DNA of 64,000 bases from Bradyrhizobium sp. AZCC 2262. Its GTDB lineage: Bacteria; Pseudomonadota; Alphaproteobacteria; Rhizobiales; Xanthobacteraceae. Under the pieces are notes generated by a model. That model was not told the DNA's origin. It did no database searches and saw only the letters and a list, made by a program, of their open reading frames with translations. Numbering within the stretch: the stretch's first letter is position 1; each line of letters starts with the position of its first letter. Below, piece by piece: positions 1 to 64,000 of the stretch. A program made the translations under genes and the position numbers. The stretch lies in assembly GCF_036924535.1 (NCBI RefSeq), contig NZ_JAZHRT010000001.1, positions 868,001 to 932,000 on the forward strand, given 5' to 3'.

Positions 1-233
1 CGGCCGCACATCGACGCCGCAACTCCCAACGCCCCCGCCGGGCGTCGCGAGCGTGCCGTCGTCCGAGCCTTCACCATCACACATACAATTGGCCGGCATG
101 CGCGAACATGTCGGCTTGCGGCGCGGTTCGTCACCGCCGCACGCGGCCCCTGACGGGATAAGGTTCGCGCCCCAAATGATCTGCGCCTGCACCGCGATCA
201 TGCCGCACGTTTCTTTTTTCCGGAGAGATGCCG
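1..233. other. Left edge, no gene assigned
   Basis: I see no convincing coding region here. An open frame runs through it into the downstream 53-residue gene, but its upstream part is Arg/Pro/His-rich low-complexity translation with no ribosome binding site. It may be the 3' flank of a gene to the left or the promoter of the small-gene stack that begins at 234. Confidence 0.4.
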
Positions 234-305
234 ATGACCGCCTACCTGATATCGCTCGCGCTCGTCGGCCTCGTCGTCATCGCAGTATCGGAGGAATTCT
301 CGTGA
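234..305 (+). CDS. Micro-protein with one membrane segment (23 aa)
   Basis: A 23-residue frame starting MTAYLISLALVG and ending SEEFS; almost its whole length is one hydrophobic helix. A GGAG lies 8 nt before the chosen ATG; another ATG at 228 sits too close to that GGAG. Its stop TGA overlaps the GTG start of the next gene (GTGA), so the two are probably translationally coupled. From memory, very short proteins of this type are common in Bradyrhizobium. Function unknown. It could also be only a leader frame that couples translation to the next gene. Confidence 0.5.
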   Translation: MTAYLISLALVGLVVIAVSEEFS

Positions 306-463
306 GTGCCGAAATCATTCAATTCATCCCGCGGCCCGGACGCGACGACGCGGCAACGGATTTCCCGACAATCGCTTTCCGCTCTGCGGTGCGGGATCCC
401 GCCGTCGCTCACGCCGATGCTGCCGCAGGTCAGCCTGCTGAACCGGAGAGGCGGGAAACCTAG
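302..463 (+). CDS. Small conserved hypothetical protein (53 aa)
   Basis: A GTG start with an excellent GGAGG seven bases upstream gives a 53-residue soluble protein beginning MSAEIIQFIPRPGRD and containing TDFPTIAFRSA. I recognise this pattern as a recurring short hypothetical protein of Bradyrhizobium, without known function. It overlaps the upstream micro-protein by 4 nt and ends 1 nt before the next start, so it belongs to a tightly packed run of small genes. The longer upstream extension of this frame is rejected because it lacks a start signal and is low complexity. Confidence 0.6.
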   Translation: MSAEIIQFIPRPGRDDAATDFPTIAFRSAVRDPAVAHADAAAGQPAEPERRET

Positions 464-464
464 C

Positions 465-740
465 GTGGCCAAGCCTCTTGTAGAAATTCGCTCTCTCGCA
501 CGCAGCCACACCCGGACCGCAATCCGCGTTCTCGTCGGCATCATGCGATGCAAGGACGCAACGCCCGCCGCCCGCGTGTCAGCCGCAAACGCCATTCTCG
601 ATCGCGGCTGGGGCAGGGCCACGCAACCGCTGGAGAACAGCGGCGACGGTGCGCTCCAATTCATTCACCGCATCGAGCGGGTTATTGTCTATTTTGCCAA
701 GCGGGGTTTCGAGAACGTGGCGCGGATCATCAAACGATGA
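465..740 (+). CDS. Small phage-type hypothetical protein (91 aa)
   Basis: The GTG start lies one base after the preceding stop; a GGAGAGG element is at 444-450. The protein begins with VAKPLVEIRSLARSHT and carries PAARVSAANAILDRGWG, a segment I associate with short proteins in alphaproteobacterial prophage regions that resemble the N-terminal part of terminase small subunits. No membrane segment is visible. Its stop overlaps the next ATG (ATGA). The neighbours (a holin-like membrane protein and a GNAT enzyme) fit a phage remnant, but no capsid, terminase large subunit or integrase lies in this window, so the phage origin is inference. Confidence 0.6.
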   Translation: MAKPLVEIRSLARSHTRTAIRVLVGIMRCKDATPAARVSAANAILDRGWGRATQPLENSGDGALQFIHRIERVIVYFAKRGFENVARIIKR

Positions 741-1039
741 CCGGAGAGCAGGCTGCGGATGTCAGGGCCATCGTCGTCGAGATCCTGGCCGAACAACAGA
801 GGATTCGTCATGACGATATCGATGCAGTGGTTCTCAAAGCGGTCGCGACGACGCTGACGTCATTCGGAATCGACGAAGAAGATCGCAAGGAGTTGCGCGC
901 GGATTTTGAGCACCTTCGACGCTGGCGTAGAAGCGTCGAGCAGGCACAGAGCTACACCTTCAAGGCAGTCATCACGGTGATTGTGACCGGCTTCGTTGGG
1001 GCCGTCTGGCTCGGCATCAAGGCAACACTCGGAAAATGA
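737..1039 (+). CDS. Small membrane-anchored, holin-like protein (100 aa)
   Basis: The ATG overlaps the stop of the preceding gene. The N-terminal two-thirds is charged and helical (MTGEQAADVRAIVVEILAEQ, then a Glu/Arg-rich stretch around residues 50-70). Residues of about 75-96 form one transmembrane helix (FKAVITVIVTGFVGAVWLG). The architecture, a soluble helix followed by one C-terminal membrane span, occurs in phage lysis-module proteins. I infer a holin or lysis-accessory role only from shape and neighbours; the family is not certain. Confidence 0.55.
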   Translation: MTGEQAADVRAIVVEILAEQQRIRHDDIDAVVLKAVATTLTSFGIDEEDRKELRADFEHLRRWRRSVEQAQSYTFKAVITVIVTGFVGAVWLGIKATLGK

Positions 1040-1092
1040 TCTCTTCGGACGTGCCGAGATACTAACGATGAGCGCGAATTCAGGTGCGACCG

Positions 1093-1521
1093 ATGTATCG
1101 AATTCGTGAGGTTGATGCGAGTGACGATGATGTCGCGGACACGCTCGCGGAGCTTCATCACTTGACATTCCTTGACGCCGCCCCCGTTCCCAAATTTGAT
1201 CAAGGGCACTGGTGGCTTGCCTTTCGCGGAACCGAGCCAGTCGCCTTCGCCGGGATCATTCCGTCCACTCATGTTTTCAATGCGGGCTATTTTTGCCGCG
1301 TCGGAGTGCTGGGGAAGCATTGCGGACGCCGGCTTCAGTTGCGCCTGATGCGGGCCATGGAGGCGCGAGCGCGGCTGAATGGGTGGTGTTCGATCATCTC
1401 CGACACTACGGATAACATGCACTCAGCCAACAACTTCATTCGCGCGGGCTATCGTCTGTTCAGCCCCAAGCATCCCTGGGCCTGGCCGAATACGCTTTAT
1501 TGGCGGAAGGACGTAAAATAA
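1093..1521 (+). CDS. GNAT-family N-acetyltransferase
   Basis: The 142-residue product starts MYRIREVDASDDD and has the GNAT order: an N-terminal beta-alpha unit, then FAGIIPSTHVFNAGYFCRVG (strands 4-5), the acetyl-CoA loop around VLGKHCGRRLQLRLM, and a late TTDNMHSANNFIRAGYRLF segment typical of strand 6-7. A GTG nine bases upstream (1084) is a possible alternative start; neither has a strong ribosome binding site. The substrate is unknown. GNAT genes of this size occur in alphaproteobacterial prophages, in line with the preceding small genes. It is the last gene before a strong terminator. Confidence 0.75.
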   Translation: MYRIREVDASDDDVADTLAELHHLTFLDAAPVPKFDQGHWWLAFRGTEPVAFAGIIPSTHVFNAGYFCRVGVLGKHCGRRLQLRLMRAMEARARLNGWCSIISDTTDNMHSANNFIRAGYRLFSPKHPWAWPNTLYWRKDVK

Positions 1522-1557
1522 CGGCTCGTCTATTGCCTACCTCAAATTGCTCTATTC

Positions 1558-1595
1558 GCCCGGTGGCCTGGTGGCCACCGGGCCTTTTTGCTTTT
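1558..1595 (+). terminator. Rho-independent terminator
   Basis: A perfect 11-bp stem (GCCCGGTGGCC at 1558-1568, complement at 1573-1583) with a four-base loop is followed by CTTTTTGCTTTTTT. It closes the small-gene/GNAT transcript 37 bases after the acetyltransferase stop. Confidence 0.9.
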
Positions 1596-1716
1596 TTGGG
1601 ACCAGCGTCTTGCGGCAGAGTAGCCATGCTTCCCGTGCACCCTTGATCATTGGCGGTCAGCCAGTAGACTGGCAAAGCTCGGGCGGCGCAAAGCAACGGA
1701 GCAGGCGAGGAAACAT

Positions 1717-2943
1717 ATGGCTGGAGACGGCGGAAAGGCGGATGCCGGTTTGTCCGCGGGGCCGGGAGCGGACAGCTATGTTGCCATGGTCGCGCGTGCC
1801 AAGGCCCTGATTCCGGAGTTGCGCGACCGTGCTTCAAAGACGGAAGAGCTTCGGCGCCTGCCGCCGGAGACGGAGCGCGATTTGCACGACGCCGGCTTGT
1901 TCCGGATCGTGCAACCCAAACGCGTTGGAGGTGCCGAGCTTGACTATGTCGCTCTGGTCGATTGCGCCGACACGCTGGGGCAGGCCGACGCTTCCGTGGC
2001 GTGGAATTTCGCCAATCTTGCCAGCCATCACTGGATGCTGGGCATGTTTGACCGGCAGGCGCAGGACGCCGTCTGGAGCAGGAATGCCGATGCGTTGATC
2101 GCATCGTCCTTCATCTTTCCAGCCGGTCGCGCGAGAAAGGCGAATGGGGGATATGTCCTCCGTGGTCACTGGCCGTTCTCTTCGGGCGTCGAGTCCTGCG
2201 ACTGGAACATGCTTGCCGGTGTGGTGTCATCAGACGATGAGGCTGATGGCATCGAATATCGGATATTCCTGCTTAACAGGAGCGAGTACAGGATCAACGA
2301 CACCTGGAATGCGACGGGACTGTGCGGTACCGGTTCGAACGACGTGTGGGTCGAGGATACCTTTGTTGCGGAGAAGATGACCGTCGCGGTCAGCGAACTG
2401 ACCGGTGGACCGACGCCGGGAAGCATGGTCAATCCAAACGCGCTGTATGCGCTGCCGGTATTCTCTCTTTTTCCTTACGTGTTATCGGGGGTCGGCTTGG
2501 GCAATGCGCAAGCCTGTCTGAATGACTACGTCGAATTCGCGCGGCATCGGGCCTCGACCTACAATCGTGCCAAACTCAGCGACCTGCAGACGACCCAAAT
2601 CAAGATCGCAGAGGCATCCGCCAAGATCGACGCCGCTCGCCTCGTCATGCGCACGAACTGCATCGATGCGATGGATGATGCAAGGCGTGGCCACGTTCCG
2701 GACCTTGCGGCCAAGACGCGGCTCCGGCGGGATGGCGCTTTCTCGGTGAAGCTCTGCACCGACGCGGTCTCGCTGTTGTTCGCGGCAAGCGGTGCGCGCA
2801 GCCTGTTCACGTCAGGCGCGCTGCAGCGGCAATTCCGCGACGCCCATGCTGTGAATTCGCACCTCGCATTCAATTTCGATGCGGCTGGAACCAACTATGG
2901 ACGCGTGGCGCTTGGCCTGCCGTCCGAAAATCTGACGCTCTGA
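1717..2943 (+). CDS. Flavin-dependent monooxygenase, acyl-CoA dehydrogenase fold (HpaB/HsaA type)
   Basis: This 408-residue protein has an acyl-CoA-dehydrogenase-like layout: a helical N-terminal domain (PPETERDLHDAGLFRIVQPK, VGGAELDYVALVDCADTLG), a middle beta domain (RGHWPFSSGVESCDW, NATGLCGTGSNDVWVEDTF) and a helical C-terminal domain ending in LGLPSENLTL. This is the pattern of group D two-component hydroxylases such as HsaA, DszC-like enzymes and HpaH, which use reduced flavin supplied by a partner. The partner is probably the flavin reductase 10 nt downstream. The substrate is likely aromatic or heteroaromatic but cannot be read from sequence. A ribosome binding site (GAGGA) precedes the ATG. 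Confidence 0.82.
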   Translation: MAGDGGKADAGLSAGPGADSYVAMVARAKALIPELRDRASKTEELRRLPPETERDLHDAGLFRIVQPKRVGGAELDYVALVDCADTLGQADASVAWNFANLASHHWMLGMFDRQAQDAVWSRNADALIASSFIFPAGRARKANGGYVLRGHWPFSSGVESCDWNMLAGVVSSDDEADGIEYRIFLLNRSEYRINDTWNATGLCGTGSNDVWVEDTFVAEKMTVAVSELTGGPTPGSMVNPNALYALPVFSLFPYVLSGVGLGNAQACLNDYVEFARHRASTYNRAKLSDLQTTQIKIAEASAKIDAARLVMRTNCIDAMDDARRGHVPDLAAKTRLRRDGAFSVKLCTDAVSLLFAASGARSLFTSGALQRQFRDAHAVNSHLAFNFDAAGTNYGRVALGLPSENLTL

Positions 2944-2953
2944 GGCCTGGCGG

Positions 2954-3508
2954 ATGTCTGACGCACCCAAACATCCGGCCGATCCGGCCAATGAATTTGC
3001 GAGCGACAACTCGGCGATCGATCCACGGGACTTCCGCAATGCGCTTGGTACGTTTGCCACAGGCGTCACCATCGTCACGGCGATGTCCGCAGAAGGAAGG
3101 CCGTATGGCGTGACCTGCAACTCGTTTGCCTCGGTGTCGCTCAATCCGCCGCTGGTATTGTGGAGTCTCGGGATGTTCTCTCAAGGACTCACGATCTTCC
3201 AGAACGCCAGCCATTTCACGATCAATGTTCTCGGAGCTTCCCAGCAAGCACTGGCGTCGAAGTTTGCAAAATCGTCCGACGACAAGTTCGCCGGCGTGAG
3301 CTGGACGCCCGGGCTTGGCAGCGCGCCGGTGCTGACCGACAGCGTCGCCAATTTCCAATGCCGCGCGGCCAATCGGTATTACGGCGGCGACCACATCATC
3401 TTCCTGGGCGCTGTCGAGGCCTACGCCTATAATCGGCAGGAGCCTCTGCTGTTTGCGCGCGGCGGCTTCGGCCGGTTCATTGCTGGAGACGGCAACGCTT
3501 CCTCGTGA
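2954..3508 (+). CDS. Flavin reductase of a two-component monooxygenase
   Basis: The 184-residue protein carries the flavin reductase-like FMN-binding fold: FRNALGTFATGVTIVTA, the phosphate-loop segment GVTCNSFASVSLNPPLVLW, and GGDHIIFLGAVEAYAY. The family (HpaC, RutF, HsaB) reduces FMN or FAD with NAD(P)H and hands the free reduced flavin to an oxygenase. It lies 10 nt after the acyl-CoA-dehydrogenase-fold monooxygenase, so the pair is expected to work together. It could also feed the luciferase-like monooxygenase encoded at 4455-5561. About 28 N-terminal residues before the conserved domain are poorly conserved and polar. Confidence 0.85.
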   Translation: MSDAPKHPADPANEFASDNSAIDPRDFRNALGTFATGVTIVTAMSAEGRPYGVTCNSFASVSLNPPLVLWSLGMFSQGLTIFQNASHFTINVLGASQQALASKFAKSSDDKFAGVSWTPGLGSAPVLTDSVANFQCRAANRYYGGDHIIFLGAVEAYAYNRQEPLLFARGGFGRFIAGDGNASS

Positions 3509-3510
3509 GC

Positions 3511-3536
3511 GGACCGCCGGAGTTCGCTGGCGGTCC
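3511..3536. terminator. Hairpin between convergent genes
   Basis: GGACCGCC (3511-3518) and GGCGGTCC (3529-3536) form a perfect 8-bp stem with a 10-base loop between the convergent flavin reductase and deacetylase genes. No clear U-tract follows on either strand, so it is a possible weak bidirectional terminator only. Confidence 0.4.
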
Positions 3537-3553
3537 TGCGGTAGGGCGCAATT

Positions 3554-4429
3554 CTAGTTCTTTGCCATCTCAGCGCGATACCAGTCGCCGATTTCGCTGG
3601 CTGTCATCAGTGCAACGCCGTCGTGACCGAGGACGTAGTCGAGCAGCGCCTCCAGATACTTGATGCGATGTGGTACGCCCGTGATGTAGGGGTGAATCGA
3701 GATGGCCATGATCCGCGCGTTCGATGCGCCTTCCAGATACAGCCGGTCGAACTGATCGGTGCAGCGCTTCAGGAATTGCTCGGAAGGCAGATACTGCAGC
3801 GCATGGATGACGATATCGTTGGTTTCGACCGAATAAGGGATCGTGGTGATGATACCGTGAGGGGTAGCGATGTCCTGTGGCAGATCGTCGATCACCCAGT
3901 CAGCGACGTACTCGATACCATTGAGGCGAAGCAGATCGAGTGTCTCCTCAGTTTCCGTGAGGCCGGGGCTTTCCCATGACCGTGGCGGCTTCCCTGAGAA
4001 TTTCGAAATTGTCTCGACCGAGCGCTTGATCGCATCCGCCTGGTTCTCGACCTTGTGCATCGGCCCCTGCACGAAACCATGACCCATGAATTCGAACCCG
4101 GCGTCGAGAGCGGCGGACGCGACGCGCGGGTAGGCAGTGCAGACATTGGCATTAAGCGCCAATGTCACCGGCATTTTGCGATCGGTCAGCGCCTTGAACT
4201 GTCGCCAGAAGCCGGCGCGCATCCCGTATTCATGCCATGACCAGTTCGGCACGTCGGGCAACAGCGGCTGACCCATCGGCGGGCTCAGCACCGTGCGCGG
4301 CATGGCGTTCTCAATCCGCCATTCCTCAACATTCAGGATAACCCATACCGCCAGCTTCTTGCCGGCGGGAAGCGTCAGTTTCGGTCGGTCGACTTGTGCC
4401 TGGTAGGGGATGCGATCGCTCAGTGCCAC
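3554..4429 (-). CDS. Polysaccharide-deacetylase-fold hydrolase (PuuE/NodB type)
   Basis: The protein (about 291 aa from the GTG at 4429) matches the NodB-fold amidohydrolases related to allantoinase PuuE: the first motif is WVILNVEEWR, the metal-site region is FMGHGFVQGPMHK, then SWESPGLTETEETLDLLRLNG and ISIHPYITGVPHRIKYLEAL. Members act on C-N bonds in small cyclic amides as well as on sugars. The frame stays open to 4492, which would overlap the upstream gene by 38 nt; I prefer the GTG at 4429 because the extension is Pro-rich and unlike the family. It lies 25 nt behind the luciferase-like monooxygenase on the same strand, so the two probably form an operon. Confidence 0.8.
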   Translation of the reverse strand: MALSDRIPYQAQVDRPKLTLPAGKKLAVWVILNVEEWRIENAMPRTVLSPPMGQPLLPDVPNWSWHEYGMRAGFWRQFKALTDRKMPVTLALNANVCTAYPRVASAALDAGFEFMGHGFVQGPMHKVENQADAIKRSVETISKFSGKPPRSWESPGLTETEETLDLLRLNGIEYVADWVIDDLPQDIATPHGIITTIPYSVETNDIVIHALQYLPSEQFLKRCTDQFDRLYLEGASNARIMAISIHPYITGVPHRIKYLEALLDYVLGHDGVALMTASEIGDWYRAEMAKN

Positions 4430-4454
4430 GGCGAGCTTTCCTGGTGTAGATGGA

Positions 4455-5561
4455 CTATTCGGCGGCCTTGGAACCGCTGGATGCGCCGGCATTAACGCGC
4501 GGCATGACCTTTTCGGCCATCAGAATCATGGACCGGCGTCCGAGTTCGCGATCCTTCCAATCCTTGCCCGCATAGAGCAGTGTGCCGAAAGGCCCGGTCT
4601 CCTCCTGAAAAGCCAGCAGTTGATCGGCGACGCTTTCCGGCGTGCCATGAATGATCAGCTTGTCGCAGATCGACTCCAGCGTCACCTCATCGTCGGGCTG
4701 ATCGCGGCGCGTTTTGAACAATTCGATACGGCCACCGCGCTTCAGCTTGGTGAACAGCGAGCGATAGTAATAAACATAGGGTCCGTTCGGATCCATGGCG
4801 TAGGCCTTCGCCGTTGCCGCGTCCCTGGCAACGAACACGCTCTTGGCAACGCGCCAATTTGCCGTATCCGCACGTCGGCCGGCCCGTTCGCATCCCTCTA
4901 CGTATTTCGGCCAGTGGCTTTTCACCCAGGCCGGCATCAGGAAGTTTGCCGAGATTGGTTCCCAGCCGCGTGCGGCCGCTTCCGTCACCCCCTTGGAAAA
5001 GGGCGCCACCGCAGTGACCACGATCGGCGGGTGCGGCCGCTGCAGTGGGCGCGGGATGAAGCCCTGGCCGATGTCCTCGATCAGGGCCTTCTGAACCGAT
5101 ATGTTCCAGAATTGGCCCTGCAAATTATAGGGCGGGTCGCTGGCCCAAATCTGAAGCACCTGATTGATCGCCTCCAGGAACATGGCATTCCTGTCCGCCT
5201 CGAGATTGCCGAACACTTCCGCGTCCGACAACAGGCCGCCGGGGCTGATGCCGAAGATGAGGCGTCCGTCGAGCATGTGATCGAGCATCGCGATCGAGGC
5301 TGCAATCGCTGCCGGATGTGCGTTCGGCATGTTGACGGTGCCCGTGCCAAGCTTGATCTGCTTGGTCGCCGCCGCGAGCCACGCGATGAAGGCTATGCAG
5401 GAAGTGATGTTTTCGGCCTTGTCGGTGACGTGCTCGCCGACATAGGCTTCGGTGAAGCCGAGTTCATCGGCCAGCAGGAAAGCCTCGCGGTCCTCCTTGA
5501 GCGAAAGCCGCCAATCCTTGTCGACAGGATGGATCGGCATCGTGAAGAACCCAAGCTTCAT
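4455..5561 (-). CDS. LLM-class flavin-dependent monooxygenase
   Basis: The 368-residue protein begins MKLGFFTMPIHP, typical of the bacterial luciferase superfamily, followed by LADELGFTEAYVGEH, IKLGTGTVNMPNAHPAAIA and LDGRLIFGISPGG, which line the FMN/F420-binding TIM barrel. Such enzymes (LimB, RutA, DszA relatives) use reduced flavin for oxygen insertion or ring cleavage. It is divergent from the molybdenum hydroxylase genes (172-nt shared intergenic region) and upstream of the deacetylase. Reduced flavin may come from the reductase at 2954-3508. Substrate unknown. Confidence 0.85.
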   Translation of the reverse strand: MKLGFFTMPIHPVDKDWRLSLKEDREAFLLADELGFTEAYVGEHVTDKAENITSCIAFIAWLAAATKQIKLGTGTVNMPNAHPAAIAASIAMLDHMLDGRLIFGISPGGLLSDAEVFGNLEADRNAMFLEAINQVLQIWASDPPYNLQGQFWNISVQKALIEDIGQGFIPRPLQRPHPPIVVTAVAPFSKGVTEAAARGWEPISANFLMPAWVKSHWPKYVEGCERAGRRADTANWRVAKSVFVARDAATAKAYAMDPNGPYVYYYRSLFTKLKRGGRIELFKTRRDQPDDEVTLESICDKLIIHGTPESVADQLLAFQEETGPFGTLLYAGKDWKDRELGRRSMILMAEKVMPRVNAGASSGSKAAE

Positions 5562-5733
5562 GGTCTGCTCTTCCCCAAGGCAGGCTTTTTGTTTGGAAGA
5601 ACGTGCGTCGTTCGTCGTTCGAAAACAAGCTCAAAGTCGAAATAATTACCCGATAACAAACTTGACCTTTGTTGGTCCCAGCCCTCTAATTCCGCAAAAA
5701 TGCTGATAGTCGGCGGGGGAGGTCACGCCAAAA

Positions 5734-6615
5734 ATGAAAGCCTCGGCTTTTGCTTACGCCCGCGCAACCAGCGTCGCAAATGCGCTGGAATTGCTGACTG
5801 CGCATGGCGAAAGGGCCAAGGTGTTGTCGGGCGGCCAGAGCCTGCTGCCGGCAATGAATCTGCGTCTGATCGCGCCCGAACTCATCATCGATATCGGCGA
5901 CCTAGCCGAGTTGCGTGGCGTTGTGGTGAAGGGGGGCGTCCTCACCATTGGTGCGCTGACACGTCACGTCGATCTCTTGAAATCCCCGGAAATAGCAGCC
6001 CATGCTTCCCTGCTGACGGATGCGGTCGCCCATGTCGCCCATCCTGCAATCCGCAACCGCGGCACCATCGGAGGAAGCCTTGCGCATGCAGATCCAGCTT
6101 CCGAACTGCCGGCCTGCATGCTCACGCTCGGCGCTACCATCATCGTTCGCGGGCCAGACGGGGAGCGGCGGATTGCGGCAAGCGAGTTCTCCGCCGGGAT
6201 CTACGAAACTGCGCTTAAGCCACAGGAGTTGCTGGTCGCCGTTGAGTTGCCGGTGCGTCCAGAAAATTCGACGTATTTCTTTCATGAGTTCGCCCGCCGA
6301 CATGGCGACTACGCAATCGTCGGCCTCGCAGCGCAGGCCGTCGTCAACGACGGGCGGTTTGCCGATCTTCGCCTTGGTTTCTTTGCCGTCGGCGATCGCC
6401 CGTTGCTAGCCGGATCGGCCGGCAAACTGGTCAATGTCACCATTACGTCTGCAGTATTGTCGGAGGCGTTTTCCGCATTGGATGAAGAGCTCGACCCGCT
6501 GGAGGATCAACAGGCGACACCCGCCATGCGCCGGCATCTGGCGAAGGTTCTGCTGGCGCGTTGCGTATCCTTGCTGCTTGATCGCCCCGATCTCCATGCG
6601 GAAGCATCGGCGTGA
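5734..6615 (+). CDS. FAD-binding subunit of a molybdenum hydroxylase (CoxM type)
   Basis: This 293-residue protein is the medium subunit of a xanthine-dehydrogenase-family enzyme. The two FAD motifs are AKVLSGGQSLLPAMNLRL and NRGTIGGSLAHADPASELP; the C-terminal CO dehydrogenase flavoprotein domain covers roughly residues 175-280. It passes electrons from the Fe-S subunit to FAD and then to an acceptor. Its stop overlaps the GTG of the small subunit (GTGA), so translation is coupled in the order medium-small-large. The substrate is set by the large subunit. Confidence 0.92.
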   Translation: MKASAFAYARATSVANALELLTAHGERAKVLSGGQSLLPAMNLRLIAPELIIDIGDLAELRGVVVKGGVLTIGALTRHVDLLKSPEIAAHASLLTDAVAHVAHPAIRNRGTIGGSLAHADPASELPACMLTLGATIIVRGPDGERRIAASEFSAGIYETALKPQELLVAVELPVRPENSTYFFHEFARRHGDYAIVGLAAQAVVNDGRFADLRLGFFAVGDRPLLAGSAGKLVNVTITSAVLSEAFSALDEELDPLEDQQATPAMRRHLAKVLLARCVSLLLDRPDLHAEASA

Positions 6616-7097
6616 CGACTGCGGTTGCGATTTCGTTGAGTGTCAATGGTGAGCGTGTTGAAGCGAATGTACTGCCGCGCCTGAATTTGGCGGATTTCCT
6701 TCGCGAGCATCTCAAGCTGACCGGCACACATGTCGGTTGCGAACACGGGGTGTGCGGCGCATGCACCGTTCGTGTTAATGGCGATATCGTCCGTTCCTGC
6801 TTGTTGCTTGCAGTACAGACGCACAATGCGACGGTTGAGACGATCGAGGGGATCTCCGACAGCGGTGAGATTGCCGATTTGCAGTCTGCATTCAGGGAAC
6901 GCAACGCACTGCAATGCGGCTTCTGTACGCCCGGAATGCTGATGGCAGCGCAGGATCTTTTGAAGCAATCGTCGTGTCCGGATCGAGAACAGATCCGCGA
7001 ACATCTCTCCGGCAATTATTGCCGGTGTACAGGCTACCAGGCCATCGTCGACGCCATCGAGACCACAGCGCGGGCCCGCGCCGAACGCTTGCCATGA
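6612..7097 (+). CDS. 2Fe-2S subunit of the molybdenum hydroxylase (CoxS type)
   Basis: This 161-residue small subunit has the plant-ferredoxin cluster motif CEHGVCGACTV with a later partner Cys in RSCLLLAV, and the second cluster cysteines in LQCGFCTPGMLM and GNYCRCTGYQAI. It relays electrons from the molybdenum centre to the FAD subunit. The GTG start overlaps the stop of the FAD-subunit gene, and its own stop overlaps the ATG of the large subunit, so all three subunits are translationally coupled. Confidence 0.95.
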   Translation: MTTAVAISLSVNGERVEANVLPRLNLADFLREHLKLTGTHVGCEHGVCGACTVRVNGDIVRSCLLLAVQTHNATVETIEGISDSGEIADLQSAFRERNALQCGFCTPGMLMAAQDLLKQSSCPDREQIREHLSGNYCRCTGYQAIVDAIETTARARAERLP

Positions 7098-9487
7098 CAT
7101 CAGAACAGGAAAAATCTGAAACGCTTTCTGCTCTGGACCGTCCGAATTCCTATATCGGCAAGACGGTGCCACGGCCGAACCTTGACCGGCTGATGCAGGG
7201 GCGGGGGCTCTATGTCAGCGACATCCAGCTGCCGCGCATGGCACATGTCGTGTTTCTGCGCTCGCCGCACGCGCACGCGAAGATCAAGGGCATCGACGCC
7301 TCAGTGGCCAACCGGATGCCGGGAGTGATCGCCGTCGTTTCAGGCAAGGAACTCTCGACCGTCATCACGCCGTGGGTCGGCGTACTGTCGCATTTGAAGG
7401 GCCTCAAATCCGCCCCGCAAAGCGCCATCGCGGTTGACCGCGTGTGCTGGCAGGGCGAAGCGGTCACGGCCGTGGTGGCTAGCAGTCGCGCCCAGGCGGA
7501 GGACGCCGCGGAGCTTGTCTCGGTAGATTATGAGGAACTCGACGCTGTAACGGACATGCGCACCGCACTTGATCCAGCTACAGCGGTGATCCACGCCTCG
7601 CTCGGCGACAACCTGGCCTTTGAGCGCAATCACGATTCCGGCGCCGTCGATCAGGCCTTTGCCGAATCCGACGAGGTGGTGGAAGCAGAGTTTGTTTTCG
7701 GGCGGCACACCGGAGTGACACTCGAACCGCGCGCGGTGGTAGCCGACTGGAACGCCGCGGAAGCGAGACTGATCATCTATCAAGGGACGCAAGCGCCGCA
7801 TATGGTGCAAAATATTGCGGCGCTTCATCTCGGTGTGAAGGAATCGCAGGTTCGCGTGGTCTGCAAGGACGTCGGCGGCTCCTTCGGTATCAAGGTTCAC
7901 ATTTATGCCGACGAGATGGCGACTTATGCGCTGTCCAAGCTGCTGCGGCGTCCGGTCAAATTCGTCGCCGACCGGGTCGAGAGCTTCAATACCGATATTC
8001 ATGCCCGCGACCATCGTTGCAAGGGAAAGATCGGCGTCAAGCGCGACGGCACTATCACGGCATTCGAGATCGACGATCTCACGGGAATCGGGCCCTATTC
8101 GATGTACCCGCGCACCAGCGCGATCGAAGCCAATCAGGTCGTCAATCTCGTCGGTGGTCCCTACCTGACCAGAAATTATCGTGCCCGGGCCCGCGTCGTG
8201 TTCCAGAACAAGAACGTGATGTGCCAGTACCGCGCTGTTGGCCATCCGATCGCCTGCTCGGTGACGGAAGGCCTGGTCGATCTGGCGGCCATGAAGATCG
8301 GCATGGACCCGATCGAGATCCGCCGCCGCAATCTGATTGCCGATGACGCTTACCCCTGCGCTTCGCCGTCAGGCTTGCGCTTCGAACAACTGTCGCACCA
8401 TGCAGCGCTCGCCAAGCTCGTCAAGATGATGGACTACGACGCGTTGCGCGCCGAGCAGACCGACCTGCGAGCGAAGAACATCCATCGTGGCATCGGCATC
8501 GCCAGTTTTATAGAGGTCACCAATCCCAGTGCGGCGTTCTATGGCGTCGGTGGTGCGAAGATATCCTCGCAGGATGGCGTTGCGGTGCGGCTGGACGCGC
8601 AGGGGTCAGTGATCTGCCAAACGAGTATCACCGAACAGGGGCAAGGATCGGAATCGCTCACCGCGCAGATCGTTGGAAGCGTACTCGGCGTCTCGATGGA
8701 TCGCGTCCGCGTGATCCTCGGCGATACTGACAATACGCCGTATGGCGGAGGCACCTGGGCCTCGCGCGGCGCTGGTATCGGTGGGGAAGCCGCGCTTCAA
8801 GCTGCCAAGGTACTGCGCAAAAACATCCTCGACGTGGCGGCCGCCGTCCTGCAATCAACGTCAGGGGAACTCGACATTGTCAACAATGGCGTTGTGAATG
8901 CCGTCGATGGTACGCCGCGGATCGATTTGAGCGAGCTCGCGCGCATTGTCTATTTTCGTCCCGATACGCTGCCGCCGGGCATTCAGCCCGAGTTTATGGC
9001 TACCAGGCACTTTGTCCCGCGCGAATACCCATTCGCCTTCACCAACGGCGTTCAGGCGTCGTGGCTGGAAGTCGATGTCGATACCGGCTTCGTGAAGCTC
9101 CTCAAGCACTGGGTGGTCGAGGATTGCGGCACCATCATTAATCCGCAACTGGTCGACGAGCAGATCAGGGGTGGCGTGGTACAGGGCCTTGGCGCGGCGC
9201 TGTTCGAGAAATGCGTGTATGACGAACGTGGCCAGCTCACCAACGCCAACATGGCCGATTATCTGGTTCCGATGTCCGGTGAAATGCCTGACATCGATGT
9301 CGGGCATGTGGTTTCGCCGACCTTGGAATCGGAACTGGGTGCGAAAGGGGCAGGCGAGGCTGGCACGGCGGGTGCCGCGGCGGCCGTAACCAATGCGGTC
9401 AACGACGCGCTGCGGCCGTTTGGGACAATCATCACGGAAATTCCGCTGACGCCTCAGGTTATCCTGACTGCCTTGGGTCGAATATAA
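7094..9487 (+). CDS. Molybdopterin-binding large subunit, xanthine dehydrogenase family
   Basis: The 797-residue protein begins MTSEQEKSETLS at an ATG overlapping the previous stop; the frame upstream of it belongs to the small subunit. The ald_Xan_dh_C domain (about residues 25-140) is followed by the Mo-cofactor domain with KDVGGSFGIKVHIYADE, SITEQGQGSES and the catalytic-Glu motif GAKGAGEAGTAG (Glu near residue 755). CQYRAVGHP stands where aerobic CO dehydrogenase has its Cys-containing active-site loop, so this is not CODH. It probably hydroxylates an aldehyde or N-heteroaromatic compound in the cytoplasm. Confidence 0.92.
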   Translation: MTSEQEKSETLSALDRPNSYIGKTVPRPNLDRLMQGRGLYVSDIQLPRMAHVVFLRSPHAHAKIKGIDASVANRMPGVIAVVSGKELSTVITPWVGVLSHLKGLKSAPQSAIAVDRVCWQGEAVTAVVASSRAQAEDAAELVSVDYEELDAVTDMRTALDPATAVIHASLGDNLAFERNHDSGAVDQAFAESDEVVEAEFVFGRHTGVTLEPRAVVADWNAAEARLIIYQGTQAPHMVQNIAALHLGVKESQVRVVCKDVGGSFGIKVHIYADEMATYALSKLLRRPVKFVADRVESFNTDIHARDHRCKGKIGVKRDGTITAFEIDDLTGIGPYSMYPRTSAIEANQVVNLVGGPYLTRNYRARARVVFQNKNVMCQYRAVGHPIACSVTEGLVDLAAMKIGMDPIEIRRRNLIADDAYPCASPSGLRFEQLSHHAALAKLVKMMDYDALRAEQTDLRAKNIHRGIGIASFIEVTNPSAAFYGVGGAKISSQDGVAVRLDAQGSVICQTSITEQGQGSESLTAQIVGSVLGVSMDRVRVILGDTDNTPYGGGTWASRGAGIGGEAALQAAKVLRKNILDVAAAVLQSTSGELDIVNNGVVNAVDGTPRIDLSELARIVYFRPDTLPPGIQPEFMATRHFVPREYPFAFTNGVQASWLEVDVDTGFVKLLKHWVVEDCGTIINPQLVDEQIRGGVVQGLGAALFEKCVYDERGQLTNANMADYLVPMSGEMPDIDVGHVVSPTLESELGAKGAGEAGTAGAAAAVTNAVNDALRPFGTIITEIPLTPQVILTALGRI

Positions 9488-9528
9488 TACGACGGTGACA
9501 GGATCGATCAAACAGAGCGAGAAGACAT

Positions 9529-10344
9529 ATGGACCAAGCCCAACGCGCCGTGCAGACCGAGTCCAACGAGGTCCTCTACGACGTGGCCGATCATATCGCC
9601 ATCATCACGCTCAACGCACCCGAGCGCATGAATACGATTTCAGGTCCCATGTTGAATAATCTGACGCGGCTACTCATCAAGGCAAACGAGGATCGCGACG
9701 TTCGCTGCGTCATCCTTACCGGCAATGGGCGTGCATTTTGTGCCGGTCTGGATTTGCGTAAGGAGCGCAGCGGGGATGGCCTCAGTTCGGCTTCGTCAGC
9801 GACTTCGCTGGACCTGCGCAACACGCCGCCGACCGTTTTGCAGGCCATGGACAAGCCGACGATTTGCGCCGTGAATGGCGGAGCCGCGGGATACGGCATG
9901 GATACGGCGCTCGGCTGCGATATTCGCATCATGGCGGAATCGTCAAAGCTGGCGGCCGCCTTCGCCAAGCGCGGCGTGGTGCCGGAATCAGGCGGTACGT
10001 GGTTTCTGCCGCGCATGATCGGCTGGGCCAAGGCATCCGAGCTGATCTTCACCGGCCGCACGCTCTCGGCGCGGGAAGCCCTCGACTGGGGGCTTGCCAA
10101 CGAGGTCGTGCCGGATGCAGCCCTGATGGGACGGGCGCGCGAGGTGGCACGCGAGATCGCGGCCAACGCGCCGCTGGCGGTCCAGGCCGCCAAGCGCATG
10201 ATGCGGATGGGGCTCAACGAAACGTTTCCCGATCATGTGCATCACGTCTATCTGCAACTCCTGCCGCTGTTCAAGACGCGGGACATGCAGGAAGGCGTCA
10301 AAGCATTCATGGAGAAGCGAGAACCGAAGTTCGAAGGGCGTTAA
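9529..10344 (+). CDS. Enoyl-CoA hydratase/isomerase family protein
   Basis: The 271-residue crotonase-fold protein has the oxyanion-hole segments GRAFCAGLDL and INGGAAGYG-like VNGGAAGYGMDTALGCD. The region with the usual catalytic acids reads FAKRGVVPESGGTWFLPR, which keeps the Glu of the PESG motif. The gene starts 41 nt after the molybdenum hydroxylase large subunit on the same strand and is probably co-transcribed. It suggests that ring-derived acids in this island are processed as CoA thioesters. It is convergent with the alcohol dehydrogenase 12 nt away. Confidence 0.88.
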   Translation: MDQAQRAVQTESNEVLYDVADHIAIITLNAPERMNTISGPMLNNLTRLLIKANEDRDVRCVILTGNGRAFCAGLDLRKERSGDGLSSASSATSLDLRNTPPTVLQAMDKPTICAVNGGAAGYGMDTALGCDIRIMAESSKLAAAFAKRGVVPESGGTWFLPRMIGWAKASELIFTGRTLSAREALDWGLANEVVPDAALMGRAREVAREIAANAPLAVQAAKRMMRMGLNETFPDHVHHVYLQLLPLFKTRDMQEGVKAFMEKREPKFEGR

Positions 10345-10356
10345 TTGCCGTTCGCG

Positions 10357-11511
10357 CTATTCGGCCGCTGCACTCGCGATCGCGCCCGCCTGCCGGTTGG
10401 TCACAACCACCTTGATCGCATCTTCGACGCGCTCGCGGGCATATCGCAGCGCGGTCGGCAAATCGGCCAGCGGAAACGTGTGAGTATGGATTTTCGTAGC
10501 GTCGAAGCGCTTTTCCGCCATCAGCGCCATGGCGCGGCGGGTGGCGCTGCGGCCTTCGCCACGAATTCCGTAGGCATAGATATTGTTCTTCACGAGATGC
10601 GCGAGATCCATCGTGACTGGATCGTGCGGAAACGCGGCGAGGCAGATTTTCCCGCCGCGATTGGTCATGTGAATGGCCTGATCGATCGTTGCTTCGGTGC
10701 CGGCGCATTCGACCACGTAGTCTGCGCCGATGCCGCCGGTGAGTTGCCTGACCACCTCAACTGCGTCCTCGTCGTTGACATTGATGACACGGTCGGCGCC
10801 AAGTTCCCGGCCGATCGCCAGCCTTCTGTTGCGCGTCCCTGTCAGGATGACCGGGCTGGCGCCGAGCGCCTTGGCCACGGCCACCGCGAGTAGTCCGATC
10901 GGCCCCGGACCGATCACCACGACGCTCTCGCCGGCCACCAACCCTCCCAACTCCGTCAGCCCATACATCGAGGTACCCGCGGTGACGACCAGCGTCGCCT
11001 CGGCGTCGCTCATGGTGTCGGGCACCCGCGCCAGCGTGTTGATGTGATTGACGGCGTATTCGGCAAAGCCGCCGTCTGTCGTGAAGCCGTTTGCGCGATG
11101 GCCCTTCTCCGGCTTCCCGTAATTCAGACATGACGTATACATGCCCTGGCGGCAGCGCTTGCACTGGCCGCAGCCGGCGTGGATTTCCACGCTGATCCGC
11201 TCACCGATCTCGAATTCGTCGACGTCGGGCCCGAGCGCGGCGACCGTGCCCATATACTCGTGGCCCGGCGTGAAATTCTTGTTGAAGGGCAAGCCACCTT
11301 CAATGCTGGCCGGCGATCCCGAATGAATGATTTCGAGATCAGTGGCGCAGATCGCGACGGCATCGATCCGGATCAGAACTTCGGCGCGTGAAGGAACGGG
11401 CACAGGTTTTTCAAGCAGCAAGAGCTGGTCCGGGTCGCCCAGCACCCAGGCCTTCATCCGGTCGGGAATGGGAAGTGCGGGCGATGTCTTCACGCCTGGA
11501 GGTTGGTACAT
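10357..11511 (-). CDS. Zinc-dependent alcohol dehydrogenase family protein
   Basis: This 384-residue MDR-family protein shows the catalytic zinc ligands (Cys in AICATDLEI, His in TPGHEYMGTV), the structural-zinc lobe CGQCKRCRQGMYTSC, and the Rossmann motif VVIGPGPIGLLAVAVAKALG. It should oxidise an alcohol (or reduce the aldehyde) with NAD(P). The N terminus is unusually long for the family by about 20 residues; a start at the Met in PDRMKAWVLG would remove it. It faces the flavin/molybdenum island convergently and lies divergent to the ABC operon at 11698. Confidence 0.88.
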   Translation of the reverse strand: MYQPPGVKTSPALPIPDRMKAWVLGDPDQLLLLEKPVPVPSRAEVLIRIDAVAICATDLEIIHSGSPASIEGGLPFNKNFTPGHEYMGTVAALGPDVDEFEIGERISVEIHAGCGQCKRCRQGMYTSCLNYGKPEKGHRANGFTTDGGFAEYAVNHINTLARVPDTMSDAEATLVVTAGTSMYGLTELGGLVAGESVVVIGPGPIGLLAVAVAKALGASPVILTGTRNRRLAIGRELGADRVINVNDEDAVEVVRQLTGGIGADYVVECAGTEATIDQAIHMTNRGGKICLAAFPHDPVTMDLAHLVKNNIYAYGIRGEGRSATRRAMALMAEKRFDATKIHTHTFPLADLPTALRYARERVEDAIKVVVTNRQAGAIASAAAE

Positions 11512-11697
11512 GAGTCTCTCCTCTAGCGCCGGATGCTACCGGAAATCGCTGGCCAGCGAAATTGCGGGAGGCCGCTAGCGTCGTGTAGGTTTGCTGCATA
11601 GCAAAAAACGCCTTGTCGCAAAACCTTCATACGCGGCCTATACTTGCACACCGGTCGGTGATGAGATCGTCAATTGCCGCCTAAACCGGAGTGCTCC

Positions 11698-12705
11698 ATG
11701 AAGACCGTCCGTTTTGTTCTTGCCTTGCTGGCGCTGTCGCTGATCGCGCCCTGGCAGTCCGCCAAAGCGGCCGACGTCATCTGCTACAATTGCCCGCCGG
11801 AATGGGCGGACTGGGCTTCGATGCTTAAGGCGATCAAGGCCGATCTCAACTATGATATTCCGCACGACAACAAGAATTCCGGTCAGGCGCTGGCTCAGAT
11901 ACTCGCCGAGAAGAGCAACCCGGTCGGCGATATCGGCTATTTCGGCGTTACCTTCGGCATGAAGGCCAAAGCGCAGGATGCGCTCGAGCCTTATAAGCCG
12001 GCGAAATGGGACCAGGTCCCCGCCGGCCTGAAGGATGCCGACGGCTACTGGACGACGATTCATTCCGGCACGCTTGGCCTGTTCGTCAACAAGGACGCGC
12101 TCGGCGGCAAGCCGGTGCCGGCCTGCTGGGAGGATCTGCTGAAGCCCGACTATAAGGGTATGGTCGGTTATCTCGATCCGTCCTCGGCCGCGGTTGGGTA
12201 TGTCGGTGCGGTCGCGATCAATCTGGCGCTCGGCGGCTCCGAAGCAAACTTCGATCCCGCGATCAATTTCTTCAAGGACCTGCGGAAGAACGATCCGATC
12301 GTTCCCAAGCAGACTTCCTACGCCCGAGTTGTCTCCGGCGAGATGCCGATTCTGTTCGACTATGATTTCAACGCCTATCGCGCGAAATATTCGGAAAAGG
12401 GCAATTTTGAATTCGTGATCCCCTGCGAAGGATCGGTAGTGTTTCCCTACGTCGTCGGCCTCGTCAAGAACGCGCCTGACAAGGACAAGGCCAAGAAGGT
12501 GCTGGATTATCTTTTGTCCGACAAGGGACAGGCGATCTGGACCAACGCCTATCTCCGTCCGGCGCGGCCGATCGACCTGCCGGAGGCGGTGAAGAAGAAA
12601 TTCCTGCCTGACAGCGACTATGCGCGCGCGAAGAATGTCGACTGGGGCCAGATGGAAAACGTGCAAAAAGGCTTTGTCGACCGCTATCTCGCCGAGGTCC
12701 GCTGA
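11698..12705 (+). CDS. Periplasmic substrate-binding protein of an Fe3+/putrescine-type ABC importer
   Basis: The 335-residue precursor starts MKTVRFVLALLALSLIAP with a Sec signal peptide cleaved around AKAA. The mature protein is a type II periplasmic binding protein (family 1) with WTTIHSGTLGLFVNKDAL and the C-terminal YLLSDKGQAIW motif common to Fe3+, 2-aminoethylphosphonate and polyamine binders. A Cys pair lies close to the mature N terminus (CYNCPP), perhaps a disulfide. The upstream frame is not coding. It heads a five-gene operon that ends in a phosphodiesterase, so an organophosphate ligand is plausible but unproven. Confidence 0.88.
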   Translation: MKTVRFVLALLALSLIAPWQSAKAADVICYNCPPEWADWASMLKAIKADLNYDIPHDNKNSGQALAQILAEKSNPVGDIGYFGVTFGMKAKAQDALEPYKPAKWDQVPAGLKDADGYWTTIHSGTLGLFVNKDALGGKPVPACWEDLLKPDYKGMVGYLDPSSAAVGYVGAVAINLALGGSEANFDPAINFFKDLRKNDPIVPKQTSYARVVSGEMPILFDYDFNAYRAKYSEKGNFEFVIPCEGSVVFPYVVGLVKNAPDKDKAKKVLDYLLSDKGQAIWTNAYLRPARPIDLPEAVKKKFLPDSDYARAKNVDWGQMENVQKGFVDRYLAEVR

Positions 12706-12742
12706 GGCAATATGGCGCCTCTGGCCGGGGCGCTATCTTCTG

Positions 12743-13558
12743 ATGTCACATAGATCTTTTGTCTGGTTATGCCTGCTGCCGCTTGCGGTGGCGACGGTGG
12801 CGTTCTTTCTGCTGCCGATGGCACGGCTTGTCGTGACCGGCGCGGAAGGCCCGCAGGGACTCGCGGGATATCTCGCGATCCTGACCGAGCCACGTTACCG
12901 TGCGACGCTAATCAACACCGTGCTACTTGCCACCGCGACCACCATTGTGACCCTGATCGTGGCGACAATCGCCGGAATGTTCCTGCAACGGCATCGTTTC
13001 CCGGGTCGTGCCGTTCTGATCGCGATGCTGACCTTTCCGCTGGCGTTTCCCGGTGTGGTGGTCGGCTTCCTGATCATTCTCCTCGCCGGGCGACAGGGCT
13101 TGATCGGCGATTTCTCCAACCGGCTGTTTGGCGAGAAGCTGGTCTTCGCCTATTCGATCTACGGCCTGTTTCTTGGATATCTGTATTTCTCCATCCCGCG
13201 CGTCATTCTCACCATCATGGCCGCGGTGCAGAAACTCGATATCGGCCTGGAAGAAGCCGCGCGTTCGCTCGGCGCGAGCCCGTGGGCGGTGCAGCGCGAT
13301 GTCGTGCTGCCGGCGCTGGCGCCGGCCTTCGTTGCCTCCGGCGCCATTGCGTTTGCGACCGCGATGGGTGCGTTCGGCACGGCGTTTACGCTGGCGACGA
13401 ACATCGATGTATTGCCGATGCTGATTTATACCGAATTCACGCTAGCCGCGAACTTCTCGATCTCGGCCGCGCTGTCGGTCGGGCTTGGCATCATCACCTG
13501 GTTTATTCTTGCGCTTGCTCGCTCCTTCAGCGGAAGCGCCGTTGCGGCGGCTGGATAA
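12743..13558 (+). CDS. ABC transporter permease (first subunit)
   Basis: The 271-residue membrane protein starts MSHRSFVWLCLLPLAVA and has about six transmembrane segments. The ATPase-contact EAA loop is EEAARSLGASPWAVQRDVVLP. It belongs to the Pot/Fbp/Phn permease family. The start at 12743 was chosen because the open frame before it overlaps the binding-protein gene and lacks membrane character. The next permease follows after 4 nt. Confidence 0.88.
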   Translation: MSHRSFVWLCLLPLAVATVAFFLLPMARLVVTGAEGPQGLAGYLAILTEPRYRATLINTVLLATATTIVTLIVATIAGMFLQRHRFPGRAVLIAMLTFPLAFPGVVVGFLIILLAGRQGLIGDFSNRLFGEKLVFAYSIYGLFLGYLYFSIPRVILTIMAAVQKLDIGLEEAARSLGASPWAVQRDVVLPALAPAFVASGAIAFATAMGAFGTAFTLATNIDVLPMLIYTEFTLAANFSISAALSVGLGIITWFILALARSFSGSAVAAAG

Positions 13559-13562
13559 GACC

Positions 13563-14348
13563 ATGCGCGATCGGCTGATCTTCACCGGCCAATTCATCTT
13601 CACACTGCTCGTTGCCGCATTCCTGGTCGTCCCGGCGATCCTGTCGATTTCTGCCGGCGTGACCGTGAATTATTTCCGTGGCATCCAATCGGGCGTGACC
13701 CTGCAATGGGTCGTGCAGGTATGGGAGCTCTATGCCGGCACCATCCTGCTGTCATTCGTGGTTGCATTTGCGACGCTTGCAGTAACGCTCGCCGTGGGCG
13801 TTCCAGCCGCCTATGCCTTGCATGTGCGGGGAGGGCGGCTGTCGCGGATCGTCGAGGAGATCATCACCCTGCCGTTGGCGATCCCCGGCCTGGCCATCGC
13901 GCTGGCGCTGCTCTTGACCTACGGAGGTTTCGGCGACTTTCGCCGCTCCTGGCTATTCATTCTCACGGGCCATGTCATCTTCACGATGCCCTTTATGGTG
14001 CGATCGGTTATGGCCGTGTTCGCGACAGTCGACATCAGGACGTTGGACGAGGGCGCGGCGTCGCTCGGTGCATCGCCGTGGCGGCGCTTCCGCGACGTGA
14101 TCGTGCCCAACGCTGCACCGGGGATATTGGCGGGCAGCCTGATGGTGGTGACGTTGTCGCTCGGTGAATTCAACCTGACCTGGATGCTTCACACGCCGTT
14201 GACCAAGACGCTGCCGATCGGGCTCGCTGATAGCTACGCCTCGATGCGGCTGGAAGTGGCCTCGGCCTATACGCTGATCTTCTTCGTGATGATCATTCCG
14301 CTGCTGGTTGTTATGCAATTGTTTGCCGAGAAGGAACAGAAGAGATGA
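13563..14348 (+). CDS. ABC transporter permease (second subunit)
   Basis: The 261-residue permease begins MRDRLIFTGQFIFTLLVAAF and shows six likely membrane spans with the EAA loop DEGAASLGASPWRRFRDVIVP. It pairs with the first permease to form the heterodimeric channel. Its stop overlaps the ATG of the ATPase gene (ATGA), which argues for coupled translation. Confidence 0.88.
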   Translation: MRDRLIFTGQFIFTLLVAAFLVVPAILSISAGVTVNYFRGIQSGVTLQWVVQVWELYAGTILLSFVVAFATLAVTLAVGVPAAYALHVRGGRLSRIVEEIITLPLAIPGLAIALALLLTYGGFGDFRRSWLFILTGHVIFTMPFMVRSVMAVFATVDIRTLDEGAASLGASPWRRFRDVIVPNAAPGILAGSLMVVTLSLGEFNLTWMLHTPLTKTLPIGLADSYASMRLEVASAYTLIFFVMIIPLLVVMQLFAEKEQKR

Positions 14349-15406
14349 GTGCGCAGGCCGGACACGGCGCTTCAGTGCATATCGAGGCCTGCGGCAAGAC
14401 GTTTACCGACGGAACACGCGCGCTCGAACCTGCAACACTTGACATCGCCCGTGGTGAAACGCTGGTGCTGCTCGGCCCCTCCGGCTGCGGCAAAACCACC
14501 ATGCTGCGCATCATCGCGGGGCTGGAAGTGGCCGATGCTGGCGGCAAGGTGCTATTCGACGGCAAGGACATGACGGCGGTGCCGATCGAGCGGCGCAACG
14601 TCGGCATGGTGTTTCAATCCTACGCTCTTTTCCCCAACATGACCGTATCGGACAATATCGGTTATGGTCTGAAAATCCGCGGGATACCAGCGAAGGAGCG
14701 GGCGGCACGCGTGGCGGAACTGGTGGCGCTGACCAATATCTCCGGGCTTGAGAACCGCCGCATCGACCAGCTTTCCGGCGGGCAGCGCCAGCGCGTCGCG
14801 CTGGCGCGCGCGGTAGCGATCCGGCCGGGCATCCTGTTGCTCGACGAGCCGTTGACGGCGCTCGACGCCGCGTTGCGCGACCGGCTGCGCGGCGAACTGA
14901 ACCGCCTGCTGCGTGCGCTGGGTATCACCACGATTTATGTGACCCACGATCAGTCAGAGGCCATGGAGCTCGGCGATCGCGTCGTCGTCATGCAGAAGGG
15001 AGCGATTGCACAGATCGGCACGCCGCGCGAGATCTACTTCACGCCGAAAAGTCGGTTTGTCGCCGAATTCATTGGCGCCGCGAATATTGTCGAAGCGGCG
15101 GTCGAGGACGGTCATCTCGTGTTACCGGGTGGACGGCAGCCGATTCAATGCGATGTGGACATGCCGGCGGCGGTCGCGATGATCCGCCCCGAAACCATCC
15201 GCGTGACGTCAACTGGAAGTGCGCCGCTGTCGGGCACCGTCGACAGCGTCAGCTTCATCGGTGACAGGCAACGGCTGGTCGTCAGTAGCGCGTCCGACAG
15301 GTTGCTCACGGTCGACGCGCCGAATACGCTTCGAGCCAGGCCAGGCGAACGGATCGGATTGTCGATTTCGCCGGACGCTGTCCGCCTGCTGCCGCCCGAG
15401 AGCTGA
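14345..15406 (+). CDS. ABC transporter ATP-binding protein (PotA/FbpC type)
   Basis: The 353-residue ATPase has Walker A GPSGCGKTT, the Q-loop in MVFQSYALFPNMTVSDN, signature QLSGGQRQRVALARA, Walker B GILLLDEPLTALDA and H-loop YVTHDQSEAM. The C-terminal third (about residues 240-350) is a TOBE regulatory domain, as in importers for Fe3+, polyamines and 2-aminoethylphosphonate. It is co-transcribed with the two permeases and the receptor. Confidence 0.93.
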   Translation: MSAQAGHGASVHIEACGKTFTDGTRALEPATLDIARGETLVLLGPSGCGKTTMLRIIAGLEVADAGGKVLFDGKDMTAVPIERRNVGMVFQSYALFPNMTVSDNIGYGLKIRGIPAKERAARVAELVALTNISGLENRRIDQLSGGQRQRVALARAVAIRPGILLLDEPLTALDAALRDRLRGELNRLLRALGITTIYVTHDQSEAMELGDRVVVMQKGAIAQIGTPREIYFTPKSRFVAEFIGAANIVEAAVEDGHLVLPGGRQPIQCDVDMPAAVAMIRPETIRVTSTGSAPLSGTVDSVSFIGDRQRLVVSSASDRLLTVDAPNTLRARPGERIGLSISPDAVRLLPPES

Positions 15407-15414
15407 GAGGGACG

Positions 15415-16254
15415 ATGTCGTCAAAGCCGGTTCATATTGCCCAGGTTTCCGACCTGCATATCAAGCCGCCGGGATCGCTTGCCTATGGCAGGGTCGATAC
15501 CGCCAAGGCGCTCGAGCGTTGTATCGCCACACTGAATGAATTCGATCCTGCACCCGATTTTGTGGTGATCTCCGGCGATCTCGCGGACACGCCGACAGCT
15601 GAGGAGTATCAATATCTCAAGCGGCTGCTGGCGCCACTCAAACCTCGGTTTGCCGGTATTCCCGGCAATCACGATTCGCGCGAGCTGATGCGTGCCGCGT
15701 TTCCTTCCGCTTCCTATGCCTTCGTGTCGGGGCCGCTCAATCAGAAGATCGAAGTCGCCGGGCTCGATCTGCTGTTGCTGGATTCAAGCGTGCATCGAAA
15801 GCCGCATGGCGAACTCGACGGGTCCACACTGCAGTGGCTCGACGGGATGCTGGCTTCGTCGTCCGACAGGCCGGCGCTCTTGTTTCTGCATCATCCGCCG
15901 TTCAAGGCAGGCATTTGGCACATGGACCGCCAAAATCTCCTCAACGCGGGCGATCTCGCGCCCATCGTGCGCCGTCATCCCCGCGTGCAGCTGATCGCAA
16001 CGGGGCATGTCCATCGCGCGGCATTGACCATGTTTGCGGGCGTGCCGACCACGATCTGCCCGGCCCCGAATCATGCCGTCGATCTCGATCTGGCCGAACT
16101 GCGCGAACCTTCCTTCAAGGTCGAGCCGCCCGCCTTTCACCTCCATAGCTGGTTTCCAGGCGAGGGGCTCGGCACTGTCGTGACCCATCAGGTGCCGATA
16201 GGCGAGTTCGATGGGCCACATCCATTCTTCGGAGCGGATGGAAAGCTGCTATAG
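15415..16254 (+). CDS. Class III metallophosphodiesterase (CpdA/GpdQ type)
   Basis: The 279-residue protein has all five metallophosphoesterase blocks: VSDLHIK, ISGDLAD, IPGNHDS, FLHHPPFK and TGHVHRA. No signal peptide is present, so it is cytoplasmic. The family hydrolyses cAMP, glycerophosphodiesters or other phosphodiesters with two metal ions. It starts 9 nt after the ATPase gene with a GAGAGGG ribosome binding site, so the importer and hydrolase probably form one uptake-and-cleavage unit. A GpdQ-like role on imported phosphodiesters fits better than a signalling role, but this is inferred from the operon. Confidence 0.88.
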   Translation: MSSKPVHIAQVSDLHIKPPGSLAYGRVDTAKALERCIATLNEFDPAPDFVVISGDLADTPTAEEYQYLKRLLAPLKPRFAGIPGNHDSRELMRAAFPSASYAFVSGPLNQKIEVAGLDLLLLDSSVHRKPHGELDGSTLQWLDGMLASSSDRPALLFLHHPPFKAGIWHMDRQNLLNAGDLAPIVRRHPRVQLIATGHVHRAALTMFAGVPTTICPAPNHAVDLDLAELREPSFKVEPPAFHLHSWFPGEGLGTVVTHQVPIGEFDGPHPFFGADGKLL

Positions 16255-16260
16255 GGCTCG

Positions 16261-17349
16261 TTAAGCCTCCTTCATCCCGAACAACCTCGCCGCATTCCCG
16301 CCTAGGATCGCGATCTTCTGTTTGTCCGAAAGCGTCGTGGTCGCGAAGACATGGTCGACTGGGTGCTGCTCCCAGGGGATCGGGTGGTCGGTGCCCAGCA
16401 ACACCTGGCTGGCGCCGACCTGCGCCACCAGATGGCGCAGGCCTTCCGGCGTGAACACCATGGCGTCGAAATAGAGCTGGTTGAGATATTCGGACGGCTT
16501 TTTCTTCAGCGTGATGTTCGGATTGCAGTTTTGCGGTGACACGAAGCATGCATGGTCGCCGCGCGCGGCGTAGGAGCCGAGATAGCCGCCGCCATGCGCG
16601 GCAATGATCTTGAGCCCGGGGAAGCGATCGAGCGTTCCCTCGAAGATCAGGTGATGCAGGGCGATCGTGGTGTCGAGCGGATTGCCGATGGTGTTCGACA
16701 GCCAGCCATTGCCCTTGAAACGCTTGGCGAGTTCCGGCGTGCTCTGCGGATGGATGAACAACACCGCGCCGAGTTCTTCCGCCTTGGCCCAGACGGGATG
16801 GAATTTCGGATCGGAAAAATCCTCACCCAGCACGCTGCCGCCGATCGCGGCCCCGCGAAGGCCCTGTTTCTTGACCGCCGTTTCGAGTTGCTGCGCCGCG
16901 AGATCGGGATACTGCAGTGTCAGGGAAGCGAAGGCGGCAAACCGCTCGGGCCGCGCCGCGCAAAGCTCTGCCAGTTTCTCGTTCTGAACTTTGACGATCT
17001 GAGCCGCGGTGTCTCGATCCTTGCCGTACCAGAACGGATTGATCGACAGCACCTCCATATCGATTGCCATCGCATCCATTTCCTTCAGGCGCTGTTCGAT
17101 GGCAATGAAATGCTCGGGCACGCCCTTGACTGGTGGCAGAACCTTGTCGGCCCCGTCCCCCATCAGGTTAATGGCTTCACGGAAATAGCAATGTGCGTGA
17201 ACATCCACCGTCGCGACGCGCTTGCCGTTGACTTTGACCGGCAGGCGAGGGGCCTTCGGTTGGGCGTGGGCCGCATCCAGCAGACCACAACTGCAAAAGG
17301 CTATTCCGCTCGCGGCCGCGCCTCTCAAGAAGTTCCGTCGGGTGGTCAT
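16261..17349 (-). CDS. Tat-exported amidohydrolase (ACMSD/amidohydrolase-2 family)
   Basis: The protein (362 aa) starts with a twin-arginine signal, MTTRRNFLRGAAASG, ending around DAAHAQ. The mature part is an amidohydrolase-2 TIM barrel: the N-terminal metal pair is VDVHAHCYF, followed by AVLFIHPQ, KIIAAHGGGYLGSY and the late Asp in LLGTDHPIPWEQHP. Relatives decarboxylate aminocarboxymuconate semialdehyde or hydroxybenzoates, usually in the cytoplasm, so export is noteworthy. The longer open frame upstream of 17349 is rejected because the Tat motif and a GGGAGG site fix the start. It is divergent from a Bug receptor. Confidence 0.87.
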   Translation of the reverse strand: MTTRRNFLRGAAASGIAFCSCGLLDAAHAQPKAPRLPVKVNGKRVATVDVHAHCYFREAINLMGDGADKVLPPVKGVPEHFIAIEQRLKEMDAMAIDMEVLSINPFWYGKDRDTAAQIVKVQNEKLAELCAARPERFAAFASLTLQYPDLAAQQLETAVKKQGLRGAAIGGSVLGEDFSDPKFHPVWAKAEELGAVLFIHPQSTPELAKRFKGNGWLSNTIGNPLDTTIALHHLIFEGTLDRFPGLKIIAAHGGGYLGSYAARGDHACFVSPQNCNPNITLKKKPSEYLNQLYFDAMVFTPEGLRHLVAQVGASQVLLGTDHPIPWEQHPVDHVFATTTLSDKQKIAILGGNAARLFGMKEA

Positions 17350-17501
17350 TGGTCGCCTCCCTTTATAGTTCGAATCGCGCTTCCTCAGGCCGGTCGATTG
17401 ACGTGCCGGCTCATTCGTTTTACCGGCGACCACATTGCCAAGTTGGACGCGGAAGGGCAATCATTCTCGGAAAGATTGCGACCTACAGGGAGAAACTTCA
17501 A

Positions 17502-18470
17502 ATGCGCCTGCTTTATTCGCTGATCCCGGCGCTCGCGCTGTTCTCAAGCCACCCTGCGATCGCGCAGGGGAGCTATCCGGATCGGCCCATCAAGATGATC
17601 GTGCCCCTGGCTGCGGCAAGTGCGGTCGATGTCGCCGCGCGGATCGTCACCCAGAAGATGGCCGACAACATGGGTCAGCAATTCGTGATCCTGAACCAGC
17701 CGGGCGCGTCGGGGCTGATCGGGGCCGAGGCCGTCGCCCGCGCCGAGCCGGACGGCTACACGATTGGTGGCTTCAACGACAGCATCATGACCATGGTGCC
17801 GAACCTGCAGTCCAAGATGCGCTGGGACATCCTGAAGGACTTCGAGCCGGTGTCGCTGGTTGCGACGGTGGAATGGGGGCTGATTGCCAACAATCAGGCC
17901 AGCTTCAAGAGCGCGGCCGACCTGATCGCAGCCGCGAAGGCAGCGCCCGGCAAGATCGACTATGGCTCAGGCGGGCCGGGAAGCCCGCAGCATCTGGCGA
18001 TGGCGATGTTCGCGTCGGCGGCCGGCATATCGCTGACGCATGTGCCCTACAAGGGAGCCACTCAAGCCGCAACCGACGTCGCCGCCGGCCAGATTCCCGT
18101 CGGCTTCCAGGGTCTGGGCACTGTTGCAGCGCTGGTGCGCGGCGGCCAACTCAAGCTGATCGGGGTGACCACCGAGAAGAGATTGCCGCAATTTCCTGAC
18201 GTGCCGACCGTCTCGGAATCCGGCCTGCCTGGCTTCTTCTTCAACTCATGGTTTGCAATTCTAGCCCCTGCCGGCACCCCGAAGGACATCATTGCGCGTT
18301 TGAATGCCGAGGCGCTGAGGGCAGTCGGCGATCCCGAAGTGCGCCGCAAACTTGAAGAGCTGGGCTTCGCGGTGCGCGGCAGTTCGGCGGAGGAGTTGCG
18401 CACCATGACGCGCGATCAGCTCGCCAAGTATGAGCGCGTGATCAGGGAAACCGGAATCGCCAAGGAATAA
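17502..18470 (+). CDS. Tripartite tricarboxylate transporter receptor (Bug/TctC family)
   Basis: The 322-residue precursor has a signal peptide (MRLLYSLIPALALFSSHPAIA) and the Bug-family blocks YPDRPIKMIVPLAAASAVD, INQPGASG-like LNQPGASGLIGAEAVA, PDGYTI, and THVPYKGATQAATDVAAGQI. Bug proteins bind carboxylates or amides in the periplasm and need TctA/TctB membrane partners. None are adjacent, so this receptor is an orphan or borrows subunits from elsewhere. It shares a 152-nt divergent region with the exported amidohydrolase, which hints at a common substrate. Confidence 0.88.
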   Translation: MRLLYSLIPALALFSSHPAIAQGSYPDRPIKMIVPLAAASAVDVAARIVTQKMADNMGQQFVILNQPGASGLIGAEAVARAEPDGYTIGGFNDSIMTMVPNLQSKMRWDILKDFEPVSLVATVEWGLIANNQASFKSAADLIAAAKAAPGKIDYGSGGPGSPQHLAMAMFASAAGISLTHVPYKGATQAATDVAAGQIPVGFQGLGTVAALVRGGQLKLIGVTTEKRLPQFPDVPTVSESGLPGFFFNSWFAILAPAGTPKDIIARLNAEALRAVGDPEVRRKLEELGFAVRGSSAEELRTMTRDQLAKYERVIRETGIAKE

Positions 18471-18510
18471 CCGCCGGATGGCGCCACAGACGCCTGCGGC
18501 CTGTCTCCAG

Positions 18511-18790
18511 TCAGTAGCAGGCGTAATGGGGGCCGCCGCGGCCAACGTAGTACTCGGCGCCCATCGCACAGGGACCGGCGCCCCACGCGTAAGCTCCGCG
18601 AATCTGGTTACGCTGCTGGTAGTCGCCGGTATATGGGACTGTTAGCTGCTTTGTTCTGGCAGTTCGCGTTCGGATAGAACTGCGCACAGTAGCCCGGATT
18701 GTAGACAACCTCCTGCGCGGAGGCCGGCGTTGCGACCGCGACGTAAAGACCGAATGACGTCCAATCTTCCCAGCCCGAAATCCAACGCAT
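18511..18790 (-). pseudogene. Frameshifted small secreted protein
   Basis: Read on the minus strand, one frame from an ATG at 18790 gives a signal-like segment ending PASAQ, then NPGYCAQFYPNANCQN. The matching continuation, PYTGDYQQRNQIRG to the end at 18511, lies in the neighbouring frame. Dropping one base from the GGG run at 18635-18637 joins them into a protein of about 92 residues. I recognise the CAQFYPNANCQN pattern as a recurrent small exported protein of Bradyrhizobium. The short N terminus is also a poor signal peptide, so decay may be more general. Confidence 0.6.
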
Positions 18791-19416
18791 CCCGACAGAC
18801 GGATAATTCTTGCAAACCGGGACAGGCTGTGAGCGCGATATAACGTCCGTTCGTCGGAGTCTTGTGGAGATGATTTCCGCCGATCGGACGGCATTGCCAC
18901 CGCCGACGGTTGCGTGACGATGTTAGCGCCCTCGAGCCTGTCAGGCGTTGGCGTCTCCATCGGCGTTCACGGCTGGCGGCGGCTATTTTTGCGGCAATCG
19001 GACTCGGAGTGACGTTTTCGGGAAGATCGATCGCAGGTCTCTTACCCACGCCGAAGGAGTTGTTCTTGCGGCATCCGGATATTTCCACGTGACGGACTTG
19101 GTTTACGGCTTTATGGCCCCCGTTTGTGATACTGTTTCCGGCTATCAGGAATCGGGACGGGCCACGGCTCCGTCAACCTGTTGAGGGTTGCTACCGTATT
19201 GGCCGGCGGATGCATGCTGTAGCGGCAAGCGCCTCGGCTGGATTGGGTGTACTATTTGTCGCAGGTTCCACGGTTATTGGAGCGTTAACGCTGAGCATTG
19301 TTTTCGCCTTCCGGCCGCCAAATCGACGCGTTTTGATGCTTTCCGGTTGAAAAGTTCACCGGCGTTGATTACGGAAGGGCTGCATCCCCCGCAGCTTTCT
19401 CTGGAGTTTGACTAAC
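18791..19416. other. Gene-poor stretch upstream of the Crp-family regulator
   Basis: About 630 bases hold no gene I can support. Short frames on both strands have no ribosome binding sites and no recognisable motifs. At 19343-19362 there is an imperfect inverted repeat (CCGGTTGAAAAGTTCACCGG) about 55 bases before the regulator start. It could be an autoregulatory site, since TTCAC half-sites also occur beyond the gene. Confidence 0.45.
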
Positions 19417-20151
19417 GTGCCTCAACAAAGGACGGGTGAAGCTCACGGGTTCTCGAGCAGCAAACTGTCGGTCTTGCGCAAGCACCCGATTTTTGCCGAC
19501 CTCGAGCCGGAGGCGTTCGAGCAGCTCTGCCGTTACGCCAAACACTCCACGCTGAAGCGGGGGACCACGCTGTTTTCCAAAGGCGACCCCGGCCACAGCC
19601 TGTACGCGGTCATTTCGGGTACGGTAAAGATGAGCATTTCCTCGCCGGATGGCCGCAACGCGATCCTGAACATCGTTGGGCCTGGGGAAATTTTTGGCGA
19701 GATCGCGCTGCTCGACGGACAAGACCGCTCGACCGACGCCATCGCAAACAGCAATTGCGAACTCTTCGTCATCGACCGGCGCGAATTCATCCCCTTTGTG
19801 AAGGCTCAACCAGCATTGGCAATGAAATTCATCGAATTGCTCTGCGATCGGTTGCGATCGACCAGCGATCAGGTCGAGCAGATTATCCTGCAGAATCTGC
19901 CAGGACGGCTGGCCAGTGCGCTGCTTCGCCTGTCCGAAAAGCACAACTCTGCCGCGCAGGGCCGGACCATCGCGATCACGCAGCAGGAGATCAGCGAGAT
20001 GGTCGGCATGACCCGGGAGAGCATCAACAAGCAGTTGCGTGCCTGGGCAGGCCGCGATTGGGTGCGTCTCGAGCACGGTGCCATTGTTGTGCTGAATGCC
20101 GAGATGCTTCGTGAGACTGCAGAAGCAGGGTCCGGGCACGACGGCGAATAA
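19417..20151 (+). CDS. Crp/Fnr-family transcriptional regulator
   Basis: The 244-residue protein has a cyclic-nucleotide-binding domain (LRKHPIFADLEPEAFEQLC to about residue 130, with GEIFGEIALLDGQDRSTDA in the position of the cAMP pocket) and a C-terminal Crp-type winged helix (ITQQEISEMVGMTRESINKQ). It lacks the N-terminal Cys cluster of FNR, so it is more CRP-like. I chose GTG 19417 because GGAG lies 10 nt upstream; an in-frame TTG at 19408 is too close to that site. A perfect CRP-type operator lies 68 bases after its stop. Confidence 0.9.
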   Translation: MPQQRTGEAHGFSSSKLSVLRKHPIFADLEPEAFEQLCRYAKHSTLKRGTTLFSKGDPGHSLYAVISGTVKMSISSPDGRNAILNIVGPGEIFGEIALLDGQDRSTDAIANSNCELFVIDRREFIPFVKAQPALAMKFIELLCDRLRSTSDQVEQIILQNLPGRLASALLRLSEKHNSAAQGRTIAITQQEISEMVGMTRESINKQLRAWAGRDWVRLEHGAIVVLNAEMLRETAEAGSGHDGE

Positions 20152-20218
20152 GTATCTCACTGCCGCGACCGCGGGCCGGACTGGCGGCGTTCACACAAAC
20201 CGGTGAATGACGCGAGCG

Positions 20219-20234
20219 TGTGAAGCAATTCACA
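20219..20234. promoter_or_regulatory. CRP-type operator
   Basis: TGTGAAGCAATTCACA matches the enterobacterial CRP consensus TGTGA-N6-TCACA exactly. A further TTCACACAA lies at 20190-20198. The site is between the Crp-family gene and the small membrane-protein gene that starts at 20298, so the neighbouring regulator is its likely ligand. Confidence 0.7.
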
Positions 20235-20297
20235 CAAGCCCTATCTGTATGGCACTAAGCAATTCCCCGGATGGGACATCCGTAACTGAAGGCGTCC

Positions 20298-20528
20298 GTG
20301 CAGGGTCCGTTAGACAAGCAGCCCCGAGACAGCCACGGCGTCTATCGGAATTGGACCATCAAGCTATTTGCGATGCCGATCCTCGTCTTGGTCGCGCTGA
20401 TTGGATTTGCGGTCACCCACCCCCAGATATCCAGATGGATATCGGATGCCGTTGAGGCCGAATTTGTCGGGCCGTACCTCGCTCCGGCCAAGCCCGCCGG
20501 TGATGTCCGGACTGCCAAGGTTCATTGA
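20298..20528 (+). CDS. Small single-span membrane protein (76 aa)
   Basis: A GTG start gives a 76-residue protein with a polar N terminus, a YRNWTIKLF lead-in, one membrane helix (LFAMPILVLVALIGFAV) and a short soluble tail ending AKPAGDVRTAKVH. I recall similar short proteins in Bradyrhizobium, with no known function. The upstream perfect CRP-type site suggests control by the adjacent Crp-family regulator. Its last 7 nt overlap the end of the convergent livF-type gene. Confidence 0.6.
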   Translation: MQGPLDKQPRDSHGVYRNWTIKLFAMPILVLVALIGFAVTHPQISRWISDAVEAEFVGPYLAPAKPAGDVRTAKVH

Positions 20529-21187
20529 CCCGCGGGATTGGCGCCACGCTCGATTGTGAATTCCACGTCAATCAGCCCACGCGAGTGATTGAGGTCCGAT
20601 TGCGACATCAGCAAGGTCAGGTCCTTGCCCTTGAGGGATGCAAGCACCTCCGACAGCCGTTCCGACAGCGCTGGCGCGATGCCTTCGAACGGCTCGTCGA
20701 GCAGCAGGCATTTGGTGCCAATGGCAAGCGCCCGGCCGAGCGCGACCAGCTTTTGCTGCCCGCCGCTCAGCAATAGCGCCTTGCGCTGGCGCATCTCGGT
20801 GAGTTCGCCGATCACCTCATAGACGAATTCGAGCCGGGCCTTGCGGTCGAGATGTTCTGCTACCCACAACGGCAACATGATGTTTTCCTCGACCGTCAAC
20901 TGAGGCACCAGGCAGCGGTCTTCCGGCATATAGCCGATTCCGAGTGCCGCGCGCGCATGGCGGGGACGGGACGACAGGTCTTTGCCTTCGAACCGCACCA
21001 TGCCCCTGGCCGGCGTGAGGTGCCCCATGATCGAACGCATCAGCGTCGTCTTGCCCGCGCCGTTGCGGCCCACCAGACTGACCATGGCGCCTTTCGCGAC
21101 GTGCATGGTAAAGCCGCGCAATGCCGGCATCGACTGGATCTCGACGACGAGATTGTCGATTGCGAGCAAGGGCGCCACGTCGCTCAT
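20522..21187 (-). CDS. Liv-type ABC transporter ATPase (LivF family)
   Basis: The 221-residue ATPase has Walker A GRNGAGKTT, signature LSGGQQKLVALGRAL and Walker B CLLLDEPFEGIAP, with the LivF-typical YMPEDR before the signature. It is slightly shorter than usual LivF (about 235). It is the last gene of a livHMGF-type operon and starts within the stop of the LivG-type gene (ATGA). Substrate class is inferred from the family only: amino acids, amides or small carboxylates. Confidence 0.9.
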   Translation of the reverse strand: MSDVAPLLAIDNLVVEIQSMPALRGFTMHVAKGAMVSLVGRNGAGKTTLMRSIMGHLTPARGMVRFEGKDLSSRPRHARAALGIGYMPEDRCLVPQLTVEENIMLPLWVAEHLDRKARLEFVYEVIGELTEMRQRKALLLSGGQQKLVALGRALAIGTKCLLLDEPFEGIAPALSERLSEVLASLKGKDLTLLMSQSDLNHSRGLIDVEFTIERGANPAGQ

Positions 21188-21930
21188 CGCGCGCCCCCGG
21201 TGACGTAGCGGCGCACTTCCTGATTATTCAGGACCTCGGCGGGCACCCCGTCGGCCAGAATCCGACCCTGATAGAACGCGACCACGCGATCGGCATAGCG
21301 GCTGACGATTTCCATGTCGTGCTCGACGAATACGACGGTTGCTGCGTCGGGCGCGACGGCGTGGATCACGCGGTCCATGGTCGTGAATTTTTCTTCCGCC
21401 GATACGCCGGAGGTTGGCTCATCCAGCAGCAGTAGTTTCGGACGACGCACCAGTGCCATGGCGATGTCGATCAATTTGCGCACGCCACCCGCAAGCTCCG
21501 AGATCGGGCGATCGGCCAGATCGGCAAGGCCAAAGCGTTCCAGCAACTCGACCGCGTTGTCGCGGCGGCCTTGGGCCTCCGCAGGCGCCCGGAGTGACAT
21601 TCGTGTGCCGATGCCGGAAATCGCCACAGTGAGATTTTCGGCGGCGGTGAGCTCGACAAACAGTTGCGGAATCTGAAAGGAGCGGGAGATGCCAAGCCGG
21701 GCGACGCTTCGTGGCGAACATCTGCCGATGTCAATTCCGTCGAGCAGGATCGTCCCGTTGTCGGGTTTCAGATAGCCGGTGACCATATTGACGAAGGTGG
21801 TTTTGCCTGCGCCGTTGGCGCCGATCAGGCTGATCTTCTGACCGGCCGGAATATCGAGGGTAAGCGCATCGGCCGCAACCACCGCGCCAAAGCGCTTCTC
21901 GAGCTGGCGCACCGAAAGAGCCGGGTTCAC
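21184..21930 (-). CDS. Liv-type ABC transporter ATPase (LivG family)
   Basis: The 248-residue ATPase has Walker A GANGAGKTT, Walker B LLLLDEPTSGVS and the H-loop FVEHDME. The signature region reads SELAGGVRKLIDIAMAL, a departure from the canonical LSGGQ but in the expected place. Its start overlaps the LivM-type stop and its stop overlaps the LivF-type start, so all are translationally coupled. Confidence 0.9.
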   Translation of the reverse strand: MNPALSVRQLEKRFGAVVAADALTLDIPAGQKISLIGANGAGKTTFVNMVTGYLKPDNGTILLDGIDIGRCSPRSVARLGISRSFQIPQLFVELTAAENLTVAISGIGTRMSLRAPAEAQGRRDNAVELLERFGLADLADRPISELAGGVRKLIDIAMALVRRPKLLLLDEPTSGVSAEEKFTTMDRVIHAVAPDAATVVFVEHDMEIVSRYADRVVAFYQGRILADGVPAEVLNNQEVRRYVTGGAR

Positions 21931-22916
21931 GGTGCGGCTCCCCGTTCGGCGGTGAGGGGGGCCGTCGCCGGGATGTGCTGCTTATGCCGGTCCCTGATCC
22001 AGAGCGAACCGATGCCACGCGGCAGAAACAGAATGACGCCCAGGAGGAAGACGCCGAGCACGAGCTGCCAGGTGTTGGGCAAATAGAGATTCGAAAACGA
22101 ACGGACCAGCTCCAGCGCCATCGAGGCGACGAAGACGGCGGCCACGCTCTGGTTACCGGCAAGCACCGCCACGAAGACGAATTCGCCCGACGTGGTCCAG
22201 TATGCGAATTGCGGATCGATATGCCGCTGCGCCATCAGGGCAAAGGCGCCGCTGGCGCCGGCGAAGATCGCGGCGATCAGGAAGTTGATCGATATGATCC
22301 GGTTGGCCGAGAGGCCGAGATACTCCACTCGCAGATTGTTTTCGCGCACCGCCAGGCTGGCAAGGCCAAATTCGGACCGGAACAGGATGGTCGTGGCGAT
22401 GCCGGCAAATCCGGTCACGATGACCGAGACGGCATACAGCATGAAGTCGGCTTCGCGCGGATCGGTGAAGCTCATGCCAAACAGGCTCGGCCGCCCGACA
22501 TTGAAGCCGTCGGAGCCGCCAAGCGCGGTCGATTTCACCAGCGCGCCGTAAAACACCATCGATAGCGCCAAGGTCAGCATGCCAAAGAAAATCCCGCTGT
22601 AGCGCGCGATCAACGGCCCGATGACCAGGCCGAGCAGGCCGCCGCAAGCCGCGCCGACGATCACCTGCGCTACCGCGTCGGTGAGGCCCCAGGCGTTGGC
22701 GATCAGCGCCACGCCATAACCGCCGGCGGCAAAGAACAGGCCTTGGCCGAACGAGACGTTGCCGGTGCGCGCCAGCACGACGATGCCAAGGGCGATCAGC
22801 GCGTTGGAGGCGGCAATCGTCGCCAGCGACAAGGTCCAGGTCGGCAGCACGCGGCCGAACAGCGTCACGCCGGCGACAAGGGCGATCATGACCAGGGGAT
22901 GCAGGTCCTTCCTCAT
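21927..22916 (-). CDS. Liv-type ABC transporter permease (LivM family)
   Basis: The 329-residue membrane protein has eight to ten predicted spans and the LivM-typical GNVSFGQGLFFAAGGYG, NNLRVEYLGLSANRI and VLLGVILFLPRG-like VFLLGVILFLPRGIGSLW near the end. A polar tail of about 20 residues follows. It shares one base with the LivH-type stop and 4 nt with the LivG-type start. Confidence 0.9.
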   Translation of the reverse strand: MRKDLHPLVMIALVAGVTLFGRVLPTWTLSLATIAASNALIALGIVVLARTGNVSFGQGLFFAAGGYGVALIANAWGLTDAVAQVIVGAACGGLLGLVIGPLIARYSGIFFGMLTLALSMVFYGALVKSTALGGSDGFNVGRPSLFGMSFTDPREADFMLYAVSVIVTGFAGIATTILFRSEFGLASLAVRENNLRVEYLGLSANRIISINFLIAAIFAGASGAFALMAQRHIDPQFAYWTTSGEFVFVAVLAGNQSVAAVFVASMALELVRSFSNLYLPNTWQLVLGVFLLGVILFLPRGIGSLWIRDRHKQHIPATAPLTAERGAAP

Positions 22917-23812
22917 CAGATCCGCCTTGCCGTCTCGCGCTTGAACAGACCCTCGGGGCGAAACATCAGCACTGCCGCCATGATCAAATAGATCACGAAC
23001 AGTTCGGCTTGCGGCATGAGATGCACCGAAGCCGCGCGCGCCAGCCCAACCAGAATCGCGCCGACGGCCGCGCCCTCGACGCTGCCCAGCCCTCCGATCA
23101 CGACGATGGCGAAGCTCAGGATGATGACGTCCGAGCTGAGGCCCGGCTGCATCGATATTTTCGGCGCGGTCAGGGCACCGGCGAGGGCTGCGAGCAGGAC
23201 GCCGAACGCGAAAGCGATCGCATAGACGCGGTTGACCCGCACGCCCATGCTGACGCTCATTTCCTCATTGTGTATCACGGCGAGCACGATCTTTCCGATC
23301 ACGGTGCGGTTGAGGCCGAACCAGATCGCAAAGCCGATCGCGGCCGAAATCGGGATCAGCACCAGATCGTAGCCGACGTAATAGAGCCCGGCGAATTCGA
23401 CATTGCCGAACAGCTCATATGGCTGCGTCGCATAGATCGGATTGACGCCCCAGATCAGCTTGGTGACGTCTTCAAGGATCAGAAACACGGCATAGGTCAC
23501 CAGCAGCAGTACCACTTCGTCGCGGCCGTAAAACATTTTCAGGAGGCCGCGTTCCAGCACAAGTCCGACGGCGGAGGCGATCAGCGCCACCGAGAGCAGC
23601 ATGGCGACGAAACCAACACTTGGGGGGAGGCCGCGCGCGGCGACCATGGTCACCGCGGTTGCCGCGATATAGGCGCCGAGGGCGTAGAAGCTGCCATGGG
23701 CGATGTTGAGGATCTTCAATACGCCGAATACCAGCGTTAGCCCAAGGGCGACGATGAACAGCCACGAGGCCTGAATCAGGCCATCGAGAATGATCGTCAG
23801 AAAGAAATTCAT
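22916..23812 (-). CDS. Liv-type ABC transporter permease (LivH family)
   Basis: The 298-residue permease carries the LivH blocks LVFGVLKILNIAHGSFYALG, VIHNEEMSVSMGVRVNRVYA and SFAIVVIGGLGSVEGAAVGA. It begins the four-gene membrane and ATPase part of the operon, 96 nt downstream of the receptor gene and behind a terminator-like hairpin. Confidence 0.9.
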   Translation of the reverse strand: MNFFLTIILDGLIQASWLFIVALGLTLVFGVLKILNIAHGSFYALGAYIAATAVTMVAARGLPPSVGFVAMLLSVALIASAVGLVLERGLLKMFYGRDEVVLLLVTYAVFLILEDVTKLIWGVNPIYATQPYELFGNVEFAGLYYVGYDLVLIPISAAIGFAIWFGLNRTVIGKIVLAVIHNEEMSVSMGVRVNRVYAIAFAFGVLLAALAGALTAPKISMQPGLSSDVIILSFAIVVIGGLGSVEGAAVGAILVGLARAASVHLMPQAELFVIYLIMAAVLMFRPEGLFKRETARRI

Positions 23813-23843
23813 GGCGGTGGCGTCACGCGGGTTGTCGGTGGGC

Positions 23844-23880
23844 AGAAAAAGGCGGCGCGGAGCTTAATCACGCGCCGCCT
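23844..23880 (-). terminator. Intra-operon terminator/attenuator between receptor and LivH-type genes
   Basis: On the minus strand AGGCGGCGCG (23880-23871) pairs perfectly with CGCGCCGCCT (23859-23850) across an 11-base loop and runs into a short T stretch. It lies 28 nt past the receptor stop and 37 nt before the permease start. Partial termination here would give more receptor than membrane complex. Confidence 0.75.
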
Positions 23881-23907
23881 CGTGTACTCATTGGATGCCA
23901 ATGCGGC

Positions 23908-25215
23908 CTAATTGCACTTGGCGCCCTGCATGCCGCCCTTGATCCAGTCGATCGCCTTTACGCCCGGGGGCGGGTTGACGCATTCGGCGGCGAAGTACTG
24001 GATATCGACCAGATCGACCCGCTTGAGATCCGGATTGTATTTGGTGCGGCTGAAGGCGATCGGCTGGATCGCTTGATGGCCGTCGGCGAGCTTCATCTGA
24101 ATGAGTCCGCCGGGCGACGGCCACTCGAGACCGGTCATTGCCGCGACCATTTCATCGGTCGAAGGCTTCTTTCCGCCGTTCTTGCTCATGGCTTTTTCGA
24201 CCGCGGCTTTCAATCCAAGAATCGCCTGCGTCATGCGATAGGAGGCCTGGACCGGATAGACGCCGTTGGCGGCCTCGTATCCCTTGAACAGCCAATCGTT
24301 CAGCGGCGATTTCTGCGACATCAGGCCGTAGGCGCCGCGCGCGCCGATAATGGTGCCGTCGGGCATCTTGTCGCCGAGCGGCGGCAGCACATGGTCGGCG
24401 GCGCTGAACACGAGCTGGCTACGCTTCGGCAGCCCGCGGGGGGCCGACTGCAGGACGAAAGCCTGCAAATCGCCGCCCCATAGGCTGGAATAGACCACGT
24501 CGGAGCCGGCCCCCACCAGCGCAGAAATTTCGGTGCCGTATTGCCCAGCGCCGAACTTGGGCAGCAGATCCGTCTGAACCTTGACGCCGGGATAGAGCTG
24601 TTCGGCTGCAGCGACGAAGTCGGCCCGGCTGTCCTGGCCCCAGGCGTAATCCTGGTTGATTGCCGAAAGCGTCGTCATCTTGATGTTCTTGGCCTTCATG
24701 TACCTGATGAGGCCGACATTATCCATCGTGGCATGGGCGGCAGTGCGGAACACGTAGTTGTATTTGCTGTCTTCGAAAATGCGCGGCGTTCCGCAATCCA
24801 TCAGCACCAGCATCTTCTTCAGCTCTTCGGCGATCGGCGCGACGGCAAGGCAGTCGCCAGAGCCGATATAGCCGAGCACGACGTCGACATTGTCGCGCTG
24901 GTAGAGGTTACGCAGCTCCTGCACCTGCTTGGTGGCGCCGCCGTTTTCGTCGATGATGACAGGCTCGATCTTCATACCGCCGAAGCCGACCTTCTCGTAA
25001 GGCGAGGGGGCCGCCCCCTTGTTCAACTGATCGATGACGAACTGCGCGCCGTTACGGGCGGGAACACCAAAACTATCCGCCGCCGGCCCGGAGAGGAACG
25101 TCACGATGCCGAGTTTGAAAGTTTCCTGTGCAGATGCCGGGGCCGCCAGCGTCAACGACGCCGCGGCGACGGATGCGAGTATGACAGCGCAATTGATCCG
25201 CCGAGAACGGTCCAT
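23908..25215 (-). CDS. Liv-type ABC substrate-binding protein
   Basis: The 435-residue precursor has a signal peptide (MDRSRRINCAVILASVAAAS to about ASAQ) and a type I periplasmic-binding fold: TFKLGIVTFLSGPAADSFG, IIDENGGATKQVQELRNL, INQDYAWGQDSR and YQASYRMTQ-like YPVQASYRMTQAILGLK. It is the receptor for the livHMGF-type genes that follow after a terminator hairpin. The ligand is not readable from sequence. The 162-nt upstream region should hold the promoter. Confidence 0.88.
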   Translation of the reverse strand: MDRSRRINCAVILASVAAASLTLAAPASAQETFKLGIVTFLSGPAADSFGVPARNGAQFVIDQLNKGAAPSPYEKVGFGGMKIEPVIIDENGGATKQVQELRNLYQRDNVDVVLGYIGSGDCLAVAPIAEELKKMLVLMDCGTPRIFEDSKYNYVFRTAAHATMDNVGLIRYMKAKNIKMTTLSAINQDYAWGQDSRADFVAAAEQLYPGVKVQTDLLPKFGAGQYGTEISALVGAGSDVVYSSLWGGDLQAFVLQSAPRGLPKRSQLVFSAADHVLPPLGDKMPDGTIIGARGAYGLMSQKSPLNDWLFKGYEAANGVYPVQASYRMTQAILGLKAAVEKAMSKNGGKKPSTDEMVAAMTGLEWPSPGGLIQMKLADGHQAIQPIAFSRTKYNPDLKRVDLVDIQYFAAECVNPPPGVKAIDWIKGGMQGAKCN

Positions 25216-25377
25216 GATCTCCTCCCTGGTGTCGGCGGTTGTTCCCGCCCGATTATCCGCGCCGTTTAGCCAGCGTCGGCCCTCATTGACGGGAGTTTAG
25301 GCAAGCTTTGACGGCGCGTCTATACGCGCCAAGAAGGGAGTGGGGGCGGACGGCCTGTTACCGTTCTTTGACGATGC

Positions 25378-26064
25378 TCACATATCGAACACTGCAACCG
25401 CGCGGATCGGCGACGCCGTCCCGCCGCGCCACTTCATCGGCAGGCCGATGAAGGTGAACTGGCCGCGACCAAGCAGGGTTTCGAGATTGCACAGGCTCTC
25501 GATATGGGTGATGTCGAGGTCGAGACAGGCCTTGTGGACGAGGGCATTCACCTTGCCCTCGGGTCCCGGCCGCATCGAATCGATGCCGAAATGCACGATG
25601 CCCTGCTGCGCCAGCCATTCGGTGGCGGCGACGTTCACGCCGGAATTGTCGCTCGAATATTCCTTGCGGGGGAATGTTCGCTCGTGGTGACCGGTGCAGA
25701 GCAGCACGGTGCCGCCTCTCGGCACCGGCGCGCCGGCCTTCGTCACCGCCACCTCGAGATCGGCAGGCGTAATCTCGGCGCGCGGCGCAATGTGGCGGAG
25801 ATCAATGCAGATGCCCGGCACGATGCACTTTTCCAGCGGATACTCATCGATGGATATGCCGCTCTTGCCGAAATGCCTGGGCGCGTCGATGTGGGTGCCG
25901 GCGTGGTCCACCATGGAGATGAACATCGACGCCAGCCCGTGCACATTCCCGGACTCAGCAAAGGATTCTTCGTGGGTCTTCCAGACGCCGTGCATGACGG
26001 GCGGGTGGCCGGGATAGCTCGGCGTGCGGTGATAGAGCTCGCGGCTGAGGTCGACGATCTTCAC
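25378..26064 (-). CDS. Cyclase-family hydrolase (kynurenine formamidase-like)
   Basis: The 228-residue protein starts at a GTG (VKIVDLSRELYHRTPSYPGH) with GAGGAG 9-10 nt upstream; longer readings of the frame overlap the TRAP gene. The metal site of PF04199 is clear: DHAGTHIDAPRHFG, and a later Glu/His region TGHHERTFPRKE. Family members hydrolyse N-formylkynurenine, isatin or other cyclic amides and esters with Mn or Zn. It is the last gene after a TRAP transporter, so it may act on the imported compound. Confidence 0.85.
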   Translation of the reverse strand: MKIVDLSRELYHRTPSYPGHPPVMHGVWKTHEESFAESGNVHGLASMFISMVDHAGTHIDAPRHFGKSGISIDEYPLEKCIVPGICIDLRHIAPRAEITPADLEVAVTKAGAPVPRGGTVLLCTGHHERTFPRKEYSSDNSGVNVAATEWLAQQGIVHFGIDSMRPGPEGKVNALVHKACLDLDITHIESLCNLETLLGRGQFTFIGLPMKWRGGTASPIRAVAVFDM

Positions 26065-26102
26065 GGAAAAATCTCCTCTGCCCGCGAACTGCGGCGCCTG
26101 TT

Positions 26103-27393
26103 CTAGAACCCGAACGCCCTCGGCAGCGCCAGCGACAGCCAAGGCACGTAGGTCACGATCATCAGCACCGTAAACATCACATAATAGAATGGCCAGATGC
26201 CGCGCATCACTTCATCGACCGAAACCTTGCCGATGGCGCAGCCGACGAATAGCGTCGTCCCCACCGGCGGCGTCAGCAGGCCGATGCCGAGATTGAGCAG
26301 CATGACGATGCCGAAATGCACGGGGTCGATGCCAAAACTCTTCACGACGGGCAGCAGGATTGGCGTGCAGATCAGCAACAAGGGCGCGAGGTCGAGCGCC
26401 GTTCCCAGCACCAGCAGCATGATGTTCAACCACATCAGCAGCACATATTTATTGCTCGATATAGCGACGAAGAACTCGGTCATCTTCGCCGGCATCTGCA
26501 TCAGGGCGGCGACATAACCGAAGCATGACGCGGTGGCCACCAGCGTCAGCACCATCGCCACAGTCTGCAGCGTCTTGTAGACCAGTAGCGGCAGTTCGGA
26601 CCATTTGTAGTCGCGATAGATGAACATCGTGACGAAGAACGCCCAGACACAGGCGACCGCACCGGCCTCGATCGGCGTGAAGACGCCAGTGAGGATGCCG
26701 CCCAGTACGATCACCAGCGTCACGATCCCCCATACGGCGTCACCAAGCATCCTGATAGCCTGTCGGATCGGCACGGGCTCGCCCTTGGGATGCTTGTCGC
26801 GATAGGCGTAGAACAGGCAGAGCAGCATCAGCGAGAAGCCCAGCAGCAATCCTGGAATCACGCCGGCCAGGAAAAGGCTGGTGATCGAAACCACGCCGCC
26901 GGTGGCCAGCGAATAGATCACTGAATTGTGGCTCGGCGGAATGATGATGGCCTGCAGCGAGGCGCTGATGGTTACGTTGGTCGCGAATACCCGTGGATAC
27001 GCCCTTCGCCGCCATCTGGGGGATCATCACCGAGCCGATCGCGGAAGTATCGGCGACCGACGATCCCGAGATGCCGCTCATGATCGTGGTCGCGAGAATG
27101 TTGACCTGCGAGAGGCCGCCCCGCATCCGCGTGAATCCGACGACGACGGCCGCAAAGTCGACCAGCCGCTTGGCCATGCCGCCCTCGGCCATGATGGCGC
27201 CCGCCAGCACGAAGAACGGGATGGTCAGCATCGAGACCTTGCCCACGCCGCTGGCGAATTGCTGCATGACCGCGCCGACCGGCAGGTCGATCCAGAGCGC
27301 GCCCACGAGCGACGACAACGCCAGCGCGTAGGCTATCGGCATGCCGATCGCGAAGAAGAAACACATGCTGAGGAGGAGAACGGCGATATCCAT
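26103..27393 (-). pseudogene. TRAP transporter large permease (DctM type), frameshifted
   Basis: The N-terminal part (MDIAVLLLSMCFFFAIGMPI through SGISGSSVADTSAIGSVMIP) and the C-terminal part (SLATGGVVSITSLFLAGVIPG to the end at 26103) are both normal DctM sequence but lie in different frames. Removing one base at about 27000 restores AAKGYPRVFATNVTISA and a continuous protein of about 429 residues, the usual length. All membrane regions are otherwise intact. Either the gene was recently inactivated or this is a sequencing error; the operon (GntR, DctP, DctQ, DctM, cyclase) looks complete. Confidence 0.85.
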
Positions 27394-27398
27394 GGGAA

Positions 27399-27920
27399 TT
27401 ACTCGACCGGTACGTGGGCGTCAGCACCGTCACGCGGCGGTGGCCCGATGGTAAGGCGTTCGACGACGAAAAGGAGCATCATGGCGCCGCTGACCACGAT
27501 CGGTAGATATGTGATGCCGACCGACAGCCATGGGAATTCATCCACCGAATTGCCCCAGGTGGTGTGAACGAGCCGCAGCCCCCACACCACCATGAAGATC
27601 GCAATCACACCCATCAATATTTCGCTCAGGAACAGCGAGGCGCGGCGCAACAGCGGTGGCAGCAAATCGGTACCAACGGTCATATTCATATGAATGCGCT
27701 GTCGGTAACAGTTGGCTGAGCCGATGAAGGTGATGCCGACGGTCAGCAACACTGCCATCGGTTCCGGCCATGACGAAGCGCTGTTCAGGATATACCGGGT
27801 ATAAACTGCCCACGGAATGACCGCGGAAACCAGGACGAGCGCCACGCACGCGACAATGGCGCCCGTCCAATAGACCACATCGACCACACGCCGGAAAACG
27901 CCGGCTCCAGAATCGGACAT
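27399..27920 (-). CDS. TRAP transporter small permease (DctQ type)
   Basis: The 173-residue protein starts MSDSGAGVFRRVVDVVYW and has four membrane segments; the DctQ signature is YTRYILNSASSWPEPMAVLL-like, followed by RQRIHMNMTVG. It lies 5 nt before the large-permease gene and about 95 nt after the DctP gene. The longer frame upstream of 27920 overlaps the receptor gene and is not coding. Confidence 0.85.
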   Translation of the reverse strand: MSDSGAGVFRRVVDVVYWTGAIVACVALVLVSAVIPWAVYTRYILNSASSWPEPMAVLLTVGITFIGSANCYRQRIHMNMTVGTDLLPPLLRRASLFLSEILMGVIAIFMVVWGLRLVHTTWGNSVDEFPWLSVGITYLPIVVSGAMMLLFVVERLTIGPPPRDGADAHVPVE

Positions 27921-28014
27921 TTTGACCTCGGAAAGTAACGGCGCTTCGAATCGATCCTGCGGGCAGAGAGCAGCCGGAACGCACATCCGGCCACTCAAAG
28001 ACCGCAAGCCCAGC

Positions 28015-29016
28015 CTAGTTGACCGCCTCGATGCGCTTGACCATGGCGGCATACTTGGCGCCGTACTTGTCCCAGACCGGCTTGACCGCATCCTGGAACG
28101 GCTTCTTGTCGATGTCGGTGATGATCTCGGTGCCGGCGGCCTTCATTTTCTCGATGGCAGCATTCTCCGCTTCATACCAGAGCACGCGCTGCTCGGCTTG
28201 CGTCTCCTTTGAAAGTTTCTTGATCAGCGCCTGATCTTCCGGCGACAGCTTTTGCCAGGAGATGCGCGAGAACACCAAAAGCTCCGGAATGATCAGGTGC
28301 TCGGTCATCGTGAAATACTTGGCTACCTGATAATGGTTCTGCGCCATGAACGATGGCGGATTGTTCTCCGCGCCGTCGACCACGCCTGTTTGCATCGAGC
28401 TGAAGACCTGATCAAAGCCCAACGCGACGCCGTTGCCACCCAGCGCGTTCATGGTGTCGACGAAGAGCGGATTGCCCATCATGCGGACCTTGAGGCCCTT
28501 GAGGTCGGCAATGGTCCGGACCGGCCGCTTGTTGTTGTAGACGTTGCGCGAGCCGGCATTCATCCAGCACAGCGCGATCAGGCCGGTCTTTTCGTTCGCG
28601 GAAATCTTCGCCAGCAATTCGTCGCCGATCTCGCCGTCGATCACCTTCTCCATATGCTTGGAGTTACGGAAGACAAACGGCATGTTGAAGACGTTAACGT
28701 CGTCCACGACGGGGCCGACGGCGCCGACCGAAATACGGGCGATTTGCAGCGCGCCGAGCTGGGCCTGCTCGATCATTTCCTTTTCGCCGCCGAGCTGCAT
28801 CGACGGGAACATCTGGATCGTCAGCCGGCCATTGGTCGCCGCTTCCAGTTTCTTGCCCATCCGGACGACGGCTTCGACCGTCGGATAGCCGAGCGGATGA
28901 ACGTCCGATGCCTTCAGCACCATTTTCGTTTGAGCAAATGCGGATGAAAGCGGCGTCGTGGCCGCCATCGTGGCCCCGAGCCCTGCGCTCAACTTGATGA
29001 AGTCGCGGCGTTTCAT
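28015..29016 (-). CDS. TRAP transporter solute receptor (DctP type)
   Basis: The 333-residue precursor starts with a Tat-like signal MKRRDFIKLSAGLGATMA ending near SAFAQ. DctP blocks include MFPSMQLGGEKEMIEQAQLG, VRTIADLKGLKVRMMGNPLF and MQTGVVDGAENNPPS. The conserved carboxylate-binding Arg is in the KVRMM segment, so a carboxylic acid ligand is likely. An FCD-type GntR gene lies directly upstream on the same strand. Confidence 0.9.
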   Translation of the reverse strand: MKRRDFIKLSAGLGATMAATTPLSSAFAQTKMVLKASDVHPLGYPTVEAVVRMGKKLEAATNGRLTIQMFPSMQLGGEKEMIEQAQLGALQIARISVGAVGPVVDDVNVFNMPFVFRNSKHMEKVIDGEIGDELLAKISANEKTGLIALCWMNAGSRNVYNNKRPVRTIADLKGLKVRMMGNPLFVDTMNALGGNGVALGFDQVFSSMQTGVVDGAENNPPSFMAQNHYQVAKYFTMTEHLIIPELLVFSRISWQKLSPEDQALIKKLSKETQAEQRVLWYEAENAAIEKMKAAGTEIITDIDKKPFQDAVKPVWDKYGAKYAAMVKRIEAVN

Positions 29017-29062
29017 GGTGTTCCTCCTGATGTTGTTTATCGTTTTATGGACTTTTCGAACT

Positions 29063-29806
29063 CTAGGGTCGCTCGTCGAAGTACTCCGGATTGATATGTT
29101 GAGTGACCGAGATGTTCTCGAGCAGGCTTTCGAGGTGGATTTCCATCGCCCGCCTTGCGCCCTCTGCGTCATGCGCCTCGATCGCTGTCAGCACCGCCTC
29201 GTGTTCGACGATCACCTTTGCGATCCGGCCGCGCTGGGGCAGGGTCAGCCGGCGGTAGCGATCGACGTGGACCTTCACCTGCTGGATATATTTCCAGATT
29301 CCGGGATAGCCTGCGACATCGGCGACTGTAGCATGAAACATTTCGTCGGCCTGATGGAACGTGTCGCTGTCTCCGGCGGCGCTGGCCTCGCGCTGGCGTT
29401 CCAGGATCGACTGCAGCGCCAGTATCTGGCTCGACGTCGCGCGTTCCGCGGCGAGCCGCGCGGTGGTTTCCTCCAGCGCCTTGCGGATGATGATGGCCTC
29501 CGGCAGCGCTGCGACCGGAATGCGCGAGACGAAGATGCCGGACTGGGGATAGATTTCGAGCAGGCCTTCATCCGATAATTTGAGGATGGCCTCGCGCACG
29601 GGGGTGCGGCTTACCCCGTAGGAGAGCGCGATCTGCGTCTCCGAGATGGCTTCGCCGGGCCGGCGCTGCAGCGACACCAGTTCGACCCGAAGATCGGAAT
29701 AGATCCTGGACGCTGCGGTTGCCGCGCGCGGTCTGCCGCTGCGGCGGGTGCCGGCGGCCATTCGGCGAACCGAAGGATCTGTCTTTTTCGATGCACGAGC
29801 GGGCAT
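29063..29806 (-). CDS. GntR-family regulator, FCD type
   Basis: The 247-residue protein has an N-terminal GntR winged helix (LRVELVSLQRRPGEAISETQ, YGVSRTPVREAILKLSDEGL) and a C-terminal all-helical FCD domain (about residues 105-230) with the metal/ligand-binding pattern DEMFHATVADVAGYP and EHEAVLTAIEAHDAEGARRAM. The Arg/Lys-rich first 30 residues are unusual. It probably controls the downstream TRAP operon. A near-palindrome 16 nt upstream of its start may be its own operator. Start ATG 29806 was chosen because the upstream frame is low complexity. Confidence 0.88.
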   Translation of the reverse strand: MPARASKKTDPSVRRMAAGTRRSGRPRAATAASRIYSDLRVELVSLQRRPGEAISETQIALSYGVSRTPVREAILKLSDEGLLEIYPQSGIFVSRIPVAALPEAIIIRKALEETTARLAAERATSSQILALQSILERQREASAAGDSDTFHQADEMFHATVADVAGYPGIWKYIQQVKVHVDRYRRLTLPQRGRIAKVIVEHEAVLTAIEAHDAEGARRAMEIHLESLLENISVTQHINPEYFDERP

Positions 29807-29821
29807 GGCTGTTTTCTCAAT

Positions 29822-29839
29822 TGATATATTAGTATATGA
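29822..29839. promoter_or_regulatory. Putative operator of the GntR/TRAP operon
   Basis: TGATATATTAGTATATGA is an 18-bp near-palindrome (TGATATA-TTAG-TATATGA, one mismatch) in an AT-rich island immediately upstream of the GntR gene. Size and composition fit FadR/FCD-type operators. Assignment to this regulator is inference. Confidence 0.5.
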
Positions 29840-29918
29840 ATTGGTTTTGACAACCGAAAATCGAGCCGCGCGGTGGTTTTGGCTGTGTGCCCGGACGGCT
29901 CGTCGAATAATTGAAGCT

Positions 29919-30638
29919 CTACGTTGGAGCCTGGTCCTGGCCGCTGACGAAGCCGGCGCGCTTTCGCTGTTGATGTTGTTCGGCACCGATCAACAGGTTG
30001 ATCAGTTCCTGCGCTTGTCGCGAGTGGGCGGCGGCGCTCGTGATGCCCGCCGTGTACATCGTTGCAAGTTCGCAGCCCGGCGGCAGTGATCCGGACAAGA
30101 TCACGCCTTTGGTGCTGATGATCTCGGTCGATTGCGTGCACCCGATCGGGCGCCGCGCCTCGGACGCCGCCAGTTCGCGCATCGCCGTAGCGCCATTCGG
30201 GAAGATCCTGAGCCGGCTGGCAATCTCGTCGGCGATACCGAGCCGATCAAGGACATTTGCAACGTGAATTCCGGCGGTCGACGCTTTGGTGTCCGGTACG
30301 AAGATCGCGTCCGACGCCAGCAAGGCCTCGCGCAAATCAGCGGCATCCCTGACGACGGCTTGGGGATCGCCGGTGCGAACGGCGAGGGCGGTCTCGACCA
30401 GGCCGACATCGGCGATCGACGTGGCGACCACCAGCTTCTCCTCCGCCAGTTTGGCGACAAGCGTCGCGGTCAAGACGATGATGTCTGCCGGCGTACCCTT
30501 GCGCAATTTGTCAGCCATGACACCGACCGCACCAAACTCGCCTGCAATCTCGAAGCCGGTTTGGGCCTTGAAGGCTGCTGCAAGGCTTCCGACCAGGCCA
30601 TGCGCCGCACCGCCGCTCAGGATGTTCACGCTGCTCAT
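29919..30638 (-). CDS. ModA-like substrate-binding domain protein without signal peptide
   Basis: The 239-residue protein has the type II periplasmic-binding fold of molybdate-binding ModA: SVNILSGGAAHGLVGSLAAA, FGAVGVMADKLRKGTPADII and a C-terminal QAQELINLLIG helix. It starts directly in the fold, with no signal peptide or lipobox, so it should be cytoplasmic. Its ATG overlaps the stop of the molybdopterin large-subunit gene, and no modBC genes are nearby. A role linked to the molybdenum enzyme or to sensing its substrate is possible; simple molybdate uptake is unlikely. Confidence 0.75.
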   Translation of the reverse strand: MSSVNILSGGAAHGLVGSLAAAFKAQTGFEIAGEFGAVGVMADKLRKGTPADIIVLTATLVAKLAEEKLVVATSIADVGLVETALAVRTGDPQAVVRDAADLREALLASDAIFVPDTKASTAGIHVANVLDRLGIADEIASRLRIFPNGATAMRELAASEARRPIGCTQSTEIISTKGVILSGSLPPGCELATMYTAGITSAAAHSRQAQELINLLIGAEQHQQRKRAGFVSGQDQAPT

Positions 30639-32776
30639 GAGGTCAATTCCATTGCGGCAATGATCCTGGCGCGCGTGATCGGCAGATCGCGCACCCGCAC
30701 GCCAAGCGCGTCGAACACGGCGTTGGCGATGGCTGATGTAACCGGACCATGGGCAGCCTCGCCGGCGCCGACCGGGTCGATTTCAGGTCGCTGGATCACC
30801 TCAACCTCGACCTCCGGAACCTCACTGAAGCGCAGGATCGGATATTCCGTCCAGCTCGTACTGGTGATGCGTTGCCGATCGAAGCGGACGCGTTCCTTCA
30901 GCACCCAGCTCGTGGCTTGAATGGCGCCGCCCTCGATCTGGTTGATGACGCCGTCGGGATTGATCGCTTCGCCGACATCGACCGCCAGCGTCAATTTCCT
31001 GACACTGATCTCCTCGGCGCCCTCGATCTCGGCGATAACAGCGCAATAGGCCCCGGTGTTTTTGTAGCGGCCAAAGCCCACGCCATAACCGATGCCTGGC
31101 TGCTTCCCGGGCTTCCACCTGGCGCGAGCGGCAACGGCGCGGATGACGTCTTTTGCCCGCTCATCCCGCAAGTGGCGCAGCCGGAACGCGACCGGATCCT
31201 CGCCGCGCTCGGCAGCGATTTCATCGAGGATGGATTCAATCGCAAACACATTGCCCTGGCCACCAAGCGTCCGCAGCGCCGAAGTGCGGATCGGCATGGT
31301 GGTCAGGCGATGGCTCTCGATACGCCAGGATGGAAAATCATAAAGTGGGATCGAGTTGCGATCGCCACCGCCGCCATTGGCTTGCGGCGGATTGGTCGAG
31401 ATCATGCGCGGGAACGGATTCGCCAGTTCGAACCCCGCCAGCAATGCGGGCTGTGCCGCGCGTCCCGGCCGCGCCGCATGGCCGTTGCTCCAGATCGAGT
31501 GCCGCCAATCGATGATTTCACCTTGCGTATCGAGATCCACTTCAATCTCGATCGCCATCGCCGCTCCAAACGGCGCATCCGACATCTCGCCTTGTCGCGA
31601 CCACTGCACCCGTACCGGCCGTCCGCCGGCTTCCTTGGCGAGCAGCACGGCATCGAGCGCAACGTCGTCGGCAGCGTTATGTCCGTAGCAGCCGGCGCCT
31701 TCCATATGCTCAACTGTGATGTTCTCGGCCGGCAGTTTGAGAACCAGCGCCAGATCGGTGCGCAGAAGATAGACGCCCTGGCTGTGGGTCCAGACATGGA
31801 CGCGGTCGCCGTCCCACTGCGCCATGGCGCAGGATGGAGCGATCGACGCGTGCGCAATGTAGGGGCGGGTATATTGCCGCCGGATGGTCCGCGCCGTTTC
31901 GCCTGGCGACGCGGCCGTTTTCTTGTCGATGACCGTCGATTCCGTCGGCTGTGCTTTCAGGAATGAAGCCAGATCGTTTTCGTCGGGCAGCAGCTCGCCC
32001 TCTGACCAGGACGCGCCTTTGCGCAAGGCTTGAATGGCCAGCTCCGCGCCATGCTCGGTCTCGCTGACGACACCGGCAAAACTGCCGTTGCTTGCGATCG
32101 CGACGAGACCAGGCACTGCGCGGGCGCAATCCTCCTTCAATTCCACAAGCTTCGCGCGCGCGTTGTCCGGCCGCAGCACGCGGCCATGCAGCATTCCCGC
32201 CAACGCCTGATCGTGGATGAATCGCGGCCGGCCCAAAACCTTGTCCGGAATGTCGATCCGCTGAATTGAATTCCCGGCCAGCGCCCGCCGCGATGCGATC
32301 TTTGGCGTTACGCCCGGCGTAGCGTCACGATCGAGCGACACTTCTTCGGCAAGTTCCCAATAGCTGGTTCTGACATTGCCCGGTCCTGAAATGGTGCCAT
32401 CCTCGATGTCGAGCGCATCGATATCGACCCCCAGCCGTTCCGCGGCCTGCTGAAGAAAGATCCGGCGAACTTCCGCGCAGGCATGACGCAGCGCGCGGCC
32501 CGACTGCTGGATGGAGAGGCTGCCCGACGTAACGCCCTCATTGGGGCTGGCGGCCGTCGACGCGCGGATCATCTGCACGCGAGACAGATCGACATCGAGC
32601 TCGTCCGCGGCGATCTGCGCCAGCGCCGTCACGATGCCTTGCCCGATCTCCACCTTGCCGGGCGAGATCGCTACCTGTCCGGTGCTGGAGAATTTCAGCC
32701 AAGACGACAGTTGCGGGTTCGCCGCTAGGCTTACCGGCAGTGCGGGCGGGGAGGGAGCGGGGGCCGGCTGGTTCAT
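30635..32776 (-). CDS. Molybdopterin-binding subunit, isoquinoline-oxidoreductase/aldehyde-dehydrogenase type
   Basis: The 713-residue protein has the Mo-cofactor domains of the xanthine dehydrogenase family in the two-subunit (IorB-like) version: SSTGQVAISPGKVEIGQGIV near the N terminus, AGCYGHNAADDVALDAVLLA, and the catalytic-Glu motif VGAGEAAHGP about 40 residues from the end. No FAD subunit is encoded nearby, so electrons may leave through the Fe-S subunit to a cytochrome or other acceptor. No signal sequence is seen. It overlaps the Fe-S gene upstream and the ModA-like gene downstream by 4 nt each. Confidence 0.88.
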   Translation of the reverse strand: MNQPAPAPSPPALPVSLAANPQLSSWLKFSSTGQVAISPGKVEIGQGIVTALAQIAADELDVDLSRVQMIRASTAASPNEGVTSGSLSIQQSGRALRHACAEVRRIFLQQAAERLGVDIDALDIEDGTISGPGNVRTSYWELAEEVSLDRDATPGVTPKIASRRALAGNSIQRIDIPDKVLGRPRFIHDQALAGMLHGRVLRPDNARAKLVELKEDCARAVPGLVAIASNGSFAGVVSETEHGAELAIQALRKGASWSEGELLPDENDLASFLKAQPTESTVIDKKTAASPGETARTIRRQYTRPYIAHASIAPSCAMAQWDGDRVHVWTHSQGVYLLRTDLALVLKLPAENITVEHMEGAGCYGHNAADDVALDAVLLAKEAGGRPVRVQWSRQGEMSDAPFGAAMAIEIEVDLDTQGEIIDWRHSIWSNGHAARPGRAAQPALLAGFELANPFPRMISTNPPQANGGGGDRNSIPLYDFPSWRIESHRLTTMPIRTSALRTLGGQGNVFAIESILDEIAAERGEDPVAFRLRHLRDERAKDVIRAVAARARWKPGKQPGIGYGVGFGRYKNTGAYCAVIAEIEGAEEISVRKLTLAVDVGEAINPDGVINQIEGGAIQATSWVLKERVRFDRQRITSTSWTEYPILRFSEVPEVEVEVIQRPEIDPVGAGEAAHGPVTSAIANAVFDALGVRVRDLPITRARIIAAMELTS

Positions 32777-33243
32777 CCTGCCGCCATTTCTTCCGCCGCG
32801 CGCAGCACCGCGCGCACCATTCGATTATGCGAACCGCAGCGGCACAGGTTGCGGTCGAGCGCTTCCTTCACCTCCCGGCTTGTCGGCGACGGATTTCGCT
32901 TCAACAACGCGGCCGCGCTCATCAGGATGCCGGAGACGCAATAGCCGCATTGCAGCGCCTGCTCGGCGATGAAGGCGCGCTGCAGCGGATGCGGGCGCTC
33001 GCCCGTTCCCAGCCCTTCGACCGTCGTGACATCCTTGTCCGCCACCGACCACAGCGGCGTATCGCAGGCGGATACCGCGCGGTCGCCGACGATCACGTTG
33101 CAGGCGCCACACTCGCCGGCGCCGCAGCCGAAATGCGGTCCGGTCATGCCCAGCTGCCCGCGCAGAATATCCAGCAATGACCGGTCGGGATCGGCGTCTA
33201 TTTCCGTCTCGGCGCCGTTAAGGCGAAATCGAACGCTCGGCAT
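32773..33243 (-). CDS. 2Fe-2S subunit of the two-subunit molybdenum oxidoreductase
   Basis: The 156-residue protein has the cluster motifs FGCGAGECGACNV, LQCGYCVSGILM and NLCRCGSHNRM of IorA/CoxS-type subunits. I chose the ATG at 33243 (MPSVRFRLNGAET); the longer frame adds 23 residues unlike the family. Its stop overlaps the start of the large-subunit gene. It lies 26 nt after a Bug receptor gene on the same strand. Confidence 0.92.
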   Translation of the reverse strand: MPSVRFRLNGAETEIDADPDRSLLDILRGQLGMTGPHFGCGAGECGACNVIVGDRAVSACDTPLWSVADKDVTTVEGLGTGERPHPLQRAFIAEQALQCGYCVSGILMSAAALLKRNPSPTSREVKEALDRNLCRCGSHNRMVRAVLRAAEEMAAG

Positions 33244-33269
33244 CGAGGGCGAACCTTCTCGCAGGCTTC

Positions 33270-34244
33270 TTATTGCGGCGGCTTGTCGAATTTCTTGACC
33301 ACTTCCGCCCACTTCACAATATCGCCGCGCAGGAATTTGTCGAATTCCTCAGGGGTCATCGACATCGGAACCGCGCCCTGCTGGGTCCATAGCTTGACGA
33401 TATCGGGCCGTTTCACCACCGCGTTCACCGCCGCATTGAGCTTGTCGATGATCGGCTTTGGCGTGCCCGCAGGTGCCATCAGGCCGAGCCAGATGGTGGC
33501 CTCATAGCCGGGAACGCCAGCCTCGATCACGGTTGGCGCATTGGGCAGCACCGTTGAGCGCGTCTTGCCGGTCGTCGCCAGCGCGCGCACCTGATTTTCG
33601 GCGACATTGGGGGCCATCGCCGGGACCGCGTCGATCATCATCTGCACCTGGCCGCCGATCACGCCGCTGCGCGCCTCGCCGCTGTTGCGGTAGGGCACGT
33701 GCAGGACGTCGATGCCGGCCATGGCTTTGAACAGCTCGCCCGCCATGTGGTACGGCGTGCCCTGGCCAGACGACGCATAGTTCAATTTCCCGGGTTGCGA
33801 TTTGGCAAGCGCGATGAATTCCTGCAGCGTCTTCGCCTGCACGGAGGGATGAACCACGATGACGAGGTCGGAATAGTTGATCGGCGCGATCGGCGCGAGA
33901 TCGCGCATCAGCTCGTATTTGCGCTGCGGAACCAGCGATTCATTCGCAGTCTGGGTGTTCGACATCATCAGCACCGTATAGCCGTCGGGCGGCGACTTGG
34001 CGGCCTCCTGCGTGCCGATCACGCCGCCGGCCCCGGTACGGTTTTCGATCACGAAGGGTTGGCCAAAACTCTCCTGCAGGATGTTGCCGATCTGGCGGGC
34101 GGTAACGTCGGCAGGTCCGCCGGCGCCAAAGGGAACAATCACCTTCACGGGGCGTGACGGATAGTCCTGCGCCTGCGCGGGCGAATCGAGGGGTATTGCA
34201 AGCAGCGTTATGGCAAACGCCAGCGCAATCCTTGGGCCCGTCAT
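33270..34244 (-). CDS. Tripartite tricarboxylate transporter receptor (Bug/TctC family)
   Basis: The 324-residue precursor starts MTGPRIALAFAITLLAIPLD, with cleavage near AQAQ. Bug blocks are YPSRPVKVIVPFGAGGPAD, NRTGAGGVIGTQEAAKSPPD, LNYASSGQGTPYHMAGELF and LHVPYRNSGEARSGVIGGQ. It heads a minus-strand operon with the 2Fe-2S subunit, the molybdopterin subunit and the ModA-like protein, suggesting that it captures the substrate of that oxidoreductase. TctA/TctB partners are not adjacent. Confidence 0.88.
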   Translation of the reverse strand: MTGPRIALAFAITLLAIPLDSPAQAQDYPSRPVKVIVPFGAGGPADVTARQIGNILQESFGQPFVIENRTGAGGVIGTQEAAKSPPDGYTVLMMSNTQTANESLVPQRKYELMRDLAPIAPINYSDLVIVVHPSVQAKTLQEFIALAKSQPGKLNYASSGQGTPYHMAGELFKAMAGIDVLHVPYRNSGEARSGVIGGQVQMMIDAVPAMAPNVAENQVRALATTGKTRSTVLPNAPTVIEAGVPGYEATIWLGLMAPAGTPKPIIDKLNAAVNAVVKRPDIVKLWTQQGAVPMSMTPEEFDKFLRGDIVKWAEVVKKFDKPPQ

Positions 34245-34417
34245 TTCACCCCCCCACACTCTTGTTTTGTTCCTTACGGCAAGCTTAGCTGCAATGCGAA
34301 TGAGCTGTCGACGAAAGACTGGCAGCGCGTCGTAGGAATAAAAGATAGCTTGCGGGGTACCGGACCCAGCAAGAACAAGCCCAAATCCAAGAACAAACAA
34401 GATCCGAGAACAGATCG

Positions 34418-35494
34418 ATGGACACGCTCATGAGAAATTCGCTTTCGCGACGCAACCTCCTCAAGGGCGCCGGCGCCGCTTTCGCAGGCGCAGCATTTTC
34501 CACGCGCGTGATGGCTGCAGCGCCGCCGCCCGAAGCGGTAACGCCGGCGTTGATCGAGGCGGCGAAGAAGGAAGGCAAGGTCATCTATTACACCTCGACC
34601 GATTTGCCGGTCGCGGAGAAGCTGGCCAAGGCGTTCGAGGCGAAATATCCGGGCATCGCCGTGCGGGTCGAACGCACCGGTGCCGAGCGCGTGTTCCAGC
34701 GAATCGGGCAGGAATATTCAAGCAACATCCATGCCGTCGACGTGGTGAATTCGTCCGATGCCGCGCATTTCATCGTCTGGAAGCGCGACGGCATTCTGGC
34801 GCCTTACGTGCCGGAGGAGGTCGCAAAATTCTATCCGGCCGAGCACAGGGATACGGACGGCCAGTTTGCGAGTTTTCGCGTCTGGCTCAGCATCATCGCC
34901 TACAACACCAATCTGGTGAAAGCAGAGGACGCGCCGAAGAGTTTTGCGGATTTGCTCGATCCGAAATGGAAGGGCAAGATCGTCAAGGCGCATCCGGGCT
35001 ACAGCGGCACCATCATGACGGCGACCTACCAGATGCAGCGCGATCTCGGCTGGAGCTTCTTCGAACAGCTCGCCAAGCAGAACATCATGCAGGTGCAGTC
35101 ATCGGCCGATCCACCGAAGAAGCTCGATCTCGGCGAGCGCGCGGTGATGGCCGACGGCAACGAATACAACATCTTCCAGATGAAGGAGGCGGGCCGTCCG
35201 GTCGAGCCGATTTACGCCACGGAAGGGTCGCCGCTGATCATCGGACCGAACGGCGTCTTCAAGGACGCGCCAAATCCGAACGCGGCAAGGCTGTTCCAGT
35301 CGTTCAGTCTCAGCCGGGAGGCCCAGCAGCTCATCATCGATCTCGGCGGCCTCCGCTCGGTGCATTCCCAGACAGTCGAGAAGGCAGGGCGCAAGCCGCT
35401 CAAGGACATCAAGACCATGAAGGATGACGCCGCGGCGGTAGAGAAGGAAGGCGAGGCCATCAAGGCGCGCTACACAAAAATCTTTCGCGTTTGA
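34418..35494 (+). CDS. ABC-type extracellular solute-binding protein, family 1
   Basis: The 358-residue precursor has a Tat-type signal (SRRNLLKGAGAAFAGAAF) and a type II periplasmic-binding fold: GKVIYYTSTDLPVAEKLAKA, FEAKYPGIAVRVERTGAERV and FRVWLSIIAYNTNLV, as in Fe3+ and phosphonate binders. No permease or ATPase gene is adjacent, so it is an orphan receptor. It is divergent from the Bug/molybdenum operon and its stop overlaps a possible TTG start of the PrpD-family gene. Confidence 0.85.
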   Translation: MDTLMRNSLSRRNLLKGAGAAFAGAAFSTRVMAAAPPPEAVTPALIEAAKKEGKVIYYTSTDLPVAEKLAKAFEAKYPGIAVRVERTGAERVFQRIGQEYSSNIHAVDVVNSSDAAHFIVWKRDGILAPYVPEEVAKFYPAEHRDTDGQFASFRVWLSIIAYNTNLVKAEDAPKSFADLLDPKWKGKIVKAHPGYSGTIMTATYQMQRDLGWSFFEQLAKQNIMQVQSSADPPKKLDLGERAVMADGNEYNIFQMKEAGRPVEPIYATEGSPLIIGPNGVFKDAPNPNAARLFQSFSLSREAQQLIIDLGGLRSVHSQTVEKAGRKPLKDIKTMKDDAAAVEKEGEAIKARYTKIFRV

Positions 35495-35499
35495 CCGAT

Positions 35500-36873
35500 A
35501 TGACCGCCGGACTGCCTGAGACCTCGGTTGCGGAAACGCTGGCCGAAAAGATCGTCGCACTGCAAGCCGGCGCCTTGCCGGCTGCAACCGCGCGCAAATG
35601 CGAGGACCTGCTGATCGATGTGGTCGGGCTATGCGTCACCGCGCGTAACGAGGACTACATCAGAAGCGCGCTGGCGGGCTGCGACGATGACGGCCCATGC
35701 ACGGCGATCGGGCATCGGCGCACACTGAATGCTGCGGGCGCCGCCTTCGTCAACGGAACGGCCGCGCATGGCGAGGATTTCGACGACACTTTTGAGGGCG
35801 GCCCGGTGCATGCAGGCGCCGTGATCGTGCCGGCGGTGCTCGCCGCCTGCGAGCGGCATAATCCGGATGGCCGCATGGCGCTGATCGGGATCGCGGTCGG
35901 CACCGAAGTGCTCTGTCGCTTGAGTCTCGTGGTGCCGAAGGCCGTTCACAAGGCCGGCTTCCATCCGACCGCGATCTTCGGCGCGATGGGCGCGGCCGCC
36001 GGCGTCGGTGCCGCGCTTGGCCTCACCGCCAGGCAGATCGTCGATGCGCTCGGCGTCGCCGGCAGCATGGCCGGCGGCATCATCGAATATCTCGCAGAGG
36101 GCGCCTGGACCAAACGGCTGCATGCCGGATGGGCGGCGCAATCGGGTATCCGCGCCGCGCTCCTGGCGCGGGGAGGGTTCGTTGGCCCGCGCACCGTGTT
36201 CGAGGGCGTGCACGGGCTGTTCCACGGCTTCGCGCACACCACGGAGGGTGATTACGCCGCGCTGACCGGCGATTTCGGTACGCGCTGGGTGACGGACACG
36301 CTGGCGTTCAAGCCTTATCCATGCGGGACCATGGCGCAGCCCTATATCGATTGCGCACGCCGGCTGGCCGCGCGCGGCATCCAACCGGAGGACGTCGCGG
36401 AGATCGCCTGCGAGGTGGCGGAGGGGACGGTGCACCGGCTGTGGGAGCCGCTCGCCGACAAGCAACGTCCGCGCAACGGCTATGCTGCCAAGTTCGCAAC
36501 ACCATACCTGTTGGCCTCAGGCTTCGTGCATGGTGGCGTCGGGCTTGGCGCGTTCACAGACAACGCGATCCGTGATGGGCAAGTGCTTGCGCTTGCTGCC
36601 AAAGTGAAATTCGTGATCGACCCGGACAATCCCTATCCGAACAACTATACCGGCCACATCCGCGCTACGCTCCGGGACGGTAGCGTGGTTGAAGAGCGGC
36701 AGCCATACTTGCGCGGCGGTGCGCGGGAGCCGCTGACGCGGCAGGATGTGACCGACAAGTTTCTGCTCAACGCTGACCACGGCGGCTGGAGCGCTGTGCA
36801 AAGCGATACGGCGATGAAACTGATGACGGGGCTGTATAATGGCCGCATCGATCTTTCCTCATTGCGCGGGTAG
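35500..36873 (+). CDS. MmgE/PrpD-family protein
   Basis: The 457-residue protein matches the MmgE/PrpD family, which includes 2-methylcitrate dehydratase, aconitate decarboxylase and iminodisuccinate epimerase. Blocks include NGTAAHGEDFDDTFEGGPVH, GAAAGVGAALGLTARQIVDA, LAFKPYPCGTMAQPYIDCA and VKFVIDPDNPYPNNYTGHI. The ATG at 35500 is preferred to a TTG at 35491. The exact reaction is not predictable; no prpB or prpC lies nearby, so the methylcitrate cycle is unlikely. An SDR gene follows after 6 nt. Confidence 0.85.
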   Translation: MTAGLPETSVAETLAEKIVALQAGALPAATARKCEDLLIDVVGLCVTARNEDYIRSALAGCDDDGPCTAIGHRRTLNAAGAAFVNGTAAHGEDFDDTFEGGPVHAGAVIVPAVLAACERHNPDGRMALIGIAVGTEVLCRLSLVVPKAVHKAGFHPTAIFGAMGAAAGVGAALGLTARQIVDALGVAGSMAGGIIEYLAEGAWTKRLHAGWAAQSGIRAALLARGGFVGPRTVFEGVHGLFHGFAHTTEGDYAALTGDFGTRWVTDTLAFKPYPCGTMAQPYIDCARRLAARGIQPEDVAEIACEVAEGTVHRLWEPLADKQRPRNGYAAKFATPYLLASGFVHGGVGLGAFTDNAIRDGQVLALAAKVKFVIDPDNPYPNNYTGHIRATLRDGSVVEERQPYLRGGAREPLTRQDVTDKFLLNADHGGWSAVQSDTAMKLMTGLYNGRIDLSSLRG

Positions 36874-36879
36874 CGACTC

Positions 36880-37632
36880 ATGACCGAAGAACTCGCCAGC
36901 AAAGTCGCTGTCGTCACCGGGGCGGGCCGCAATATCGGCCGTGCGATCGCGCTGACCCTGGCGGAGGGCGGGGCGTCCATCGTGGTCAATGCGCGCAGCA
37001 ACCGTGCCGAGGCCGAGGCCGTCGCACGGGAGATCGAGGCTGCAGGCGGCAAAGCGCTGGTTCATATCGGCGACGTCGCCGACGCCGTGGCGGTGCAGGC
37101 CATGGCGGATGTGGCCGTCAAGCAACTTGGCGGTATCGATATCCTCGTCAACAACGCGGCGTTGCGGCGCGAGAAACCGTTCGCCGAGATGAGCTATGCG
37201 GCGTGGCGCGAAATCCTTGACGTTACGCTCGACGGCGCGTTCCTCTGCGTGAAGGCCTGCCTGCCGGGGTTGCGCAAGTCAGGTGCGGGAACGATCGTCA
37301 ATATCGGCGGCCTCAGCGCGCATACGGGTGCGAAGAATCGCGCGCATGTCGTGACCGCGAAGGCGGGCATCATCGGCCTGACGCGGGCGCTGGCCCACGA
37401 TCTTGCCGATGACGGCATTACCGTGAACTGCGTGGTTCCCGGGCTGATCGGCACGCCGCGGTCCAAGGACAAACCGGAGCCGGCGCATCATTTGACCCAT
37501 CAGACCATCACCGGCAATCGCGGGCTGCCGGAAGACGTCGCCGCAACCGTGCGTTTTCTGTGTGGGCCCGGTGCGCGCTACATAAATGGACAGGCCATCC
37601 ACACCAATGGCGGCGCCTATTTGGGCGCCTGA
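36880..37632 (+). CDS. Short-chain dehydrogenase/reductase
   Basis: The 250-residue SDR has the cofactor motif VTGAGRNIGRAIALTLAEGG, DILVNNAALRRE (NNAG variant) and the end segment FLCGPGARYINGQAIHTNGG. At the catalytic Tyr position (Y-x3-K) the sequence reads AHTGAKNRAHVVTAKAGIIG: the Lys is present but the usual Tyr position is occupied by His. This may alter or abolish ordinary SDR chemistry. It is co-oriented with the PrpD-family gene. Confidence 0.85.
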   Translation: MTEELASKVAVVTGAGRNIGRAIALTLAEGGASIVVNARSNRAEAEAVAREIEAAGGKALVHIGDVADAVAVQAMADVAVKQLGGIDILVNNAALRREKPFAEMSYAAWREILDVTLDGAFLCVKACLPGLRKSGAGTIVNIGGLSAHTGAKNRAHVVTAKAGIIGLTRALAHDLADDGITVNCVVPGLIGTPRSKDKPEPAHHLTHQTITGNRGLPEDVAATVRFLCGPGARYINGQAIHTNGGAYLGA

Positions 37633-37716
37633 CGCATGGCAAAAGGCCGTTTTTGCAGGTGCACGGCCGGACAAACCCTCTCGGCGACGGCGGCATTTGA
37701 TGTTACCTAGAAGCGC

Positions 37717-39825
37717 ATGAACCAGCATGCCAAGGTCGATATCCGCCATTCCACCTGTCCGCACGATTGCCCGTCGGCCTGCGCGCTCGACATCGAGGTA
37801 ATCGACGGTCGCTCGATCGGCCGGGTCCGCGGCTCCAAGGTTCAGACCTACACGGCGGGCGTGGTGTGCGCGAAGGTCGCACGCTACGCCGAGCGCATTC
37901 ATCACCCTGACCGGCTGCTCCACCCGATGCGCCGTACCGGACCAAAGGGTTCGGGCCAGTTCGCGCAGATTTCCTGGGATGAGGCGCTCGACGAAATCGC
38001 CGCGCGCTTCGATCAGGCCGAGCGTGAATTCGGCGCTGAATCCGTCTGGCCCTATTACTATGCCGGCACGATGGGACTCGTGATGCGCGATGGCATCAAT
38101 CGCCTGTCGCACGTGAAGAAATATTCGCGCTTCTATTCGACCATCTGCGCCAACATTGCACGCGTCGGCTTTTCCATCGGCACCGGCAAGATCGCGGGCG
38201 TCGATCCGCGCGAGATGGGGGTCTCTGATCTCGTCGTGATCTGGGGCACCAATCCGGTGAACACCCAGGTCAACGTGATGACGCATGCCTCGCGCGCCCG
38301 CAAGGAGCGCGGCGCGAAAATCGCGGCGATCGACATCTACAACAACGACACCATGAAGCAGGCCGATATCAAGATCATTTTGCGGCCGGGCACCGATGGC
38401 GCCTTCGCCTGTGGCGTCATGCACGTGCTGTTCCGCGAGGGTTACGCGGACCGTGCCTATATGGATCGCTACACCGATTGTCCCGATAAATTGGAAAAGC
38501 ATCTGGCAACGCGTACGCCGGAATGGGCCTCGGGGATCTCGGGTGTGCCGGTCGAGGAGATCGAGGCATTTGCTCGCCTCGTCGGCCAGACCAAACGTTC
38601 CTTTTTCCGCCTCGGCTATGGCTTTACCCGCAGCCGCAACGGCGCGGCGCAGATGCATGCGGCGCTGTGCATTCCCGCGGTGACGGGCGCCTGGCAGTAT
38701 GAAGGCGGCGGCGCTTTCTTCAACAATGCCGGGATCTGGAAGTTCAACGAATCCATCATCGAGGGCCACGACGCGATCGACCGCACGACGCGCTGGCTCG
38801 ATCAGTCCAAGATCGGCCGCATCCTGACCGGGGATGCGGAGGCGCTGAAGGGTGGCGGCCCCGTCAAGGCGATGCTGATCCAGAACACCAATCCCGTGAC
38901 GGTCGCGCCGGAACAGGCGCTGGTGCGCCGGGGCTTTGCCCGCGAGGACCTCTTCGTCGCGGTGCACGAGCAGTTCATGACCGAAACGGCCGCCATGGCC
39001 GACATTGTGCTTCCGGCAACGATGTTCATGGAACACGACGACCTCTATTACGGCGGCGGTCACCAGCATATTTCGGTCGGTGCAAAGCTGATCGATCCGC
39101 CCGGTGAGTGCCGTTCCAATCATGAGGTGCTGCAAGGCCTCGGCGGCCGCCTCAATGCCGTGCATCCCGGGTTTGAGATGACGCCGCGCGAGCTGATCGA
39201 TGCGACGTTGAAGAAGAGCGGCCACGGCGATATTGAAACCCTCGAAGCGGATTTATGGCGCGACATCCAGCCGGATTTTCGCACTTCGCACTATCTCGAC
39301 GGCTTCGCGCATGCCGACAAGAAATTCCACTTCAAGGCCGACTGGGCGAATCCTCCGTGGGGCAATCCGGGCCTTGGTCCGTGGGCGCAGATGCCCTCGC
39401 TGCCCGATCACTGGACGATCATCGAGGAGGCGGATGAGAAACATCCGTTCCGTCTCGCCACCTCGCCGTCGCGCAGCTATCTCAATACCAGCTTCAATGA
39501 GACGCCGGGATCGCAGGCTCGCGAAGGCGCGCCGACGCTGATGATGCACCCGGAGGACGCCGCGGCCCTTTCGATCGCCGATGGCGAGGCCGTGACGCTC
39601 GGCAACATGCGAGGCGAAACCACGCTGACCGTGAAACTGTTTGACGGCCTACGCCGCGGTGTGCTGATCGCCGAGTCCATTCATCCGAACAAGGCCCATA
39701 TCGGCGGCCACGGCATCAACATGCTGACCGGTGCCGAAACGGTCGCGCCGGTCGGCGGCGCGGCGTTCCATGACAACAAGGTCTGGATCAAAAAAATGGC
39801 GTCAGCTACTGCGCGCAAGAGCTAG
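37717..39825 (+). CDS. Molybdopterin (bis-MGD) oxidoreductase of the DMSO-reductase superfamily
   Basis: This 702-residue protein opens with a 4Fe-4S motif (CPHDCPSAC, with a fourth Cys in GVVCAKV), then the MopB domains with FYSTICANIARVG (possible Cys Mo ligand), VVIWGTNPVNTQVN, and a C-terminal Molydop_binding domain (TLMMHPEDAAALSIADGEAV). No signal peptide, so it is cytoplasmic. No electron-transfer or membrane subunits are adjacent, which is unusual for formate-dehydrogenase- or thiosulfate-reductase-like enzymes; substrate unknown. Confidence 0.88.
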   Translation: MNQHAKVDIRHSTCPHDCPSACALDIEVIDGRSIGRVRGSKVQTYTAGVVCAKVARYAERIHHPDRLLHPMRRTGPKGSGQFAQISWDEALDEIAARFDQAEREFGAESVWPYYYAGTMGLVMRDGINRLSHVKKYSRFYSTICANIARVGFSIGTGKIAGVDPREMGVSDLVVIWGTNPVNTQVNVMTHASRARKERGAKIAAIDIYNNDTMKQADIKIILRPGTDGAFACGVMHVLFREGYADRAYMDRYTDCPDKLEKHLATRTPEWASGISGVPVEEIEAFARLVGQTKRSFFRLGYGFTRSRNGAAQMHAALCIPAVTGAWQYEGGGAFFNNAGIWKFNESIIEGHDAIDRTTRWLDQSKIGRILTGDAEALKGGGPVKAMLIQNTNPVTVAPEQALVRRGFAREDLFVAVHEQFMTETAAMADIVLPATMFMEHDDLYYGGGHQHISVGAKLIDPPGECRSNHEVLQGLGGRLNAVHPGFEMTPRELIDATLKKSGHGDIETLEADLWRDIQPDFRTSHYLDGFAHADKKFHFKADWANPPWGNPGLGPWAQMPSLPDHWTIIEEADEKHPFRLATSPSRSYLNTSFNETPGSQAREGAPTLMMHPEDAAALSIADGEAVTLGNMRGETTLTVKLFDGLRRGVLIAESIHPNKAHIGGHGINMLTGAETVAPVGGAAFHDNKVWIKKMASATARKS

Positions 39826-39896
39826 ACCGCACTTGCAGTCCACGGTGATCCTGCCGCAAATGCTGGCCAGCATTTGGCAACGGGATGAGTGGGACA

Positions 39897-40679
39897 ATGA
39901 CTGATACCAATAGCGTGATACGCGAAAAGCGCGGACAGGCGTTCTGGATTACCATCAACCGGCCGGACAAGCGCAACGCCATCAATGCCGACGTGGTCGC
40001 CGGCATCGTCCGCGGCTATCGCGAAGCGCATGACGATAAGGATGTCCGCGTCATCGTGCTGACAGGGGCGGGCGAGAAGGCGTTTTGCGCCGGCGCTGAC
40101 CTGCAGAACAGCGGCGCTGCCTTCGCGATGGATTTTTCCAGGCCGAATGTCGACTACGCCGACCTGCTGCGGCTGTCGCAAAACGCCACCAAGCCTGCGA
40201 TCGCACGGGTGGGAGGCGTCTGCATGGCCGGTGGCATGGGCTTGCTGTGCATGACCGACATGGCCGTCGCCGCCGATCATGTGATTTTCGGTTTGCCCGA
40301 GGTGAAGGTCGGCGTGTTCCCGATGCAGGTGCTGAGCCTGCTGCAGTCGATCGCGCCCAAGCGGCTGGTCAGCGAATGGTCGCTGACCGGCGAGCCGTTC
40401 GATGCACACACGGCGCAGGCGGCCGGACTCCTGAACTACGTGGTGCCGGCGGCGGAGCTCGACGCCAGGGTCGACTGGCTGATCAGCCGCATCGTCGACA
40501 AGTCGCCGACCGCGATCCGGCGCGGCAAATACGCGATGCGGGCGATCGCTTCGATGTCGTTCGACGAGAGCATCGCCTATACCGAAAGCCAGATCGCGTT
40601 GCTGGCGATGACGGAGGACGCCAAGGAAGGCCTCAAGGCCTTCGGCGAGAAACGCAAGCCGTCGTGGACGGGAAAGTGA
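39897..40679 (+). CDS. Enoyl-CoA hydratase/isomerase family protein
   Basis: The 260-residue crotonase starts MTDTNSVIREKRGQAF (an in-frame ATG at 39885 would add four residues). The oxyanion segments are EKAFCAGADLQ and GGVCMAGGMGLLCMTD; the catalytic-Glu region reads FGLPEVKVGVFPMQVL, keeping one Glu. It follows the molybdoenzyme gene by about 70 nt and abuts the convergent GlcG-like gene end to end with no spacer. Confidence 0.87.
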   Translation: MTDTNSVIREKRGQAFWITINRPDKRNAINADVVAGIVRGYREAHDDKDVRVIVLTGAGEKAFCAGADLQNSGAAFAMDFSRPNVDYADLLRLSQNATKPAIARVGGVCMAGGMGLLCMTDMAVAADHVIFGLPEVKVGVFPMQVLSLLQSIAPKRLVSEWSLTGEPFDAHTAQAAGLLNYVVPAAELDARVDWLISRIVDKSPTAIRRGKYAMRAIASMSFDESIAYTESQIALLAMTEDAKEGLKAFGEKRKPSWTGK

Positions 40680-41108
40680 TTATCCGGCGTTTGCCTTCAG
40701 TCCAGCGGCTTCGATCCCCGCGACGGCGCAGATCTCATCATTGTCAGACGTGTCGCCGCTGACGCCGACGGCGCCGAGCAGGCCGCCGTCGCCCTGGACC
40801 AGCACGCCGCCGGGCACCGGCACCAAACGTCCCTGCGCCAGTGCATTCACCGCACCGACGAAATAGGCCTGCTCTTGGGCACGCTGGAACAGCGCCCGCG
40901 ATCCCATGCCCATCGCAAGCGCGCCATAGGCCTTGCCGTGCGCGATTTCGGCCCGCATCAGGCTGGTGCCATCCTGCGCCGCCGTGACCTTCACGCAGCC
41001 GCGGGCATCCAGAATGGTGATGACCAGCGGCTTCAGTTTCTTCTCAACGCCCTTGGCAAGGGCGGCATCGAGAATCTTGCGGGCGACGTCGAGGGTGAGT
41101 TCAGCCAT
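40680..41108 (-). CDS. GlcG/HbpS-family protein
   Basis: The 142-residue protein covers the whole Haem_degrading (DUF336) domain: ITILDARGCVKVTAAQDGTS, AYGALAMGMGSRAL and PVPGGVLVQGDGGLLGAVGVSG. GlcG is encoded in the E. coli glycolate operon and HbpS binds haem; the biochemical role of most members is unsettled. It lies 27 nt downstream of a large FAD/Fe-S hydroxyacid dehydrogenase, mirroring the glcD-G arrangement. Confidence 0.88.
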   Translation of the reverse strand: MAELTLDVARKILDAALAKGVEKKLKPLVITILDARGCVKVTAAQDGTSLMRAEIAHGKAYGALAMGMGSRALFQRAQEQAYFVGAVNALAQGRLVPVPGGVLVQGDGGLLGAVGVSGDTSDNDEICAVAGIEAAGLKANAG

Positions 41109-41135
41109 AATAAGTTCCTTTGCGATTGAGCGGGA

Positions 41136-44078
41136 TTAATGGTTGGGCCGCGCGCTGTCGAGGCTCATCGCGAGCACCCGGGCGACGTGCAGTGCTGCAC
41201 GGTTCGTGCCATCCTTGATCTGGTGCCGGCACGAAGTGCCGTCGGCGACGATCAGCGTGGCGGTATCGGCGCGGCGTACCGCCGGCAGCAGCGACAGCTC
41301 GGCCATTTCCATCGAGGCCTCATAGGTGTCGGCGCCGTAGCCGAACGCGCCGGCCATGCCGCAGCAACTGGACTCGACGGTTTCGACTTTGAGGTCAGGA
41401 ATGAGGCGAAGTATTTTTTCGACCGGCTTGAACGCGCCGAATGATTTTTGATGGCAGTGGCCGTGAACCAGCGCTTTGCCCGGCATCGCGCCGAGCGGCA
41501 AGTTGAGGCGGCCGGCTTCCGCCTCGCGAACCAGAAACTCCTCGAACAACAATGCATGCGCGCTGACGCTCTTGGCGTCATTGTCCGAGCGCAGCGAGAG
41601 CAGTTCGTCGCGAAGCGTCAGCAGGCAACTCGGCTCCAGTCCGACGATCGGCACGCCGCGCGCGGCGAATGGGGTGTAAGTCGTGACCAGACGGTCCAGT
41701 TCGCTGCGCGCCTGTTCGACCAGACCTGCCGAGAGGAATGTCCGTCCGCAACACAGCGGACGGGCGCGGTCGGCGGGGCGCGGAAGATGCACGCGATATC
41801 CGCCTTCGACCAAAACACGCAAGGCGGCGTCGAGATTCTCGCGCTCATAGGCGCGGTTGAACGTATCGGCGAACAGCACGACCTCGTGGCCGTCGGCGGG
41901 GCCGAAGACCTGGGAGTCGGCCTTGAACACGTCGCGGCGGAATGCGGGTAGAGCTCGCTTCGCACTGACGCCCGCAAACTTCTCGAATAGCGCACGCAGC
42001 AACGAACTGTTGTTGCGCAAATTGGCAAGTGGGGCGAAGCGGGAGGCGAGGTCCGCATAGCGCGGCAGATAGCCGACCAGCCGGTCGCGCAGCGATAGGC
42101 CGTGTTTTTCGGCGCGGGCGGCCAGTACCTCGATCTTCATCTTCGCCATGTCGACGCCGGTCGGGCATTCATGGCGGCAGGCCTTGCAGGATACGCAGAG
42201 TTTGAGCGTGTCCATCATATCGTCGGAGGCGAGAGCATCCGGCCCGAGCTGGCCAGAGATCGCGAGCCGCAGCGTGTTGGCACGGCCGCGCGTGACGTCC
42301 TTCTCGTTGCGGGTCGCGCGATAGGACGGGCACATCACGCCGCCTTCGAGTTTCCGGCAGGCGCCGTTGTTGTTGCACATCTCGACCGCGCCCTGAAAGC
42401 CACCGCCGGCGCCGGGATAGGCTGACCAGTCGAGCACGGTCTTCAGTTCGCCTATGCGATAGTCCGGCCGATAACGAAACAGCGAACGATCGTCCATTTT
42501 GGGCGGATCGACGATCTTGCCGGGATTGAGCAGATTGTCCGGATCGAAGCGCGCCTTGACCTCCCGGAAATCGGCAACGATGCGGGAGCCGAACATCGTT
42601 TCGTGAAACTCGGAACGAACCAGCCCGTCGCCATGCTCGCCGGAGTGCGAGCCCTTGTACTCGCGGACCATCTCGAAGGTTTCCTCGGCGATGGCGCGCA
42701 TCGCTTTCACGTCCTTTTCGAGCTTCAAATTGAGGACAGGGCGCACATGCAGGCAGCCTTCGGAGGCATGCGCATACATGGTGCCGCGCGTGCCGTGTTT
42801 GGCGAAGATGGTGTTGAGCCGTTCGGTATAATCGGCGAGGTGCGGCAGCGGCACGGCACAATCCTCGACAAAGGAGACCGGCTTGCCTTCCTGCTTCATC
42901 GACATCATGACGTTGAGGCCGGAGGTGCGGAAATCCGCGATCGCCGTCTGCGTCGCGGGCTCGACGACATCAACCACGCCGCCCCATTTACGCTGCGGAT
43001 GGTTCCAGCCGAAGCCAAGATCCGACATCAACTCCGAAAGCTGTTTCAGCTTTTGCAGATTGTCGGGCTGATCCTCTTCGGCGAACTCGACGATCAGCAG
43101 CGCGTCGGGATCGCCCCGCACGGTCGCCTCGATCACGGGCCTGAACATGGCAATGTCGCGCCCTAGCGCAATCATCGTGCGGTCGACCAACTCCACCGCG
43201 ATCGGCCGCAACTTGACCAGATGCTGGGCCGCGTCCATCGCCTCATAGAAGCTGCCGAAGTGGCAGACGCCGAGCACCTTGTTGCGGATCACTGGCCACA
43301 GTTTGAGTTCGACCTGCGTGGTGAAGGCCAGCGTGCCTTCGGAGCCGACCAGGAGATGCGCCATGTTGTTCGGCGCATTGCGCGGCACCAGCGCATCGAG
43401 ATTGTAGCCGCCGACGCGGCGCTGCACCTTTGGAAACCGCTCCGATATCTCGGCAGCCTCGCGCTCGCCGAGATCGAGCATGTCACGGAATAGCGCAAGC
43501 CCGCTCTGGGGCGAATTCACCTGCGCCAGATCCCGCGGCACCTCGCCGAAATGCAGAAGCGTGCCATCGGCCAGCGCCGCATCCATCGACAGTGTGTTGT
43601 CGCGCATGGTGCCGTAGCGCAGCGAACGGCCGCCGCAGGAATTGTTGCCGGCCATGCCGCCGATGGTCGCGCGCGAAGCGGTGGAGACGTCGACCGGAAA
43701 CCAGAGCCCGTGCTTTTTGAGCTGGCGGTTGAGATCGTCGAGCACGATGCCGGGCTCGACCGCGCAAGTGCGGTTTTCGACATCGAGCGAGAGGATGCGG
43801 TTCAGATGCTTGGAAAAGTCGACGACGATTCCCTCGTTGACGGTCTGGCCGCATTGCGATGTCCCGCCGCCACGCGGGGTGACGATCAGGCCCTCGTCGC
43901 GGCAAATGGCGAGCGCGTTGAGGGCCTCGTCGATGCTGCGGGGCACCACCACGCCGGCCGGCATGATCTGGTAGAACGAGGCATCGGTGGCATAGCGACC
44001 GCGGTTGAAGGCATCGAAGAACACATCGCCGGTCAGATTTGACCGCAGGCGTCGCTGGAGTGTCGAGGCGTTTTTCAT
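41136..44078 (-). CDS. FAD/Fe-S D-2-hydroxyacid dehydrogenase (GlcD-GlcF-like fusion)
   Basis: The protein (about 980 aa) combines an FAD_binding_4 domain (VTPRGGGTSQCGQTVNEGIV, MAGNNSCGGRSLRYGTM), an FAD-oxidase C domain (SGEHGDGLVRSEF, FDPDNLLNPGKI), a ferredoxin-like Fe-S region with CNNNGACRK and CVSCKACRHECP, and a C-terminal CCG domain (CCGRTFLSAG, SSCCGMAGAFGYG). This is the YdiJ-type fusion that oxidises D-2-hydroxyacids such as 2-hydroxyglutarate, lactate or glycolate. The ATG at 44078 is preferred to a TTG seven codons earlier. A perfect palindrome lies just upstream. Confidence 0.92.
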   Translation of the reverse strand: MKNASTLQRRLRSNLTGDVFFDAFNRGRYATDASFYQIMPAGVVVPRSIDEALNALAICRDEGLIVTPRGGGTSQCGQTVNEGIVVDFSKHLNRILSLDVENRTCAVEPGIVLDDLNRQLKKHGLWFPVDVSTASRATIGGMAGNNSCGGRSLRYGTMRDNTLSMDAALADGTLLHFGEVPRDLAQVNSPQSGLALFRDMLDLGEREAAEISERFPKVQRRVGGYNLDALVPRNAPNNMAHLLVGSEGTLAFTTQVELKLWPVIRNKVLGVCHFGSFYEAMDAAQHLVKLRPIAVELVDRTMIALGRDIAMFRPVIEATVRGDPDALLIVEFAEEDQPDNLQKLKQLSELMSDLGFGWNHPQRKWGGVVDVVEPATQTAIADFRTSGLNVMMSMKQEGKPVSFVEDCAVPLPHLADYTERLNTIFAKHGTRGTMYAHASEGCLHVRPVLNLKLEKDVKAMRAIAEETFEMVREYKGSHSGEHGDGLVRSEFHETMFGSRIVADFREVKARFDPDNLLNPGKIVDPPKMDDRSLFRYRPDYRIGELKTVLDWSAYPGAGGGFQGAVEMCNNNGACRKLEGGVMCPSYRATRNEKDVTRGRANTLRLAISGQLGPDALASDDMMDTLKLCVSCKACRHECPTGVDMAKMKIEVLAARAEKHGLSLRDRLVGYLPRYADLASRFAPLANLRNNSSLLRALFEKFAGVSAKRALPAFRRDVFKADSQVFGPADGHEVVLFADTFNRAYERENLDAALRVLVEGGYRVHLPRPADRARPLCCGRTFLSAGLVEQARSELDRLVTTYTPFAARGVPIVGLEPSCLLTLRDELLSLRSDNDAKSVSAHALLFEEFLVREAEAGRLNLPLGAMPGKALVHGHCHQKSFGAFKPVEKILRLIPDLKVETVESSCCGMAGAFGYGADTYEASMEMAELSLLPAVRRADTATLIVADGTSCRHQIKDGTNRAALHVARVLAMSLDSARPNH

Positions 44079-44153
44079 CCCAAATCCAAAGCGATCCAAG
44101 AGGGCTGTTGTAACCCCTCAACGGGATTTTGCACTTTTTATAGGACGAACTAC

Positions 44154-44169
44154 ATTATGAATTCATAAT
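44154..44169. promoter_or_regulatory. Perfect 16-bp palindrome upstream of the FAD/Fe-S operon
   Basis: ATTATGAATTCATAAT is a perfect palindrome 76 bases upstream of the dehydrogenase start and just past the GntR stop. It resembles AT-rich operators of FCD-type GntR regulators. The adjacent regulator is the obvious candidate; binding is inferred. Confidence 0.6.
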
Positions 44170-44176
44170 CGGCAAG

Positions 44177-44914
44177 CTATCTGCCCGCCGCCGTGGCCTC
44201 CGTGGCGTCTCGTGCCACGGCCAGATGTTCGATGGCGGCGGTTCGTTTATTGCGCAAGTGCTGGAACAGGATATCGCTCAGTTCGCTTCCGGCGCGGCGG
44301 CGCAGCGCATCTAGGATCGCTTCGTGCTCGCGCATGGCCTCGCCCCAGCGCTGCCGCTGGCGCGCGAAATTGGCGGAATAGCGGACGCGGCGGATCCGGC
44401 CGGCAAAACTGGCGTAGGCCGCGCGCAGGGTCTCGTTGCGTGCGGCAGCCACGATGCTCTCGTGGATGCGCTGGTTGACCTGAAAATAGCCGTGCATGTC
44501 GCTATTGAGGTAATGGCCGTACATCTCATAGTGCAGCAGCTCGATCGCTGCGATTTCCTCGTCCGTGATGGCCTCGCAGGCAAGGCGTCCGGCGAGGCTT
44601 TCCAGGCCGGCCATCACGTCGAAAAGCTCCTCCAGATCCCGCTCGCTAAGCTGGCGCACGCGTGCGCCGCGGTTGGGCAGGAGCTCGATGAAGCCCTCCG
44701 CAGCCAGGACCTTGAGCGCCTCGCGCAGTGGCGTCCTGGAGATTCCAAGCATCTCGCAGAGTTGCCGTTCGGGAACGCGTGCACCCTCTGGAATGTTGCC
44801 TTCGACGACGTAGTCGCGAAGCCGCAGCAGGATTTCGCCATGCAGCGAGGCCTCCTGGCGGTCCGGCTGGGCGATCGGCACTCCGGTTTCGGGAATCGTG
44901 GATTTCATTTGCAT
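44177..44914 (-). CDS. GntR-family regulator, FCD type
   Basis: The product (about 245 aa) has a GntR winged helix (LRLRDYVVEGNIPEGARVPE, EMLGISRTPLREALKVLAAE) and an FCD ligand domain (about residues 100-225) with ITDEEIAAIELLHYEMYG and EAMREHEAILDALRRR. Two nearby ATGs (44914, 44908) are possible and neither has a clear ribosome binding site. It sits between the hydroxyacid dehydrogenase operon and the divergent aminotransferase gene, so it may regulate both, with a 2-hydroxyacid or related acid as effector by analogy with GlcC and LldR. Confidence 0.87.
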   Translation of the reverse strand: MQMKSTIPETGVPIAQPDRQEASLHGEILLRLRDYVVEGNIPEGARVPERQLCEMLGISRTPLREALKVLAAEGFIELLPNRGARVRQLSERDLEELFDVMAGLESLAGRLACEAITDEEIAAIELLHYEMYGHYLNSDMHGYFQVNQRIHESIVAAARNETLRAAYASFAGRIRRVRYSANFARQRQRWGEAMREHEAILDALRRRAGSELSDILFQHLRNKRTAAIEHLAVARDATEATAAGR

Positions 44915-45029
44915 AACAGTAATTTGCGGAATCTGCGGCGTCGACGATCTAAATCGAATACCAAAAATAAGTTGAAAAGACAAAAAATGAATGCAAAATG
45001 ACCCTCAAGGCGCGTTTTTGGAGGTTGTC

Positions 45030-46232
45030 ATGCGACAAGGACGGCATTTTCTGCAGATTCCGGGCCCGAGCCCGGTTCCAGACCGCGTTCTCCGCGCCAT
45101 GGACATGCCCGTGATCGATCACCGCAGTGCCCAGTTCGCCGAGCTCGGCCGGGCGGTGCTGGAGGGTAGCCAGAGGATTTTCCAGACCGCTGGACCGGTG
45201 GTGATCTTCCCGTCGTCAGGGACAGGCGCCTGGGAGGCCGCAATCGTCAATACGCTTTCGCCCGGCGACAAGGTCCTGATGGTGGAGACCGGCCACTTTG
45301 CGACCCTGTGGCGCCAGATGGCGGGCCGTTTCGGGATCGAGGTCGATTTCATTGCCGGGGATTGGCGTCGCGGGGCCGACCCCGCCGAGATCGAGGCCAG
45401 GCTCGCGGAGGATGCCGCACACGCGATCAAAGCGGTGATGGTGGTCCATAACGAGACGTCGACCGGCGCCACTAGCCGTATCGCCGACATCCGCGCCGCG
45501 ATTGATCGGGCCGGACATCCCGCATTGTTGATGGTCGACACCATCTCTTCGCTCGGGTCGGTCGACTACCGGCATGACGAATGGAAGGTCGACGTCAGCG
45601 TCAGTTGCTCACAAAAGGGTTTCATGCTGCCGCCCGGCCTCGGCTTCAACGCGATCTCGGAGAAGGCCCGCGCCGCCGCCAGAACCAACCGGATGCCGCG
45701 CTCCTATTTCGACTGGGAGGAGATGCTGAAGCCGAACGCGAAGGGCTTCTTCCCGTATACGCCGGCGACAAACCTGCTCTACGGGCTGCGTGAGGCGATC
45801 GCGATGCTGCTGGAAGAGGGGCTCGACAATGTGTTCGCGCGTCACCAGCGGCTTGCCGCAGCGACGCGAGCGGCGGTCCATCACTGGGGGCTGGAGGTGC
45901 TGTGCCAGGAACCTCAGGAGCATTCGCCCGTGCTAACCGCCGTCCTGATGCCGCCGGGGCACGACGCCGATCAATTCCGTCAGGTCGTGCTCGACAACTA
46001 TAACATGTCGCTCGGCGCAGGCCTGTCGAAAGTCGCGGGCAAGGTGTTCCGCATCGGCCATCTCGGCGAATGCAACGAGCTCACGCTGCTCGGGGCGTTG
46101 ACCGGCGTCGAGATGGGGTTGTCGGTCGCCGGCGTACCGCATCGGGCAGGCGGCGTGGCGGCTGCGATGAGCTACCTCGAAGGCCGAACGGAAACCAACA
46201 ATCCCACGCCTCTCAAAGTGGTGGGCGTGTAA
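45030..46232 (+). CDS. Class V aminotransferase, serine-glyoxylate type (copy 1)
   Basis: The 400-residue PLP enzyme starts MRQGRHFLQIPGPSPVPDRV; GGAGG lies 7 nt before this ATG, which rules out the longer frame. The PLP-Lys motif is SVSCSQKGFMLPPGLGFNAI, and the aspartate pairing with the pyridine nitrogen is in LLMVDTISSLGS. The family converts serine plus glyoxylate to hydroxypyruvate plus glycine, or uses alanine as donor. A paralogue lies at 49686. The neighbouring hydroxyacid dehydrogenase could supply glyoxylate. Confidence 0.88.
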   Translation: MRQGRHFLQIPGPSPVPDRVLRAMDMPVIDHRSAQFAELGRAVLEGSQRIFQTAGPVVIFPSSGTGAWEAAIVNTLSPGDKVLMVETGHFATLWRQMAGRFGIEVDFIAGDWRRGADPAEIEARLAEDAAHAIKAVMVVHNETSTGATSRIADIRAAIDRAGHPALLMVDTISSLGSVDYRHDEWKVDVSVSCSQKGFMLPPGLGFNAISEKARAAARTNRMPRSYFDWEEMLKPNAKGFFPYTPATNLLYGLREAIAMLLEEGLDNVFARHQRLAAATRAAVHHWGLEVLCQEPQEHSPVLTAVLMPPGHDADQFRQVVLDNYNMSLGAGLSKVAGKVFRIGHLGECNELTLLGALTGVEMGLSVAGVPHRAGGVAAAMSYLEGRTETNNPTPLKVVGV

Positions 46233-46374
46233 CGCAATCGGCAGACCGAACTTCGTCGGTCCGTTGAGGCCTCTATCGTTTCGCGAATTCCATTGGCCGC
46301 TCTGTTTGTCAGCGAATCCGTCGAAGCGATCCAAAGAACATCAGGCGCAAGCGCCGACAGCTAATGGGGAAGAT

Positions 46375-47358
46375 ATGCGCAAGGTAACAGGCGTCGCCGT
46401 TGGACTGCTACTGGCTGCAGGCGCAATGCCGGCACTGGCATGGGAGCCGACGAAGCCGGTCGAGATCGTGGTTGCGGCGGGTGCCGGCGGCGCCTCGGAT
46501 CAGATGGCCCGCATGATGCAGGCGGCGATCCAGAAGAATGGCTTGATGAAGGCTCCGATCGTGGTGTCCCTGAAGGGTGGGGCATCCGGCGCCGAAGCGC
46601 TCATGTACATGAAATCCAGCGATGGCGACGCCAACAAGGTGCTGATCGCCTATTCCCTGATTTACATGCTGCCGCTGTCAGCGAAAATTCCCTTCAATTG
46701 GCGCGACCTCACACCCGTGGCTGTCGTGGCGATGGATCAGTTCGTCCTGTGGGACAATGCGGCAGGTCCAAAGTCGGTCAAGGACTTCATCGCTGCCGCG
46801 AAGGCCGCCGCGCCTCCGTTCAAGATGGGCGGCACGGGTTCCAAACCTGAGGATCATGTGCTCACGATATTCATGGAAAAGAAGACCGGCGCCAAATTTT
46901 CCTACCTGCCGTACAAATCCGGCGGCGAAGCCGCAACGCAGCTGGTCGGCAACCACACCGAATCCAACGTCAATAATCCTTCCGAAAATCTGGAAGTCTG
47001 GCGCGCCGGCCAGGTGCGCGCGCTCTGCGTGTTCGACAAGGAGAGAATTTCCTACACCACCAAGGTGACCGAAACGCAGTCGTGGAACGATATTCCGACC
47101 TGCAAAGAAGAAGGTCTCGATGTGCAGTATCTGATGCTGCGCGCGATGTTCCTGCCCGGAAAAGTCAGCCAGGAGCAACAGGCATTCTACGTCGACCTGC
47201 TTCAAAAGATTTCCCAGACGCCCGAGTACCGGAACTACATGGAGAAGCAGGCGCTGAAGCCGGTCTTCCTCAAGGGGCAGGAGATGCTCAAATTCCTCGA
47301 AGAGGATGACGCGTTGAACAAGTCGCTGATGACGGAAGCAGGGTTTGCAGCGCCGTAA
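46375..47358 (+). CDS. Tripartite transporter receptor (TctC/Bug family, copy 1)
   Basis: The 327-residue precursor starts MRKVTGVAVGLLLAAGAMPA. The mature start is WEPTKPVEIVVAAGAGGASD, with FSYLPYKSGGEAATQLVG in the ligand-binding region. It differs from classical Bug proteins in the LYMLPLSAKIPFNWRDLTPV-type segment but has the same fold pattern. It is followed directly by TctB- and TctA-type genes, so this system is complete. It is nearly identical in its C-terminal half to the second copy at 52781, including a 74-base identical DNA run (46996-47069). Confidence 0.9.
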   Translation: MRKVTGVAVGLLLAAGAMPALAWEPTKPVEIVVAAGAGGASDQMARMMQAAIQKNGLMKAPIVVSLKGGASGAEALMYMKSSDGDANKVLIAYSLIYMLPLSAKIPFNWRDLTPVAVVAMDQFVLWDNAAGPKSVKDFIAAAKAAAPPFKMGGTGSKPEDHVLTIFMEKKTGAKFSYLPYKSGGEAATQLVGNHTESNVNNPSENLEVWRAGQVRALCVFDKERISYTTKVTETQSWNDIPTCKEEGLDVQYLMLRAMFLPGKVSQEQQAFYVDLLQKISQTPEYRNYMEKQALKPVFLKGQEMLKFLEEDDALNKSLMTEAGFAAP

Positions 47359-47416
47359 GCCTTCGCGCTCCCGCTCTGCTGTCGAAGAAAGACCACGAAA
47401 TCAGCCGTGAGAGACC

Positions 47417-47959
47417 ATGTCCAACACTGATATTGAAATTGTCGTCGATGATCCGACCGCGCCCGAGGCGGATTCGCCAGTGGTCACCAGCACTCGCGCG
47501 GTCGACGTGGTCGTCTCCCTCCTGCTGCTCGGGCTCGCAGTGACGCTCGGATACGATAACTGGCGCACCGGCGCAGGATGGGAGTCGACCGGCCCGCAGG
47601 CCGGCTATTTCCCGTTCTATCTCTCCGTCATCCTTGCAGGCGCGAGTCTCTACGGCCTGATCGCCGCATTCCTGTCGCGCAAGGAAGCCCGAGAGACGTT
47701 TGTCACGCAGGCCCAGCTGCGCCGCGTGATGGCGGTATTCGTGCCGACGCTGCTGTTCTGCCTCGCCATGCAGTTCCTCGGGCTCTATGTCGCAAGCTTC
47801 CTGCTGATTGCGGGTTTCATGCGAGTGGTCGGCAAGATCGCGTGGTGGAAATCGCTGCTCACCGCCTTGGTGTTCACCGCCGTGATGTTCGTGACCTTCG
47901 ACATCGCCTTTGACGTCATCATGCCGAAGGGTCCGCTCGAAGCGGCGCTCGGCCGCTAG
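47417..47959 (+). CDS. Tripartite transporter small permease (TctB type, copy 1)
   Basis: The 180-residue protein has a polar N terminus (MSNTDIEIVVDDPTAPEAD) and four membrane spans, with WESTGPQAGYFPFYLSVILA in the TctB-typical place. It lies 58 nt after the receptor gene and 10 nt before TctA. The protein is almost identical to the copy at 56599. Confidence 0.9.
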   Translation: MSNTDIEIVVDDPTAPEADSPVVTSTRAVDVVVSLLLLGLAVTLGYDNWRTGAGWESTGPQAGYFPFYLSVILAGASLYGLIAAFLSRKEARETFVTQAQLRRVMAVFVPTLLFCLAMQFLGLYVASFLLIAGFMRVVGKIAWWKSLLTALVFTAVMFVTFDIAFDVIMPKGPLEAALGR

Positions 47960-47969
47960 GAAGCCTGTC

Positions 47970-49481
47970 ATGGAAGCATTTGGATTGCTGCTGCACGGCT
48001 TCGCCGTCCTCATGACCTGGAAGATCATCACCTTGATGATCCTCGGTCTGGTGCTCGGCATCTTCGTCGGCGTGCTGCCGGGCCTCGGCGGACCCAACGG
48101 CGTGGCGATCCTGCTGCCGCTGACGTTCACGATGGACCCGACCTCGGCGATCGTGATGCTGTCGTGCATCTACTGGGGCGCGCTGTTCGGCGGCGCCATC
48201 ACCTCGATCCTGTTCAACATCCCCGGTGAGGCCTGGTCGGTCGCGACCACCTTCGATGGTTATCCGATGGCGCAGCAGGGCAGGGCGGCGGAAGCACTGA
48301 CCGCGGCGTTTACCTCGTCGTTCATCGGCTCGCTGGTCGCGGTGATGCTGATCACCTTCCTGGCGCCGATGATCTCGTCGTTCGCGCTGAAATTCGGGCC
48401 GCCCGAATTCTTCGCGGTGTATCTCCTGACCTTCTGCTCGTTCGTCGGGCTCGGCCGCGAGGCCAAGCACAAGACGGTCATTTCGATGTCGCTCGGCCTG
48501 CTGCTTGCCGGCATCGGCATGGACACCGTGTCCGGCCAGTTGCGCATGACCTTCGGCTCGGCGGAACTGCTGCGCGGCGTCAACTTCCTCGTCGCCGTTA
48601 TCGGCCTGTTCGGCATCAGCGAGATCCTCTTGACCATGGAGGAGCGCCTGGCGCTGCGCGGCCATGCCGCCGGCATCTCGCTGCGCGTGGTGCTGTCGGT
48701 CTGGAAGGACCTGCCGAAATATTGGGTGACGCTGCTGCGCTCCTCCTTCATCGGTTGCTGGCTCGGCATTACCCCGGGCGGGGCAATCGCCGCGTCGTTC
48801 ATGGGCTATAACCTCGCCAAGCGCTTCTCCAAGGACCAGGACAGTTTTGGCAAGGGCCGCATCGAGGGCGTGTTCGCGCCGGAAACCGCGGCGCACGCTT
48901 CCGGCACCGCGGCGCTGCTGCCGATGCTCGCGCTCGGCATCCCCGGCTCCGGTACTGCGGCAATCCTGCTCGGCGGATTGATGGTGTGGGGTCTCAACCC
49001 CGGGCCGTTGCTGTTCGTCGAGCACAAGGATTTCGTCTGGGGCCTGATCGCCTCGATGTATCTCGGCAATGTTGTCGGTCTCGTGCTGGTGCTGACGACG
49101 GTGCCGATCTTTGCCTCGATCCTGCGGGTGCCGTTCGCGGCGGTCGCCCCGATGATCGTCGTGTCCTGCGCGATCGGCGCCTACGCGATCCAGAACGCGA
49201 TGTTCGACATCTGGCTGATGCTGGGGTTTGGCGTGGTCGGCTACGTCTTCAAGAAGATCGGCATTCCGCTCGCGCCATTCACGCTGGCGCTGGTGCTCGG
49301 CAACCGCGCCGAGGACGCGTTCCGCCTGTCGATGATCGGCTCCGGCGGCGACCTGAAAGTGTTCTGGTCCAACGGCCTGGTCGGCTCGATCACGACGCTG
49401 GCGATCGTGCTGCTGTTCTGGCCGGTCATTGACAAGGTGATCAGCGGCGCCGGAAAGCTCATGCGGCCGGCGCAGGCCTAG
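47970..49481 (+). CDS. Tripartite transporter large permease (TctA type, copy 1)
   Basis: The 503-residue protein starts MEAFGLLLHGFAVLMTWKI and has about 12 membrane spans. TctA hallmarks are GVLPGLGGPNGVAILLPLTF, ALFGGAITSILFNIPGEAWS, and the second glycine-rich loop LLPMLALGIPGSGTAAILLG. It is full length and completes the SGAT-TctC-TctB-TctA set. The first 240 or so residues are repeated in the truncated copy at 57316. Confidence 0.93.
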   Translation: MEAFGLLLHGFAVLMTWKIITLMILGLVLGIFVGVLPGLGGPNGVAILLPLTFTMDPTSAIVMLSCIYWGALFGGAITSILFNIPGEAWSVATTFDGYPMAQQGRAAEALTAAFTSSFIGSLVAVMLITFLAPMISSFALKFGPPEFFAVYLLTFCSFVGLGREAKHKTVISMSLGLLLAGIGMDTVSGQLRMTFGSAELLRGVNFLVAVIGLFGISEILLTMEERLALRGHAAGISLRVVLSVWKDLPKYWVTLLRSSFIGCWLGITPGGAIAASFMGYNLAKRFSKDQDSFGKGRIEGVFAPETAAHASGTAALLPMLALGIPGSGTAAILLGGLMVWGLNPGPLLFVEHKDFVWGLIASMYLGNVVGLVLVLTTVPIFASILRVPFAAVAPMIVVSCAIGAYAIQNAMFDIWLMLGFGVVGYVFKKIGIPLAPFTLALVLGNRAEDAFRLSMIGSGGDLKVFWSNGLVGSITTLAIVLLFWPVIDKVISGAGKLMRPAQA

Positions 49482-49685
49482 TTCGCAAGCCACACTCAAG
49501 GCGGTCGAGTAGAAGGGCTTTCGTCGGCGATACCTGGTCATGGCCAACTTTCGTGTCAGCGGCGCTTCCCATGGTGAAGCTCTGCTTCTGATGCATTGAC
49601 AGCCCCCGCCCGGAGGGGGACAAGCCCGTCGAATAGTGGTATTCGAGCGGCTCGCGAAGCCAAGACAAGACCGGGAAGGACGCCT

Positions 49686-50885
49686 ATGACCGTGCATACT
49701 GGCAGGCATTTTCTGCAGATTCCGGGACCGACCAACGTGCCGGACCGGGTTCTGCGCGCCATGGACATGCCGACCATGGACCACCGGGGTCCGGAATTCG
49801 CCGAGATCGGTCACGCCGTGCTGGCCGCCATGCAGCGGGTGTTTCGCACCAGGCAGCCGGTGATCATCTACCCGTCGTCCGGCACCGGTGCCTGGGAGGC
49901 TGCGCTCGTCAACACGCTGCAACCGGGTGACAAGGTTCTGATGGCGGAGACCGGTCAGTTTGCTGTGCTGTGGCGCGGTATCGCCGAGAAGTTCAAGCTC
50001 GACGTGGATTTCCTGCCCGGCGACTGGCGCCATGGCGCCGACCTCGAGCAGATCGAGGCGCGGCTATCGGCCGACAAGGCGCACAAGATCAAGGCCGTTT
50101 GCGTGGTTCACAACGAGACCTCGACCGGCTGCGTCACCCATCCGCAGGACGTCCGTAAAATTCTCGACCGCGTCAACCATCCCGCGCTGCTGATGGTCGA
50201 CACCATCTCCGGTCTCGGATCGCTGGAATATGAGCATGATGCCTGGGGCATCGACGTGTCGGTCGCAGGTTCCCAGAAGGGCCTGATGTTGCCGCCGGGT
50301 CTCGGCTTCAACGCCATCTCGGAAAAGGCGCTGGCGGTTGCGAAAACGAACCCTGCCATGCGTTCCTATTGGGACTGGGAGGAAGTCATCGCGATCAACA
50401 AGGCGGGCACCTGGCCCTACACGCCCGCGACCAACCTGCTGTTCGGCTTACGCGAAGCGGTCAAGATGCTCGAGGAGGAAGGGCTGGAGAACGTCTTCGC
50501 CCGTCACAAGCGCCACAGCGCCGCGACGCGCGCGGCCGCCAAGGTGTGGGGCCTCGAAACGCAGTGCCAGGAGCAGGGCGCGCATTCGCCCGCGCTGACC
50601 GGCGTCGTCATGCCGGAAGGCCATGACGCCGATAATTTCCGCAAGGTCGTGCTGGAAAACTTCGATATGTCGCTCGGCACCGGCCTGAACAAGATCAAGG
50701 GCAAGGTGTTCCGGATCGGTCACATCGGGCACTTCAACGACCTGATGCTGATGGGCACGCTGTCGGGCGTCGAGATGGGCCTCGATCTCGCCAAGGTGCC
50801 GCATCGCGGCGGCGGCGTGCTGGCGGCGATGGAAGTGCTCAAGGGACGCGACGTCGTCGCGATGCCAAAGGCCGCCGTCGCCTGA
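49686..50885 (+). CDS. Class V aminotransferase, serine-glyoxylate type (copy 2)
   Basis: The 399-residue enzyme starts MTVHTGRHFLQIPGPTNVPD behind GGGAAGGA. The PLP-Lys motif is VAGSQKGLMLPPGLGFNAIS. It is a clear paralogue of the enzyme at 45030 and keeps the same active-site segments. It precedes an enoyl-CoA hydratase gene by 42 nt. The 204-nt leader contains a CCCCC/GGGGG hairpin near 49604-49620 that might affect expression. Confidence 0.9.
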   Translation: MTVHTGRHFLQIPGPTNVPDRVLRAMDMPTMDHRGPEFAEIGHAVLAAMQRVFRTRQPVIIYPSSGTGAWEAALVNTLQPGDKVLMAETGQFAVLWRGIAEKFKLDVDFLPGDWRHGADLEQIEARLSADKAHKIKAVCVVHNETSTGCVTHPQDVRKILDRVNHPALLMVDTISGLGSLEYEHDAWGIDVSVAGSQKGLMLPPGLGFNAISEKALAVAKTNPAMRSYWDWEEVIAINKAGTWPYTPATNLLFGLREAVKMLEEEGLENVFARHKRHSAATRAAAKVWGLETQCQEQGAHSPALTGVVMPEGHDADNFRKVVLENFDMSLGTGLNKIKGKVFRIGHIGHFNDLMLMGTLSGVEMGLDLAKVPHRGGGVLAAMEVLKGRDVVAMPKAAVA

Positions 50886-50927
50886 ATTGGTCTCGACCCA
50901 GCAACGAAAAGAACAGAAAGAACTGTG

Positions 50928-51725
50928 ATGAACGCACCGGTAGCTGCCAGCGAAGACTTGCTCTATTCCGTCGAGGACGGCATAGCCCGGCTGACGTTCA
51001 ACCGGCCGCAGGCGCGCAACGCGCTGACTTTTGCGATGTACGAGCGGATGGCGGCGATCTGCGAGGACGTCAACAAGGACCGCTCGATCAAGGTGATGAT
51101 CCTGACCGGCACCGGTGACAAGGCGTTCGCATCGGGCACCGATATCTCGCAGTTCCGGGCTTTCAAGACCGCGGAAGACGCGCTCGAATATGAAGAGCGG
51201 ATCGATCGCGTATTGGGGACCTTGGAGAAGGTCAGGGTGCCGACGATTGCGGCGATCGCCGGTGCCTGCACCGGCGGCGGCGCGGGAATTGCCGCCTGCT
51301 GCGATATCAGGATCGGTACGGCGGCGACGCGGATGGGCTTTCCGATCGCGCGCACGCTCGGCAATTGCCTGTCGATGTCAAATATCAGCCGGGTTGTTGC
51401 GCTGGTCGGACCGGCACGGACCAAGGATCTGATCTTTACGGCGCGGCTGATCGAGGCGCCCGAGGCGCTGTCGCTCGGTCTGCTCAACGAGGTGGTGCCC
51501 GACGTTCCGACGCTGCAACGCCGAGCCGACGAAACCGCCAAGCTTGTTGCCGGCCATGCGCCGATCACGATGGAAACCGCCAAGGAAGCAGTGCTCCGCC
51601 TCCGTCGTACCCTGTCGCGCGAGGAGGGCCGGGACCTGATACTGCGCGCCTATATGAGCGAGGATTTCCGCGAGGGAATGGACGCGTTCCTCAACAAGCG
51701 CACGCCGAACTGGAAGGGCAAGTAG
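50928..51725 (+). CDS. Enoyl-CoA hydratase/isomerase family protein
   Basis: The 265-residue crotonase has TGDKAFASGTDISQFRAF and AGACTGGGAGIAACCDIR as oxyanion-hole segments. The region usually holding catalytic Glu residues reads MGFPIARTLGNCLSM, with neither Glu obvious, so it may be an isomerase, hydrolase or lyase variant rather than a hydratase. It follows the second aminotransferase on the same strand and is probably co-transcribed. Confidence 0.87.
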   Translation: MNAPVAASEDLLYSVEDGIARLTFNRPQARNALTFAMYERMAAICEDVNKDRSIKVMILTGTGDKAFASGTDISQFRAFKTAEDALEYEERIDRVLGTLEKVRVPTIAAIAGACTGGGAGIAACCDIRIGTAATRMGFPIARTLGNCLSMSNISRVVALVGPARTKDLIFTARLIEAPEALSLGLLNEVVPDVPTLQRRADETAKLVAGHAPITMETAKEAVLRLRRTLSREEGRDLILRAYMSEDFREGMDAFLNKRTPNWKGK

Positions 51726-51769
51726 TCGAGCGGGGCAACACAAGCGGTCAGATCGGGTCTTGCTTCTCA

Positions 51770-52099
51770 CTATGGCCTGGCAGCCTTTCTTGCCAATTCC
51801 ATACCCAGATCGAGCGCCGCGATACCTATTCTGTCTGACGGGCTCGTGAGGCAGCGGTGATCCATCCACGCGATGATCGCGTCGAAGTCACCGCCGCCAA
51901 CCATGTCGCGTTCACCGCTGATGTTCAGTCCGCTGATAAATCCCACCAGCCAGGATTCAAAGCTTCCTTTGACGACCGCATTCTTTTTGCGGTTGGTCCA
52001 CGCCGTGCAGGTTTGAGAGCCTGCGCCGATGATTGAGGAACCAGCGTCCGCGGCGGTGGCAAGACAAGCCAGAAGCAAACCAATCGCGAACGCTTTCAT
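51770..52099 (-). CDS. Small secreted protein, possibly Rap1a/Tai-like
   Basis: The 109-residue precursor has a clean signal peptide (MKAFAIGLLLACLATAADAG). The mature 90 residues contain two Cys (QTCTAWTN and DHRCLTSPS) and the pattern SWLVGFISGLN, followed by an acidic middle and LGMELARKA. This order recalls Rap1a/Tai-type periplasmic proteins, but the match is only by eye. It lies just downstream of the collagen-like lipoprotein on the same strand. Confidence 0.6.
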   Translation of the reverse strand: MKAFAIGLLLACLATAADAGSSIIGAGSQTCTAWTNRKKNAVVKGSFESWLVGFISGLNISGERDMVGGGDFDAIIAWMDHRCLTSPSDRIGIAALDLGMELARKAARP

Positions 52100-52155
52100 G
52101 TTTTTTCGCCAGCCGTCATTCGTCGGATCGCAGCGCAGCTAGTGCAATAGGACGG

Positions 52156-52527
52156 CTACTTTTTGAGACAAAGACCGATGGCCGGACCGGTGCCGCACTT
52201 GGCGCCATCGGGTGCACCGCCGGACGGACAGAACACCGACACCAGGTTTTCATTTGCATCGCAGCTGACCTCGCCGTTGGCCTGAACCGACCTGATGGAA
52301 ACGCCAGCAGGTCCCGGATCGCCTTTCGCGCCGGGCGCACCCTGCGGTCCCTGTGGCCCTTGGGGACCCTGTTGGCCTTGAGCGCCCGGCACGCCTTGCA
52401 CGCCCTGCGCACCTTGCGGCCCGGCTGGTCCCTGTGGGCCGGTTTCCCCTTTCGGTCCCGGATCCCGTCCACAACCCGCGACGATCAGCGCCGCGCCCAT
52501 GAGGACCGCCACTAAAATCCTTCTCAT
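52156..52527 (-). CDS. Collagen-like repeat lipoprotein (123 aa)
   Basis: A lipoprotein signal ([19 protein letters not shown], lipobox VAGC) anchors the protein. After a short RDP linker come 17 uninterrupted Gly-X-Y triplets (starting [16 protein letters not shown], about residues 24-74), rich in Pro and Gln, and then a C-terminal domain of about 45 residues with four cysteines ([26 protein letters not shown]). Collagen-like triplets can form a triple helix, so a short surface stalk with a disulfide-bonded head is plausible. No partner is evident. Confidence 0.82.
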
Positions 52528-52780
52528 TCAGTTTCTCCTCCTGATTTTCCTTGTAGCGTTCATTAAATGAGCCCACTCACAGCCATGCAACGGAAAAGCG
52601 GCGAGATTGAACCGGCTGTACATAACCACGGGCCTTGCTGGAAAGATTTGTGCCTCATGCGAAAGTCATAGGCGGCAAATTGCCCCTGCAGCTTGAACTC
52701 TCGTCGGTTCGCTCGCAAAATGCAGCACCAAGCCAATCTGATTTTTACAAAGCCTTGCAAATACATAGGGAAGAAACCTC

Positions 52781-53767
52781 GTGGGACAGATGCTGAAAGC
52801 CGCGGCCGCCTTGACGGCCATGATCGCAAGCACCCCGGCGCTTGCCGCCTGGGAGCCGACCAAGCCGGTCGAAATCGTGGTCGCAGCCGGCGCGGGCGGT
52901 GCGTCCGACCAGATGGCGCGGATGATGCAGGCGGCCATTCAGAAGAACAATCTGATGAAGCAGCCGATGGTTGTATCGCTCAAGGGCGGGGCATCGGGCG
53001 CCGAGGCGCTGATGTACATGAAGTCCAGCGACGGAGATCCCAACAAGGTCCTGATCGCCTATTCGCTGATTTACATGCTGCCGCTGTCGGCCAAGATCCC
53101 CTTCAACTGGCGTGACCTGACGCCGGTGTCTGTCGTCGCGATGGACCAGTTCGTGTTGTGGGATAACGCCGAGGGCCCCAAGACGGTGAAGGACTTCATC
53201 GCCGCCGCCAAGGCCGCGAGTTCGCCGTTCAAGATGGGCGGCACCGGCTCCAAGCGTGAGGATCACGTGCTGACCGTGTTCATGGAGCAGAAGACCGGCG
53301 CGAAATTCTCCTATCTGCCGTACAAGTCGGGCGGCGAGGCCGCGACGCAGCTCGTCGGCAAGCACACCGAGGCCAACGTCAACAATCCATCCGAAAATCT
53401 CGAGGTCTGGCGCGCCGGCCAGGTGCGCGCGCTCTGCGTGTTCGACAAGGAGAGAATTTCCTACACCACCAAGGTGACGGAAACGCAGTCCTGGAACGAC
53501 ATCCCGACCTGCAAGGAAGAAGGTCTCGACGTGCAGTATCTGATGCTGCGCGCGATGTTCCTGCCCGGCAAGGTGACGCCGGAACAACAGGCGTTCTACG
53601 TCGACCTGTTCCAGAAAGTGACGCAGACGGCGGAGTACAAGGACTATATGGAGAAGCAGGCGCTCAAGCCGATCTTCCTTACCGGCAAGGACATGCTGAA
53701 ATTCCTCGAAGAGGACGACAAGCTCAACGCCTCGCTGATGATCGAAGCGGGCTTCGTCGCGAAATAG
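52781..53767 (+). CDS. Tripartite transporter receptor (TctC/Bug family, copy 2)
   Basis: The 328-residue precursor begins at GTG (MGQMLKAAAALTAMIASTPA) with GGGAAGA upstream; an in-frame ATG at 52790 is an alternative. The mature sequence WEPTKPVEIVVAAGAGGASD is shared with copy 1, and the C-terminal halves are nearly identical (identical DNA at 53405-53478). Its membrane partners, copy 2 of TctB and TctA, start only at 56599 because three methionine-salvage genes lie between. It may therefore use the copy 1 permease. Confidence 0.9.
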   Translation: MGQMLKAAAALTAMIASTPALAAWEPTKPVEIVVAAGAGGASDQMARMMQAAIQKNNLMKQPMVVSLKGGASGAEALMYMKSSDGDPNKVLIAYSLIYMLPLSAKIPFNWRDLTPVSVVAMDQFVLWDNAEGPKTVKDFIAAAKAASSPFKMGGTGSKREDHVLTVFMEQKTGAKFSYLPYKSGGEAATQLVGKHTEANVNNPSENLEVWRAGQVRALCVFDKERISYTTKVTETQSWNDIPTCKEEGLDVQYLMLRAMFLPGKVTPEQQAFYVDLFQKVTQTAEYKDYMEKQALKPIFLTGKDMLKFLEEDDKLNASLMIEAGFVAK

Positions 53768-53775
53768 GCCGAACG

Positions 53776-54426
53776 TTATTTGTCGGCAGGACCGTATCCT
53801 GCGATCCTGCCGAGAACGTTTTCGATCTCCGCCTTCGGCAGCAGTCGCGGCGTCCCAATCTGCAGGCAGCCGTGATATTGCCGGGCCAGCGTTTCGACTT
53901 CGACGGCAAGCCACATCGCTTTCGAAAGCGATGCGCCGACCGCAATCATGCCATGGTGTTCCAGCAGGCACGCCAGCCGGCCTTCGAGCGCGCGCACGGC
54001 GTGCTCCGAAAGCTCCTGCGTGCCGAAGGTCGCGTACGGCGCGACACGGATGGTGTCGCCGCCGGCACACGCGATCATGTAATGGATCGGCGGAATTTCG
54101 AGGCCCATGATGGCGAGGATCGTCGAATAGGGCGGGTGGGCATGAACCACCGCATTGATTTCGGGCCGGGCCTTGAGGATGTCGAGGTGAAACCGCCACT
54201 CGCTCGACGGTTGCTGGGCGGCATTGTGCGAGCCGTCCATGCGCATGAACACGATCTGCTCGGGCTGCATCGCTTCGTAAGGCGTGCTGGTCGGCGTGAT
54301 CAGCAGTCCCTCGCCATGGCGCAGGCTGATATTTCCAGATGTCCCCTGGTTGATGCCGAGCGCATTCATGCTGCGGCAGGCATCGATGATCGATTGGCGC
54401 TTTTCCCGGTCCTTCGTGTTCCGCAT
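53776..54426 (-). CDS. Class II aldolase (probable Ald2-type aldolase of the MTA-DHAP shunt)
   Basis: The 216-residue protein is a class II aldolase/adducin-fold enzyme. The zinc His pair is VVHAHPPYST with a later HHGMIAVG. The segment PSSEWRFHLDILKARPEI closely resembles L-fuculose-phosphate aldolase around its catalytic Glu, which favours aldolase over MtnB-type dehydratase activity. It is divergent (91 nt) from mtnP and mtnA, the same gene set as the bacterial shunt in which Ald2 cleaves 5-methylthioribulose-1-phosphate or 5-deoxyribulose-1-phosphate to DHAP and an aldehyde. The start ATG 54426 fits the family length. Confidence 0.8.
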   Translation of the reverse strand: MRNTKDREKRQSIIDACRSMNALGINQGTSGNISLRHGEGLLITPTSTPYEAMQPEQIVFMRMDGSHNAAQQPSSEWRFHLDILKARPEINAVVHAHPPYSTILAIMGLEIPPIHYMIACAGGDTIRVAPYATFGTQELSEHAVRALEGRLACLLEHHGMIAVGASLSKAMWLAVEVETLARQYHGCLQIGTPRLLPKAEIENVLGRIAGYGPADK

Positions 54427-54517
54427 TTGGAGACCCCTTGCAACCGCGCGACAATGCTTGATTATTGCGCCGCAGTATAGTCGAACATCTTGCGTGAAAT
54501 CCTGACTGGGAGAAGTC

Positions 54518-55393
54518 ATGACGCGTGCCGTGCTTGGCATCATCGGCGGATCCGGCATCTACGACCTGCCGGGGCTGGAGGACGTCCGCGAGGAGACCAT
54601 CGAGAGCCCTTGGGGCGAGCCGTCCGCAGCCCTGTCGCGCGGCGTCATCGGAGGCTTGCCGATCGTGTTCCTGCCGCGCCACGGCAAGGGCCATGTACTC
54701 TCGCCTTCCGACATCAACTACCGCGCCAATATCGACGTGCTGAAGCGGGCCGGAGTCACCGACCTGGTTTCGCTGTCGGCCTGCGGTTCGTTCCGGGAGG
54801 AACTGCCGCCTGGAACCTTCGTGCTGGTCGATCAGTTCGTCGACCGCACCTATCGGCGCGAAAGCTCGTTCTTTGGCAAGGGCTGCGTCGCCCACGTCTC
54901 GATGGCGCATCCGGTATCGCCGCGCCTGCACGTGCATCTGGCGGCGGCCGCCAAGGCCGAGGGCATCGCGGCGGTGCAGGGCGGCACTTATGTGTGCATG
55001 GAAGGTCCGCAGTTCTCCAGCCTCGCCGAGAGCCTGACCTACAAGGCGCAGGGTTATTCGGTGATCGGCATGACCAATATGCCCGAGGCCAAACTCGCCC
55101 GCGAGGCCGAGATCTGTTACGCCAGCGTGGCCATGGTCACCGATTTCGATTGCTGGCATCCCGATCACGACGCGGTCACCGTGCAGGACATCATTCGCGT
55201 GCTGAACTCGAATGCCGGCAAGGCCAAGGCGCTCGTCGCACGCCTCGCCAGGGATTTTCCGCGCGAGCATGAGCCTTGTCCCGTTGGATCGGACAAGGCG
55301 CTCGACACCGCCTTGATCACGGCGCCGGAAGCGCGCGATCTCAAGTTGCTCGCCAAGCTCGATGCGGTGGCGGGGAGGGTACTTCGGTCGTGA
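54518..55393 (+). CDS. mtnP: S-methyl-5'-thioadenosine phosphorylase
   Basis: The 291-residue protein has the MTAP signatures: IIGGSGIYDLPGLEDV, FLPRHGKGH, the NYRANID segment, ACGSFREELPPG, CMEGPQFSSLAES and MTNMPEAKLAREAEICYASV. It splits methylthioadenosine (or 5'-deoxyadenosine) with phosphate to adenine and the ribose-1-phosphate. The NMPE and DFDCWH segments fit the MTA-type rather than the purine-nucleoside type. It is followed after 41 nt by mtnA and lies divergent from the aldolase. Confidence 0.94.
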   Translation: MTRAVLGIIGGSGIYDLPGLEDVREETIESPWGEPSAALSRGVIGGLPIVFLPRHGKGHVLSPSDINYRANIDVLKRAGVTDLVSLSACGSFREELPPGTFVLVDQFVDRTYRRESSFFGKGCVAHVSMAHPVSPRLHVHLAAAAKAEGIAAVQGGTYVCMEGPQFSSLAESLTYKAQGYSVIGMTNMPEAKLAREAEICYASVAMVTDFDCWHPDHDAVTVQDIIRVLNSNAGKAKALVARLARDFPREHEPCPVGSDKALDTALITAPEARDLKLLAKLDAVAGRVLRS

Positions 55394-55434
55394 GGATGTC
55401 TTCCAGCGGGCGCGCGACGCGAAGGGCGTAGAAC

Positions 55435-56538
55435 ATGAAGGTCGACGGCCGGCATTTTCGCAGCATCTGGCTCGAGGAGGACGGCCGGACGGTCGGCGCG
55501 ATCGATCAGCGGCGGTTGCCGCATGAATTCGTGGTGGCGCGTATCGCAAGCGCTGCTGATGCGACCGAAGCGATCCGCTCCATGCTGGTGCGCGGCGCGC
55601 CGCTGATCGGCGCGACCGCGGCTTTTGGTGTGGCGCTTGCCATGCGTGCCGATGCTTCCGATGCGGCGCTCGATCGCGCCTATGCCATGCTGCTGGCGGC
55701 GCGGCCGACGGCGATCAACCTGAAATGGGCGCTCGACGAGATGGCGCGCATCCTCCGGCCGTTGTCGGCATCGGATCGGGTCGCGGCAGCTTACCGGCGC
55801 GCGGGCGAAATCGCCGAGGAGGACGTCGCGATCAACCAGGGGATCGGCCGGCATGGCCTGGCGCTGATCGAGCAGATCGCAGCGAGGAAGCGGCCCGGCG
55901 AGCCGGTCAACGTCCTGACCCATTGCAACGCCGGCTGGCTTGCCACGGTAGACTGGGGCACCGCGACGGCGCCGATCTACCTCGCGCATGATCGCGGCCT
56001 GAAGGTTCATGTCTGGGTCGACGAGACCCGGCCGCGCAATCAGGGCGCTTCGCTCACGGCGTGGGAACTCGGCCACCACGGCGTGCCGCACACGGTGATC
56101 CCTGACAACACCGGCGGCCATCTGATGCAGCACCGCATGGTCGATCTCGCGATCGTCGGCACCGACCGGGTGGCCGCCAATGGCGACGTCTGCAACAAGA
56201 TCGGCACCTACCTGAAGGCGCTCGCCGCACACGATAATGGCGTGCCGTTCTATGTTGCACTCCCGTCGCCGACCATCGACTTTAGTATCGATGACGGCAT
56301 CAGGCAGATTCCGATCGAGCAGCGCAGCGCCGACGAAGTGGCGACCATGACCGGCCGCACCACCGATGGGCGCGTCGAGACCGTGCGCGTGGTCCCCGAC
56401 GGCTCGCCAGTGGCCAACTACGCCTTCGACGTCACGCCGGCACGGCTGGTGACGGGATTGATCACCGAACGCGGCCTGCTTCGTCCCGAGCGTGCTGCAC
56501 TTGCGAGCGCATTCCCGGAGCGCAGCGCGGGACATTGA
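55435..56538 (+). CDS. mtnA: S-methyl-5-thioribose-1-phosphate isomerase
   Basis: The 367-residue protein shows the eIF2B-like isomerase motifs: [18 protein letters not shown], the catalytic Cys in [36 protein letters not shown] and the catalytic Asp in [19 protein letters not shown]. It converts 5-methylthioribose-1-phosphate to the ribulose-1-phosphate, the substrate of the neighbouring aldolase. MtnB, MtnC, MtnD and MtnE are absent here, so the full methionine salvage pathway is not encoded in this window. Confidence 0.95.
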
Positions 56539-56598
56539 CGCCGGCGACGTCGGCACGTATCCCCGTTCAGGTCTGTCGTATCGGGGTTCACCGTCTCC

Positions 56599-57141
56599 AT
56601 GTCCAATACCGACATCGAAATCGTCGTTGAAGATCCGACTGCGCCCGAGGCCGATTCGCCTGCAGTAACCAGCGTTCGCGCGGTCGACGTGATAGTCTCC
56701 CTGCTGTTGCTCGCGCTCGCGGTGACGCTCGGATACGACAACTGGCGTACCGGCGCGGGCTGGGAATCGACCGGCCCGCAGGCCGGCTATTTTCCGTTCT
56801 ATCTCTCGGTCATCCTCGCCGGCGCCAGCCTTTATGGCCTCGTCGCGGCGTTCCTGTCGCGCAAGAAGGCTACCGAGGTCTTCGTGACGCGGGCGCAGCT
56901 TCGCCGCGTGATGGCGGTATTCGTGCCGACGCTGCTGTTCTGCCTCGCCATGCAGTTCCTCGGGCTCTATGTCGCAAGCTTCGTGCTGATTGCGGGTTTC
57001 ATGCGAGTGGTCGGCAAGATCGCGTGGTGGAAGTCGTTGCTCACCGCCTTCGTGTTCACCGCCGTGATGTTCGTGACCTTCGACATCGCCTTCGACGTCA
57101 TCATGCCAAAGGGTCCGCTCGAAGCGGCCCTCGGCCGCTAG
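56599..57141 (+). CDS. Tripartite transporter small permease (TctB type, copy 2)
   Basis: The 180-residue protein is almost identical to copy 1 (47417) throughout, with only scattered substitutions (for example VVEDPTAPEADSPAVTSVRA in the N-terminal part). It follows mtnA after 60 nt on the same strand. In copy 1 TctA starts 10 nt downstream; here a 119-bp palindromic repeat separates the two genes. Confidence 0.88.
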   Translation: MSNTDIEIVVEDPTAPEADSPAVTSVRAVDVIVSLLLLALAVTLGYDNWRTGAGWESTGPQAGYFPFYLSVILAGASLYGLVAAFLSRKKATEVFVTRAQLRRVMAVFVPTLLFCLAMQFLGLYVASFVLIAGFMRVVGKIAWWKSLLTAFVFTAVMFVTFDIAFDVIMPKGPLEAALGR

Positions 57142-57162
57142 CGGACCTGGTATGACTCGTTC

Positions 57163-57281
57163 CGTCATTGCGAGGAGCCAACGGGTCCGGCCTTCGGCCG
57201 GCCCGATGATAAACTCCGCGACGAAGCAATCCATTCTTGCTTTGCTGCACCATGGATTGCTTCGCTTCGCTCGCAATGACG
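57163..57281. repeat. Palindromic intergenic repeat element (119 bp)
   Basis: The ends are perfect inverted repeats (CGTCATTGCGAG at 57163-57174, CTCGCAATGACG at 57270-57281). A second pair lies inside (GAAGCAATCCAT at 57223-57234 and ATGGATTGCTTC at 57252-57263), plus a CCGGCC/GGCCGG hairpin near 57188-57202. The CGTCATTGCGAG...GAAGCAATCCA pattern is a repeated intergenic family I recall from Bradyrhizobium and Rhodopseudomonas genomes. Its insertion explains the 174-nt gap between tctB and tctA in copy 2 versus 10 nt in copy 1. Confidence 0.8.
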
Positions 57282-57315
57282 AACTGCTTGGGATTAACTG
57301 ATGGAAGCCCCGTAA

Positions 57316-58170
57316 ATGGAAGCTTTGGGCCTCTTGATGCACGGCTTCGCCGTGTTGCTGACGTGGAAGACGCTGTTCTTGATGATCCTCGGGCTTGTGC
57401 TCGGCATCTTCGTCGGCGTGCTGCCGGGCCTCGGCGGACCCAACGGCGTGGCGATCCTGCTGCCGCTGACGTTCACGATGGACCCGACCTCGGCGATCGT
57501 GATGCTGTCGTGCATCTACTGGGGCGCGCTGTTCGGTGGCGCCATCACCTCGATCCTGTTCAACATCCCCGGCGAAGCCTGGTCGGTCGCGACCACCTTC
57601 GACGGCTATCCGATGGCGCAGCAGGGCAGGGCGGCGGAAGCGCTGACCGCGGCGTTTACCTCGTCGTTCATCGGCTCGCTGGTCGCGGTGATGCTGATCA
57701 CCTTTCTGGCGCCGATGATCTCGTCGTTCGCGCTGAAATTCGGGCCGCCCGAATTCTTCGCGGTGTATCTCCTGACCTTCTGCTCGTTCGTCGGGCTCGG
57801 CCGCGAGGCCAAGCACAAGACGGTCATTTCGATGTCGCTCGGCCTCCTTCTCGCGGGCATCGGCATGGACACCGTGTCCGGCCAGCTGCGCATGACCTTC
57901 GGCTCGGCGGAACTGCTGCGCGGCATCAACTTCCTGGTCGCCGTGATCGGCCTGTTCGGCATCAGCGAGATCCTCTTGACCATGGAAGAGCGCCTGGCGC
58001 TGCGCGGCCATGCCGCCGGCATCTCGCTGCGCGTGGTCGTAATTCGATTTCTGGCGCAGTGGGGCTGGTGTCCTGGAGCCGAGTGCGACCTCAGTCAGAA
58101 ATGCAGGATAGGTAGAGCCGTCAAACCAGGGCGATGGGCTATGAACCGTGAGCTGGGGTCGACGGCATGA
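57316..58170 (+). pseudogene. Truncated TctA-type large permease (copy 2)
   Basis: The first 240 residues match copy 1 (47970) almost exactly, including 140 identical bases (57397-57536 and 48051-48190). Homology stops after base 58037, within AAGISLRVV. The remaining 44 codons are unrelated, and the second glycine-rich loop and the C-terminal half of the permease are missing. The tail overlaps the end of the convergent radical-SAM gene. The product is very unlikely to work as a permease. Confidence 0.88.
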
Positions 58171-59365
58171 GCTCACGCTCCAACTGGGTGCTCGGCAACG
58201 TGTCTCGCACGTTGATGCGTTCCCCACCTGGCTTGCTGACGTAAAGATGGCTCTCCAGCACGGATTGCATGTTCTCAAACATCGAATAGAGATCGTCGCA
58301 ATAGACCGATGGATTGTCGTAACCGTTTTTCCTGGAAAAACGATGGGGAAGATAGCCTCCGCCGCAGGCGTTCATGAATTTGCACTGTCGGCACTTCTCG
58401 CAAAGATGGATTGAAGCATCGCGTGCGGCTTTCCAGCGATGCTCGTTCCTGACTTCGTCGATGGCATGATCGAAGATGTTGAATTTGGTCTGTGTGAAGC
58501 CGTCGCCTGCGATCCGCAACACATCGTGAGCCTCGACGGTACCATCGGTCATGATGGTGCAAAGTTCGATGGCCTTGTGGCCTACGCCCTCGGTGGGCGA
58601 ATTGTTGCCAAGCAGGGCAGTGATCATGTCGGAAATGATCCGGATATTGGCTGTCGGTGCACTGCGATTGGCGGCCAGCCACAAGTCGAACAGACCGTTG
58701 TAAAACGAGGCAATGGATGGCGGCTTCTCATCCACCGTCGCATCGGGGATCATGATGTCATAGTTTGAAACCCCGCACGCAGCGAAAAACTCGACGTACT
58801 GCGCCGGCGGGTAGGCGGGATTGCAGACGGCCAAGGCGCTTACGCCAATATCGCGTGATACCAGCATGCGGGCGGCGCGTTCCACCGCGGCGTGGGTACC
58901 CGTGCCCTGAAACGTGCGGCGGTGAATGTCGTGAATATGCGCCGGTCCATCGAGGCTGATTGCAACCGCGATGTTGCGCGTCTCGAAGCAGTCCAGCCAT
59001 TCACCATCGATCAGCACGCCGTTGGTTGTGACCGCGATGGGTATTTCGCAGCCTGTTCGTGACGAAATGTCCTCACAGGCCTCGGCAAAACGGTGGAAAT
59101 TCTCAACGCCCCACAGCAAGGGCTCGCCGCCGTGCAGAATGATGGGAAAATCGACGAGGGAGTATCTGGCGACATGTTGCTCGATGCGCTGCAGCAGTTG
59201 ATGCAGCACCTCGGCGCTCATCAGCTTCGGCTTATCGTAGACGGACGCGTCGCGGAACCAATAGCAATAGGAGCAATCAATGTTGCATCTCGTTGCCACT
59301 TTGACCAGTAGCTGCGTGATCGGCTGATCTTGAAAGGTGGCGGAATTTGAATCGTCAGCCGACAT
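58139..59365 (-). CDS. Radical SAM/SPASM peptide maturase (cyclophane-forming type)
   Basis: The 408-residue protein has the SAM-cluster motif CNIDCSYCYW at residues 27-36, HGGEPLLWG, and VTTNGVLID/ISLDGPAHIHD as in peptide-modifying and sulfatase-maturase-like enzymes. The C-terminal SPASM part (about residues 325-375) has CEKCRQCKFMNACGGGYLPH followed by RFSRKNGYDNPSVYCDDLY. The GGG-x-x-x-HR...NPSVYC.DL pattern recalls the FxsB/GrrM group, which joins aromatic side chains to a residue two positions later. A repeat-bearing small gene lies 44 nt upstream on the same strand and is its probable substrate. Confidence 0.85.
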   Translation of the reverse strand: MSADDSNSATFQDQPITQLLVKVATRCNIDCSYCYWFRDASVYDKPKLMSAEVLHQLLQRIEQHVARYSLVDFPIILHGGEPLLWGVENFHRFAEACEDISSRTGCEIPIAVTTNGVLIDGEWLDCFETRNIAVAISLDGPAHIHDIHRRTFQGTGTHAAVERAARMLVSRDIGVSALAVCNPAYPPAQYVEFFAACGVSNYDIMIPDATVDEKPPSIASFYNGLFDLWLAANRSAPTANIRIISDMITALLGNNSPTEGVGHKAIELCTIMTDGTVEAHDVLRIAGDGFTQTKFNIFDHAIDEVRNEHRWKAARDASIHLCEKCRQCKFMNACGGGYLPHRFSRKNGYDNPSVYCDDLYSMFENMQSVLESHLYVSKPGGERINVRDTLPSTQLERELMPSTPAHGS

Positions 59366-59409
59366 GCCGGCACCGGGATGGACTTGATGAAACTACTACC
59401 AGCCTTCGA

Positions 59410-59667
59410 CTAGTATCCTCGAATAAATCCCCCTCTGCGGAACGCGCCTGCGCGCGGAGCATACCCGGCCCTGCGAAAGGCGCCGGCACCCGCCCCTTTG
59501 GCAAATGCTCCTCGTCTGAAGGCAACCTCGGTTGCCACTGGGTCGGCACCTTGGCCGCGCAGGTCACTCAGCAACGCGTCGATGCCTTGATGATCGCTCT
59601 GTATGGTCGCGCCTGGCCCGTGCAGTTGCAGGAGGCTCGCCAAAACCTTGAGCGTCGTTATCGCCAT
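59410..59667 (-). CDS. Candidate RiPP precursor peptide with aromatic-Arg-Arg repeats (85 aa)
   Basis: From the ATG at 59667 (AGGAG placed 7 nt upstream; the ATG at 59673 is too close) the product is 85 residues: a leader starting MAITTLKVLASLLQLHG, a helix-prone middle (GIDALLSDLRGQG) and a C-terminal core from about residue 49. The core has three repeats, AFRRGAF (49-55), AFRRAGY (63-69) and AFRRGGF (75-81), and ends IRGY. Aromatic-X-basic triplets (FRR three times, FAK, FIR) are of the type used by three-residue cyclophane-forming enzymes. It ends 44 nt before the radical-SAM gene, same strand. It matches no precursor family I know. Confidence 0.7.
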   Translation of the reverse strand: MAITTLKVLASLLQLHGPGATIQSDHQGIDALLSDLRGQGADPVATEVAFRRGAFAKGAGAGAFRRAGYAPRAGAFRRGGFIRGY

Positions 59668-59795
59668 GATCATGCTCCTCTTTTCGCGACGCAGCCGAGG
59701 GATCGAACGAAAGGCCGGTGTTCAACCGGTTGAGCAGAGGAGGCAGTATGCCTCCGCTTCTGGCGCAACGCAAGCTGCCTTCACCGTCTGCGCTT

Positions 59796-60455
59796 TCAGC
59801 CCGGCCGGAGTCGCTTCGGCAGGCTGAAGGCGAGCCGGTAGAGCGGCAGGTTGTCGATCGCGCCGTGATCCTCGGCGGGAAGTGTCTTGCGCAGATGATG
59901 GATGGCGTCGCGGACCGCGGTCTCGTCGATGCCCTCGATCAGCAGCAGAGCGGCGAAGGAGCCGTCGTTGGCTCGCATGCCTTTCTCGCGGGTCTTGATC
60001 GAGGTCTGCGTGATGTCGGTGAGCAGGACCCGTGCGGCGATGATGCGGTCGAGGCGGGCCAGCTCTGCGACAAGCGCGGCGGCGTCCCAGGACGGCGCGG
60101 CGTCGAGGCGAAGGGGAGCGACGATGCCGCCCTGGCCGGTGCCGGCTGAAGCTGCGATGCGGCCGCCGCCGCGCGCGAAATTGCCGAGCCGGGGCATGAT
60201 GCGCTGCGACCATGGCGTCGGCGTGTTAAGCCGCGCCAGATAGTCCGCACCGCCGACGACGCGTTCATCCTCGAGTTCGTAGAGGATGAAGTAGCGGTTC
60301 ACCGACGCGCCGAGCGCACGAAAGATGCGGCATGCCAGGAAGCCGTTGACGCCGACCCGTTCGGCGGCATGTTCGCGCGTGATCCAGTGCGCCCAGTCGG
60401 TTTCGTCCTGCGGCGCGAGATCGCTCCAGATGGCGAGATAACCGGCTCCCTGCAT
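59796..60455 (-). CDS. Two-domain EthD/dimeric alpha-beta-barrel protein
   Basis: The protein (219 aa from the ATG at 60455, which has GGAG 6 nt upstream; an ATG at 60467 has none) looks like two ferredoxin-like barrels in tandem. The first has YLAIWSDLAPQDETDWAHWI, REHAAERVGVNGFLACRIFR and YLARLNTPTPWSQRIMPRLG, as in EthD-like proteins. The second spans about residues 110-205. Such proteins are often found with catabolic enzymes; function unknown. It follows the dehydroquinase-like gene in a TRAP operon. Confidence 0.7.
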   Translation of the reverse strand: MQGAGYLAIWSDLAPQDETDWAHWITREHAAERVGVNGFLACRIFRALGASVNRYFILYELEDERVVGGADYLARLNTPTPWSQRIMPRLGNFARGGGRIAASAGTGQGGIVAPLRLDAAPSWDAAALVAELARLDRIIAARVLLTDITQTSIKTREKGMRANDGSFAALLLIEGIDETAVRDAIHHLRKTLPAEDHGAIDNLPLYRLAFSLPKRLRPG

Positions 60456-60470
60456 GTCAGGCTCCATCCG

Positions 60471-60947
60471 TCATTTCGGGCCGACGCGGACAGCCGGCGG
60501 CAGCGATGCCGGCAACTGGCCGGCGCCCTGCAGCGCGGCCTGCATGGCAACGATGTAGCCGTAGGGGCCGAGGCCCGCGATCACGCCCTTCACCGCGGCC
60601 GAAAGCTTCGAGTGCCGGTGCAGCTCGTCGCGGGCGTGGATGTTGGAGATGTGCACCTCGTAGATCGGGCCATCAAAAATCTTCATGGCGTCGTAGATCG
60701 CAATCGAGGTGAAGGAGTAGGCGGCGGGATTGATGATGAGGGCGTCCGCCGACGTGCGCGCGGACTGGATCAGGTCGACCAGCTCGCCCTCGTGGTTGGA
60801 CTGGTGAAACGCCAGTTGCGTGCCGGTGAAGGCAGCAAACTCCTCGCAGGAGGCCTTGATGGCGTCGAGCGTGGTCGAGCCGTAGATGTGCGGCTCGCGG
60901 ATGCCGAGCATGTTCAGGTTCGGGCCATTGAGGATCATGATGCGCAT
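60471..60947 (-). CDS. Type II 3-dehydroquinase-family enzyme with changed active-site residues
   Basis: The 158-residue protein has the family frame: ILNGPNLNMLGIREPHIYG with the catalytic Tyr and Arg, an NP loop (IINPAAYSFTSIAIYDA) and YEVHISNIHARDELHRHS with the catalytic His. Two substrate-binding positions differ from normal AroQ: the His of the THTS motif is Phe here (SFTS), and the first Arg of FRRHS is His (LHRHS); the Arg after THTSVAL is Tyr. The fold is clear but a role in the shikimate pathway is doubtful. It lies 54 nt after the TRAP large-permease gene. Confidence 0.8.
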   Translation of the reverse strand: MRIMILNGPNLNMLGIREPHIYGSTTLDAIKASCEEFAAFTGTQLAFHQSNHEGELVDLIQSARTSADALIINPAAYSFTSIAIYDAMKIFDGPIYEVHISNIHARDELHRHSKLSAAVKGVIAGLGPYGYIVAMQAALQGAGQLPASLPPAVRVGPK

Positions 60948-61001
60948 AAAATGCCTTTCACGGGGTGATGCCGGTGCAGTGTAGCCGATTGCGGCAACAT
61001 G

Positions 61002-62282
61002 TCAGCCGCTGAACCATTTCGCCGGCACGGTGACGATTGCCGGAAACAGGATCATCAGGAGCAGCACGATCAGTTGGGCGATCATGAAAGGCCAGACGCC
61101 CTTGATGATGTCTTCCATGCTGATGCGCGACACGCCGCAGACGACGTTGAGGACGACGCCGACGGGTGGGGTGATGAGACCGATCGCGTTGTTGATGATG
61201 AAGAGCACGCCGAAATAGACCGGGTCGATGCCGGCCTGCTTGACGATCGGCATCAGGATCGGGGTGAGGATCAGGATGGTCGGCGCCATGTCGAGCGCGG
61301 TGCCGACGATGACGACCAGCACCATGATCGCCAGCATCAGCAGGGTCTGGTTGCCCATGAAGGGACGGACGAGATCGACCACTTGCGTGGCGATTTCCGA
61401 CACCGTGATCAGCCAGGACGACACCAGCGCCGCCGCGACCAGGAACATGACGATGCTGGTGCTGAGCGCGGCCGAGACGAAGACTTCATAGAGGTCGCCG
61501 ATCTTGAGCTCGCGGTAGATGCAGGTCGCCACGAACAGCGCGTAGACGGCGACGACGACGGCGGCCTCGGTCGGCGTGAACACGCCGAAACGCAGGCCAA
61601 CGATGATGATCGCGGGCAGCATCAAGGCCCAGAATCCGTCGATAAAGGTCCAGACGATTTCGCGGAGCGATTTGCGCGGCGGGCTTTCGACGTTCTCCCG
61701 GCGCGCGACCCACCACCAGGAAAAACACAGTCCGACGCCGAGCATGAGGCCAGGGAAGATTCCGGCGAGGAACAGTTTCGAGATCGAGACGCCGCCGGCC
61801 ACGCCGAACAGCACGAAGCCGATGCTGGGCGGGATGACGGGCGCGATGATGCCGCCGGCGGCGACGAGGCCCGCCGCATACATCTTCCGGTGGCCGGCCG
61901 CGACCATCATGGGAACGAGCAGCGCCGCCAGCGCCGCCGCGTCCGCCGCCGCCGAACCCGACAACGAAGCCAGCACGCAGGAGGCGAGGATGGTGACGTA
62001 GCCGAGGCCGCCCCGGATATGGCCGACCAGCGCCAGCGCGACGTCGACGATCCGCTTGGCCAGTCCGCCGCGGTTCATGACCTCGCCGGCCAGCATGAAG
62101 AACGGGACGGCCATCAGGGGAAAACTGTCGGCGCCGTTGATGATGTTCTGGGCGACGATCTGGGAGTCGAAAATGTCCAGCGAATGCATCAGCGCGACGC
62201 CGCAGACGATCAGCGCGAACGCAATTGGCATCCCCAGCGCCATCGCGCCGAGCAGGGAGAGGGTGAAGACCGCGAGCGTCAC
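61002..62282 (-). CDS. TRAP transporter large permease (DctM type)
   Basis: The 426-residue protein starts at GTG (MTLAVFTLSLLGAMALGMPI) and has about 12 membrane spans. DctM hallmarks are MAVPFFMLAGEVMNRGGLAK, LASCVLASLSGSAAADAAAL, and VYFGVLFIINNAIGLITPPV. It lies 26 nt after the small-permease gene and appears intact, unlike the other DctM gene at 26103. The associated enzymes suggest a carboxylic acid substrate. Confidence 0.92.
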   Translation of the reverse strand: MTLAVFTLSLLGAMALGMPIAFALIVCGVALMHSLDIFDSQIVAQNIINGADSFPLMAVPFFMLAGEVMNRGGLAKRIVDVALALVGHIRGGLGYVTILASCVLASLSGSAAADAAALAALLVPMMVAAGHRKMYAAGLVAAGGIIAPVIPPSIGFVLFGVAGGVSISKLFLAGIFPGLMLGVGLCFSWWWVARRENVESPPRKSLREIVWTFIDGFWALMLPAIIIVGLRFGVFTPTEAAVVVAVYALFVATCIYRELKIGDLYEVFVSAALSTSIVMFLVAAALVSSWLITVSEIATQVVDLVRPFMGNQTLLMLAIMVLVVIVGTALDMAPTILILTPILMPIVKQAGIDPVYFGVLFIINNAIGLITPPVGVVLNVVCGVSRISMEDIIKGVWPFMIAQLIVLLLMILFPAIVTVPAKWFSG

Positions 62283-62308
62283 GCTTGGCTCCCGCCGTTG
62301 GAGGACGA

Positions 62309-62833
62309 TCAGGTGTGGTCATCGCTTTCCTTCACCGAGATCAGGTCCTCCTCGGACGCCGACCCGCTCAACACCCGCACGAGATCGACGAGCAGGATCA
62401 CGGCCGCCGAGACGCCGAACACGAGCCCGGACGAATAGAAGAACAGTCCCACCGAAATGTTTGACGCGGGCGCGCTGTCGCCAAAGGTCAATACCGCCTG
62501 TTTCCAGCTTCCGAGCGTCAGGAGGCCGTTCACGTAGAGCATCAGGACGTAGCTTGCGATGAAGCAGATCTTCTTGCCGAGGGGAGGGAGGGCGCGGACC
62601 AGCGTGTCGACGCCGAGATGGGCGTGCTGGCGTAGCGCGACGATAGCGCCGAGGAACGTCAGCCAGACCAAAAGCCAGCGCGACAGCTCTTCCGAGGTCG
62701 GAATCCCCGAGTTGAAGAGATAGCGCATCACGACATTGGTGAAGACCAGCACCACCATCGCGGCGAGGCACGCCGCGATCGCTACCTTCAACAGCCGGCA
62801 GTAGAGGTCGATCAGCCGCTCGATGGCGCCCAT
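62309..62833 (-). CDS. TRAP transporter small permease (DctQ type)
   Basis: The 174-residue protein has four membrane spans. The DctQ blocks are FTNVVMRYLFNSGIPTSEEL, SRWLLVWLTFLGAIVALRQH and AHLGVDTLVRALPP. It lies 18 nt after the DctP gene and 26 nt before the DctM gene. Confidence 0.9.
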   Translation of the reverse strand: MGAIERLIDLYCRLLKVAIAACLAAMVVLVFTNVVMRYLFNSGIPTSEELSRWLLVWLTFLGAIVALRQHAHLGVDTLVRALPPLGKKICFIASYVLMLYVNGLLTLGSWKQAVLTFGDSAPASNISVGLFFYSSGLVFGVSAAVILLVDLVRVLSGSASEEDLISVKESDDHT

Positions 62834-62851
62834 GGAAGTTTTCCCGGCGGC

Positions 62852-63858
62852 TTACCTGGCGCCACGGATGCGCGCGAGTTCGCTGGTGAAGAGTTTTACG
62901 CGGGCCGGGTCATATTCGGCGGAGAACTTGTCGACGACGGGTTTGGTGGCGTCCTGCATGCGGGCGTATTCGGCCGGCGCGATCTCGTTGAACTGCATGC
63001 CTTTTGCCTTCAGTTCGCTCAGCGCCTTGTCCGCCGCGAGCTTGGTCTGGTCGCGCTGGTACTCACGCGTCTCGGCAAAACTGTCGCGCAGCATCCTCTG
63101 TTCTTCCGGAGACAGGCCGTCCCAGAACTTCTTGCTGACGATGATGATGTTCTGGGTGAAGGTGTGGTTGGTCGCCGAGACGTATTTCTGCACCTCGTAG
63201 AACTTGTTCGACAGGATGACGCTGTAGGGATTCTCCTGGCCGTCGACGGTCTTGTTTTCCAGCGCGGTGTACAATTCGCCGAACGCCATAGGCACCGGGT
63301 TCGCCTTCAAGGCCTTGAAGGTTTCGAGATAGACCGGGTTCGGGATCACGCGCAGCTTGAGGCCGGCGAAGTCCTCGACCTTCGCGATCGGGCGGCTGCT
63401 GTTGGTGGCGTTGCGGAAGCCGAGCCCCCAATAGCCCAGACCGATCAGTTCCTTCTCGGGCAGCAAATCGAGCATGGCCTTTCCGAACGCGCCCTGGGCC
63501 AGCGCCTCGGCTTGCTCGAACGTGCCGACGGTGAAGGGGAAGTCGAACAGGCCGAGGTCCTTGACGACGCCGGCGAGCGAAGTCGTCGATGCCGAGAGGA
63601 TTTCCTGGGTGCCGCCGCGTACCGCCGACTGCTGCTGCATCTCGTTGCCGAGCTGCGAAGCCGGAAACTCGCGGATCTTCAGCTTGCCGCCGCTCTTGGC
63701 CGCCAGCACCTCGGCGAATTTCTGCACGCCGAAGCTGACGGGATGGTCGGTGTTGTTGAGGTGGCCCCAGCGGATGTGCGTTCCTGCACCTCGGCGGCAG
63801 AAGGTGTTCCCACAAGCGCGCAAAGGCTGACGGCAACGCACAGCAATCCGATCCGCAT
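62852..63858 (-). pseudogene. TRAP transporter solute receptor (DctP type), frameshifted
   Basis: The signal peptide and mature N terminus (MRIGLLCVAVSLCALVGTPSA, then AEVQERT) are in one frame; the rest, from IRWGHLNNTDHPVSFGVQKF to the end at 62852, is in another. Adding one base near 63776 (between CGCAC and ATCCGC on the minus strand) restores a continuous receptor of about 335 residues. All DctP blocks are otherwise intact: QLGNEMQQQSAVRGGTQEIL, VEDFAGLKLRVIPNPVY and ENKTVDGQENPYSVIL. Either it is a recent null allele or a base-call error. Confidence 0.85.
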
Positions 63859-63945
63859 GGCGGTTTCTCCCTGGTTCGCGATCATTTGGCGTCGCGGCGG
63901 GCAAAGATATTCATATGGTGGAATAGATGTAAAAATATAAAATGT

Positions 63946-63962
63946 ATTTCATCATATGAAAT
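63946..63962. promoter_or_regulatory. Palindrome in the promoter region of the second TRAP operon
   Basis: ATTTCATCATATGAAAT has perfect 7-bp arms around a three-base centre, in a strongly AT-rich stretch about 90 bases upstream of the DctP start. It resembles FCD-type GntR operators. The regulator would lie outside the window on the right. Confidence 0.5.
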
Positions 63963-64000
63963 GTCTAATATAGTATGATATGAGGCTTGTGAGGAATCGG

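Follow-up and report, generated by a model that had tools for sequence, protein, structure and literature searches.

We describe here two adjacent genes of Bradyrhizobium sp. AZCC 2262 that quite probably form a minimal triceptide-type RiPP locus, in which a leader-dependent maturase would make five Phe-x-Arg/Lys cyclophanes on one small precursor. The pair lies on the reverse strand of the 64,000-nucleotide stretch of DNA that was analysed, which is called the window in what follows. We favour this reading because the maturase scores best against YhhB, FxsB and XyeB, which are all cyclophane-forming, because every core phenylalanine is followed by arginine or lysine at the second position, a rule that is mirrored in a sister clade, and because precursor and maturase co-occur perfectly in the genus. 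The features of the locus are the following.

59410..59667, reverse strand: precursor peptide gene, 85 residues plus stop (open reading frame, homologues and dN/dS; coding part 59413-59667)
58139..59365, reverse strand: radical-SAM maturase gene, 408 residues, related to YhhB and FxsB (open reading frame and family models)
59530..59667, reverse strand: leader, residues 1-46, with conserved LHGP and QSDHxGIxALL blocks (alignment conservation; the boundary with the core is approximate)
59413..59529, reverse strand: core, residues 47-85, with five F-x-[RK] sites and Gly/Ala linkers (sequence and conservation)
59512..59520, reverse strand: site 1, FRR (F50-R52), F and R invariant in 41 of 41 loci
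59497..59505, reverse strand: site 2, FAK (F55-K57), F in 41 of 41 loci, K in 21 and R in 20, middle residue variable
59470..59478, reverse strand: site 3, FRR (F64-R66), F in 41 of 41 loci, R in 38 and K in 3
59434..59442, reverse strand: site 4, FRR (F76-R78), F in 41 of 41 loci, R in 40 and K in 1
59419..59427, reverse strand: site 5, FIR (F81-R83), F and R in 41 of 41 loci, middle residue variable
59675..59679, reverse strand: ribosome binding site AGGAG, 7 nt from the start codon (sequence; similar sites in orthologues, by eye)
59668..59795, reverse strand: upstream region that seemingly travels with the pair, with a 5' leader that is conserved and a TATAxT-like block seen by eye in many orthologues (upstream sequences compared across contexts)

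The coordinates, strand and lengths, and the 44-nt gap between the two genes, are as the initial annotation had given them. The start of the 85-residue frame (ATG at 59667) is favoured over an in-frame start that would give 87 residues, because AGGAG lies 7 nt upstream of it and because this start is common to the orthologues. That annotation also held that no transporter gene is adjacent, which needs a small correction, as a cut-short TctA transporter gene lies downstream on the opposite strand; it is part of an ordinary tripartite tricarboxylate transporter set.

Judged by its reading frame, its homologues and its substitution pattern, the precursor gene is real. The dN/dS ratio pooled over 820 pairs from 41 loci is about 0.15 for the whole gene, about 0.12 for the leader and about 0.14 for the core. 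This set of 41 consists of the window and those of the 57 loci L007-L063 with distinct upstream sequences, the other 17 being duplicates of a kept one. The three A-F-R-R-[GA]-[AG]-[FY] repeats and the FIRGY end noticed at first are indeed present in the precursor, which also lacks an FxSxx ending, as had been stated, and has no twin arginine. Along the core the sites follow each other in the order F-R-R, F-A-K, F-R-R, F-R-R and F-I-R, and the last 38 residues hold nine Arg plus Lys and no Asp or Glu. When these 38 residues were shuffled 100,000 times, 0.019% of the outcomes had five F-x-[RK] sites and none had three full AFRR repeats. No family of NCBIfam or Pfam matched the precursor at E<=1. 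A protein search with it returned 750 homologous clusters at E<=10; among the 120 of them that were listed, the number of F-x-[RK] sites is five in 115, four in three and six in two.

The rule that governs these sites is directly observed in the alignment. Over 41 distinct precursors, which are related sequences so that the invariance is partly common descent, Arg or Lys stands at +2 after all 211 core Phe residues (186 R and 25 K). The same residues are found at +1 after 129 of the 211 and at +3 after none, while in shuffled cores the +2 position is occupied by R or K after 21% of Phe on average and 28% at most. The middle residue of sites 2 and 5 may be A, G, V, I or L while F and R/K stay fixed, and a variable middle between fixed ends matches the prediction of a link between residues i and i+2. 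As a sequence pattern, the F-x-[RK] rule is the i/i+2 grammar of the three-residue cyclophane peptides known as triceptides, and by this pattern all five sites appear to be substrates. FAK and FIR had been ranked as merely possible sites in the initial annotation; they are conserved as well as the FRR sites, since all 41 loci have F and R/K there and the middle residue alone varies. At sites 1, 3 and 4, the partner residue is most likely the second Arg of the RR pair. Not every aromatic residue obeys the rule, because the core Tyr residues are mostly without R/K at +2 (present after only 20 of 140 in the 41 precursors), and the YxR cases listed overlap the first FRR.

Regarding the maturase, the only Pfam match of the 408-residue protein over its cut-off is Radical_SAM. 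The NCBIfam models gave 305.2 bits for YhhB (NF041707, cut-off 445), 274.6 for FxsB (TIGR04269, cut-off 370), 176.7 for XyeB (TIGR04496, cut-off 450) and 123.3 for GrrM (TIGR04261, cut-off 310), the three best matches being families of cyclophane-forming enzymes. The protein thus stands 140 bits under the YhhB cut-off, and its identity to YhhB-family enzymes is about 29-34%. The sulfatase maturase model TIGR03942 gave 144.7 bits against a cut-off of 349.45, so that the enzyme does not group with the sulfatase maturases, as originally expected (305 bits for YhhB and 275 for FxsB versus 145). The FxsB/GrrM group had been proposed as the nearest family, and this did not hold, as YhhB scores highest instead. 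A CxxxCxxC motif is located at positions 27/31/34 and a CX2CX5C...C motif at 325/328/334/356, all seven cysteines being invariant in 31 aligned sequences that include the one from the window. In the tree of 31 maturases, the window clade (12 rows, support 100/100) and a sister clade (4 rows, 100/100) are joined at 100/99, apart from the YhhB enzymes; some outgroup branches of this tree are long, and the grouping of window and sister clade alone is used here. On its best matches, its Cys pattern and its place in the tree, the enzyme is a SPASM-type radical-SAM maturase of the XyeB/GrrM/FxsB/YhhB group. By its model scores it is outside every curated family compared, yet clearly of their superfamily. 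The nearest relative with a solved structure is ChlB (PDB 9gm3; E 4e-54, 188 bits). An AlphaFold model of the maturase, built with 12 close orthologues, was poor (mean pLDDT 53) and was set aside.

Several enzymes of this kind have been characterised. In the part of PMC11002830 considered here, the links reported for YhhB are C3(Tyr)-Cbeta(Arg) and C2(His)-Cbeta(Arg), and XncB is reported to join Trp to the Cbeta of Arg or Asn, MscB to form a C4(Phe)-Cbeta(Ser) link and OscB, of GrrM type, to be a cyclophane maturase; in that same part Phe-x-Arg is stated as a substrate for no characterised enzyme. The YhhA/YhhB pair (NF041705/NF041707) bears the closest likeness to ours, as it provides the closest curated maturase and has a small precursor directly upstream of it. 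However, YhhA precursors end in Y/H motifs (such as YHRHNR) whereas the window precursor has five F-x-[RK] sites, and the tree separates the maturases. Moreover, the YhhA model NF041705 has no match to the window precursor at E<=1, while the same model finds the precursors of loci L087 and L093; the NF041707 cut-off is passed by the maturases of genomes G1023 and G1082 (in L087 and L088) and by that of L084, but not by that of the window. The FxsA/FxsB system and MscB, which we take to be an FxsB-type enzyme, belong to the same superfamily and use Phe as the aromatic partner; in the window the other partner is Arg or Lys, and there is no FxSxx end. The XyeA model finds locus L157 and gives no match to the window precursor. 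GrrA precursors are glycine-rich and multi-site, and the GrrA/GrrM system (OscA/OscB) also has a cyclophane maturase, but the window maturase reaches 123 bits against the 310 required and the precursor is without NCBIfam match at E<=1. A title in the reference list of PMC12636437 names ChlB a 'multiple cyclophane synthase', which is what suggests the likeness of several cyclophanes on one peptide; the article itself describes ChlB as a fusion of a radical-SAM domain with a HEXXH hydroxylase, whereas the window maturase has 408 residues with Radical_SAM alone over the cut-off. By analogy, the window system resembles those of YhhB, MscB and ChlB, and the models applied do not place it in any curated family that was tested.

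The coupling of the two genes is observed directly. A maturase orthologue with 76-100% identity is present in 33 of 195 genomes of the genus (in one of them as two pieces at contig ends), and five further genomes of the 195 have only remote relatives (30-42%). An independent search with a precursor profile recovered 33 of the 195 genomes, the same 33, which gives a Fisher p of 4e-38 for co-occurrence if relatedness among the genomes is ignored. The expectation that homologues of the small gene would always lie beside the maturase was borne out, since each of the 24 named loci found through the precursor has the maturase downstream (truncated by a contig end in one case) and no orphan precursor was found in the genus. 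Conversely, the precursor is upstream in 30 of 30 maturase-anchored loci examined, the window's own included, a set that overlaps with the former 24. All 24 named precursor-bearing loci are from Bradyrhizobium, and an order-level search of 397 genomes gave clear precursors in five, all of the same genus. Four borderline matches from that search (G295, G325, G360 and G490; E 0.004-0.008) were rejected as chance, with no maturase in the 3.1-3.2 kb fetched around them; three of the four lie within frames of 579-642 residues.

The pair appears as a compact unit. It occupies about 15 different neighbourhoods, as counted by eye from the gene table of the window and the 24 named loci, and the maturase is the sole gene cluster present in all these 25 loci. 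Across them, transporter, protease and immunity genes hold no fixed position next to the pair. The next commonest clusters within 10 kb are short-chain dehydrogenase-like (11 of 25 loci) and ABC-transporter ATPase-like (10 of 25), with no fixed place; these labels were assigned by eye from four members each, and the single-linkage clustering lumps large superfamilies. The ABC ATPase was considered as a partner and discarded, as it adjoins the maturase in L044 only, on the opposite strand, and is about 3.6-10 kb off elsewhere. The window's site was also compared with ten relatives that have no pair. In seven of them, homology to locus L036 ends with the upstream gene and resumes beyond the maturase position, with some unaligned bases between; the other three show no downstream homology in the stretch compared. 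The block missing with respect to L036 is of about 1.85 kb in the closest comparison (L101 and L103), from about 140 nt ahead of the precursor start codon to some 70 nt past the maturase stop, and no target-site duplication is evident by eye at its borders. No precursor was found on plasmids or viral contigs, where the maturase relatives are below 60% identity (26 plasmid records; 27-35% among the 20 listed) and at most 32% (eight viral loci), respectively. The differing neighbourhoods could also have come about by rearrangement, or by loss rather than gain at the sites.

The block upstream of the precursor is kept across neighbourhoods, with a TATAxT-like element seen by eye in many members, and because of this conservation the pair probably carries its own promoter, which would travel with it. 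A consensus promoter scan of the window region returned no sigma-70-type site. A structured 5' leader RNA was considered and rejected: the RNAalifold consensus of 24 of the 33 aligned leaders (the 41 less eight divergent ones) had a covariation term of 0.06 kcal/mol and a double-sided change in one of 18 pairs. An Rfam scan of 4 kb gave one sub-threshold match, located elsewhere than the leader.

The maturases of the sister clade are 41-44% identical to that of the window, and in five of five loci examined (L080, L085, L086, L073 and L161) an aromatic-x-Arg repeat precursor lies beside the related maturase. Four of these five precursors contain LSRR, while L161 has LSRH and no twin arginine. 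A search with the L085 precursor returned 124 clusters at E<=1, of which the best 120 serve as the sample for motif counts: LSRR is present in 115 of the 120 and [ST]RRxF[LIVMF] in 106. In 27 aligned sister members, the twin-arginine motif is followed by a GVGFGAA..LG-like stretch, often with an ADA-like end. Among the 110 of these 120 precursors that have a recognisable leader motif, R/K stands two residues after Tyr in 1212 of 1303 cases and directly after it in 137 of 1311, and the number of aromatic-x-[RK] sites per precursor has a median of 12 and a maximum of 22. The Tat model TIGR01409 (cut-off 16.7) gave 16.2 and 14.6 bits in two of the four sister precursors scanned and no match in the other two. 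The twin-arginine-like motifs suggest, as a hypothesis, that the sister-clade peptides may be exported in folded form by Tat. The QSDHQGIDALL block of the window leader and the sister block KSTNPALNNII have a weak profile match (P 0.0007, probability 26%). A match of G610 to the sister profile was discarded, as it covers the signal region only, within a frame of 369 residues and with no maturase in the 3.1 kb fetched; iron-oxidase and other weak matches of the sister precursors are far under the cut-offs.

These signals bear on where the product ends up. With the same chemistry, the peptide might not be a secreted antibiotic or signal but remain within the cell or its periplasm, where it would serve as a rigid, basic scaffold or as a binding element, and we give this an even chance. 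The lack of any transporter, protease or immunity gene at a fixed place by the pair speaks for it, and the Tat-like signals of most sister precursors would bring a folded peptide to the periplasm; on the other hand, the window clade is without the twin-arginine motif, and the patchy presence in the genus also fits a product for competition. A wider evolutionary scenario is possible, although we lean against it: the window system would be a branch of an unnamed poly-cyclophane family with ancestral Tat-substrate precursors, in which up to 22 aromatic-x-Arg/Lys triplets are stapled in the cytoplasm and the folded peptide is exported by the general Tat system, with no dedicated transporter or protease. 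The Bradyrhizobium branch would then have lost the twin-arginine signal and would spread to many sites in the chromosome as a unit of about 1.9 kb made up of promoter, precursor and maturase. This scenario is made slightly less likely by L161, because its precursor has no twin arginine.

Coming back to the five-cyclophane reading, we infer the C-C type of the bond, the atoms joined, the number of rings, the cleavage of the leader and the fate of the product as follows. The maturase would bind the precursor leader and, by radical-SAM chemistry, abstract the Cbeta hydrogen from the Arg or Lys at i+2, after which an aromatic carbon of Phe would be joined to the beta-carbon of Arg/Lys, site by site. 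The product would carry up to five small rings (FRR, FAK, FRR, FRR and FIR) on Gly/Ala linkers, with a loss of 2 Da per ring, and would be a rigid multi-cyclophane peptide of strongly basic character. Functions encoded elsewhere would remove the leader and carry out any export. It is unlikely that the same sites undergo another bond or change, such as a modification confined to Arg/Lys, a link of ether or C-N type, or cross-linking at only some of the five sites. Such outcomes have precedent in the related SPASM enzymes DarE, which forms a C-O link, and DynE, which forms a C-N link, as given in the parts of PMC11002830 and PMC9055067 considered, and the maturase is under the cut-off of every curated family in its scan; against them, both sister clades follow the i/i+2 aromatic-x-R/K rule that is known from cyclophane peptides, and in the curated family that comes nearest, aromatic residues are reported to be joined to the Cbeta of Arg (PMC11002830). 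Basic, Gly-rich repeats could also be kept for nucleic acid or membrane binding, which counts against the cyclophane reading. Yet it is very improbable that the small gene encodes a basic Gly/Arg-rich binding peptide and no RiPP precursor, with the radical-SAM enzyme acting elsewhere: such repeats are common in nucleic-acid-binding tails and the pair has no exporter or protease as a constant neighbour, but the one-to-one co-occurrence and adjacency across about 15 neighbourhoods oppose this, as do the sister maturases, which adjoin aromatic-x-Arg precursors in all five loci examined.

Among the open-licence papers listed, this family is described in no title and at the start of no abstract, and no paper on Bradyrhizobium with cyclophane and radical SAM was found; the 2022 triceptide survey may list the group without giving it a name. 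Because the locus has two genes and its site rule is unusually clean, we think that co-expression would allow an immediate test of the substrate grammar. If the reading is true, a RiPP class with a handful of characterised enzymes would gain a specificity for Phe-x-Arg/Lys, peptides with several rings each and a large maturase clade that has no name yet. Besides, the Tat-like signals of the sister clade offer a testable answer to the question of how cross-linked RiPPs without a dedicated exporter exit the cytoplasm.

The untranslated leader of the precursor is strongly conserved between the window and the orthologues, in the form GCTCAGCCGG...CCGGCCTTTCGTTCGAT...GTCGCGAAAAGAGGAGC, and a hairpin is predicted in it with almost no covariation. 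The features considered here are:

57160-57290 (approximate), window: palindromic element; a similar one at about 2220-2290 of L098
57316-58170, window: shortened TctA transporter gene adjoining the unit
59668-59795, window: untranslated leader upstream of the precursor; equivalent place in orthologues
L085 1042-1494, L080 3342-3902, L073, L086, L161 and sequences P0121-P0240: sister precursor superfamily

Of the 423 positions of the TctA profile, the shortened TctA gene on the other side of the unit covers just 1-207; its counterpart in the pair-bearing locus L036, downstream of the maturase, is 89% identical with a longer frame (503 aa). The palindrome GTCATTGCGAG...CTCGCAATGACG is apparently an interspersed repeat, and its likeness in L098 lies in an empty site of the unit.

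Related maturases adjoin the sister precursors at all five loci listed. Most of these precursors, although not all, carry an LSRRxFL twin-arginine-like signal, and they hold up to 22 aromatic-x-Arg/Lys sites each among the matches listed. When four of them were scanned against NCBIfam and Pfam, no family reached over its cut-off.

Genomes elsewhere in the genus and the class carry systems of the triceptide YhhA/YhhB type, or near relatives (L081, L084, L087, L088). The precursors of L081, L087 and L088 end in YHRHNR, HHRHNR or HHRHSRS, and a downstream gene (192-206 aa product) looks by eye common to L084, L087 and L088.

More distant, sub-cut-off maturases at L089 and L090 adjoin ORFs that carry repeats of the GGNFVSAP type and may represent a further unnamed kind of precursor. 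In a Rhizobium lusitanum plasmid (L094), the gene after the maturase encodes an HEXXH peptide-modification protein; the one before it, of 380 aa, contains repeated MHDQTHSEGGGG units, and its product may be a very long multi-core precursor.
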